Virus record (IMG/VR): IMGVR_UViG_3300044712_000020
Coordinates: 1 to 38,039 of that record
Length of the DNA stretch: 38,039 nucleotides
DNA from: a virus
Direction: 5' to 3' (one strand)
The notes below the pieces were generated by a model. It was given only the letters and a program-made list of their open reading frames with translations. It ran no database searches and was not told the DNA's origin. Below, one piece after another: positions 1 through 38,039 of the stretch (position 1 is the first letter of the stretch; each line of letters begins with the position of its first letter). Both the position numbers and the translations under genes were made by a program.

Positions 1-65
1 CCCAATCTTCTGTAAAAGAAGTTTTGGAGGGGGGTGTTGTAAAATACATACGGGAAGAACCGACT

Positions 66-533
66 ATGCAAAATAAATTACCGCCAGAGTTACACATCGT
101 TCAAGGAACCAAGGGACAGAACCAAGGGGTTTTGATTCCTGAAAACTTACGCAAAAGGATTCCACCCGCTGAATGGTTGGATAACCCTGATGCGTGGGAC
201 AAGCGCCAGTTCATTATGGAAACCGCAGACTTTCTCTACGCAACCTATGGTATCGGTAACGACCAGGACAAACATACGATTACTATGCTGGCTGACCAGA
301 TGGACCTATACATTGAATGTAACCGCCGAATAATCACAGATGGAATTATTGCTGAATACAATGATGGCAAAACTATGGGTCCAGCCCCAGCCGTAGCTAT
401 CCGGGAAAAGACATTAGCCAAGATCATCCTGTTAATGAATGAATTAGGGTTAACACCTAGAAGCAGACTATCATCTAGCAAGGTTCAAGAAAACACCCAA
501 GTAGCTAAATTCTTGAGAGGACCCAAAGGTTGA
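66..533 (+). CDS. terS: Terminase small subunit (P27-like)
   Basis: Probably the DNA-recognition subunit of the packaging motor, which binds concatemeric phage DNA and hands it to the large subunit. The 155-residue product is mostly helical, and near its C-terminus it has the LGLTPRSR segment typical of P27-type small terminases. The ATG at 66 is preceded by GGGAAGAA. A TTG at 24 in the same frame would add 14 residues, and its GGAGGGGGG context could instead be a ribosome site, so the start is uncertain. The TGA stop shares its A with the ATG of the next gene (TGATG), so translation is probably coupled. The family call rests on the C-terminal motif, the size and the position next to terL. 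Confidence 0.8.
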   Translation: MQNKLPPELHIVQGTKGQNQGVLIPENLRKRIPPAEWLDNPDAWDKRQFIMETADFLYATYGIGNDQDKHTITMLADQMDLYIECNRRIITDGIIAEYNDGKTMGPAPAVAIREKTLAKIILLMNELGLTPRSRLSSSKVQENTQVAKFLRGPKG

Positions 534-2197
534 TGGATTGGCAAGATGGGGTTCTATACGCAGTTAGCGTAGCCAAAGGTGAGATTAATGTCTGCCGTAA
601 TGTAAAGTTAGCTTGCCAAAGGTTTTTGAACCAACTAGAAAATAAAGAATGGGAATGGGAGTTTGACCCAGACTATCCAAGCCATGTGCTTAACTTTGCT
701 TCTACTTTGCGACATACCAAGGGACCGGATGCCGGAAAGCCTGTAGTCCTAGAGCCTTTTCAGATTCTATTTATCTGCGCCATTTATGGGTTTAGGTCTA
801 AGAAGAACCATGAAGATCGGATGGTTAGGGATGTCATTTTATTTATTCCCCGCAAAGCTGGTAAGTCAACGCTAACATCTATCATTGCGTTATATGAGCT
901 ACTATGTGGAGAAGCTGGCTCCGAGGTCTTTACTCTAGCAACTAACAGGGAACAGGCTTCCATTGTTTTCGATGCCGCAAAAGGGTTTATTGAGAATATG
1001 GATGCGGAGCTGGCTTCCCAGTTCAACATCAGCAAATACGAAATTAAAAAAGCTGGTGATTCCCAATCCATGTTTAAGGCACTTAGCCGAGATACAAAGA
1101 AAACGGGAGATGGTAAAAACCCATCTTGCGTAATCGTGGATGAAGCCGCCGCTATTTCTGATCGCAACTCTATTGAGGTTTTGCACTCAGGTATGGTTGC
1201 TCGTAAGAATCCATTGCGTATTTACATTACTACCGCCAGCTTTTCTAAAGACACCAAATTTTTTGAAGATATGCAAATGCTGGAATCCATCCTTAATGGG
1301 GATGTAGGGGATAACCCTAGATGGTTCGGTTTGCTCTACGGCATGGATTTGCAAGACGATTGGAAAGACCCCGTAAACTGGGCAAAAGCCAATCCTATGC
1401 ACGGCATTAGCGTATTTGAGGATGCCATCAAAGATAGGGCAGAAGAAGCCAAACATAAGCCAGCTACTCTAAATGAGTTCTTATGTAAGACTCTTAACAT
1501 ATTTGTTAGTGCCAATACCGCCTGGATTGATAGGGCATATTGGGATGACCCTGTATGCTTAATTACCGAAGAAAGAGAGCCAGAGGCTGTATTTATTGGA
1601 TTTGACTTGGCGGCAACAAGGGACTTGAACGCAGTTTGTACCTTAAAGCGATTTAATGACCATGACTATGAGGTTGAGTTCCAATTCTTCCTTCCGGAAG
1701 AAGGATTTGATTTAGTCCCCAAGCATTATCAAGACATTTTTAGGTGCGCCATTGATAGCGGCATCCTCAAGCTGACCGAAGGCAATGTTATGGATGATCG
1801 GGAAGTCGGTGAATTTATCAAATTGCAAGCCGAAAAATATAATGTAAAAGAGGTAGGCTACGATGCTTACAATGCGGCTAGTTTGGTTGCTCGTTTGCAT
1901 GATGCTGGTATCCCTGTAAAAAAAGTTGGACAAGGTATGGCAGTTTTAAATAATCCTTCCAAGTTTGTTGAGAAAATGATTATGGGGAAAAGTATCAAAC
2001 ATAATGGCAACCCGTTTATTGGATGGCAACTTGGTAACTGCGAAGTCTATACAGATGTTAATGGCAATATTAAAGTTCGCAAAAATGAAGCAGATAAAGC
2101 CGCAAAGGTGGATGGCATTATTGCCATGATTATAGCTTTCCATTGCGCCCTTGATAATCCATATACTTCAAACAGCTTTGGATTTAGATCGTTTTAG
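533..2197 (+). CDS. terL: Terminase large subunit (ATPase/nuclease)
   Basis: This is the motor and nuclease of DNA packaging; it drives DNA through the portal and cuts it. Over 554 residues the N-terminal ATPase shows a Walker A-like PRKAGKST at about residues 106-113 and a Walker B CVIVDEAAA with the DE at about 203-204. The C-terminal RNase H-like nuclease has its first acidic residue in FIGFDLAATRDL (about D358) and a late acidic motif VDGIIAMIIAF near the C-terminus. Length and order fit HK97-type terminases. I chose ATG 533, which overlaps the terS stop by one base, over TTG 530. The following gene is the portal, as expected. Confidence 0.95.
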   Translation: MDWQDGVLYAVSVAKGEINVCRNVKLACQRFLNQLENKEWEWEFDPDYPSHVLNFASTLRHTKGPDAGKPVVLEPFQILFICAIYGFRSKKNHEDRMVRDVILFIPRKAGKSTLTSIIALYELLCGEAGSEVFTLATNREQASIVFDAAKGFIENMDAELASQFNISKYEIKKAGDSQSMFKALSRDTKKTGDGKNPSCVIVDEAAAISDRNSIEVLHSGMVARKNPLRIYITTASFSKDTKFFEDMQMLESILNGDVGDNPRWFGLLYGMDLQDDWKDPVNWAKANPMHGISVFEDAIKDRAEEAKHKPATLNEFLCKTLNIFVSANTAWIDRAYWDDPVCLITEEREPEAVFIGFDLAATRDLNAVCTLKRFNDHDYEVEFQFFLPEEGFDLVPKHYQDIFRCAIDSGILKLTEGNVMDDREVGEFIKLQAEKYNVKEVGYDAYNAASLVARLHDAGIPVKKVGQGMAVLNNPSKFVEKMIMGKSIKHNGNPFIGWQLGNCEVYTDVNGNIKVRKNEADKAAKVDGIIAMIIAFHCALDNPYTSNSFGFRSF

Positions 2198-2218
2198 TAT
2201 AGAATTAGTTAAATTCTA
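2178..2218 (+). promoter_or_regulatory. Candidate promoter and hairpin before the portal gene
   Basis: TTGGAT (2178-2183), a 16-base spacer and TAGAAT (2200-2205) form a weak sigma70-like promoter. The 14-mer ATAGAATTAGTTAA (2199-2212) recurs with one change before the major tail protein gene (8419-8432), which also has TTGGAT upstream. TAGAATT (2200-2206) and AATTCTA (2212-2218) can form a 7-bp stem just before the Shine-Dalgarno AGGAGA. Part of the -35 lies in the terL coding region, so the match could be chance. Confidence 0.35.
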
Positions 2219-2228
2219 GGAGAAAAAC

Positions 2229-3626
2229 ATGGCTTTATTGGATATTTTCAGAGGCAAAAAAGCGACACAAAAAGAATCCAATACGCTATTTGGACAAACT
2301 CAGCTAGGTAATAATATTGTTTACCAGGGTAATGATGGCAAACAAACAACGGGGATGCAGTTATTATATGTAACTACATCTAGCGTTACTTCCGCTGGCA
2401 GAACTGTAGATATGTCGGTTTTAAGCCGAAATTCTACTGTTATGAGCTGTGTAGGTGTTAAAGCTAGAGCATTAGCCCAGCTTCCAAAAGCCGTATATGC
2501 AAAGTTGCCTGATGGCACATTGGTAGATGCGCTTACTTCTGATGCAATCGGCACAAGAGATAAAGCCAAAGCCAAGCAAGTATTGAATTTGCTTTATACG
2601 CCTAATAACTTTCAATCTTCCTACGAATTTTGGTATCAATGGTCAATGTGGCAAGACCTTGCTGGTGAAACATTCACTTTATGGTGGAGAAAAGACCAAA
2701 AAGACTCAATGTCCACTCCATTAGAGATGTATAACTTAGATTCAACTTTAATTACTACTCAAATTACAGAAACTCGTTATCCAGCCTATAGATTATCTAC
2801 TCCTTCTTATGGCTTTAACAAAGATGAGTTATTAGCGGCACATCAAGTAATGCACATTTCTGAAGCCGCATGGCAAGGTTCTGCTGGCTTCAATAAAGGT
2901 ATTTTAGCTACAGAATTAGTGGCTTTAGATCAAGATATTGATCTTTACGCTAACTTTATTATGCAAAATGGCGCAAAGCCTACTGGTATGTTTGTAACCG
3001 ATCAGGTTATCCCAGATGCCAAATATAAAGAAATTGCGGCTCGTTTAAAAGAGGCTTGGGCTTCTATGACAGGCTCAAAAACTAGCGATTTAAGCAAGCC
3101 AGGACAGGGTATGCTTTTGGATCAAGGTATGAAATATCAGCCTTTAGATATGCTGACCCTTCAGGATGCTGATTGCCGGGAGCTAAAAAATCAAACAATG
3201 AAGCGTTTATGCGGTTTGTTTGGCGTTCCACCCGCAATGGTAGGAATTGCCGACCAAAAATATAACAATACTCAAACCATGATGGATGAGTTCTATAAGA
3301 GCTGTATGTACCCTATGATTATCAATATAGAGCAAAAGCTCAATCAGCATTTATTAAAAGGCTATCCAAATCTTTGTATTAGATTCGATACCAAAGAGTT
3401 TTTAAAGGGCGCACCATTAGATCAAATGAACTTTGCTAGTGCTGGCGTAGGCGCTGGCATTATGACCCCAAATGAAGCTCGTGAATATTTAAATATGCCT
3501 AAATTAGATGGCGCAGATGAATTAGAATCCAAGTCAGCTCCACAAGAAACAATGCCAGGAAGCTCTCCACAAGATACTGGCGGCGGTGGCGGTAATCAAA
3601 AACGAAAAATGAATATAGGTAAATAA
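2229..3626 (+). CDS. Portal protein (HK97 gp3-like)
   Basis: This forms the dodecameric ring at one capsid vertex through which DNA passes and to which connector proteins attach. The 465-residue length, the position between terL and the protease, and conserved stretches such as MKRLCGLFGVPPAMVG and NIEQKLNQHLL (about residues 330-385) fit the HK97-type portal family. ATG 2229 follows AGGAGAAAAAC, a strong ribosome site. The C-terminus is a flexible Ser/Pro/Gly-rich tail, including a run of Gly residues, followed by a basic end. The TAA stop overlaps the start of the next small ORF (TAATG). Confidence 0.93.
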   Translation: MALLDIFRGKKATQKESNTLFGQTQLGNNIVYQGNDGKQTTGMQLLYVTTSSVTSAGRTVDMSVLSRNSTVMSCVGVKARALAQLPKAVYAKLPDGTLVDALTSDAIGTRDKAKAKQVLNLLYTPNNFQSSYEFWYQWSMWQDLAGETFTLWWRKDQKDSMSTPLEMYNLDSTLITTQITETRYPAYRLSTPSYGFNKDELLAAHQVMHISEAAWQGSAGFNKGILATELVALDQDIDLYANFIMQNGAKPTGMFVTDQVIPDAKYKEIAARLKEAWASMTGSKTSDLSKPGQGMLLDQGMKYQPLDMLTLQDADCRELKNQTMKRLCGLFGVPPAMVGIADQKYNNTQTMMDEFYKSCMYPMIINIEQKLNQHLLKGYPNLCIRFDTKEFLKGAPLDQMNFASAGVGAGIMTPNEAREYLNMPKLDGADELESKSAPQETMPGSSPQDTGGGGGNQKRKMNIGK

Positions 3627-3832
3627 TGACAATATTAAATAAGATTTTGGACTTGCTTAATTTACAGATTAAGGAAAGTAATGTTAAACTACCAAAAAAG
3701 GTAGTGAAACCCCCGAAAATACAGGATAATAATCAGGCTATTAACAATGGGGTTATCAATGAAAAATCTACTTCTAGTTTGCGAAGCAAAAGTTCAACTG
3801 GGACAAAGCGCAGACGAAGCACAAAATCCTAG
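3626..3832 (+). CDS. Small basic protein overlapping the protease start
   Basis: A 68-residue ORF whose ATG shares the last base of the portal stop codon (TAATG), an arrangement that usually means translational coupling. The product is Lys-rich (PKKVVKPPK, then a KRRRSTKS end) with no recognised domain. Its last 25 or so codons are read in a different frame from the N-terminus of the protease gene, so that part is compositionally constrained by the other gene. It may be a real small head protein, or only a reading frame that delivers ribosomes to the protease start. Function unknown. Confidence 0.45.
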   Translation: MTILNKILDLLNLQIKESNVKLPKKVVKPPKIQDNNQAINNGVINEKSTSSLRSKSSTGTKRRRSTKS

Positions 3833-4547
3833 CGGAAAAATTGAAGCTCGTGCCACTACTTGGGGCGCAAGAGAAGGCGCTGATGGGCGCAAATTTAATT
3901 ATCAGCCAGAGGGCTTTGCTCAATGGGCTGATGAGTTTGCCAATGCTGGCAAGCCAATGCCAATGTTTCTAAATCATAATGATATGGGTATGCCGATTGG
4001 TCAATGGGATGAAGTTTCCTTTGACGAAGAAGGTATGACCGCTAAAGGTCATTTGTTTATGGAAACTGTTGCTGGTTCTGATGTTTATTCTATTTTAAAG
4101 AAATCTCCAAATTTATTTGGCGGTGTTTCTGTAGGCGCTTATGCCGATGAAGCTCAAATGGTTGATGCTGATGGCAATCCGGTAGAAGAAGATACAGAAG
4201 AAGCCTATTTCCAAATTACTAAAGGTGGTTTGCGTGAAATTAGCGTAGTTATGTACCCTAATAATCCAGCCGCTGAAGTTATGAAATTAGAGTGCTTTGA
4301 TGCCGATGGGCATTTAAATCCTCGTGTAGTTGAGGAAGCCTTGCGTGATGCTGGTCTTTCCAAGAAAGGTGCGACCACCGCATCTTCTGTCTTTAAGAAA
4401 ATCCTTGAACAGCGTGATGCAGTTAAGGAAGTTATTAAAGAAGCCCCACAACAGGGTGAGCCTGAAGCGGTGGTAAATGAAGCTGATGCACTTCTCAAAG
4501 CCCTAGAGGAAAGAGAATTGTTGAAAGCATTATCTAAACGCATTTAA
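3759..4547 (+). CDS. Prohead maturation protease (HK97 gp4-like)
   Basis: A serine protease that cleaves the capsid protein's N-terminal scaffold segment during head maturation. Family hallmarks are visible: the FLNHND histidine motif (about H73), the GGVSVGA serine motif (about S124) and the GLREISVVMYPNNPAAEV block (about residues 165-182). It lies directly before the capsid gene, which carries a matching N-terminal delta-like region. I chose the ATG at 3759, with GGGG six bases upstream; an in-frame ATG at 3747 would add four residues. The C-terminal 60-70 residues are charged and helical and could have a scaffold-like role. Confidence 0.88.
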   Translation: MKNLLLVCEAKVQLGQSADEAQNPSGKIEARATTWGAREGADGRKFNYQPEGFAQWADEFANAGKPMPMFLNHNDMGMPIGQWDEVSFDEEGMTAKGHLFMETVAGSDVYSILKKSPNLFGGVSVGAYADEAQMVDADGNPVEEDTEEAYFQITKGGLREISVVMYPNNPAAEVMKLECFDADGHLNPRVVEEALRDAGLSKKGATTASSVFKKILEQRDAVKEVIKEAPQQGEPEAVVNEADALLKALEERELLKALSKRI

Positions 4548-4558
4548 AAGGAATTATC

Positions 4559-5902
4559 ATGTCCGTAGAAAAAATCATTGAAAAGGTTGATGCTATCGAA
4601 CAGGCTAACTTAGCCAAAATCGAAGAAGTAAAAACCGAAACAGTAGCTAAAGTTGAAGAAGCTAAAGCTGAATTTGCAGAAAAAGTAGCCGCTTTGGAAG
4701 CCAAAGTAAGCGAAATGGGCGCAACTCCAGTAATCAAAACTTACAAAACAATTAGCCAAGAAGTTAATCGTTCTGTAAAAGAGCAATTAAAAGATTTTTA
4801 CAAGTCTGCTCGTGGCGTTGAAAAAGAACTCAAGATGTTTGAAGATGCTGGTCAATATGACGCATACATCAAAGAAGCATCTGCATTGACAGGTTCTGGC
4901 GCTGGTGTTGGTGGTCGTACAGCCTACGATCCAGTATTCGTTCCATTGCGTTTGCTAAACCCATTGCGTGGCGTATCTCGTAATGTTGCTACTGATGGTG
5001 CAACTTATCAGTTCCGTGCAAAAGTTGGTAACGCTGGTGCGGCTTGGGGTTACACAATCCAAAATAACGGCTCTGCAACAACAGAGAACACAAACATTTG
5101 GCAATTAACTCTCCAAGACTTGAATGTCCAGTTCCCTATCCGTACAGCGGCTTTGGATGACATTGATGGTTTGGAAGGTAATGTTGTAAGCGATATGTTG
5201 GCAGAGTTCTCACAAGTTGAAGCTCAGTCAATGATCCAAAACAACGATCAAACCGACTCTGGCGTTCCAGGCGTTACCTATGGTGGCACTAACGGCTTGC
5301 GTGGCTTGAATCAGTATCCAGGTTCAGCTTCAGTTTATGCTGGCGGCAAAATCACTACTGCGGCTTTCGGTTCTAGCGGTACTGGCTCAACAAGCGGCTT
5401 AAATTCTATGGCTACTTATGACCAAACCACTACAAACGGCAATGGTTCTGCAAACTTGGTAACTTATGCTGATGTTATTAACTTCATTTACAGCTTGCCA
5501 CAACAATACTGGACTTCTTCTGCTAAGTTCTTGATTAACCCAATCATGCTCTCAGCAATTCGTGGTTTGACAGACGATCAAGGTCGCCCAATTTATGTTG
5601 ATGGTTTGGCTCGTGAAGATGGCATCGTTGGTCAGTTGCTTGGCTTTGATGTTGTTGTAAACAAGTATCTCGATACTCCAACATACGCTGGTGTTGATAA
5701 GGCTAACTTATTCCCAATGTATTTTGGTGATTGGACTCGTGGTCATACAATCGTAGATCGTTTGAATATGGTTATGCGCCGTTACGATCAAACATTGCCT
5801 GGCTTCATCACATTCTATGGTGAGAAGCGTTTGGCAACTTCTACAGTTGATCCATTTGCAATCATTCGTTATCGTTCTACAGGCACAGCTAACGCCGCCT
5901 AA
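4559..5902 (+). CDS. Major capsid protein 1 (HK97 fold, with N-terminal delta/scaffold region)
   Basis: Main head shell subunit. Residues 1 to about 105 are a Lys/Glu/Ala-rich coiled coil (KIEEVKTE, KVEEAKAEFAEKV, ALEAKVSEM) like the HK97 delta domain that acts as internal scaffold. The junction at about K105 leads into EASALTGSGAGVGGR, probably where the upstream protease cuts, leaving a mature part of about 342 residues. The body carries EFSQVEAQSM, GLRGLNQYPGS and the C-terminal PGFITFYGEKRLAT block typical of HK97-fold capsids. Synonymous codon use is regular, consistent with high expression. AAGGAATTATC precedes the ATG. A second homologous gene follows at 5953. Confidence 0.93.
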   Translation: MSVEKIIEKVDAIEQANLAKIEEVKTETVAKVEEAKAEFAEKVAALEAKVSEMGATPVIKTYKTISQEVNRSVKEQLKDFYKSARGVEKELKMFEDAGQYDAYIKEASALTGSGAGVGGRTAYDPVFVPLRLLNPLRGVSRNVATDGATYQFRAKVGNAGAAWGYTIQNNGSATTENTNIWQLTLQDLNVQFPIRTAALDDIDGLEGNVVSDMLAEFSQVEAQSMIQNNDQTDSGVPGVTYGGTNGLRGLNQYPGSASVYAGGKITTAAFGSSGTGSTSGLNSMATYDQTTTNGNGSANLVTYADVINFIYSLPQQYWTSSAKFLINPIMLSAIRGLTDDQGRPIYVDGLAREDGIVGQLLGFDVVVNKYLDTPTYAGVDKANLFPMYFGDWTRGHTIVDRLNMVMRRYDQTLPGFITFYGEKRLATSTVDPFAIIRYRSTGTANAA

Positions 5903-5908
5903 TTGAAT

Positions 5909-5930
5909 GGGGGGAGAAATCCCCCCTTTC
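5909..5930 (+). terminator. GC-rich hairpin between the two capsid genes
   Basis: GGGGGGA (5909-5915), a GAAA tetraloop (5916-5919) and TCCCCCC (5920-5926) form a perfect 7-bp stem seven bases after the first capsid stop, followed by TTTC. The T-run is short, so it may be a leaky terminator or an mRNA 3'-end stabiliser rather than a full stop. No convincing promoter is visible between it and the second capsid gene, so some read-through is needed. Confidence 0.65.
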
Positions 5931-5952
5931 TCAACATATTTGGAATATAAAC

Positions 5953-6978
5953 ATGAGCCTAATTCTCGAATCCATTAAAGAAGCCTTAGTTGAAGGTCAA
6001 TCAACAGTAAGCCTAAAAGAAGCATCAGCACTAACTGGTTCTGGTTCGGGTGTTGGTGGTCGTGTAATTTATGATGATGCTTTTGCATCATTGCGTTATG
6101 CAAACCCTTTCCGCATGGTTGCGAGGGAGATTGTTTGCCCTTCTTCTGACCAAGCCTTTGTAGTAAAAACTGGTAATTCAGAAGATACAACTAACCCTTG
6201 GGGTTATCCAATTAATACGAATGAAGGTTCTCCAAATCAAGCAACATCTTTTTGGCAACTCCCTATTCGTGCAGTAAACGCAGTATTGCCTGTTCGTACT
6301 GCCGTATTGTCTGATGTAAATTATTTAGAAGAAACATTAGTAGCTGATTTGGCTCTTGAATTTAGCCAAGTTGAAGCTCAGTCTATGATGTTTAATAATG
6401 ACCAATCAGGTTCTACAACTACAGCTTATGGCGCAACTTCTGGTCTGCGTGGCTTAAATAGCTACCCTGGCTCTACTGTAGCCGCCGCTTTTGGTACTAG
6501 CGGTTCTGCAATTACTAATGGTTTACATACAGTATTGCAAGTAGCACAAGCCTCTAATACAGCGGTTGTATATGATGACTTAGCTAACTTGATGGCGGCT
6601 CTCCCAGCTCAGTATTTATTCAAAGAAACTACTTGCTGGATGATGCACCCAACTACTATTGGCGCATTGCGTAAACTCAAGGCTTCTTCTTCTGCCAATA
6701 ACTTCTTGGAAGTTGGTGATGATGATGGCGGCGCAGTTCTCTATATCTTTGGTCATCGTGTTATCCCTAACCCATACATGGATGTAACTGGCGCTGGCAA
6801 GTTCCCTGTTTACTTGGCAGACTTTAGCCGTTTTGTAACAATCGCTGATAATGAGCAAATGACATTTAAGCGTTTTGAGCAAACAGCACCAGGATTTATT
6901 TATCTATTTGCTGAAAAGCGTGTAGCTACAACAATTCTTGATGTATTTGCGGGTGTTCGTTTAGTTGGTCCAGCCTAA
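5953..6978 (+). CDS. Major capsid protein 2 (paralogue lacking the long delta domain)
   Basis: A second HK97-fold capsid-type protein of 341 residues. It shares unmistakable blocks with the gene upstream: KEASALTGSGSGVGGR (about residues 22-37), LEFSQVEAQSM, NNDQ, GLRGLNSYPGS and a C-terminal PGFIYLFAEKRVAT. Instead of a roughly 105-residue coiled-coil prosegment it has only about 22 residues before the conserved K/EASALTG junction. It also lacks part of the central insertion after GLRGLN. It is intact, with regular codon use, so it is unlikely to be a decaying duplicate. It probably co-assembles with capsid protein 1, perhaps at vertices as T4 gp24 does; that role is inference. An ordinary ribosome site is not obvious before the ATG. 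Confidence 0.88.
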   Translation: MSLILESIKEALVEGQSTVSLKEASALTGSGSGVGGRVIYDDAFASLRYANPFRMVAREIVCPSSDQAFVVKTGNSEDTTNPWGYPINTNEGSPNQATSFWQLPIRAVNAVLPVRTAVLSDVNYLEETLVADLALEFSQVEAQSMMFNNDQSGSTTTAYGATSGLRGLNSYPGSTVAAAFGTSGSAITNGLHTVLQVAQASNTAVVYDDLANLMAALPAQYLFKETTCWMMHPTTIGALRKLKASSSANNFLEVGDDDGGAVLYIFGHRVIPNPYMDVTGAGKFPVYLADFSRFVTIADNEQMTFKRFEQTAPGFIYLFAEKRVATTILDVFAGVRLVGPA

Positions 6979-6989
6979 TAAGGTAAATC

Positions 6990-7658
6990 ATGCCAGCAGA
7001 TAATTTAGTTGCGGGTCCCTTCCTCGGAAGTACCCGTAACCCTTATAGTTACGAAAAAGTAGAGCAAGTAAGCCGTGATATACAAACTCAATGGCTTACT
7101 CTTGAGGAAATAACTCAACAGCTCAATCTTTTCCAAGATGAAAGCCAAGATACCTATTTAACAGGCTTGGAATTAGCTACTCGCATGGCTATTGAGGATT
7201 TTTTGGGGATGAGCATTTTCCCAATTCAATATAAAGTCTATTATGGCGCTACAAACACTACTGGAACCCAGATGTGCTTGGATTTGCCAGAGGTATCTCA
7301 AGACTTTAGAAATACGGCTGGAACTGTAATTAATTCGGTTGGATATTGGAATGGAAGCACTCCATCAGTATTTACCCTACTATCCCCAACCGATTACTAT
7401 TACGATGCTACAGGCAATAAGGTTGTTTTAAATGCTGGTATGCCAAGCGAAGTAAGCCAAGTAAGAACCAACCCAATCGTAGTTACTTATACGACTAATG
7501 CAAACCCATTAGCTCAATATCCAGTAATTAAACAGGCTGGCTTGTTACTTTTGACCCATTTATACAATAACCGCAGTAACACTAATGCGGCGGTTCTCCA
7601 TGAAATCCCTTTTGGAGTAGCCCAATTATTGCGCCCTTATAAACCTTTGGTGCTATAA
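6990..7658 (+). CDS. Head-tail connector (gp6-like)
   Basis: Likely the adaptor ring that docks beneath the portal after packaging. The 222-residue protein begins its conserved part with QWLTLEEITQQLNL and a helical segment LTGLELATRMAIEDFLGMSIF, the N-terminal helical pattern of gp6-type connector and phiE125 gp8-like proteins. The C-terminal helix KQAGLLLLTHLYNNRS is also typical. It lies after the capsid genes and before two other joining proteins, the standard position. TAAGGTAAATC precedes the ATG. Confidence 0.75.
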   Translation: MPADNLVAGPFLGSTRNPYSYEKVEQVSRDIQTQWLTLEEITQQLNLFQDESQDTYLTGLELATRMAIEDFLGMSIFPIQYKVYYGATNTTGTQMCLDLPEVSQDFRNTAGTVINSVGYWNGSTPSVFTLLSPTDYYYDATGNKVVLNAGMPSEVSQVRTNPIVVTYTTNANPLAQYPVIKQAGLLLLTHLYNNRSNTNAAVLHEIPFGVAQLLRPYKPLVL

Positions 7659-8003
7659 ATGTCCATAGCTCGGTATGAGAATGTTGTAATTAATAATGTA
7701 ACCAATGGGACAAGCACCTATGGGGAACAGACTACAACTATAACTCCTTGGTTTGAAACTAGGGCTAGAGTTAAGGATGTTCATAACAGTTTAAGAATAT
7801 CTGAGAAATATCGCATATATTCAGATTTAACTGATTTGACATTTAATTACACCCCCAATATGAAGCATATTGTAGATAATCAACATCTATATTCTGTTAC
7901 ATGGCGGGGCAATGATTATCGTATTACTGACTGCATAGAATCTAATGATCGCATGAATGTTACTTTCTTATGCTACAGAAATGACCCTACAGCCCCCGTA
8001 TGA
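7659..8003 (+). CDS. Head closure / head-tail joining protein
   Basis: A 114-residue, mainly beta protein in the position and size range of head-tail joining proteins (HK97 gp7 / SPP1 gp16-like), which plug the connector after packaging. It has YSVTWRGNDYRITDCIESND near the C-terminus, resembling the pattern 'Y.V.WRG..Y.I..V...' in this family. Its ATG follows the previous TAA directly. Its TGA overlaps the next ATG by four bases (ATGA), linking it to the tail terminator-like gene. Confidence 0.65.
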   Translation: MSIARYENVVINNVTNGTSTYGEQTTTITPWFETRARVKDVHNSLRISEKYRIYSDLTDLTFNYTPNMKHIVDNQHLYSVTWRGNDYRITDCIESNDRMNVTFLCYRNDPTAPV

Positions 8004-8413
8004 GCCAAAATAACGCACTTAATTACGCACAGGCTATCCAAGCCCAACTTAGCTCAATCGTGGCTCCTGTGCCTGTTTATGCGCTTTTTAACCGCAACTT
8101 TGTTAAAACTCAAACCAAGTTTATTACTTGGCAGTTGCGTAATGTGCATCAACCAGTTTATACGGGACCCAAAAGGGTAAAGGGTATAGATACCCCCGTT
8201 TTCCAAATCTCTATTTTCTCCCAAACCTTGGAAGAAGGATTTACAATAGAGAATCAGATAGCCCAAGCATTACATGGCTATCAGGGTCAATTTGGCGGTC
8301 CAAGTGGATTTTGGATTGCTAAAGCTGACTTGATGTGGCTATATAATACATTTGACGATACGATTGGTATGCACCAGATTATCTTGGATTGCACCTTGGA
8401 TATTCCAACTTAA
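8000..8413 (+). CDS. Tail completion/terminator protein (DUF3168-like position)
   Basis: A 137-residue protein with an N-terminal helix (YAQAIQAQLSSIV) followed by VPVYALFNRNF and beta-rich segments. This resembles the small proteins that cap the tail tube and join it to the head (DUF3168 / lambda gpU-like). No catalytic motif. It is coupled to the previous gene by an ATGA overlap and ends 41 bases before the major tail protein. The assignment is mainly from size and synteny. Confidence 0.55.
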   Translation: MSQNNALNYAQAIQAQLSSIVAPVPVYALFNRNFVKTQTKFITWQLRNVHQPVYTGPKRVKGIDTPVFQISIFSQTLEEGFTIENQIAQALHGYQGQFGGPSGFWIAKADLMWLYNTFDDTIGMHQIILDCTLDIPT

Positions 8414-8432
8414 ATAAGATAGAATTACTTAA
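8396..8432 (+). promoter_or_regulatory. Candidate promoter before the major tail protein
   Basis: TTGGAT (8396-8401), 18 bases, then TAGAAT (8420-8425), inside the 14-mer ATAGAATTACTTAA (8419-8432) that is also found before the portal gene with one base changed. The same pair of boxes before two structural genes suggests a late promoter family, although the -35 box lies within coding sequence and the spacers differ (16 and 18). Confidence 0.35.
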
Positions 8433-8454
8433 CTTTTAATTAAAGGAATTAATC

Positions 8455-8949
8455 ATGGCACTTCCAAATAAAGTCCTACCAGGGTTTAGCGCATCGTTAT
8501 ATATGCAACCAAGCGCAACTCCAACACCTTTGACAGTTGCGAATCTTTCTGTTTACGCAAGTGTTTCCGCTATTGCTGTTTCTGGAAATCTCGTTCCAGT
8601 TGAGGCTATCCCAGCTTTTGGTCAAGATGATGCAGTTGCTTCATTCATGGTCGCTGGTAGCCGTCAGTCTGACAAGATCCCTACTCAGTCTGCACCTACT
8701 TCTATGACAATTACAGCGGCTTGGAATCCAAGCGATGCTAATTTGTTATTGATTCGTGGCGATGCTTACAACGGCACTATTGATCGTACTTTTGTAATCT
8801 CTGCTACTGATGGTACAGACATTGTTAACTACGCTTTCAATGGTCGTGTTTCTCAGTTCCACATTGATGCTCAGCCTGGCGCAGAAGCTAAGTGCGTGTT
8901 TACTGTTCATCCTCGTGGCAACCAATATGGTTGGAGCAACAACACTTAA
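8455..8949 (+). CDS. Major tail (tube) protein
   Basis: Forms the stacked rings of the tail tube. The 164-residue, beta-rich protein has no transmembrane or catalytic motif and carries blocks such as VEAIPAFGQDDAVASF and TSMTITAAWNP followed by DYNGTID-like turns, as seen in siphovirus tube proteins. Position supports the call: it lies after the head-tail joining genes and ahead of the chaperone and tape measure. The start is preceded by a good ribosome site, AAAGGAATTAATC. Confidence 0.82.
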   Translation: MALPNKVLPGFSASLYMQPSATPTPLTVANLSVYASVSAIAVSGNLVPVEAIPAFGQDDAVASFMVAGSRQSDKIPTQSAPTSMTITAAWNPSDANLLLIRGDAYNGTIDRTFVISATDGTDIVNYAFNGRVSQFHIDAQPGAEAKCVFTVHPRGNQYGWSNNT

Positions 8950-8961
8950 TAAGGAACTTAT

Positions 8962-9132
8962 ATGAAAGTTCAATTTGCCAACGGGAAAGTGTTTGAAGGA
9001 GCCGACATTGACGATGCTATCGCTCAATGTTTGGCTTCTGGCAATGACCCATTTAATCCTGTAGTTGTTAAAGAAGAACCAAAACAATATACGAAGAAAA
9101 CAAAAGAAAATGCAGATACAGTCGAGCAATGA
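8962..9132 (+). CDS. Small tail-region protein, 56 residues
   Basis: A short ORF that begins 12 bases after the tube gene with AAGGAACTTAT before its ATG. The product starts MKVQFANGKVFEGADIDDAI and ends in a Lys/Glu-rich tail (KEEPKQYTKKTKENAD). The first part looks like a small folded domain. No family is recognised. It lies between the tube protein and the tail chaperone, so a role in tube assembly or regulation is possible but unproven. Its last 23 bases overlap the next ORF in another frame. Confidence 0.6.
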   Translation: MKVQFANGKVFEGADIDDAIAQCLASGNDPFNPVVVKEEPKQYTKKTKENADTVEQ

Positions 9133-9334
9133 TCTATTAGGTTTTCTGATTAGCCAATCCAATTCAGGAGTTAAGAATTGGTTTGGCTTTCAACAACAGC
9201 GCATAGCTGGAATCAATACGGCTTATGAAATAGCCAAGCTCCATGCGGATAAACTATCTCCAGAAGAAGTTGTTGATTATGTCGTTAAATTAAATAACGC
9301 CATATATCAAAAGATGATTAAAAACGGAGAGTAG
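9110..9334 (+). CDS. Small tail-region protein, 74 residues
   Basis: Unrecognised, largely helical protein with SNDLLGFLISQSNSGVKNW and LSPEEVVDYVVKLNNAIYQK. The ATG at 9110 overlaps the previous gene's end by 23 bases. A TTG at 9065 would give a longer product but lies deep inside the previous gene. It stops two bases before the next ATG. The frame is +1 relative to the previous small gene, so a +1 fusion is formally possible, but no slippery site was seen. Position suggests a tail function. Confidence 0.55.
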   Translation: MQIQSSNDLLGFLISQSNSGVKNWFGFQQQRIAGINTAYEIAKLHADKLSPEEVVDYVVKLNNAIYQKMIKNGE

Positions 9335-9335
9335 C

Positions 9336-9851
9336 ATGGCTGAAAAAAAACTATTCCAACTTGAAGGTTTCAAGGAATTGGAAGAAGTTTTTACCGAAAT
9401 GCAAGATGACTTTGGCGAAAAAGACCAAAAGAAAATCTTGGTAAGCGGTGTCAGACAGGCTATGAAACCAGTTTTGCAAATGGCTAGAATGAGAGCGCCA
9501 GTAGATACTGGGGCTTTATCTCAATCACTTAGGATTGAGGCTAGAAAGCCAACTAGCAAGGATAAGCGTTCTCGCTACTATCGCCAAGGGCAAGTAGCTA
9601 TGGCTTTAGTTACAACAGCTCCTGGTAATGTTTTAGCCAAAAAGAAATGGCAAAACAAGAAAACCGGAACTAAAGAAGTTGGCATACAATCCGATGCTAG
9701 AGCCAATGTTCAAGAATTTGGAAGCTACAAAATGGCTCCACAGCCATATATGCGTAGCTCATTAGAATCACAATCCCAACAAGTTACAGACAATTTAGCA
9801 TCAAATTTAAAAGCGGCATTAGAGAAATACAAATCAAAAAAAACTAAATAA
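9336..9851 (+). CDS. HK97 gp10-like neck/tail protein
   Basis: A 171-residue protein of the HK97 gp10 family, small basic tail-completion/neck components. Supporting segments are the N-terminal GFKELEEVFTEM, ARMRAPVDTGALSQSLRIEA (about residues 50-70, the best-conserved family motif), and the C-terminal NVQEFGSYKMAPQPYMRSSLE. The C-terminal tail is Lys-rich. The gene lies after the tube protein; in many HK97-like phages the gp10 gene precedes it, so gene order is locally rearranged. The family call is firm; the exact structural role is inferred. Confidence 0.8.
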   Translation: MAEKKLFQLEGFKELEEVFTEMQDDFGEKDQKKILVSGVRQAMKPVLQMARMRAPVDTGALSQSLRIEARKPTSKDKRSRYYRQGQVAMALVTTAPGNVLAKKKWQNKKTGTKEVGIQSDARANVQEFGSYKMAPQPYMRSSLESQSQQVTDNLASNLKAALEKYKSKKTK

Positions 9852-9859
9852 GGAAAGAT

Positions 9860-10345
9860 ATGAGTAAGCTGGTAGAAGCATTTGGCAAGAAATTTGCCGA
9901 CAATAAAGATTTAATCCGCATCCGTTCTTTTGAACTTGCTGGAAATACATTTAAGGTAAAAATCCCCCTTACATCCGAATATGAAGCAATGCTTGATCGT
10001 ATTAAGGTAGTGGATGATGTTAAGGTAACTGAATACTACAAAGAACTTACCAAGAACTTTGACCCAACCAAAGAAGAAATCAATAAAGATTTGGGTATTG
10101 TTTTTGAAGAAAACGACATCAAAATCCAAGGCAGATCCATGATGGAAACCGCCAAAAATAAATTCTTAACCGAATATCGTATTTTGGAAATGATTAAGTT
10201 ATTGGTTCCAGAAGAAGGATATTCTTTAGATGACCTAACTTACGCTGAAATTGATGAATTATTCCCATTCTCTATCCAGCTAGAACTAATAGAAAAGATT
10301 GGTGAAGTAATCTCTCCGGCTTATAAGGACACAAGGGGAAAGTAG
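9860..10345 (+). CDS. Tail assembly chaperone (lambda gpG-like)
   Basis: A 161-residue acidic/helical protein with no catalytic motif, encoded immediately before the tape measure where lambda G sits. It is expected to coat the tape measure during tail assembly. Its end holds the slippery heptamer G GGA AAG in the correct reading phase one codon before TAG, the same heptamer as in lambda G-T. Ribosomes that do not shift make this short form. The ribosome site is AAGGAAAGAT before the ATG. Confidence 0.85.
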   Translation: MSKLVEAFGKKFADNKDLIRIRSFELAGNTFKVKIPLTSEYEAMLDRIKVVDDVKVTEYYKELTKNFDPTKEEINKDLGIVFEENDIKIQGRSMMETAKNKFLTEYRILEMIKLLVPEEGYSLDDLTYAEIDELFPFSIQLELIEKIGEVISPAYKDTRGK

Positions 10346-10689
10346 TAAGGTCGGTACGAAGGCAAGTTAAGGCTTATTTAACGGCTCACGGAACCGACCC
10401 AAAAGAAGTAGATGAAGAAACCTTTAATGATATTTGCATTATGTATAACGATGGGGTTATTGGCAATCTAGGTTTATTACAGGTATTAGGCAGTCATGCG
10501 GCGGGGCATTTTAACAGTTTATTATCAAAAGGTGCATCTCCGTATAAATTACAAGATATAATACCGAATCAATACGATTATCTTTACCCACCATTAACTG
10601 AGGAAGCAAAACGGGAGCAAGTTAGCAAAAACTTATTATCATTTGCAATGATGCACCCAGGCGCACCAGATAAGCTAAAAGGACATTAA
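9860..10689 (+). CDS. Tail assembly chaperone G-T fusion by -1 frameshift
   Basis: Slipping back one base at GGGAAAG (10336-10342) moves translation from the G frame into a frame that stays open to the TAA at 10687-10689. The fusion would be about 276 residues (161 + 115), very close to lambda gpG-T. The added part begins VVRSVRRQVKAYLTAHG and continues through MYNDGVIGNLGLLQVLGSH to a C-terminal helix. The T frame has no ribosome site of its own before the ATG at 10441, and its upstream part is open back to 10327, both expected for a frameshift extension. In the family, the T domain recruits tube protein to the chaperone-tape complex. Confidence 0.85.
10336..10342 (+). promoter_or_regulatory. 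-1 programmed frameshift slippery site
   Basis: The heptamer G GGA AAG is in zero frame with gene G and matches the X XXY YYZ rule; it equals the lambda G-T slip site. The TAG stop follows directly at 10343-10345. The ratio of short to fused product would be set here. Confidence 0.85.
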
Positions 10690-12612
10690 ATGGCTAATAC
10701 TATTGCTCAGTTGGCGGTCAAATTAGGTTTAGAAACAACCGAATTTACTCAGGGTATCGAAAGCGCCAAAAGCAAGCTATCAGATTTAGCCAATAAAATT
10801 CCTACTTTAGCGGCTGTAGGTGTAGCGGCATTTACCGCTATGACAGCCAAGGCAATGCAATTTTCCGACACTATGGCGGATTTGTCAGATGCTACTGATA
10901 TTAGCATTGCTAGTATTTTAAAGATTTCTGAGGCATTAGCTCAATCTGGCGGTAGTGCAGATAACGCTGGCAAGGTCCTTACTAAGTTTACCCAATCTAT
11001 TGACGATGCCGCACAAGGCTCTAAAACAGCTCAAGAGGCGTTTGCAAGGGCTGGAGTAACACTCAAAGACCTTGGCAGTATGTCAACGGAACAGTTGCTT
11101 AATAAAACAACCGCTGGCATTGCAAATATGGGCGATGTTGCGGCTCGTACTGGCACATCTTTTGCTCTTATGGGCAAAGGCATTAAAGGCACAGACATTG
11201 TTGCTTTTAATGACAAGATCCAAGAATCATCTGCCGAATTTGAGAAATATGCTCAAGCCGTAGCTAGTGCCGCAGATCTGCACGACAAGCTAGATGCCAA
11301 AGCTACAAAAACCTTATTAATCTTTACTAATGGTTTCTTGCCAACTTTAAATACTTTATTTGACCATTTAAATAAAACTGGCGGAGCGTTTGAGGTATTA
11401 ATTGATATTGGCTCAAAGTTCTTCCAAGGCTTAATTTATGCTGGGCAATTAACTGTTACTTTATTCCAAACTATTAATGCGGCGGTAAATCTAGTTGGAT
11501 TGACCATGAACGATATTGCTCATGGTAAATTCGATACCTTTATGACAAGGCTAAAAGAATATGATGCCTATGTCGGGAAGTTGCGTGAAGGCGATAAGGC
11601 ATTTGCTTATAAACTATTGCATCCAGAATCTAGCGTTAAGCCTACAGGCGGAAGCACCACTAGAACAGTAACAGCCGCAAAAGATACTGAAGCAGACAAA
11701 CAAAAGCAGATGCTTTATGTTGCCAGCTTGATTTCTGGCGAATACCAAAGACAGGTCAATTTCTCTATTCAGCAATTAAAAGTCCGAGATGCTATGGTTG
11801 GCATGACTCAGGATGAGAGAAAGGTTCAGGAAGTAATCAATCAGCAATTAGATATGACATCTAAAAAGATTGATGAAATTACCAAGCTAAGAGAAGCCGC
11901 TGTTGGTCGGGGAGCTGATGCAAAGGTATTGGCTGAGTATGATAAACAAATTGAAGCTGTTAAAAAGATTGGCGATGAAGCCGTTAAAACAGCCGAAAAG
12001 ATTGAAAGATCATCCATAGAATCTCAAAGAACATTTGAGTTTGGCTGGAAAAAGGCTTTTGACCAATACCAAGAGGATTCTACAAACTACGCAAAATTGT
12101 CTGAAAATATGTTTACTTCCATAACTGGAAATATGACTTCTGCGTTAGACAAGTTTGTAGATACTGGCAAGCTATCATTCAGCGACCTAGCAAATAGCAT
12201 CATTAAAGATTTAATTAAGATTGCTCTGCGTATGCAAATGATGCAGATGTTCTCTAGTATGTCTGGATTTGGATTAGGCGGCGCTCTAAGCGGATTGTTT
12301 GGCGGTGGCGGCGGAACAGCGGCAATACATGACTTTAGCGTTCCTATGGCGGCTTCTGGTGGAACAGTAGATCAGCCTACGATTGTTGGAGAGAATGGAC
12401 CGGAGTTATTTATACCTGGGCGCTCTGGTAGCGTAATTCCTAATAATTCAATGGCTGGCGCAATGGGCGGCACAACAAATGTAACCAATAACTATATCAA
12501 CGCTATTGATACGAAGTCTTTTGAAGATAGATTATATGGAAGCAGTAAAGCTATTTGGGCGGCTAACCAATACGCAGATAAAAATATATCTACATCTAGG
12601 AGTAGAACATAA
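10690..12612 (+). CDS. Tail tape measure protein
   Basis: Sets tail length and is ejected with DNA. The 640 residues show an N-terminal domain (IAQLAVKLGLETTEFTQGI, SKLSDLANKIPTLAAVGVAAFTAM) typical of tape measures. Hydrophobic segments lie around residues 225-275 (GSKFFQGLIYAGQLTVTLFQTI), followed by a long helical region. The lambda-type C-terminus has KLSFSDLANSIIKDLIKIALRMQMM, a Gly-rich stretch and the widespread SGGTVDQPTIVGENGPELFIPG motif. At about 0.15 nm per residue the tail would be near 95 nm or less, a short tape. It follows G-T directly, with its ATG right after that TAA. Confidence 0.93.
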   Translation: MANTIAQLAVKLGLETTEFTQGIESAKSKLSDLANKIPTLAAVGVAAFTAMTAKAMQFSDTMADLSDATDISIASILKISEALAQSGGSADNAGKVLTKFTQSIDDAAQGSKTAQEAFARAGVTLKDLGSMSTEQLLNKTTAGIANMGDVAARTGTSFALMGKGIKGTDIVAFNDKIQESSAEFEKYAQAVASAADLHDKLDAKATKTLLIFTNGFLPTLNTLFDHLNKTGGAFEVLIDIGSKFFQGLIYAGQLTVTLFQTINAAVNLVGLTMNDIAHGKFDTFMTRLKEYDAYVGKLREGDKAFAYKLLHPESSVKPTGGSTTRTVTAAKDTEADKQKQMLYVASLISGEYQRQVNFSIQQLKVRDAMVGMTQDERKVQEVINQQLDMTSKKIDEITKLREAAVGRGADAKVLAEYDKQIEAVKKIGDEAVKTAEKIERSSIESQRTFEFGWKKAFDQYQEDSTNYAKLSENMFTSITGNMTSALDKFVDTGKLSFSDLANSIIKDLIKIALRMQMMQMFSSMSGFGLGGALSGLFGGGGGTAAIHDFSVPMAASGGTVDQPTIVGENGPELFIPGRSGSVIPNNSMAGAMGGTTNVTNNYINAIDTKSFEDRLYGSSKAIWAANQYADKNISTSRSRT

Positions 12613-13214
12613 TGGCTGGCTTTCAGGATATTGTTGAAATTCAACAAACAATGACAGTTAATAACCGCAGAACGATTGGACATCAATCTAGCCGTTCTGG
12701 ACAGTTACGGGTTGCTCAATACCTTACTTCTGTTCCTTGGATTTTTACTATTACTCCACATGAGTTTTTATACTATCCACAAGTACGAAACATTATTCAG
12801 GCTATTGATAATTTAGACAGACAGTTGCCACAAAACATTACCTTTCAATCAGACCATCTAAAATGGTTTACTGCAATGCAAGGTACGGCTACTTCTGCTA
12901 CTTTAGCCGCAACTCCAGCCACAAACTCTCAAGTATTAAGTCTAAGCTCCAATGGAACATATAAGGCTGGAGATTTTATTCAGGTTGGAGGATATGTTTA
13001 CAAAGTAACAGAAGATTCTGCGGGTTCTACTGTATATATTCATAGACCAATCATTGGAAGCCCTAGTGCTGGATCTACAGTAACTATGGGAAACAATGTT
13101 ACATTTGCTGTAGTAGCGGAGCAATGCCCAACATATACCCTAATTCCTATGACTAATGGAGCATTTGTTAAGTGGGATAGCCCATTTATATTTAGAGAAA
13201 ATATAACCAACTAG
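12612..13214 (+). CDS. Distal tail protein (minor tail, lambda M-like position)
   Basis: A 200-residue protein whose ATG overlaps the tape measure stop (TAATG). It starts MAGFQDIVEIQQTMTVNNRRTIGHQSSRSGQLRVAQ and is beta-rich, with an inserted repeat-like region (SQVLSLSSNGTYKAGDFIQVGGYVYKVTEDS) resembling a small carbohydrate-binding or KOW-like barrel. No enzyme motif. Position directly after the tape measure suggests a baseplate/distal tail component. The family was not recognised with certainty. Confidence 0.6.
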   Translation: MAGFQDIVEIQQTMTVNNRRTIGHQSSRSGQLRVAQYLTSVPWIFTITPHEFLYYPQVRNIIQAIDNLDRQLPQNITFQSDHLKWFTAMQGTATSATLAATPATNSQVLSLSSNGTYKAGDFIQVGGYVYKVTEDSAGSTVYIHRPIIGSPSAGSTVTMGNNVTFAVVAEQCPTYTLIPMTNGAFVKWDSPFIFRENITN

Positions 13215-13222
13215 GAAAATAT

Positions 13223-13888
13223 ATGACAACTACAATGAACGCTTTAGGCTTTAGTAGCATTAAAGTTGCTGAGTTTGTAAAGTTAACACTTCCAGGCGCT
13301 ATTTATACATTTTGTAATGCCGCTGGTCCAATTACAGTAAATGGGACAAGCTATGATGGTTTGGGAAGTTTGCTAGGAATTTCTGAAATACAGAATGACA
13401 TTAAAGCCAATAGCGCAGATTTAAAAATATCTTTGTCTGGAATTGATCCAGCCAATATTGCGTTAATTTTAAACGCAAAAATTAAAGGCTCTAAAGTAGA
13501 AGTATGGCGAGGGTTTCTAAATGCAGATAATCAAATCGCCACTATTAGCGGTCAACAACAATTCTTTAAGCGTTATCAAGGAATTATTAATAACACTTCA
13601 ATTAATGAAGATTTTAATGAGGAAATAAGACAGCGTATAGCTACTTGCGTTATTTCTTCCGCTTCTATGCGTATAGTTTTAGATGCAAGAAAAGCTGGCG
13701 TTAGAACCAATCCGCAATCTTGGAAATCGTTTTACCCAAATGATACAAGCATGGATAGAGTTCCAGTTATTGCATCCACATACTTTGACTTTGGAAAACC
13801 GCCAAAAGGCGGAAGCCAAGCTGTCCCAGTTACACAAAACAATACCGATACAACAACTCCAGAACCAGTAAATCCAGATGGTCCATAA
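13223..13888 (+). CDS. Distal tail protein (DUF2163/lambda L-like)
   Basis: A 221-residue beta-rich protein with IKVAEFVKLTLPGAIYTFCNAAGPI, NSADLKISLSGIDPANIALILNA and GSKVEVWRGFL. This pattern is typical of tail proteins next to the hub, in which successive strands describe a quantity on a curve or rim (DUF2163-type and lambda gpL-like). The C-terminus is a disordered Thr/Pro-rich tail. No Cys cluster for an iron-sulphur site is evident. The call rests on synteny plus general pattern. Confidence 0.55.
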   Translation: MTTTMNALGFSSIKVAEFVKLTLPGAIYTFCNAAGPITVNGTSYDGLGSLLGISEIQNDIKANSADLKISLSGIDPANIALILNAKIKGSKVEVWRGFLNADNQIATISGQQQFFKRYQGIINNTSINEDFNEEIRQRIATCVISSASMRIVLDARKAGVRTNPQSWKSFYPNDTSMDRVPVIASTYFDFGKPPKGGSQAVPVTQNNTDTTTPEPVNPDGP

Positions 13889-14320
13889 ATGATAAGAAAA
13901 GCCACAAGATTCGATAAGAAAGACTTGATGCAAATGTTGCTTGAGTTTAACCAAGAGTATTTGCCAGAATATACAAATTACTATAATGAAGTTTGTATAG
14001 ATAAACAGTTAACTTCTATTATTGCTGGTGCTGGTATAGCTTTAATTGAAGAAGGCAAAGGATTTATTATTGGAGTTATTTCACCATGTTTTTATGATGA
14101 AAAGATTTTTGTTTTGTCAGAAATGGCATGGTTTGTAAGAAAAGAATATAGAAATACATCTGTTGGATATAGATTGTTTAAATCTTATCTAGATGAATCA
14201 AAAGAATTAAAAGAAGCAAACAGGATTCATGTTGAGGTAATAAGCAAGTTGCATAATAGCCCTGACATACATTATCAAAAATACGGATTTAAAAAATTGC
14301 AAGAAAGCTGGATGAAATGA
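13889..14320 (+). CDS. GNAT-family N-acetyltransferase
   Basis: Predicted acetyl-CoA-dependent transferase of 143 residues. It has an N-terminal MIRKATRFDKKDLMQML, a motif-A-like VRKEYRNTSVGYRLFKSYL (about residues 88-106; the usual R-x-x-G-x-G/A loop is degenerate) and a motif-B-like HYQKYGFKKLQESWMK end. It sits between distal tail genes where lambda carries the NlpC/P60 peptidase gene K, which I do not see in this window. Its ATG directly follows the previous stop, and its TGA overlaps the next ATG, so it is part of the tail operon. The substrate is unknown; a virion protein or a host target is possible. Confidence 0.75.
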   Translation: MIRKATRFDKKDLMQMLLEFNQEYLPEYTNYYNEVCIDKQLTSIIAGAGIALIEEGKGFIIGVISPCFYDEKIFVLSEMAWFVRKEYRNTSVGYRLFKSYLDESKELKEANRIHVEVISKLHNSPDIHYQKYGFKKLQESWMK

Positions 14321-17300
14321 AAAACAAAAAGATATTTTTATTCCTATTTTTGTTAGGCTTTACGGGATTTGCTTATGCTGGCAACCCAGCAAACCTTCTT
14401 ACTGCCGCCGTAGCTATTGGTGGTATGTTCTTAGGTATCCCGCCAGTTTGGGTTATGGCGGCTACATTTGCAACATCAATCATTACATCTAGGCTTTTTG
14501 CTCCCAATCAAAATCAAAATCCACAGGCTGGGACTACAGGAAACGCTGGGTCTAGGCAACAAATTCCACCAGATACTACAACTCCAGTACCTATTGCCTA
14601 TGGCGAATGTTTTATGGCTGGAAAATTCGTAGATGCTTGCTTAACAATAGACCAAAAAACTATGTTTTATGTAATGGTTATTTCTTGCATTAGCGAGAAT
14701 GGCACATTCACATACGACAAAAACAATATGTATTATGGCGATAGAAAAATTGCCTTTGGTTACGCTCCCGATCCAGCGGCTGTAACTAGCCTAACAGATA
14801 CGGCTGGTAATGTTGATACCACTATTTTTACAAATTTAAGAATTGAATTATTTACTTCTGACAAAGATGGAAATATAACAAACCATACAGTTCCTGGTCG
14901 TATGCCTTGGGGTCCTGATGGAACAATGGGATCAAATCAAGGATTAATTCCAAGCCAAGAATGGGCGGCTACTGGAAGAAAAATGAATGGTTTGGCTTTT
15001 GCTATTGTTCAATTAGCATACAGCCAACAAGCCGGAACAACTAGCTTGCAACCAATTACATTCTATGTAAAACAATACCTAAATGGTCCTTTTGTAGCCA
15101 AGCCAGGCGATGTCTGGAAAGACTACATGACCAACACAGTTTATGGTGCGGCAGTTCCATTAGAGTTTATTGATACAGCTTCAGCCGATGCCTTAAATAC
15201 TTACTCAGATGAATTAATTACATTCACAGACTATAACGGCAATCCACAAACTCAACCAAGATATAGAATTTCTGGCGTATTAGATCCAAGCCAGAGCTGT
15301 TTGCAAAACATTGACCAAATTATGACAGCTTGTGATAGCTGGCAAAAATATGATGCGGTAAATGGCAAGTGGGCTGTAGTGGTAAATAAAGCATCTAGCT
15401 CACAATATAACTTTAATGATTCTAATTTGGTTGGTCCTATTGTCGTAGGCAATGTTGACATTACCCAAATGCCGAATCAAATTGAAGCAAAATTCCCAGA
15501 TGGCACAAATAGAGATCAATACAACTATGTAAATGAAAAAGTGCCTAGTTCTTTGCTATTGCCAAATGAGCCTGTAAATAAACAGACACTAACATTTGAT
15601 TTAGTAAATAACAGCGTACAAGCGTTATATCTTGCCAATCGAGTATTAGAGCAAGCTAGGGAAGATTTGCTTGTAACAATCAATACTACCTATGATGGTA
15701 TTCAGGTAAATGCTGGTGATGTTGTATCTATTACCAATAGCTATTATGGTTGGGATAACAAGCTCTTTAGAGCGATGCAAGTTAAAGAGTCAATTACTCC
15801 AGAGGGAATACTTGGCGCACAAATTCAACTTATTGAATATAACGCACAAGTTTATGATAATTTTGATATTAATCAATTTAGCCCAGATCAAAATGGAGAT
15901 TTAGATTCTGGGTTTTACTTCAGCCCATTAAGTGCGCCAGCCGTTGTAGATGCTTTCCCTTATGATCCTGTACCAACATTTGATATTAATGTAGCCATAC
16001 CAACAAAAGGTAGAACTACATCTATTATTCTTTTTTATACAACATCAGCTACGCCTACAGCAAATGATTGGCAAGTATTAGATTCACAATCAACATCTGA
16101 CTCTATTCCTTTTACGCCAGGTTCAGCAGTTACATTTACAGATTTTAACTTATCTCCAAGCAGTTATTATTTTGCCTATAAAGTAGCTAATAACCTTACT
16201 CAATCTGCGTTATCTCCAAAGTCTGATGTATTTAATTGGAATCCAGATCCAGCTAATGCCAGCTCATTTATTCTGACATTAAGTCCAGTTACCTTACAGG
16301 TCCCATACAACGGCTCTGTTCCTACTCTTACTGGAATTAATTTTAGACTTTATGGCTCTAATGGTTTAGGTCCAGTTCCTTATGTAGAAGCTAATGATGA
16401 TAGCGATCCAGCATTTGTTCCTGGATCATGGCGTATTGGTTATAACTCTTACTCTGGATATGCAACTGACATTATTCAGACAGGAATAACTTTCCCTTTG
16501 CCGCCTACCGATATGGGTTCTTATGCTCAATTTGGTACAGCTACATCAATGACAGCAAGCCCAGCGACTGTTCAAATACCAGTTCGCTACAAAGACTTGG
16601 CTGGTACTGTTCATTTGATTCCTACGGCTACAATGCAAGCCGTATATTCAACTCAAGGTACTCCAGCGGCGCAACATAATACGGCTTACCTATATCAATG
16701 GGCAACATCAACTCCGCCAAACCCATCTGGAACATCTATTTTTAGTTGGTCAACTGGCAGTAGCTCTAGCTATACAGGCGGCGGTGGTTGGGAAACAACA
16801 ATCCCAACAAACCCTGGTATTCCATTAATTAAATTATGGCAAGCATCTAAAGGGGTAAATGATTTATCTACAGCCACTACAACAACTGTAAGCTGGACAA
16901 GCGGATATAACATTTCAGATGTAACTCAAAATGGCGCAAATGGCTCTCAAAGCGCTACGCCTACAGCGTATCAATGGGCTATTACAATTCCATCTCCACC
17001 ATCTGGAACCTCTACTTATACATGGTCCTCAGACTCATATACCCCAGTTCCTAGTGGTTGGTCTGCTACCCCTGGAACATCTCCTAGCCCTGGATATACA
17101 TTATGGGGCGCATCAGTTTCTTTGGTTACAAGTGCGGGTACAGCAACAAGCACAATCAACTGGGCTACTGCGACAATTACCGCTAGAGGATACGCTGGAT
17201 CTACAGGAACTAATGGATCATCTGCTAGGATCTGCTATACCAAAACAACTCTTTCTTCTTTAGCCTCAACTCCATCAACCATTACAACAAGCGGTAGTTC

Positions 17301-18462
17301 ATCCTATCCGCCAAATGATTCTTGGGGTACAGGAACAGTATGGCAAGCTACTCCGCCAAGCATTACAGCGGGTGAATCAGTTTATCAATCCGATGGTATT
17401 TATAGCCCATCTACAGGAAATACTGTTTGGAATGTGCCTTATTTATCAGCATTAAAAGTAGGCTCATTGTCGGCTATTACAGCCAATATGGGGCAAATCA
17501 CTTCAGGAACCATCACTAGCTCTGTATTCCAAACTTATGCTACTGGACAACGGGTTGTAATTGATTATGCAAGCAATACATTAAGCACATACAACTCAAG
17601 CAATCAATTACAAGTAGAAATTGGTGGAGTCGGCGGAGCTATCTATGCTAAAAACTATAGCGTATCTCCAGCTATAGCTGGAATAACAACAACTACCATT
17701 CCAGCGATTGCCGCATATAACCAATATACAGGTGGCTCAAGTGATAGCGCACAAGGATTACAAGCTAATAGTTATTATGGTCCAGCATTAACTGGAACAG
17801 GAACTTATGCTGGTACTGCGGCTCATGGATTAAGGGCGGCAAATCAAGGTGTTGGTGGAACATCAACTTCAGGTCTTGTTGGAGTTGCTAATGGCTATGA
17901 CTTCTATGCAGAAGGAGCTGGCATTAACTATGGTCCTTTTACTGGCGCTCACGATGTATTAATTCCAAATGGGACAACTATAGAACCTGGCTATATTTGC
18001 GTTGATACTGTATGTATTCTTAAAAAGAATCTTTCTAATACTGTATTTGAGGTTGCGGAATCAACAACACCAAATGAGATTCCTATTGGTGTAATGGTTA
18101 TTAATAATGGTTCTTTGGCAAATAATAGACCAGCCGCATTTATTGAAAAATATGAATATATTACCGAGCCAGATGGTCAAGTTATTGCTGAACAAATCAT
18201 GTATCCAGAATATGATTTATATAAGAATGATTATCAATATTGTGGCATAAATGCAGTAGGAGAGGGTCAAGTTTATGTATGTGGAGAGGCTGGTAATATT
18301 GAAGCTGGAGATTTGATTGTTACTAGCTCTGTAGCTGGAATTGGGATGAAACAATCTGATAATATAGTGAGAAATATTACTGTTGCTAAAGCAAGGGAAG
18401 CGGTTACATTTAGTGATGCTACTACCCCAGTTTTGGTTGCCTGTATCTATTTATGTGGTTAA
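14317..18462 (+). CDS. Tail tip / host-specificity protein (J-like), 1381 residues
   Basis: Large central tail tip protein, expected to contact the host receptor. The N-terminus has a signal-peptide-like sequence (Lys-rich start, LFLFLLGFTG, then FAYAG), followed by another hydrophobic, Gly-rich segment (about residues 28-62). Hub-like beta domains cover roughly residues 80-520, and a fibronectin-like region about 555-640. Imperfect repeats with AYQWA..P..PSGTS..TWS begin near residues 789 and 883. The SLSAITANMGQITSGTI segment near residue 1052 is a common J-type C-terminal element. The end (EAGDLIVTSSVAGIGMKQSD) resembles tail fibre tip domains. The ATG is coupled to the GNAT gene by an ATGA overlap. 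Confidence 0.85.
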   Translation: MKNKKIFLFLFLLGFTGFAYAGNPANLLTAAVAIGGMFLGIPPVWVMAATFATSIITSRLFAPNQNQNPQAGTTGNAGSRQQIPPDTTTPVPIAYGECFMAGKFVDACLTIDQKTMFYVMVISCISENGTFTYDKNNMYYGDRKIAFGYAPDPAAVTSLTDTAGNVDTTIFTNLRIELFTSDKDGNITNHTVPGRMPWGPDGTMGSNQGLIPSQEWAATGRKMNGLAFAIVQLAYSQQAGTTSLQPITFYVKQYLNGPFVAKPGDVWKDYMTNTVYGAAVPLEFIDTASADALNTYSDELITFTDYNGNPQTQPRYRISGVLDPSQSCLQNIDQIMTACDSWQKYDAVNGKWAVVVNKASSSQYNFNDSNLVGPIVVGNVDITQMPNQIEAKFPDGTNRDQYNYVNEKVPSSLLLPNEPVNKQTLTFDLVNNSVQALYLANRVLEQAREDLLVTINTTYDGIQVNAGDVVSITNSYYGWDNKLFRAMQVKESITPEGILGAQIQLIEYNAQVYDNFDINQFSPDQNGDLDSGFYFSPLSAPAVVDAFPYDPVPTFDINVAIPTKGRTTSIILFYTTSATPTANDWQVLDSQSTSDSIPFTPGSAVTFTDFNLSPSSYYFAYKVANNLTQSALSPKSDVFNWNPDPANASSFILTLSPVTLQVPYNGSVPTLTGINFRLYGSNGLGPVPYVEANDDSDPAFVPGSWRIGYNSYSGYATDIIQTGITFPLPPTDMGSYAQFGTATSMTASPATVQIPVRYKDLAGTVHLIPTATMQAVYSTQGTPAAQHNTAYLYQWATSTPPNPSGTSIFSWSTGSSSSYTGGGGWETTIPTNPGIPLIKLWQASKGVNDLSTATTTTVSWTSGYNISDVTQNGANGSQSATPTAYQWAITIPSPPSGTSTYTWSSDSYTPVPSGWSATPGTSPSPGYTLWGASVSLVTSAGTATSTINWATATITARGYAGSTGTNGSSARICYTKTTLSSLASTPSTITTSGSSSYPPNDSWGTGTVWQATPPSITAGESVYQSDGIYSPSTGNTVWNVPYLSALKVGSLSAITANMGQITSGTITSSVFQTYATGQRVVIDYASNTLSTYNSSNQLQVEIGGVGGAIYAKNYSVSPAIAGITTTTIPAIAAYNQYTGGSSDSAQGLQANSYYGPALTGTGTYAGTAAHGLRAANQGVGGTSTSGLVGVANGYDFYAEGAGINYGPFTGAHDVLIPNGTTIEPGYICVDTVCILKKNLSNTVFEVAESTTPNEIPIGVMVINNGSLANNRPAAFIEKYEYITEPDGQVIAEQIMYPEYDLYKNDYQYCGINAVGEGQVYVCGEAGNIEAGDLIVTSSVAGIGMKQSDNIVRNITVAKAREAVTFSDATTPVLVACIYLCG

Positions 18463-18465
18463 AAT
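18437..18465 (+). promoter_or_regulatory. Candidate promoter before the fibre cluster
   Basis: TTGCCT (18437-18442), 17 bases, then TAAAAT (18460-18465), overlapping the stop codon of the tail tip gene. It would drive the fibre genes separately. The 11-mer TTAAAATAGCT here (18459-18469) is also found at 36933-36943, again over a stop codon. Confidence 0.35.
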
Positions 18466-18537
18466 AGCTAAATAATATAAAACATGATTCGTGGGTGAGT
18501 GGAGTTCCATTCCCTATTAACCGAGTATGGAGAGATC

Positions 18538-19023
18538 ATGGCAGTTTTCGCTAAAAATACCTTAACCCAGGTATCGGGGTTTGACAACCAAATCATTGCT
18601 GGTGAGCTGGTTTGGCAACAAAAAACTTTTTGGAATCTGGCTTTAAATGCCGATGATGGAACCCCACTAGATTTATCAACTGCCACGATTGATGCGGAAA
18701 TTATCCGCAGAACCCTATCAAATGTAAGAGATAGCCGCTATGGACTGTCTTTTGATATTGGCAACTATACCCCTACCCCAGACCCTGTTTCTTTGCCAAT
18801 AACCAACATTAATGGTTCGGCTGGCTCTTTTACCCTTGTAATTGATGATTCCACATGGGGAATGATTGAAGGACAAGTAGGCTTAAACATTGATAATGTG
18901 GATGGTGTTGGCTATTCTGGAAGAATCAAAATTAGCTTCCCTCAAGATGGAATTACCCCAGCAAACGATTTAATTATCTTTTTGCTGTTCTTGATCCGTT
19001 CTGATGCAATCGTAAATAACTAA
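18538..19023 (+). CDS. Tail-associated protein before the collagen-like fibre
   Basis: A 161-residue beta-rich protein starting at ATG 18538, which has GGAGAGATC just upstream; a GTG at 18499 lacks such a site. The sequence has [31 protein letters not shown], then repeated short strands, and looks like small baseplate or fibre-anchoring proteins. No family is named with confidence. It begins the fibre cluster, nine bases before the collagen-like gene, and probably links the fibre to the tail tip. Confidence 0.65.
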
Positions 19024-19031
19024 GGATTGTC

Positions 19032-21776
<2,745 letters not shown>

Positions 21777-21785
21777 GGAGTAATA

Positions 21786-22187
21786 ATGTCAACATCAGCA
21801 CAATACGCATCAACCCCCAAAATAGGTTCGGCATTATTGACTACTGCCGACACATCATTAACTGCGCCAACTACAGTAGGCACAGTTTTTACCGCTGGCG
21901 CTAGTGGATCACGAATTGATTACATTAATATTCAAGGCGTGGCGACTACTGTTGCAAGCAATGTAAATCTATTTATTTATGATGGCACGACATACAGTCT
22001 TTATGCTCAAATTCCTATTTTGGCGGTTACTTCATCTACTACTACTGTTGCATTTCAATCATTAATTTCAAGCAATACAAATCCTAATTTGTTGCCAATT
22101 AATTTGCCAACTGGATATTCTTTAAGAGCCACAACTTCTGTAACTCAAACAGGTGTTCGTGTAATCGCATCAGGCGGAGATTACTAA
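21786..22187 (+). CDS. Small virion-associated protein in the fibre cluster
   Basis: A 133-residue beta-rich protein (VNLFIYDGTTYSLYAQIPI, LPINLPTGYSLRATTS) with Ser/Thr-rich, low-charge composition, like small jelly-roll-type fibre or decoration subunits that often accompany phage fibre genes. AAGGAGTAATA precedes the ATG. It is encoded between the collagen-like fibre and the glycine-rich adhesin. The family and exact role are not recognised. Confidence 0.6.
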   Translation: MSTSAQYASTPKIGSALLTTADTSLTAPTTVGTVFTAGASGSRIDYINIQGVATTVASNVNLFIYDGTTYSLYAQIPILAVTSSTTTVAFQSLISSNTNPNLLPINLPTGYSLRATTSVTQTGVRVIASGGDY

Positions 22188-22188
22188 G

Positions 22189-23442
22189 ATGAATAAAGGA
22201 ATGTATGGCATAGCATTGCCACCTAATTACTCTACTCGTGTTGCTCCTCCAGAATGGAAGCAATTTAGAACTTATTTAAAAGCTGGTACATACAATGATT
22301 TTGTAGTGCCACAAAATGTTTATCAAATTATGGTTTGTGTATGGGGCGCTGGTGGTAGCGGTGCGGCTGGTAAACCTTCTGGAGATCCATGTAGTGGATT
22401 TACAATGTATTATGTAACTCCAGGCGATGGTGGAGGATATGCTCAAGGAATTATTGATGTTATTCCGGGACAACTATTGCCAACAATTACTATTGGGGCT
22501 GGAGGCGCATCAAGAACGGCAACAAGTTCAACCTATGGTGTAAATGGAATTGCTGGCGGCACATCATCATTTGGAACTTTGCTATCTGCAACAGGAGGTG
22601 GCGGCGGAGTTTATTCAACCTCTAGCGGAGGAACAACTGCATCAGCTTCTCCAGGGACCGGAACTGTAGCTAATTTATTAAGACAATCATATACAGCATC
22701 TGGAGGCGCTGGAGGTGCTGGAACAACAAATGTAAGAAATCAAGGTAACGGCGGAGGAGGCGCTGGTTCTATTTATGGAACTGGCGGCAGAGGCGGACCC
22801 GATAGAGCATCTTATACATATAATATTACTGGCTCTGGCGGCGGCGGATTTGGTGGTAATGGAGGATTTAATCTTTCTGGAACAACAACTTCTACAGGAG
22901 GCGGTGGATTAAAAGATGCTTCTTCAATTAGTTCTGGCGGCGGCGGTGGATCTACTTCACAAGGTTCAGGTCAATTAGGAGGAGGTCCATTTGGCGGGAT
23001 TCCTATTACTATAACAAGCAATCAATATTTTTATGGTGCTAATGGAAATCAAGGCGGATCTATAGGCGGCAATCCAATTTTAAATTATTGGAATTTAGTT
23101 GGCGGTGGTGGTGGTGGCGCTACAGGAACATTTGGCGGTGGGTCAGGCGGCTTTGGCGGCGGGGGCGGCGGTGCTTATAATGGTTATGCTGGTTCAGGCG
23201 GAATGGGCGGCGGCGGCGGTGGAGTAACTATTTCTCAAAGCCAACAAGGATATGGTGGTTCAGGTGGTTTTGGCGGCGGCGGCGGAGGTGCATATTGCGC
23301 TGGATACACTACAGCAACCGCTGGAAATGGCGGTAATGGCGGCGGCGGCGGTTCTGCTTTTGCAGATCAATATGGCTATACATCAATAAGTGGAGCTGGC
23401 GGTGATGGCGCAGTTATTTTATTTTGGACAGAGGGTTATTAA
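22189..23442 (+). CDS. Glycine-rich adhesin-like tail fibre protein
   Basis: A 417-residue protein with an N-terminal anchor (MYGIALPPNYSTRV), a strand-rich segment YQIMVCVWGAGGSG, then very many GGGGG runs alternating with short strands, ending GAGGDGAVILFWTEGY. This organisation resembles glycine-rich phage adhesins in which polyglycine-II helices pack into a sandwich (as in the T-even-like S16 gp38), with variable loops for receptor contact. No catalytic residues are evident. It likely forms or tips a receptor-binding fibre. It starts one base after the previous stop. A related but shorter Gly-rich domain is found in the gene at 24189. Confidence 0.75.
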   Translation: MNKGMYGIALPPNYSTRVAPPEWKQFRTYLKAGTYNDFVVPQNVYQIMVCVWGAGGSGAAGKPSGDPCSGFTMYYVTPGDGGGYAQGIIDVIPGQLLPTITIGAGGASRTATSSTYGVNGIAGGTSSFGTLLSATGGGGGVYSTSSGGTTASASPGTGTVANLLRQSYTASGGAGGAGTTNVRNQGNGGGGAGSIYGTGGRGGPDRASYTYNITGSGGGGFGGNGGFNLSGTTTSTGGGGLKDASSISSGGGGGSTSQGSGQLGGGPFGGIPITITSNQYFYGANGNQGGSIGGNPILNYWNLVGGGGGGATGTFGGGSGGFGGGGGGAYNGYAGSGGMGGGGGGVTISQSQQGYGGSGGFGGGGGGAYCAGYTTATAGNGGNGGGGGSAFADQYGYTSISGAGGDGAVILFWTEGY

Positions 23443-23444
23443 TT

Positions 23445-23900
23445 ATGAAATACGCATGGGTCGAAAATGAAGTAATTAGAGATATTTGCCAAGGGGGAAA
23501 TCCTGAAGATTGCTATACCCCAGAAGTTGCGGCTTTATATAACACTCTAGTTCCTGATGAAGCGGTTAATGGGGATGGTTGGGTTGATGGACAATTAATT
23601 CCATTGCCCCCAACTCCTCCTGAGCCTCCTGTTCCTCAAACATGGAACGCAGAAGGCGTAAGAAATGGCTTAACTTTGATTGACAAAACAAGCTGGGATA
23701 ATAATTCAACTCCTGAAATTGTTACTGCAAAGCAAGAGTTTCAAACTCCGCAACAAAGGGCTTATACAACAGAATTGTTAGATTATTTAGTTGCATCTAA
23801 ATCTATTTCTCAAACATCAAGAGATAGAGTTTTAGCTGAAACTCCGCAACAATCTGATATTTTGACAGCCGATGGAACAATGCCTAATGTTATTGGATAA
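23445..23900 (+). CDS. Tail fibre-associated protein
   Basis: A 151-residue protein starting KYAWVENEVIRDICQGGNP, with a WVDGQLIPLPPTPPEPPVPQ proline hinge at about residues 48-67 and a helical C-terminal half (ELLDYLVASKSISQTSRDRVLAE). The short N-terminal domain plus Pro hinge plus helical tail looks like small fibre-assembly or fibre-linker proteins. I chose ATG 23445, two bases after the previous stop. The function is not certain. Confidence 0.6.
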   Translation: MKYAWVENEVIRDICQGGNPEDCYTPEVAALYNTLVPDEAVNGDGWVDGQLIPLPPTPPEPPVPQTWNAEGVRNGLTLIDKTSWDNNSTPEIVTAKQEFQTPQQRAYTTELLDYLVASKSISQTSRDRVLAETPQQSDILTADGTMPNVIG

Positions 23901-24186
23901 ACCTTTTGAACTTGGTGATATAAAAGGCACTATTTTTGATTTTGAATTTGCTGGGGATATTCTTCCAAAGCATATTCACGATGAAAGTAATGTTCATATC
24001 ACCATTGTTTGCAAAGGTAAACTGAAAGCATATTCCCATGATTGGGAAAAAGAAGCATTACCCGGTCAAATTATTGATTTTAAAGTTGGTGAGCCGCATG
24101 AGTTAATGGCTTTAGAAGATGGCACTAGAATTATTAATATTCTTAAAAAACATGGTGGAATCACCAATGACTATAACAAGGTTTAA
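23887..24186 (+). CDS. Cupin-fold protein
   Basis: About 99 residues forming a single cupin barrel. Motif 1 is ILPKHIHDESNVHITIVCKG, with metal-ligand candidates H29, H31 and E33 or H37; motif 2 is PGQIIDFKVGEPHEL, with H71. Such proteins bind a metal and may be isomerases, dioxygenases or sugar-binding proteins. The start at ATG 23887 overlaps the previous gene by 14 bases; an ATG at 23872 is also in frame. Its place in the fibre and glycosyltransferase cluster makes a sugar-related role conceivable, but the substrate cannot be read from the sequence. Confidence 0.7.
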   Translation: MLLDKPFELGDIKGTIFDFEFAGDILPKHIHDESNVHITIVCKGKLKAYSHDWEKEALPGQIIDFKVGEPHELMALEDGTRIINILKKHGGITNDYNKV

Positions 24187-24188
24187 TT

Positions 24189-25166
24189 ATGGCAATCCCA
24201 CGCAATTTTTCTAAGCTGGCAGACAATGTAGATGCTAATGGCATATTGCAAGTATCGGGAGGTGGTACTGGATTATCATCTGCTGTTCAGGTTACTCAGC
24301 AAAGATATACATACACAGCGCCTACAGGGACTTATTCAAGAGGACCATCATTAACTAGCGCAACATATACTAGAAGCGCAGGATCTAATGTTGTAACAAT
24401 TACAAGAGCAAATACATTTGTTGCTGGCGATAGAATTTATGTTGCTTATATATCAGGTACAGCCGTATCATCTTGGCAAACTGTTATTACAGCAAATGCA
24501 ACCACTATTACAATAGCATCTGATGCCACTTCCGCAACATCAGGTAGCGTTAATATTTATCCATACATTTTGATAACAATCAATAATCATGGATTTGTTA
24601 ATGGTAATTCTGCTTATCTTAGTTATAGCGCTAATTTTTCCGCTGGATCAAGCACAGTTTATCAAGCAACTGCAAATACATTTCAAGTTCAAGATGGTGT
24701 AACTACACAACAATTAAATTCATCTGGAACTGTAACTTGTTCAAATTCTCCTATTTTCCAAACATGGACTAAACCTACTGGATGTAAATCAGTTTTGGTT
24801 GAATTGTGCGGCGGCGGTGGACAAACTATTTCAGCTTCTTCTATTGGTGCTGGCGGTGGCTATTCAAGAAAAATGATTGATGTAACTAGCGTATCTTCAG
24901 TAAATTTATATGTAGGTTTTGCTGGCAAATTAGATACTTATGGCGGTGGATCAAGTTCATTTGGCAGTTATTTATCAGCCACAGGTGGACAAGGGTCAGT
25001 AGCTGGAACAGGCTCTAATGGCACATTAAATATGAATGGTGGTCCAGCATCAAGTTTATTTAATGGTAGTTATTTAAGTTATGGTTCGGCTGGTTATGGA
25101 TATGGCGGTTCTGCTGATACAGATAATGCGGGTACTGGAGTAGTATTTGTAACAGAATATTATTAA
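24189..25166 (+). CDS. Tail fibre protein with Gly-rich tip
   Basis: A 325-residue protein. Its N-terminus MAIPRNFSKLADNVDANGILQVSGGGTGLS is a typical fibre attachment segment. A Ser/Thr-rich beta region (SGTAVSSWQTVITANATTITIAS) follows, then from about residue 190 a Gly-rich tip (IFQTWTKPTGCKSVLVELCGGGG, GAGGGYSRKMIDV). The tip resembles the Gly-rich protein at 22189 and probably shares ancestry. It is likely a receptor-binding fibre or an alternative tip. Confidence 0.75.
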   Translation: MAIPRNFSKLADNVDANGILQVSGGGTGLSSAVQVTQQRYTYTAPTGTYSRGPSLTSATYTRSAGSNVVTITRANTFVAGDRIYVAYISGTAVSSWQTVITANATTITIASDATSATSGSVNIYPYILITINNHGFVNGNSAYLSYSANFSAGSSTVYQATANTFQVQDGVTTQQLNSSGTVTCSNSPIFQTWTKPTGCKSVLVELCGGGGQTISASSIGAGGGYSRKMIDVTSVSSVNLYVGFAGKLDTYGGGSSSFGSYLSATGGQGSVAGTGSNGTLNMNGGPASSLFNGSYLSYGSAGYGYGGSADTDNAGTGVVFVTEYY

Positions 25167-25184
25167 AACAACATAGGATAAGAC

Positions 25185-26228
25185 ATGAAAATAGCGGTAT
25201 ATGCAATATCAAAAAATGAAGAACAATTTGTAAAGAGATTTTGCGAATCTGCCAAGGATGCTGATTTAATCCTAATAGCAGATACAGGGTCAACTGATAA
25301 TACTGTTGCGGAAGCTAAAAAATATGGGGCTATGGTTCCTTCCATTTGCATTAATCCTTGGCGCTTTGATCTGGCTAGGGATGCCGCTTTAGCCCTCATT
25401 CCTGGCGATTTTGATGTCTGTATTAGCCTAGACTTAGACGAAATTTTAGAAGAAGGCTGGAGAGCTGAAATAGAACGGGTCTGGAAAGAAGATACAACTC
25501 GCCTAAGATATAAATTTGATTGGGGATGTGGAATCTCTTTTTTTTACGAAAAGATCCACCATCGCAAAGGCTACCATTGGCATCATCCGGTCCACGAATA
25601 CCCTAGACCCGACCCAAGAACAAATGAAGTATATGCCCATACAGACAAGCTCTTGGTAAGCCATCACCCAGACCCTACTAAATCTAGGGGTCAGTATTTA
25701 CCCTTATTAGAGATGTCGGTCAAAGAGGACCCTAGATGCCCTCGTAATGCCTTTTATTACGCTAGAGAGCTAACCTTCTATGGTCGCTGGCTAGATGCTG
25801 TTATAGCCCTTAATAAGTACCTAGAAATGCCAGAGGCTAATTGGATTAATGAGCGATGCTATGCCATGCGCCTATTAGGAAAAGCCTATGAATACTTGGG
25901 ACAAGATGGCAGAGAATGGTTTAAAAAAGCCTGTAATGAAGCCCCGAATACTCGTGAGCCTTGGGTAGAGCTGGCAGAAGCTGAATATAAGCGCCAAAAC
26001 TGGTCTGAGTGCTACAAAACAATACAGAAAGCGTTAGAAGTGAAAGATAAAGCATTAGTTTACACAATGGACCCCTCGGTTTGGGGCGCAAAACCACATG
26101 ACTTTTTGGCTATTTCCGCTTATCATTTGGGCTTAAAGGATGATGCCATTAAGCATGGTAAAATCGCCTTAGAGTTTGAACCAGATAATACAAGATTGAT
26201 AAACAATTTAAACTATTATCTGGAGTAG
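25185..26228 (+). CDS. Family 2 glycosyltransferase with TPR-like C-terminus
   Basis: A GT-A fold enzyme that should transfer a sugar from a nucleotide sugar. It shows the GT2 start KIAVYAISKNEEQFVKRF, DTGSTDNT (about residues 33-40) and the metal-binding DLDE (about 83-86). The acceptor-binding half has HHRKGYHWHHPVHEYPRP, and residues beyond about 190 form helical pairs resembling TPRs (NAFYYARELTFYGRWLDAVIALNKYLE, EPWVELAEAEYKRQNWSECYKTI). TPR fusions are known in protein O-glycosyltransferases. AGGATAAGAC precedes the ATG. Between the fibre genes and lysis, it may modify virion fibres or the host surface. Confidence 0.85.
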   Translation: MKIAVYAISKNEEQFVKRFCESAKDADLILIADTGSTDNTVAEAKKYGAMVPSICINPWRFDLARDAALALIPGDFDVCISLDLDEILEEGWRAEIERVWKEDTTRLRYKFDWGCGISFFYEKIHHRKGYHWHHPVHEYPRPDPRTNEVYAHTDKLLVSHHPDPTKSRGQYLPLLEMSVKEDPRCPRNAFYYARELTFYGRWLDAVIALNKYLEMPEANWINERCYAMRLLGKAYEYLGQDGREWFKKACNEAPNTREPWVELAEAEYKRQNWSECYKTIQKALEVKDKALVYTMDPSVWGAKPHDFLAISAYHLGLKDDAIKHGKIALEFEPDNTRLINNLNYYLE

Positions 26229-26230
26229 TT

Positions 26231-26479
26231 ATGAGCCTTGATGGAATGACCAAAGATGATTTGGTACTACTATTAAAAGAGGTAGTAAAAGAAGCTGTAG
26301 AATCCCATCCTTTGTCTGACGAAGAAATTAAATGGGTTCGTTTGGCTATTGAAGCTGAAGCCAAAAAAGCCGCTTTCCGCAAGGCTGTAATTGAAAAAAC
26401 ATTTGTAGGCTTAATGAGTTCAGCCGCCTTGGGCTTGGTTTATTACGCTGTGGATTTTGTTAAACTTCATTGGAAATGA
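26231..26479 (+). CDS. Small membrane protein of the lysis module
   Basis: An 82-residue protein: an amphipathic, acidic N-terminal half (MTKDDLVLLLKEVVKEAVES) followed by a single membrane helix at about residues 56-76 (TFVGLMSSAALGLVYYAVDFV). A one-helix protein ahead of a holin-like gene could be an antiholin or a membrane-localised accessory. It is coupled to the next gene by overlap. Not recognised as a named family. Confidence 0.65.
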   Translation: MSLDGMTKDDLVLLLKEVVKEAVESHPLSDEEIKWVRLAIEAEAKKAAFRKAVIEKTFVGLMSSAALGLVYYAVDFVKLHWK

Positions 26480-26679
26480 AATCTAAAACCCGGAGCTTTA
26501 TGCGCTCCAAAACAATGTGGTTTTCTTTTGCCCTAGTAGTATTAGGAGCTTTGTTTGATAACTTTTCCTATTTACAGGGGGTTATAGACCCTAGATACTA
26601 TGGCATTTTATTGGTTGTTATTGGCGTTATTGTGGCTGTATTGCGCTTTCTCACTACTGGACCTATAAGAAATGATTGA
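26476..26679 (+). CDS. Putative holin (two membrane helices)
   Basis: A 67-residue protein with a basic N-terminus (KSKTRSFMRSK) and two hydrophobic helices (MWFSFALVVLGALF and YYGILLVVIGVIVAVLRFL) separated by a short turn. This is the size and topology of many class II phage holins, which open the inner membrane at lysis. The ATG at 26476 overlaps the previous TGA (ATGA). It lies before the spanins and endolysin, supporting the call. Confidence 0.7.
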   Translation: MKSKTRSFMRSKTMWFSFALVVLGALFDNFSYLQGVIDPRYYGILLVVIGVIVAVLRFLTTGPIRND

Positions 26680-27070
26680 TTATGCAAAACTCGCTATTCT
26701 TGGTAGTCTGGCTGTTATTGTCTTTGGTAGTGGCTGGTATCTGGGTAATAGCCGTTATGTTAATTACAAAGCAGAAGTTGAAGCGCTCGGAAAAGCTCAA
26801 GAAGAAAAAGTTAAATCCATTCGGACACAACAGGAACTCGTAACTAAGGGAATTGAGAAAGAATATGAAGCTAAACTTGCTCTTATTAGGCAGTATTATT
26901 CTAACGGGGTGCGCCAGCCCAGTCCCGACACCATGTCCAAGTATGGCATATCCACCAAACAGTTTGATGCTAGCCCCGCCTACGCTGAACTTGCTGGAAA
27001 TTGCGCCCAAACAACGCTAATGCTCGTTGAGCTACAAGCATGGATTATGGAGCAATATAAAATCAAATGA
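26672..27070 (+). CDS. Rz: i-spanin (Rz-like)
   Basis: Inner-membrane spanin subunit that, with Rz1, links and disrupts the outer membrane in the last step of lysis. The 132 residues have an N-terminal signal anchor (LAILGSLAVIVFGSGWYLG, about 7-25) followed by a charged coiled coil (YKAEVEALGKAQEEKVKSIRTQ) and a periplasmic C-terminal part. It overlaps the holin gene by eight bases. It contains the Rz1 gene in another frame. Confidence 0.85.
   Translation: MIDYAKLAILGSLAVIVFGSGWYLGNSRYVNYKAEVEALGKAQEEKVKSIRTQQELVTKGIEKEYEAKLALIRQYYSNGVRQPSPDTMSKYGISTKQFDASPAYAELAGNCAQTTLMLVELQAWIMEQYKIK
26865..27020 (+). CDS. Rz1: o-spanin (Rz1-like lipoprotein) nested in Rz
   Basis: A 51-residue ORF nested wholly inside Rz in a different frame, a classic Rz/Rz1 arrangement. 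It starts MKLNLLLLGSIILTGCAS, a lipoprotein signal with lipobox LTGC (lipidated Cys about residue 16), followed by a proline-rich mature part (SPVPTPCPSMAYPPN). The protein would sit in the outer membrane. The upstream bases give only a weak Shine-Dalgarno (GAGAAAGAAT). The protein ends at TAA 27018-27020. Confidence 0.88.
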   Translation: MKLNLLLLGSIILTGCASPVPTPCPSMAYPPNSLMLAPPTLNLLEIAPKQR

Positions 27071-27600
27071 TAGGAAATTATGATAGATCCCTTGACTACA
27101 TCCTAAAAGCAGAGGGTGGATTTACTGATGACCCTAGAGATCCTGGCAATAAGCTAGATGATGGTCGTATGGGCTGTACCAATATGGGTGTTACTCAAGC
27201 GGCATGGGAAGAATATGTTGGGCATAAAGTATCTACTGCCGACATGAAAGCCTTAACCAAAGAACAGGTTGGTAAATTCTACAAAAAGCGCTACTGGGAT
27301 AGGGTTCAAGCGGACTCTTTGCCAATAGGGATTGATTTTTTATGCGCTAGCTTTGCCATCAATGCGGGTCCTGGCACTTCTGTTAAGTTGTTGCAAAAAT
27401 GCGTTAATGCAATCCCTGATGGAATCATCGGTCCTAGAACGCAACAAACCATTGCTGGCTATGATCCAAAAGAGCTAATTGAGAAGTTTAGCCAAGCTAA
27501 AACAACTTACTATGAAGGCTTAAAGCTATTTCCTGTATATGGGAAAGGCTGGCTAAATCGAGTTAAAGACGAAAAAGCCATAGCCTTATCAATGCTTTAA
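27067..27600 (+). CDS. Endolysin, GH108-type muramidase
   Basis: Cleaves peptidoglycan glycan strands at lysis. The 177 residues match glycoside hydrolase family 108: the AEGGFTDDPRDPGN motif with catalytic Glu at about residue 16, TNMGVTQAAWEEY, and a WDRVQADSLPIGIDF region. A C-terminal helical domain, with CVNAIPDGIIGPRTQQTI as its core, resembles the PG_binding_3 peptidoglycan-binding domain. No signal peptide is seen, so export depends on the holin. The ATGA overlap with Rz (TGA at 27068-27070) and the position last in the cassette fit. Confidence 0.9.
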   Translation: MIGNYDRSLDYILKAEGGFTDDPRDPGNKLDDGRMGCTNMGVTQAAWEEYVGHKVSTADMKALTKEQVGKFYKKRYWDRVQADSLPIGIDFLCASFAINAGPGTSVKLLQKCVNAIPDGIIGPRTQQTIAGYDPKELIEKFSQAKTTYYEGLKLFPVYGKGWLNRVKDEKAIALSML

Positions 27601-28031
27601 AAGCGGTTATCTTCCAAAATCCTAGCGTTTTGCATTAGCCATTCTTTAGGCACTAAAAACACTTTTTTGGAATACAAATCACCAGGTCCAGTAATAATTT
27701 GATAGGTTAGTCGTTTATTAAAGATGACTTGAATAATCTCTTTTGGTGTTAAAGAAAACATTAATTCGCCATCATAGAAAATCCACCATTCAGCCCCTGT
27801 TGCCATAAGAGCTGAAGATTTACCATTCATTTCAAATTCAATAACTATATTGCCTGTTTTACAACTCATAGGGTCATATTTAACTTCCACGCCCTTTTCT
27901 AATTCCGGAATCCAAATATCCCACTCTTTAAGAGCTGTAACCATGTGAGCTTTTGGGTATTTCTTTTGTATTACTTTAAGCACCCTTTCCTCAACCTTTA
28001 ATCCCCTTTCAAGGTCAACGGCGAAGCTCAT
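27597..28031 (-). CDS. PD-(D/E)XK nuclease-like hypothetical protein
   Basis: A 144-residue leftward protein converging with the endolysin gene, with a 4-base overlap of stops. The segment WDIWIPELEKGVEVKYD (about residues 37-53), followed by IVIEFE, has the spacing of a PD-(D/E)XK active site (D38, then E49-V-K51). A small nuclease that acts on DNA ends or branched DNA is plausible. No sequence-specific binding domain is seen. No known family is recognised, so the nuclease call is an inference from a short motif. Confidence 0.55.
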   Translation of the reverse strand: MSFAVDLERGLKVEERVLKVIQKKYPKAHMVTALKEWDIWIPELEKGVEVKYDPMSCKTGNIVIEFEMNGKSSALMATGAEWWIFYDGELMFSLTPKEIIQVIFNKRLTYQIITGPGDLYSKKVFLVPKEWLMQNARILEDNRF

Positions 28032-28225
28032 TAGAATCTCCCAATAGTTAGCCAGAATCCGTAGCCAAATACAGCTACAAAAATTAAAGCCAATAAAAGA
28101 CCCCCAAAACCGCTGTAATCCGATTGTTTTGGTCTTTCTATGGCAGTAGCATAATCCGCATCTTTAAAGGCTTCTGATGCGGTTCTGTAGGCTTTCCCAA
28201 CCATTCCAAAGTTTCTTGTGCTCAT
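28031..28225 (-). CDS. Small single-pass membrane protein
   Basis: A 64-residue protein: a polar N-terminal half (MSTRNFGMVGKAYRTASEAF) and a C-terminal membrane helix (FGGLLLALIFVAVFGYGFWLT). It overlaps the previous gene by ATGA and its stop overlaps the next start by one base. Family unknown. Small membrane proteins in early operons often affect the host membrane or exclude other phages, but nothing specific is shown here. Confidence 0.6.
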   Translation of the reverse strand: MSTRNFGMVGKAYRTASEAFKDADYATAIERPKQSDYSGFGGLLLALIFVAVFGYGFWLTIGRF

Positions 28226-28455
28226 TTCTCTTGTGCCTTTCTTAGTATTGCTCTACGCATTTGTCCTGTTGAATGATTGTTTCGTCTTGCTCTAAACACA
28301 ATAGCTTTACCTAATCCACGCTTAATTAAATCAAACTGCATATCATGGACAAGACCGCAATCGCAACAAGCAAACTTGTATTTAGTTCTGTTTGGGTAAA
28401 CCCATTCTGACCAATCGCCATCTTTTTCTACTTGGTGGTGTTTAAATTTAGCCAT
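28222..28455 (-). CDS. Small Cys-containing (zinc-ribbon-like) protein
   Basis: A 77-residue basic protein, with CCDCGLVHDMQF at about residues 30-41, which suggests metal binding, and a basic C-terminal half (IVFRARRNNHSTGQMRRAIL). The pattern is seen in small phage early proteins of unknown function. It may bind nucleic acid, given the Arg-rich tail. It is coupled to the genes either side by short overlaps. Confidence 0.65.
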   Translation of the reverse strand: MAKFKHHQVEKDGDWSEWVYPNRTKYKFACCDCGLVHDMQFDLIKRGLGKAIVFRARRNNHSTGQMRRAILRKAQEK

Positions 28456-28684
28456 TGTTTGCCTTTTTTAGTATTGCTTCCACAACCTTTTTAAATTCCA
28501 TGCCAGTCATAGGTACAGAATGGTTAGCCCATATAACCGCTATTTCCTCATCTGTTAGTGTCTTTGCTGGATGGGTGTAGAGTGGTATGTCGTTCTTCCC
28601 AATCTGCTCAATATTGACTGTGTGTTTTAGTTCGCCATCTTGGTTTTCCCAAGTCTGCATCCATGCTACTGGTTCATTGTTCAT
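28448..28684 (-). CDS. Small early protein, 78 residues
   Basis: Starts MNNEPVAWMQTWENQDGELK. The EPVAWM element and the IPLYTHP motif form a segment common to many small phage proteins of unknown function. The C-terminal half is a helical region (TDEEIAVIWANHSVPMTG). I chose the ATG at 28684 because it overlaps the stop of the preceding tiny ORF (TGATG) and follows GGGGG; an upstream ATG would extend into that ORF. Confidence 0.65.
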   Translation of the reverse strand: MNNEPVAWMQTWENQDGELKHTVNIEQIGKNDIPLYTHPAKTLTDEEIAVIWANHSVPMTGMEFKKVVEAILKKANNG

Positions 28685-28761
28685 CAAAACCCCCAGGCAA
28701 ACATTGCACCAAGAATTACGCCCAAAATTACAACTCCTACCCATTCAATTAACTTATTCAT
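28684..28761 (-). CDS. 25-residue membrane peptide
   Basis: A tiny ORF, MNKLIEWVGVVILGVILGAM then FAWGF, almost entirely one hydrophobic helix with a short charged start. Its ATG overlaps the previous stop (ATGA) and its TGA overlaps the next start (TGATG). CAGGGGGAATTG lies upstream as a ribosome site. This double coupling is good evidence that it is translated. Its function is unknown. Confidence 0.55.
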   Translation of the reverse strand: MNKLIEWVGVVILGVILGAMFAWGF

Positions 28762-29018
28762 AATGGCAATTCCCCCTGTTTAGCGTTTAATGATCTTAAC
28801 AAGCCAAGCAATGCGGCATTGTTATCTTCTGAAAAAATCTTAACAAATACTTCATGGCTTGGAATCTTAGCCGAATGTTCGTAGGTCTTGCCAGTTACTA
28901 CATACCCTGAGAACGCACGACAAGCCATTTCTTGTTCCTCACAAACATACTTTTTAAGGCAGTTATCGCAAGGTGCTGGTTCCAAAAATACTTTACGCAA
29001 ATCATTTAGTGATGCCAT
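28758..29018 (-). CDS. Small Cys-rich early protein
   Basis: An 86-residue protein beginning MASLNDLRKVFLEPAPCDNC; CDNC, VCEEQEMAC and following residues may make a zinc- or metal-binding site. The start at 29018 follows TATAGGGGGAAAT, which is a good ribosome site; an upstream ATG at 29048 lacks one. It lies downstream of a long hairpin leader. Function unknown. Confidence 0.65.
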   Translation of the reverse strand: MASLNDLRKVFLEPAPCDNCLKKYVCEEQEMACRAFSGYVVTGKTYEHSAKIPSHEVFVKIFSEDNNAALLGLLRSLNAKQGELPL

Positions 29019-29037
29019 ATTTCCCCCTATAAAAAAG

Positions 29038-29108
29038 TAGCAAGTCAAAGTCTTTTTAGTCTGAAATCTCTAAGAGCCATAGAGCTGAATAGTGTCGATG
29101 ACTTGCTA
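29038..29108 (-). promoter_or_regulatory. Leader hairpin before the Cys-rich protein
   Basis: Read leftward, TAGCAAGTC (29108-29100) pairs with GACTTGCTA (29046-29038), a perfect 9-bp stem. It encloses a smaller CTCTA/TAGAG stem. The second arm ends a few bases before the ribosome site AGGGGG. The predicted start of transcription from the 29117-29145 promoter falls at about the first arm, so the mRNA would begin with this hairpin. This could regulate translation or stability; no known riboswitch class is recognised. Confidence 0.45.
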
Positions 29109-29116
29109 TGTAAGTT

Positions 29117-29145
29117 ACTTTATTCAGTTTACTTAACAATGTAAA
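29117..29145 (-). promoter_or_regulatory. Candidate leftward promoter
   Basis: On the minus strand TTTACA (29145-29140), 17 bases, TAAAGT (29122-29117). Five of six and four of six matches to sigma70 boxes. It would restart transcription within the leftward operon, downstream of the GC-rich stem. Confidence 0.4.
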
Positions 29146-29184
29146 GAAATATATTGAAATGTTGCTTTTTTAATACAGTATGGG

Positions 29185-29241
29185 TGGGCGGGGTGTCGTG
29201 TGAAGGAGCATGGAACTAGGGGGTAATTCCAACCCCGCCCA
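29185..29241. other. GC-rich inverted repeat with nested hairpin
   Basis: TGGGCGGGGT (29185-29194) and ACCCCGCCCA (29232-29241) form a perfect 10-bp stem in an otherwise AT-rich genome. Inside, TGGAA (29211-29215) and TTCCA (29227-29231) form a second stem adjoining the outer one, with a 16-base bulge on one side. It lies seven bases after the stop codon of the exonuclease gene on the leftward transcript. No T-run follows on either strand, so it is not a standard terminator. Confidence 0.6.
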
Positions 29242-29247
29242 AAGAGC

Positions 29248-30027
29248 TTAGAGTTTATTCTTTATTTGATAAACCCGCAATAGATGGCAAAAGATAGCCC
29301 AGCCATCAGCAATATCGGCTGGATCGTGAATGATGAGTCTAACTTGATTCGTATTAGCATTAACAAACAGATTGCCACAAATAGCATTAGGCATCCCAAG
29401 ACCTTCCCTATAAGCCGCCAGTTGATAAATATGCTCTGGAAATGGCTTAATCTTATCGAGATCAGTTTCTTTGGTCTTAACATCAATAATGGCTCCTGGG
29501 AAGTCTATAGAAGGATTAACTAATGCGCTTAAATCAGACTTTCCGCCAAAGCGCAACTCTTTATGAGCAAATGACTGTTCCGCTATCCATTTATGGACCC
29601 CAAGCTCATTGTCTAATGCTTGCTCACATTCATAGACATATTTTGGGTACTCTGGGATATAGACTTCATCTTCAAAGTAGGTTTCAATAATTGCGTGGAC
29701 TGCGGTTCCTCTTTCAGCGGCTTTTCTTCCCGTTTCTTTTGAGTCAAATAACACTCTCTCAAGCCAAGATGCTTCTGGTTCATTTTCATTCCTTGGAAGG
29801 GTTAATGCGGATAATAGAATTTGTTGATTCAGCCAAGTTTGTAAACCCGGCTTATTCATTTGTCCAAGAATGGTGGTAACTGATGGAACTAGGTTTAACT
29901 TCCTAGCATCCCTTAAAGTTGTATTTCGGATCTTGCCATTTGACCCCTGAATTTCGTAAGCTGGTTCGCCTGTATCGGCGTGATACCAATGCCCAGCATC
30001 AGAGCTATGCTCAATTTTTACTAACAT
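29248..30027 (-). CDS. RecB-like exonuclease (PD-(D/E)XK)
   Basis: A 259-residue nuclease, likely a 5'-3' exonuclease for phage recombination, as with lambda Exo or RecB-type domains. The conserved set is present: RGTAVHAIIETYFE (H111, E115), FGGKSDLSAL (D165), GAIIDVKTKE (D182, K184) and HIYQLAAYREGL (Q202, Y206), typical of the RecB/PDDEXK_1 superfamily. The ribosome site is AGGGGGAAGTAAA. It is in the same operon as an SSB-like protein, which fits single-strand annealing recombination, although no annealase of the Beta or RecT type is seen. Confidence 0.82.
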   Translation of the reverse strand: MLVKIEHSSDAGHWYHADTGEPAYEIQGSNGKIRNTTLRDARKLNLVPSVTTILGQMNKPGLQTWLNQQILLSALTLPRNENEPEASWLERVLFDSKETGRKAAERGTAVHAIIETYFEDEVYIPEYPKYVYECEQALDNELGVHKWIAEQSFAHKELRFGGKSDLSALVNPSIDFPGAIIDVKTKETDLDKIKPFPEHIYQLAAYREGLGMPNAICGNLFVNANTNQVRLIIHDPADIADGWAIFCHLLRVYQIKNKL

Positions 30028-30049
30028 TTTACTTCCCCCTATAAGTTGG

Positions 30050-30247
30050 CTATTCGCCTAAACTAAGTATTCTTGCTCGTTCAATCGGATTACTGACCTG
30101 GTCTGCACATACCTGAATAGCCGTATTAAGGACAGATTTAATTCCTTCACGGCTAAATGCCATAACTGGTCTTTCATCATCGTAACCCACTTGTTCAAAA
30201 GCGTGGATAGCAATGCTATTTATCGTGTCTTTAATCGTACTATTCAT
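30050..30247 (-). CDS. Small early protein, 65 residues
   Basis: A helical, acidic protein (MNSTIKDTINSIAIHAFEQV, then IKSVLNTAIQVCADQ). Family not recognised. AAGGAGTAAGTACC precedes the ATG, a good ribosome site, and the gene lies between the exonuclease and a small secreted peptide in the same operon. Confidence 0.6.
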   Translation of the reverse strand: MNSTIKDTINSIAIHAFEQVGYDDERPVMAFSREGIKSVLNTAIQVCADQVSNPIERARILSLGE

Positions 30248-30266
30248 GGTACTTACTCCTTAATGG

Positions 30267-30395
30267 TTATACGCCACAACCACAAACCATTTTGCCGTTG
30301 TAGCCTTGCGTACAGCGGTACGGGGCAGAAATTGGGCAAGATGCATATGCAATATTTGCGGCTAATAAAAGTGCTACTACAAGTGCTTTTTTCAT
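30267..30395 (-). CDS. Secreted 42-residue Cys-rich peptide
   Basis: The ATG at 30395 follows AAAGGATAAAAC. The product starts MKKALVVALLLAANIAYA, a standard Sec signal peptide with likely cleavage after AYA, leaving a mature peptide of about 24 residues beginning SCPISAPYRC. It has four Cys (one at the mature N-terminus, one after APYR and two in VCGCG), so two disulphides are possible. It would act in the periplasm or outside. Perhaps it alters the envelope or blocks superinfection; this is inference. No known family is recognised. Confidence 0.6.
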   Translation of the reverse strand: MKKALVVALLLAANIAYASCPISAPYRCTQGYNGKMVCGCGV

Positions 30396-30408
30396 GTTTT
30401 ATCCTTTA

Positions 30409-31002
30409 TTAAAATGGAATGTCGTTAAGTTCAGGTGCATCAGTTTCATTGCGGTTCTGCCATTCAGCAGATTCCATAATGACCTTCTTCAATCCATCAG
30501 AAAGACCTTCAAATACTTTTTGGTCATATTCGTTTAGATTTAAATAAACAAATGGATTTGAAATTTCTGGAAATCCAGCTTTAGCAACAGATGAAGGAAC
30601 TGGGTTTAGTCCCATAATGTTGCAATAAGTCTTACCATCTCTTTCGGTATGGGTGAGATTGAGATATGCCCATTTGCCCAACAAGTCTTTAAGGTTAAAA
30701 CCTTTAAGTTGTTCTTCAGTTAAGCCTTTGCCGCCCCAGCTCTCAAGATCAGCTCGTAAGCCAGATTGTTGATTAAGGGATAGCGTATAACGCTTAGATT
30801 GAATCATTGGCTTGCCATCATCCATCGTATAGCCATCACCATGCAATTCAAAAGTAAACATCACCTTATGTTGCATTTTGACAGTACCTTGCCAATTCAC
30901 CTTTTGAGTTCCAAGGTCAAGAATACGAATTAAAGTACCTAGCACTAAGCCAGATGGTGGCAACTTGTAATCAGTTGGTCCGGATGTTTCTGCTACGATC
31001 AT
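30409..31002 (-). CDS. SSB-like single-stranded DNA-binding protein
   Basis: A 197-residue protein with an acidic C-terminal tail ending ELNDIPF, the same type of tip by which bacterial SSB recruits partner proteins. The body is beta-rich (MQHKVMFTFELHGDGYTM, KWAYLNLTHTERDGKTYCNI), as expected of an OB fold. Expected to coat ssDNA during replication and recombination. AGGAGCGTTAA precedes the ATG. It overlaps the upstream gene by ATGA, and shares an operon with the RecB-like exonuclease. Confidence 0.75.
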   Translation of the reverse strand: MIVAETSGPTDYKLPPSGLVLGTLIRILDLGTQKVNWQGTVKMQHKVMFTFELHGDGYTMDDGKPMIQSKRYTLSLNQQSGLRADLESWGGKGLTEEQLKGFNLKDLLGKWAYLNLTHTERDGKTYCNIMGLNPVPSSVAKAGFPEISNPFVYLNLNEYDQKVFEGLSDGLKKVIMESAEWQNRNETDAPELNDIPF

Positions 31003-31181
31003 TTAACGCTCCTAAAAATATTTCCAAAGTCTATAAAAAGGCTCTCTAATGGCTTAACTTCTGGGGTTTTAAATCCACAAGCGTATTTGAGGGTATTAAT
31101 TTGGTCTGTGTCCAATGTGCAACCCGTTTCAAGCTCCATAAATATAAAAGCCAACTCTCTTTCTAATTCCTCTCGTTCCAT
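30999..31181 (-). CDS. First gene of the leftward operon, 60 residues
   Basis: An acidic helical protein, MEREELERELAFIFMELETG, then CTLDTDQINTLKYACGF. AGAGAGGAAGTT gives a ribosome site. It lies first after the divergent control region and is coupled to the SSB-like gene by an ATGA overlap. Function is not recognised. Confidence 0.6.
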   Translation of the reverse strand: MEREELERELAFIFMELETGCTLDTDQINTLKYACGFKTPEVKPLESLFIDFGNIFRSVK

Positions 31182-31247
31182 AACTTCCTCTCTTTTTACT
31201 CACGGCTTAATTGCCGTAATCAGACATTAACATAGCTTAAACAGATG

Positions 31248-31261
31248 TGCAACCCCTTGCA
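31248..31261. promoter_or_regulatory. Candidate operator (TGCAA-CCCC-TTGCA)
   Basis: A perfect 5-bp inverted repeat with 4-base spacer. Its right arm lies in the rightward -35 box (TTGCAA) and its left arm in the leftward one (TTGCAC), so a single dimeric repressor, perhaps the Cro-like protein just downstream, could cover both. Confidence 0.45.
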
Positions 31262-31285
31262 ACTTAAAAGTTAAAAAGTTATATT
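31257..31285 (+). promoter_or_regulatory. Rightward promoter for the Cro-like gene, probably leaderless
   Basis: TTGCAA (31257-31262), a 17-base spacer, TATATT (31280-31285). The ATG is seven bases beyond the -10 box, where transcription should start, and no Shine-Dalgarno exists. The mRNA is therefore probably leaderless, as for lambda cI from PRM. Confidence 0.6.
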
Positions 31286-31292
31286 TGCTTAA

Positions 31293-31547
31293 ATGAACAA
31301 TAAATTAAACTTCACAGATAGCCAAATAATTGATCTTTTAGGAGGCGCTACAAAGGTTGCAAGGCTATGCGGCATCAGCGTGCCAGCGGTTTCAATGTGG
31401 CGTAAAAAGGGCATCCCCCATGCACAATATGTATTTTTGGGGGCAAGTTTAGAAAAGGCATCTCATGGATTAATCACCAGAAAAGACCTTTTGCCTAGGA
31501 CATGGCATATCGTTTTCCCTGAATTAGCGCACAAAACAGAAAATTAG
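31293..31547 (+). CDS. Cro/YdaS-like helix-turn-helix regulator
   Basis: An 84-residue DNA-binding protein. The segment QIIDLLGGATKVARLCGISVP and AVSMWRKKGIP (about residues 9-41) is a helix-turn-helix with the glycine turn of Cro/YdaS-type regulators; VSMWRKKGIP is a common signature. It is likely a repressor acting on the adjoining control region, where a TGCAA/TTGCA repeat lies over its own promoter. The mRNA appears leaderless. No CI-type partner with a C-terminal protease domain is visible, so it may regulate early-gene timing rather than lysogeny. Confidence 0.8.
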   Translation: MNNKLNFTDSQIIDLLGGATKVARLCGISVPAVSMWRKKGIPHAQYVFLGASLEKASHGLITRKDLLPRTWHIVFPELAHKTEN

Positions 31548-31562
31548 ATGTAAACTCTCAAT

Positions 31563-31740
31563 CCCTGTGAATGGCGGGAACCGACACTAGGTTCACAGGG
31601 TTATAGCTCTACTAGGGGAAAGTTGATGAAAAAGAGCAAATGTAGGCGGCGAAGCCAGAACCTACTCAACGCAAGTCTGGCGGGTTCTGTGGCTCCAATG
31701 GGCAATAGATGAAGGCGAATCTAGGAAAGGGCTAGGTTCG
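31563..31740 (+). ncRNA. Candidate structured RNA with three stem-loops
   Basis: Three consecutive hairpins in a 260-base gap. (1) CCCTGTGAA (31563-31571) and TTCACAGGG (31592-31600), perfect 9 bp. (2) AGCCAGAACC (31653-31662) with GGTTCT-GT-GGCT (31683-31694), a bulged 10-bp stem. (3) CGAATCTAG (31716-31724) and CTAGGTTCG (31732-31740), 9 bp with one G-U pair and loop GAAAGGG. The octamer CTAGGTTC occurs in elements 1 and 3. A 28-codon ORF from 31626 with AGGGGAAAG upstream is also present. No tRNA fold fits. It may be an early regulatory RNA, or a leader read from the Cro-like promoter. Confidence 0.45.
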
Positions 31741-31768
31741 TTCACCAAAAGGCAATGTAACTTATAAT
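31741..31768 (+). promoter_or_regulatory. Candidate rightward early promoter
   Basis: TTCACC (31741-31746), 16 bases, consensus TATAAT (31763-31768), located at the end of the third stem-loop and about 40 bases before the next gene, which has the ribosome site TATAGGGAC. Likely to drive the 31808-34629 gene group. Confidence 0.5.
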
Positions 31769-31807
31769 TATCAATTAATATATTAAATTAATACCTATAG
31801 GGACAAA

Positions 31808-32074
31808 ATGAATTATTTGATAGCCGCAATACTTCTTTATCATTTCAATGCTGGAACTCCTTGGTGGGTATCTTTTGTTGTTTTGATATTTATTGAAATA
31901 GGATTATTAGGTTATCGTTCATACAAAGAAGCTACAACACCTGTATTTGATGAGCCTAATTTAAAAGACATTGTTAAACTTGATGGAACGCCTTATACAT
32001 ACGAAGATTTACAAAACATTTGGAACAATGGGTATGAAAACGGATACAACAATGCAACAATGACAAAGCAATGA
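31808..32074 (+). CDS. Small membrane protein, two hydrophobic segments
   Basis: An 88-residue protein with two hydrophobic segments in its first 40 residues (MNYLIAAILLYHF and WWVSFVVLIFIEIGLLGYR), then a polar C-terminal part rich in Asn, Tyr and Glu (GTPYTYEDLQNIWNNGYENG). Unknown family. It is the first gene after the candidate promoter and is coupled to the next gene by an ATGA overlap. Confidence 0.65.
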   Translation: MNYLIAAILLYHFNAGTPWWVSFVVLIFIEIGLLGYRSYKEATTPVFDEPNLKDIVKLDGTPYTYEDLQNIWNNGYENGYNNATMTKQ

Positions 32075-32340
32075 TTACCATAAAAAGACTCACAGAAAAC
32101 GAAGATGGCTCTGCCGATATAGAGCTGTCTTGCAATGAATCTGGGTTACAGTTTTTAGTTGAACAGGGTTTAAAAGCAACATTAGTAGAAGCAATCATGC
32201 AACAAAAATTAGGGGGAAAATATAATGTTTCAGACATTTTGGGAGATGTACCCAAGAAAAGTGGCAAAGCTCGCCGCCGAAAAAGCGTGGAAAAAGCTGT
32301 CAAAATTGGATCAAGAGGAAGTGCTATCAGCGTTGCCTAA
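32071..32340 (+). CDS. Small early protein overlapping the replication-type gene
   Basis: An 89-residue protein, MITIKRLTENEDGSADIELS, then NESGLQFLVEQGLKATLVEAI, a pattern common to small phage proteins of unknown function. Its last 116 bases are read in another frame inside the next gene. The basic tail (KKSGKARRRKSVEKAVK) thus is largely a by-product of that overlap. The gene is coupled to the previous one by ATGA. Confidence 0.6.
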   Translation: MITIKRLTENEDGSADIELSCNESGLQFLVEQGLKATLVEAIMQQKLGGKYNVSDILGDVPKKSGKARRRKSVEKAVKIGSRGSAISVA

Positions 32341-32656
32341 TCACATTAAGTATTGGAAGCTGAAAGATACCGAAAAAGAATACATACCACATCCCGCTAC
32401 TTGGCTTAACCAAGGAAGATGGTCAGATGAAATTGATCTAGAACCTACAGCTCCTAAAAAGCCGCAGATACCTTGGTATTCAAATGATGAACTTACATTA
32501 GCAAAGGGGAAAGAGCTTGGAATCAACCCACATCCAGGAGAAACAATGGGGCAATACAGATCCCGTATTCAGGCATCAATGCACAGTAAGGCAACTAATT
32601 CTGTGGCGCAGAACATGGGGACTAGCTACCTTCAGGCAATATATAATAAAAACTAA
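32225..32656 (+). CDS. Replication protein C-terminal-like domain (helicase-loader type)
   Basis: A 143-residue protein with MFQTFWEMYPRKVAKLAAEK, then AWKKLS, IKYWKLKDTEKEYIPHPATW and LNQGRWSDEI. The block FW..YPRK...AAEKAW...IPHPATWLNQGRW is the C-terminal region of many phage replication proteins (O-type/primosomal) that bind the helicase. The usual N-terminal DNA-binding domain is missing, so it stands alone. It may recruit the host helicase. AGGGGGAAAATATA precedes the ATG. The start overlaps the previous gene by 116 bases. Confidence 0.7.
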   Translation: MFQTFWEMYPRKVAKLAAEKAWKKLSKLDQEEVLSALPNHIKYWKLKDTEKEYIPHPATWLNQGRWSDEIDLEPTAPKKPQIPWYSNDELTLAKGKELGINPHPGETMGQYRSRIQASMHSKATNSVAQNMGTSYLQAIYNKN

Positions 32657-32725
32657 GTTTCCCCAGCAAGTATGGGATGACTACGCAGAGCAATTTAAAT
32701 TCGGCAATACAGGAAAAGACAATCA

Positions 32726-32953
32726 ATGGCTGACATCAAATGGACAGGAACAGCTCTTTGCTTAATCGGCATTGCGTTGACTAGCTTAAACATTTACCCA
32801 TTAAATTTAGTATTTGGATTGGTTGGAAGTGCGCTTTGGTCTTATTCTGGATTTAGGCAAATGGATTGGGCTTTATTTCTGGTTGAAGTGGTTGCTACAA
32901 CAATCTACTTTTTTGGTGTTGTTTGGTATGTAATTGAAAAGATAAAACATTGA
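32726..32953 (+). CDS. Small multi-pass membrane protein
   Basis: A 75-residue protein starting MADIKWTGTALCLIGIALTS, with about three hydrophobic segments (TGTALCLIGIALTSL, PLNLVFGLVGSALWSYSG, WALFLVEVVATTIYFFGVVWYV). AGGAAAAGACAATC precedes the ATG. Small proteins of this type recur in environmental phages, but the function is unknown. The gap before it (32657-32725) holds nothing convincing. Confidence 0.65.
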   Translation: MADIKWTGTALCLIGIALTSLNIYPLNLVFGLVGSALWSYSGFRQMDWALFLVEVVATTIYFFGVVWYVIEKIKH

Positions 32954-32955
32954 AT

Positions 32956-33102
32956 ATGAATAAAGATGAATTTCTTGATTTTCTTGAAAAACAATTAATT
33001 GAATTATGTGATTACATAAATCATTTAGAAAAAGAATGTGCCGCTATGCGTGAGCAACTTAATTACCTAGAAACTCAGATATATGGGGGATCAACAAAGT
33101 GA
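32956..33102 (+). CDS. Small coiled-coil protein, 48 residues
   Basis: A short ORF, MNKDEFLDFLEKQLIELCDY, then an alpha-helical heptad-like segment (LEKECAAMREQLNYLETQ). It ends in a TGA overlapped by the GTG of the next gene (GTGA), and starts two bases after the previous stop. Its helical heptads suggest a small dimer. No family known. Confidence 0.6.
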   Translation: MNKDEFLDFLEKQLIELCDYINHLEKECAAMREQLNYLETQIYGGSTK

Positions 33103-33719
33103 AAGTATTGATTGCTTGCGAATTTAGCGGAACAGTCAGAGATGCCTTTATAAAGGCTGGGCATAATGCAATGTCATGTGATTTAGTTCCTACTGACATT
33201 CCTGGTCCTCATTATCAGGGATCGGTATTAGATATTTTAGAAGATGGATGGGATTTAATGATTGCACATCCACCTTGCACATATTTGACTGTTACCGGAA
33301 ATAAATGGTTCAAGCCTGAATATAAAGATAGATTTCCAACTAGACATCAAGACAGAGAAGATGCTATTGATTTTTTCTTAAAACTAGCAAATGCAAATAT
33401 TGAAAAAATAGCTTTAGAAAATCCAATAGGAATTTTATCTACTAGATATAAAAAACCTACACAAATCATACAGCCTTGGCAATTTGGTTATCCAGCAACA
33501 AAAGCAACTTGCTTATGGTTAAAAAATTTACCTCCTTTAATCCCAACTAATATCGTAAATAAAGGAGAAGTAGTGGTTGCAAAAAGCGGCAAAACAATGA
33601 GTAGATGGTATTACGATACTGGTATGCTTCCATTAAAAAATGGCGCTAGAGCAAAAGCTAGAAATAAAACATTCCAAGGTATTGCCGATGCTATGGCAGA
33701 CCAATGGGGAAAGCTATGA
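33099..33719 (+). CDS. C5-cytosine-methyltransferase-like protein
   Basis: A 206-residue SAM-dependent methyltransferase-type protein. It shows a SAM-binding start KVLIACEFSGTVRDAFIKAG, the catalytic PPC (about residues 58-60, DLMIAHPPCTYLT) and ENPIG (about 107-111), matching C5 motifs I, IV and VI. It is much shorter than normal C5 enzymes (300 or more residues) and no clear target-recognition domain is present, so it could lack specificity or modify free nucleotides. It starts with GTG, coupled to the small gene before it, after GGGGGATC. Confidence 0.75.
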   Translation: MKVLIACEFSGTVRDAFIKAGHNAMSCDLVPTDIPGPHYQGSVLDILEDGWDLMIAHPPCTYLTVTGNKWFKPEYKDRFPTRHQDREDAIDFFLKLANANIEKIALENPIGILSTRYKKPTQIIQPWQFGYPATKATCLWLKNLPPLIPTNIVNKGEVVVAKSGKTMSRWYYDTGMLPLKNGARAKARNKTFQGIADAMADQWGKL

Positions 33720-34045
33720 AAGAATATGACCCGAACGATGCTGTTGAATTTATCTTTAAAAAAGCTGGCTCGTATGCGAAAGCCAAAGGACAGCTTGCGG
33801 AGCTTGAAACCTATAAGTCTAGCCTTAAAGCAATTCAGATGGCGAAGTCGGGGGAAGTTTCCCTTGGCGCACAAGAGAGGGAGGCATATCGTTCCCATGA
33901 ATATCAAGAGTTATGTAAGGCTATCGGAGCCGCTACAGAACAAGCAGAAAAGTTAAAATGGGAATTAGAAGCCGCCAAGCTCAGATGGGAAACCTGGCGC
34001 ACTCAACAAGCAACAGAACGACAAGTAGATAGGATGCTCAAATGA
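33716..34045 (+). CDS. Helical early protein, 109 residues
   Basis: A Lys/Glu/Ala-rich helical protein (MKEYDPNDAVEFIFKKAGSY, then GQLAELETYKSSLKAIQM, and KLKWELEAAKLRWETWRTQQ). It belongs to a common phage type of unknown function. ATG 33716 overlaps the methyltransferase stop (ATGA) and follows GGGGAAAGCT; an upstream ATG at 33704 is also in frame. The end overlaps the next small gene by ATGA. Confidence 0.7.
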   Translation: MKEYDPNDAVEFIFKKAGSYAKAKGQLAELETYKSSLKAIQMAKSGEVSLGAQEREAYRSHEYQELCKAIGAATEQAEKLKWELEAAKLRWETWRTQQATERQVDRMLK

Positions 34046-34203
34046 AAGATTATTCAGAAGTTTATTTGCAAATTAAGGCAAAGCTCAAGCATTATCACGA
34101 CCTTACTTTAAAAGGTCGGTTTGATGAGGCTACTGATGTGGCTATTGAGCTGGCTGATTTAACAATTCAATTAGAAACAGCAACACTTACTCATGGCGAG
34201 TAA
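34042..34203 (+). CDS. Small helical protein, 53 residues
   Basis: Starts MKDYSEVYLQIKAKLKHYHD and then LTLKGRFDEATDVAIELADL, a helical hairpin. Similar proteins are frequent between the preceding helical gene type and nuclease genes in phages, but no function is known. It begins with ATGA and ends within the next gene (11-base overlap). Confidence 0.65.
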   Translation: MKDYSEVYLQIKAKLKHYHDLTLKGRFDEATDVAIELADLTIQLETATLTHGE

Positions 34204-34480
34204 AAGTGAAAAGATCGCACTTAACAAGATTGCAGAACTCGGATGTATTCTCTGTTCCGAAGTCCTTGGGATTGAAGGCACTCCGGCAGAACTCCATCAT
34301 GTGCGCCGTTACGGAAATAAACGGGCTTCATCCGATCTCTTGCCTTTATGCCCAGAACACCATCGGGGAAACTCTGGTGTTCACGGATTGGGTACAAAGG
34401 GTTTTGAAAATAAATGGGGCATTACCTACGAGAAGTTGCTGGAACGAGTCAATCAGAAACTTGGAAAGACAATTAAGTGA
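34193..34480 (+). CDS. Ref-type (RecA-dependent) HNH nuclease
   Basis: A 95-residue protein with CILCSEV (Cys pair), ELHHVRRYGNKRASSDLLPL, CPEHHRGNSGVHGLGTKGFE and a C-terminal LLERVNQKL helix. This motif set is seen in the phage P1 Ref family of recombination-enhancing nucleases and in related HNH-like proteins. It would cut DNA where RecA forms D-loops, aiding recombination-dependent replication. Zinc ligands include C18, C21 and the HH pairs. It is coupled downstream by GTGA. Confidence 0.8.
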   Translation: MASKSEKIALNKIAELGCILCSEVLGIEGTPAELHHVRRYGNKRASSDLLPLCPEHHRGNSGVHGLGTKGFENKWGITYEKLLERVNQKLGKTIK

Positions 34481-34629
34481 ATGAAGAACCTAAAACACTT
34501 AGAGAAATTGGTGAGGAGCTAGGAATTAGCTCTCAGGCTGTTGCTGAAATCATCGAAAGAGCAATGCGTAAGATAAGACAAGAGTTTTTTAGACGAAAGA
34601 TAGAAAAGGAAGATTTATTAGATGACTGA
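34477..34629 (+). CDS. Sigma-70 region 4-like HTH protein, 50 residues
   Basis: Starts at GTG 34477, overlapping the Ref-type stop. It carries TLREIGEELGISSQAVAEII, then ERAMRKIRQEFF, which fits the region 4 helix-turn-helix of sigma factors, where the consensus is IGE.LG.S...V..IE..A.RK.R. It lacks all other sigma domains. Possibly it acts as an anti-sigma-like or recruiter protein for late transcription, or binds the -35 region alone. It is a short but well-patterned gene. Confidence 0.72.
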   Translation: MNEEPKTLREIGEELGISSQAVAEIIERAMRKIRQEFFRRKIEKEDLLDD

Positions 34630-34654
34630 CTTTTTACACTACACAGTATATAAT
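34626..34654 (+). promoter_or_regulatory. Candidate promoter before endonuclease VII
   Basis: CTGACT (34626-34631), 17 bases, consensus TATAAT (34649-34654). The -10 box lies in the loop of a 13-bp inverted repeat. Confidence 0.55.
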
Positions 34655-34675
34655 TAAATTATTGTGTAATGTAAA
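34633..34675. repeat. 13-bp inverted repeat around the promoter
   Basis: TTTACACTACACA (34633-34645) and TGTGTAATGTAAA (34663-34675) are inverted with one mismatch, separated by 17 bases. The left arm is between -35 and -10, the right arm just after the transcription start. A palindromic operator is the simplest reading. It is AT-rich, so it is unlikely to be a terminator. Confidence 0.6.
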
Positions 34676-34682
34676 GGTTAAT

Positions 34683-35102
34683 ATGAGTAATTACAAATGG
34701 TGCGGTTGTTGCAATACAAGTTTGCCAATAGAAAGTTTTGCTAAAAACAAAGCCAAAAAAGATGGTTTACAAGAAAGATGTAGGTCTTGTAGAAGCGTTC
34801 ATCATCAAAAAGTAAAGCATTTGCGACCAAAACAAACAAAAGAGCAAAAAAGACGATGGTTAATAAACTCTTATGGATTGACTGTAAATAAATATGAATT
34901 ATTGCTTGCAAAACAAAACAACAAATGCGCTATATGCAATACAGAAGATTGGGGAAAACCATCGCCCAATATTGACCATTGTCATACAACAGGGAAAGTA
35001 AGGGGATTGCTTTGTAATAATTGCAATCGTGGTTTAGGATTATTTAAAGACAATAAGGAAATTATAAACAATGCAAAACAATACCTTGAACGATGCAGTT
35101 AA
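34683..35102 (+). CDS. Endonuclease VII-like (HNH) nuclease
   Basis: A 139-residue nuclease for Holliday junctions and branched DNA. It has an N-terminal zinc knuckle-like region (WCGCCNTSLP, CRSCRS), a middle helical region, then the CAICN...DHCHTTGKVRGLLCNNCN block (DHCH about residues 98-101, Cys pairs 82/85 and 111/114) of the recombination endonuclease VII family. It would resolve branched DNA before packaging. The ATG at 34683 follows AAAGGTTAAT; a TTG at 34662 is less likely. It overlaps the DUF3310 gene by 32 bases. Confidence 0.85.
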   Translation: MSNYKWCGCCNTSLPIESFAKNKAKKDGLQERCRSCRSVHHQKVKHLRPKQTKEQKRRWLINSYGLTVNKYELLLAKQNNKCAICNTEDWGKPSPNIDHCHTTGKVRGLLCNNCNRGLGLFKDNKEIINNAKQYLERCS

Positions 35103-35292
35103 TCATCCAAAGCATTATTTAAACCACCCTTCTGGAATTGAATGTATCCAGATTACAGAACACATGGGTTTCTGCCTTGGCAATGCCATTAAATACATTT
35201 GGAGAGCAGACTTAAAGCACGATGCTATTGAAGATTTGCGTAAAGCCAGATGGTATCTTGATAAAGAGATTGAAAAACGATTAAAGCTCTAA
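35071..35292 (+). CDS. DUF3310 protein
   Basis: A 73-residue protein, VNHPKHYLNHPSGIECIQITEH, then GFCLGNAIKYIWRADLKHDA and EDLRKARWYLDKE. This is the complete DUF3310 pattern, a small helical family common in phages and often placed near nucleotide metabolism or nuclease genes. Function is not established. It starts inside the endonuclease VII gene and converges with the SprT-like gene, with which it shares 12 bases. Confidence 0.85.
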   Translation: MQNNTLNDAVNHPKHYLNHPSGIECIQITEHMGFCLGNAIKYIWRADLKHDAIEDLRKARWYLDKEIEKRLKL

Positions 35293-35628
35293 AGGATCAA
35301 AGCCCAACTCATCAGAAATGACTTTAGTTCGCCTTCTGAACTCTTTGTCGTGATGGGTCCATTTATTAGTTTTATGCCTACTCATGTGGACCGCTTCATG
35401 GCAAAGAACTCTGATGACTGTTGAGAGATGCCCACATTTTTCAGATGAGATGGTGATGGTATGTTCAAACTCTCCGCCATCATCATATAAATATGTACCC
35501 ATTACCTCTTTGTCTTTATCAACTACAAAATTGATTTCTTCAGGCAAAGGCATAGACCATCTATCAAACGGCTTCATACAATAGATTGCGCTATAAAGAT
35601 TCTTGAGGATGGCTGGAGTTAGTTTCAT
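35281..35628 (-). CDS. SprT-like zinc metallopeptidase
   Basis: A 115-residue protein with LCHEAVHMSRH (HExxH at about residues 77-81) and a downstream HHDKEFRRRTKVISDELG, the arrangement of SprT-like minimal zinc proteases. It could cut host or DNA-crosslinked proteins. No signal peptide, so it acts in the cytoplasm. It overlaps the metallophosphoesterase gene by 4 bases and is probably co-transcribed with it. Confidence 0.75.
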   Translation of the reverse strand: MKLTPAILKNLYSAIYCMKPFDRWSMPLPEEINFVVDKDKEVMGTYLYDDGGEFEHTITISSEKCGHLSTVIRVLCHEAVHMSRHKTNKWTHHDKEFRRRTKVISDELGFDPLEL

Positions 35629-36596
35629 ACTTTATGAATACTGCCTCTAAATTCAAATTCGCCAGCATCTTCATTACTAACCATAATCAGTTCAGGCATC
35701 AACATACGCCCCTGGTCAAATGCCAGCATTACAAATCCAGATCGCCAATCTTTAGGGCTGTCCTCACAATACTCAAAGGTTGCGCTAAATGGGTCGGCTA
35801 AACATCCTGTCTGAATACCCCAAAAGGTTCCTTGGTAGTTTGTAATTGGTTGCGCCGCTAATACATGAGTATGACCTGTAATCATATTGGTATTGCCAGC
35901 AGATAGCAGATTCGCATACCCAGCAGTTCTACCACCTTTGTATCTATGCTTAATGACTGTTTCCTCGCCAATCCAATAAGACCAACAAGTTTTCCATTCA
36001 GGGAAATGATATTTAAGGCTAAAGCCATCAACTCCGCTATATTCAGGCACTTTATTGACTAGCCATGATTCATAACGCATATCGTGATTGCCCAAAGTCC
36101 AAATCAATTCGCATCCTGGCGGCTTAACTTTAACAATCTCATCCAAATGCCAGCGACAAGCATTTAGCTCTTGCAATACAGTTGGCTTTTGATCGTAGTT
36201 AATTGATGGGAATCTACTAAGAACTTGACCATCGAAAGCATCACCATTACAGATAATTACTTGAGGCTTAAATTCTTTAATCATTTTCAACAGCGCTTTA
36301 AATGCTGTTGTTGTTGTATCTGTGAAATGAGCATCAGAAAATACGATTGCTCTTTTAACTTTATTTATATCTATTCCCCTACGCACATTGTGAGGGGTTT
36401 GCTCTATTTTCTTTTTAAAATAAGCTGGATTTAGGCTATTGAATGTTGATAGATCAATTCCATATTTGGCTTCTAATCTTCTGCGCCTAGCGTATATATT
36501 TCTATCAGCCAATTTATGTTTTTGAGCAAACACAGTAACCGAGCCACATTCTTTCCAGGACTCGATCCATTCTTCATCCGACAATATCTTAGGCAT
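35625..36596 (-). CDS. Calcineurin-like metallophosphoesterase with N-terminal HTH-like region
   Basis: A 323-residue enzyme with all metal-binding motifs: FSDAHF (D88, H90), NGDAFD (D119 and D122), LGNHDMR (about 169-173), H217 and TGHTHV (about 241-244). The first 60 or so residues (SDEEWIESWKECGSVTVFAQ, KHKLADRNIYARRRRLEAKYG) form an HTH-like region. The substrate (nucleotide, DNA or protein) cannot be told. Such enzymes recur in phage genomes near recombination genes. It is divergent from the VRR nuclease gene. Confidence 0.85.
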   Translation of the reverse strand: MPKILSDEEWIESWKECGSVTVFAQKHKLADRNIYARRRRLEAKYGIDLSTFNSLNPAYFKKKIEQTPHNVRRGIDINKVKRAIVFSDAHFTDTTTTAFKALLKMIKEFKPQVIICNGDAFDGQVLSRFPSINYDQKPTVLQELNACRWHLDEIVKVKPPGCELIWTLGNHDMRYESWLVNKVPEYSGVDGFSLKYHFPEWKTCWSYWIGEETVIKHRYKGGRTAGYANLLSAGNTNMITGHTHVLAAQPITNYQGTFWGIQTGCLADPFSATFEYCEDSPKDWRSGFVMLAFDQGRMLMPELIMVSNEDAGEFEFRGSIHKV

Positions 36597-36637
36597 TTCA
36601 ACCCTTTGGTGGTAAAGTTACATAATTAAACCACAAA

Positions 36638-36651
36638 TATATTAAATATCA
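36638..36651 (+). promoter_or_regulatory. -10 box directly before the VRR gene, probably leaderless
   Basis: TATATT (36638-36643) ends eight bases before the ATG (36652). No Shine-Dalgarno is present. The same TATATT-ATG distance (seven) precedes the Cro-like gene. A clear -35 is not visible. Confidence 0.4.
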
Positions 36652-36936
36652 ATGAGTTACGCTAGGCGTGTTGATGCTAATCATTCGTTAATAGTAAAAA
36701 CCCTTAGAGATTTGGGTTGCTCGGTCTTTGATACAAGTCGAGTAGCTGGTGGCTTTCCTGATTTAGTTGTTGGAATAAATCAAGTTACTTGCTTGGTTGA
36801 GATTAAGGCGGATGAGAAGTCCCGCTTCACCCCAGCCCAAGAAGCCTTTATGCTTAATTGGCGTGGTTCAACAGTAGCAAGGATAGATAGCGTAGATGCC
36901 GCTATTCGTCTAGTTAATCTATTAAAAAAGGATTAA
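36652..36936 (+). CDS. VRR-NUC-type nuclease
   Basis: A 94-residue protein with the PD-(D/E)XK core VAGGFPDLVVGI, then TCLVEIKADEKSRFTPAQEA (PD at about 36-37, E50-I-K52), and a helix with F...W. These match stand-alone VRR-NUC proteins of phages, which are structure-specific nucleases for junction DNA. It seems leaderless. It is divergent to the metallophosphoesterase gene. The TAA stop carries the 11-mer TTAAAATAGCT also seen at 18459. Confidence 0.82.
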   Translation: MSYARRVDANHSLIVKTLRDLGCSVFDTSRVAGGFPDLVVGINQVTCLVEIKADEKSRFTPAQEAFMLNWRGSTVARIDSVDAAIRLVNLLKKD

Positions 36937-36944
36937 AATAGCTT

Positions 36945-37436
36945 ATGCCTATCGTTAAAAAACCTGATGGATGGTACTGGGGAAGTAAGGGACCATTCAC
37001 TACTAAGCAAAAAGCCGTTCAAGTTGGGCAAGCCGCCCATGCTTCAGGCTTCAAAGAGGAATTAGCTATGAATCAATCTATTGTCGGTGAGTTTGTAGGC
37101 ACATTACTACATTCAGCCACCATTGCTCACTTTAAGCACCTTCAGACTACAAGCTATGCCCAGCACAAAGCACTCCAGAAATACTATGAGGAAATCGTAG
37201 ATGCGGCAGATACGATAGCCGAGGCGCTACAGGGCTGTGAAGGCGAGATTATCAATGCTTACCCTATGATGTTTGGTAATACAGAAGCTAGTCCATTGGA
37301 CTACTTAACCTCTATTCGTGAGTATGTAATCGCCAATCGTGAAGCCATCTCTGAATACAGCAATATCCAGAATGAGATAGATGCAGTAATGACCCTATTG
37401 GACAGCACCATATACAAGCTGACCTTCCTAAAGTAA
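36945..37436 (+). CDS. Dps/ferritin-like protein with N-terminal extension
   Basis: A 163-residue protein. Residues about 45-163 form a four-helix bundle: SIVGEFVGTLLHSATIAHFK, then HLQTTSYAQHKALQKYYEEI, VDAADTIAEALQG, and ending helices, which resemble Dps or ferritin-like DUF5856-type phage proteins; an HF..L...S...H.....YYEE...D..AE pattern is visible. The first 40 residues (PDGWYWGSKGPFTTKQKAVQ) are a separate short module, seen in small phage proteins. Could store iron or protect DNA, or be a virion part. Metal ligands are only partly matched. Confidence 0.7.
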   Translation: MPIVKKPDGWYWGSKGPFTTKQKAVQVGQAAHASGFKEELAMNQSIVGEFVGTLLHSATIAHFKHLQTTSYAQHKALQKYYEEIVDAADTIAEALQGCEGEIINAYPMMFGNTEASPLDYLTSIREYVIANREAISEYSNIQNEIDAVMTLLDSTIYKLTFLK

Positions 37437-37493
37437 GCGTTGCGCCCAAACAACATTTACCAGCTGTAAAAATCAAGATAAGATAATGACAAG

Positions 37494-37949
37494 ATGCCAA
37501 CAATACCTAAGTTCACTAAGTGCCTAACCCTAGGATGTAGGGAAGAACGCAGTAAGTTCAATGCTTACTGTATGAGTCATGGTGGTAGAGATACATACGA
37601 CCATAAGAGATACAACAGCTCAGAGAAGCGTAAGGCTGGGCTAGATAAATACACATCGAGTCAATGGCGTAAGCTCAGACAGATCCAGCTAAGTAAACAT
37701 CCATTATGTGCCGCCTGTCTATCTGAGGGTAGGATCACATCAGCATTGCACATAGACCATCTATTCCCCTGGTCCCAACTAGGAGAGGATGCGTTTTATA
37801 TCAATGTGTTCCAATCCCTATGCCATTCGTGCCACAGTATTAAGACTACGCTAGAGCAACGGGATATATACAGGCTATACGGGATACCTACAAGGGACTA
37901 CAAGCTGAGTGATTACATGAGTGTCATGCACCTACATGAGAAGATTTAA
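37494..37949 (+). CDS. HNH endonuclease next to terS
   Basis: A 151-residue HNH nuclease. It shows zinc Cys pairs (CAAC, CHSC) and the core ITSALHIDHLFPWSQLGEDA (DH at about 88-89) followed by FQSLCHSCHSIKT. HNH proteins adjacent to the terminase take part in cos cleavage and packaging in HK97-like phages. If the window closes into a circle, this gene lies some 155 bases ahead of terS. The N-terminal Cys/His-rich part (CLTLGCREERSKFNAYCMSH) may be an extra zinc finger. Confidence 0.87.
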   Translation: MPTIPKFTKCLTLGCREERSKFNAYCMSHGGRDTYDHKRYNSSEKRKAGLDKYTSSQWRKLRQIQLSKHPLCAACLSEGRITSALHIDHLFPWSQLGEDAFYINVFQSLCHSCHSIKTTLEQRDIYRLYGIPTRDYKLSDYMSVMHLHEKI

Positions 37950-38039
37950 ATCGTCTTAGTCATAGGATATGGGGGCTTTAAACAGCCTTCCCATGCTACC
38001 AAACAGAAAGAACTTAAATAATTTGGAACTGATATGAAG

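Follow-up and report, generated by a model that had tools for sequence, protein, structure and literature searches.

A tandem pair of HK97-fold capsid genes in a lineage of small aquatic viruses, and a candidate penton protein that lacks the delta scaffold domain

Two tandem capsid genes with unequal N-terminal regions

The DNA analysed here, referred to as the window, is a virus record of 38,039 bases (IMGVR_UViG_3300044712_000020) in which the genes follow the order TerS, TerL, portal, prohead protease, MCP1, MCP2, connector and tail genes. MCP1 (4559-5902, plus strand; 447 aa) is the presumed hexon protein and MCP2 (5953-6978, plus strand; 341 aa) the presumed minor penton protein. Both were recognized by the Pfam Phage_capsid profile PF05065, with 107.3 bits (E 1.2e-30) and 74.8 bits (E 1e-20) respectively against a curated cut-off of 24.2, and both matched the PHROG category 'major head protein'. 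BLASTP aligned the two proteins over 344 aa with 40% identity (E 4e-71), and a profile-profile comparison placed their relationship well past chance (E 7e-84). Pfam, PHROG and BLASTP thus agree with a preliminary description of this DNA, which had read two intact HK97-fold capsid genes in tandem; both reading frames are whole, and the sequence blocks that it listed as common to the pair are present in both proteins. The possibility that MCP2 is a truncated or frameshifted remnant was ruled out, since its reading frame is intact and evolves under purifying selection. Upstream of the pair lies the gene of a Peptidase_S78 prohead protease (3747-4547, plus strand; PF04586, 38.7 bits; phrog_3244, head maturation protease, 1.7e-16) with 27.7% identity to HK97 gp4 (E 5e-7), which is the enzyme expected to trim MCP1 and MCP2. 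Downstream lies a head-tail connector gene (6990-7658, plus strand; PF05135; phrog_442, head-tail adaptor), which in ordinary HK97-like phages comes directly after a single MCP gene. As read from the letters, GGAA at 5942-5945 (plus strand), 7 nt 5′ of the ATG, is the probable ribosome-binding site of MCP2.

Elsewhere in the window, 19032-21776 encodes a probable tail fibre of 914 aa in which collagen-like repeats are numerous (PF01391, 4.6e-82), and 25185-26228 a glycosyltransferase with TPR repeats (phrog_13126, 3.8e-102) that adjoins fibre-assembly genes. Further genes encode a DNA methyltransferase (33099-33719; phrog_757), a DUF5856 protein that PHROG names 'starvation-inducible transcriptional regulator' (36945-37436; 3.6e-27) and an HNH endonuclease (37494-37949; phrog_144).

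Homology between the paralogues starts at the motif KEASALTGSG, at about residue 105 of MCP1 and residue 22 of MCP2. Ahead of it, MCP1 has a delta-like helical prodomain of about 104 residues (4559-4870, plus strand), whereas MCP2 has a leader of 22 residues before the shared junction (5953-6018, plus strand). AF2 predicted helices at residues 3-52, 65-82, 85-93 and 97-111 of MCP1, with low confidence, and a single short N-terminal helix, 2-14, in MCP2, so that alignment and predicted helices uphold the difference in length noticed earlier. A delta region hidden in MCP2 by a misread start codon was ruled out, because the intergenic gap is 50 nt and is occupied by a hairpin. Among the relatives, 102-123 residues precede the GSG motif in nearly all MCP1 proteins and 28-47 in MCP2 proteins (130 in a sub-clade with an extra N-terminal domain), and about 77 N-terminal columns of an alignment of 57 non-redundant genomes are exclusive to MCP1. 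As for the elements of a delta-domain system, MCP1 has the helical prodomain, a gp4-type protease gene lies just upstream, and MCP2 is without the delta domain. The shared junction motif suggests that both paralogues may be cut at one and the same site. Co-variation of the motif was discarded as proof of a single protease, being weak evidence: 2 of 5000 shuffles reach it and the genomes are related. The motif is altered in L003, L084 and L087: in both paralogues of phage P19250A (EQAGLQ / EAAGLQ), and mainly in MCP1 in L084 and L087.

Structure prediction, which the preliminary description had put forward as a check, gave matches to HK97-fold capsids for both proteins; the models were built on shallow alignments and serve as fold support only (pLDDT 52 for MCP1 and a moderate 68 for MCP2). 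The MCP2 model had 349 PDB matches at E<=0.001, the best being the RcGTA capsid (E 1.2e-18), and the poor MCP1 model matched the same capsid with E 3e-10. By sequence and model comparison the RcGTA capsid protein Rcc01687 is the closest solved relative, and it is the best match of MCP1 on both counts. Alignment to the HK97 gp5 profile was too weak for placing the cross-link residues. In RcGTA one protein makes hexamers and pentamers (PMC7296036), and therefore the fold does not require a penton paralogue.

In one sub-clade (L006-L016 and L018; L007:6082-6390) MCP2 bears an extra N-terminal domain of about 103 residues (phrog_2859, function unknown) at the position of the prodomain that it lacks. 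In Synechococcus phage S-CBS3 and Roseobacter phage CRP-406 this domain stands at the head of large proteins that are annotated as major capsid proteins and, judging by length and gene order, probably include the protease as well. Since the extra residues belong to this unrelated domain, the long MCP2 proteins (L006-L018) were ruled out as carriers of the ancestral delta domain. On MCP2, phrog_2859 would suit an internal, possibly removable part of the procapsid, which indirectly supports a place for MCP2 in the shell.

Distribution and ancestry of the pair

A search of virus contigs with MCP2 returned 275 relatives. Because such a query could find only genomes that bear MCP2, three MCP1 queries were used to search in the opposite direction. 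MCP1 lay directly upstream at 105 of the 105 MCP2-found loci with room on both sides, and MCP2 was present at 201/201 MCP1-found loci with room to see it, the contigs in these counts not being independent samples; the reverse result speaks against a bias of the MCP2 query as the source of the universal pairing. MCP2 was found within 400 nt in 200 of the 212 MCP1-found loci and after an inserted reading frame in one (L190); at the other 11 the contig ends too early or too little of MCP1 is present. No genome of the lineage lacking MCP2 was seen among the loci found through either protein. Of thirteen records searched with the Phage_capsid profile, all but one showed two copies; the exception, a 12.6-kb record, had a single listed match, though its MCP2 was known from the MCP2 search. 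The homology search for tandem pairs proposed at the outset therefore revealed a pair fixed in a large aquatic lineage, whose carriers are a common group of small (about 38-kb) freshwater bacterial viruses. Some lineage contigs (L118-L121) have been binned into MAGs of unrelated bacteria and archaea, Nitrosotalea among them, and are probably mis-binned virus contigs; such bins are doubtful as hosts and were left out of host assignment. An apparent frameshift, either an assembly error or real, divides MCP1 in another contig (L039:2-1052).

The lineage includes a cultured member. Methylophilaceae phage P19250A (KX815270), grown on host strain IMCC19250, has the same gene order and the tandem pair, and its proteins are 69% (MCP1) and 55% (MCP2) identical to those of the window. 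Its MCP2 is annotated as 'hypothetical protein', and the pair goes unmentioned in those parts of the literature on P19250A that were consulted. Among the open-licence papers searched, the tandem pair is undescribed. The earlier statement that no described HK97-like siphovirus has this arrangement must accordingly be narrowed: a cultured phage carries the pair, though it went unrecognized there, and a satellite, SaPIbov5, encodes a capsid homologue, Ccm, that forms pentamers in an HK97-type shell (PMC8569155).

In a tree of 57 genomes and six outgroup capsid proteins, MCP1 formed one clade (SH-aLRT 94) and MCP2 another (SH-aLRT 96), and the two were jointly split from the outgroups with support of 98. 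The simplest reading of this topology is one old duplication that would predate the diversification of the lineage. MCP2 may instead have come in from an extinct sister lineage, a route for which there is room because the outgroups are distant. No close relative with a single MCP was found among the relatives searched, and the duplication is therefore not rootable on a near outgroup. Both genes evolve under similarly strong purifying selection, with median dN/dS values of 0.135 and 0.133. Compared with MCP1, MCP2 has lost the prodomain, has a shorter C-terminus and shows three internal shortenings (at MCP1 residues 258-265, 291-296 and 377-381). Sixteen positions are fixed to different residues in the two proteins and 66 are fixed alike in both. 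Duplication followed by specialization, as first suggested for this pair, is well supported by the reciprocally monophyletic clades, the universal co-occurrence, the purifying selection and the differing expression signatures. That MCP2 is a redundant duplicate with no special role appears highly improbable: the paralogues are still 40% identical across the whole capsid domain, but the ancient duplication has been retained by every genome sampled, and the fixed residues and dose signals that set the two apart, together with the loss of a domain, argue otherwise.

An intergenic hairpin, codon usage and the dose of MCP2

The spacer between the two genes contains a terminator-like hairpin (5905-5931, plus strand), GGGGGGA-GAAA-TCCCCCC, with stem arms at 5909-5915 and 5920-5926, outer GAA/TTC pairs and a following TTTCT. 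Its T-run is short, and for that reason a consensus terminator scanner passed over it. Hairpins above threshold were detected in 70 of 72 distinct MCP1-MCP2 spacers, as against 1 of 75 control flanks immediately upstream of MCP1 and 2 of 72 immediately downstream of MCP2. Pairing was kept across 43 distinct stem sequences in the 72-spacer set, and the 9 bases that follow contain a median of 5 T. In a second set, found through MCP1, 112 of 117 spacers had the hairpin. By eye, three of the five non-scoring spacers (L277, L190 and L319) still have a hairpin after MCP1; the L250 spacer holds an inserted HNH-like reading frame, and the L200 spacer, a start-codon or overlap case, is without a hairpin. 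Endonuclease reading frames were seen between MCP1 and MCP2 in L190 (about 5380-5920; GIY-YIG-like, PHROG homing endonuclease, 7.7e-15) and L250 (about 2097-2420; HNH-like, HNH, 6.4e-12).

Of the six single-MCP phages that were compared, five, HK97 among them, likewise had a hairpin after the MCP gene. The hairpin would therefore indicate a lower dose downstream and not a penton role, and the telling point is that MCP2 lies beyond it.

Codon usage was compared through the share of C-ending codons among two-choice codons, a proxy, and no more than that, for high expression. In the window this share was 0.487 for MCP1 and 0.263 for MCP2, other genes checked ranging from 0.09 to 0.40. MCP1 exceeded MCP2 in 55 of 57 genomes, and in 108/113 of a second set. 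As in phage T4, hairpin and codon bias agree as proxies in pointing to lower expression of MCP2, and they disfavour a mosaic shell with equal doses of the two proteins.

A low expression signature could also belong to a protein outside the virion, such as a decoy or regulator acting against capsid-sensing defence or capsid-stealing satellites, and the incorporation of MCP2 into virions is itself something we infer. We consider this very unlikely, since MCP2 is under purifying selection as strong as that on MCP1, shares the 66 conserved positions, lies in the head operon and is universally present. The N-terminal domain added in one clade, which elsewhere heads long capsid proteins, also suits an internal procapsid position.

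Parallels with known two-protein shells and a proposed division of labour

T4 served as a calibration, because its gp23 and gp24 are capsid paralogues of known position. Gene 23 is followed by AGGGAACCTTCGGGTTCCCTTTTTT, the endonuclease gene segD and gene 24; AGGGAACCTTCGGGTTCCCTTTTTT is a hairpin with a T-run, and the codon measure gave 0.526 for gene 23 and 0.368 for gene 24. In T4, 65 N-terminal residues are removed from gp23, the hexamer protein, and 10 from gp24, the vertex protein, which probably derives from gp23 by duplication (PMC9958956). The pair described here resembles this system in its adjacent HK97-fold paralogues with the major one first, the hairpin after the first gene, the weaker codon bias of the second, the long versus short N-terminal prodomain, and the endonuclease gene that can occupy the spacer (segD in T4; L190 and L250 here). 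T4, a myovirus of 169 kb, has separate scaffold proteins and a prolate head, whereas this lineage has a 38-kb siphovirus-type genome and an HK97-like delta domain as scaffold. The hit lists contained no T4-type match that would point to descent from the gp24 family, the matches being HK97/RcGTA-type capsids; without close sequence kinship in those lists, the likeness to the T4 pair is likely convergence.

A second parallel is SaPIbov5 Ccm, an HK97-type capsid homologue that cryo-EM places in the pentamers of the procapsid, the phi12 capsid protein making the hexamers, and whose delta domain is shorter (87 versus 128 residues; PMC8569155). The shared elements are an HK97-type shell, a delta-domain scaffold and a second homologue with a shorter N-terminal region. 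Ccm is satellite-encoded, changes the capsid shape of its helper and retains an 87-residue delta domain, whereas the phage encodes MCP2 in a fixed gene of its own, and the MCP2 leader is about 22 residues long.

These comparisons bear on where MCP2 would act. It could be a low-copy shell subunit placed elsewhere, at random in hexons and pentons or as a ring around the portal; a low dose suits any minor shell role, and two-component HK97-fold shells of variable composition do exist, as in the family 2B encapsulin of Streptomyces lydicus, in which two shell proteins co-assemble (PMC12407261). We regard this placement as unlikely: the known minor paralogues in protease-processed phage shells, T4 gp24 and SaPIbov5 Ccm, form pentamers, and one fixed environment is suggested both by residues conserved in a paralogue-specific way and by four deletions that recur consistently in MCP2. 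The S. lydicus encapsulin differs from the present lineage in being non-phage and in its mixed, irregular shells; encapsulins are not known to have a delta domain or a protease. Somewhat less likely again is that MCP2 serves mainly as a Ccm-like switch of capsid size or shape, or as an activator of the protease at the vertices, and not as a structural vertex protein. Ccm pentamers do turn the prolate phi12 capsid isometric (PMC8569155), and attachment of gp24 is thought to set off the T4 protease (PMC9958956). MCP2, however, is universal and the phage's own, no alternative capsid form is known, and either function may overlap with a penton role.

We favour as probable a division in which MCP1 would build the hexons and bring the delta scaffold and MCP2 would be a low-copy penton protein, a role that we infer from the genomic evidence. 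An equal mosaic would agree less well with the low dose of MCP2 and with the T4 parallel. In the proposed mechanism, the old duplication would have split the labour of the capsid between two virion proteins. Abundant MCP1, with its delta scaffold as an N-terminal prodomain, would nucleate assembly and build hexons around the portal. MCP2 would be scarce because the hairpin ends or protects most transcripts after MCP1 and, without the delta coiled coil, would make up the pentamers at eleven vertices. Cleavage by the gp4-like protease at the shared junction would remove the prodomain of MCP1 and perhaps also the short leader of MCP2. The HK97 shell has T=7; if the same holds here, a particle would contain 360 copies of MCP1 and 55 of MCP2, or 6.5 to 1. 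On balance we lean towards the broader view that a delta-domain lineage of about 38 kb evolved a scaffold-less penton protein independently of T4, with a conserved hairpin setting its dose and only the hexons bringing scaffold.

The textbook example of a single capsid protein serving for both hexons and pentons is the HK97-type phage. If the proposed division of labour is true, these viruses would provide a natural, genetically separable system for studying how pentamers are placed and whether they need delta, and the T4 solution would have arisen without a large or prolate head. In a cultured relative MCP2 is concealed under the label 'hypothetical protein', and the gene is frequent in aquatic metagenomes; annotation and the prediction of capsid size from metagenomes are therefore affected.
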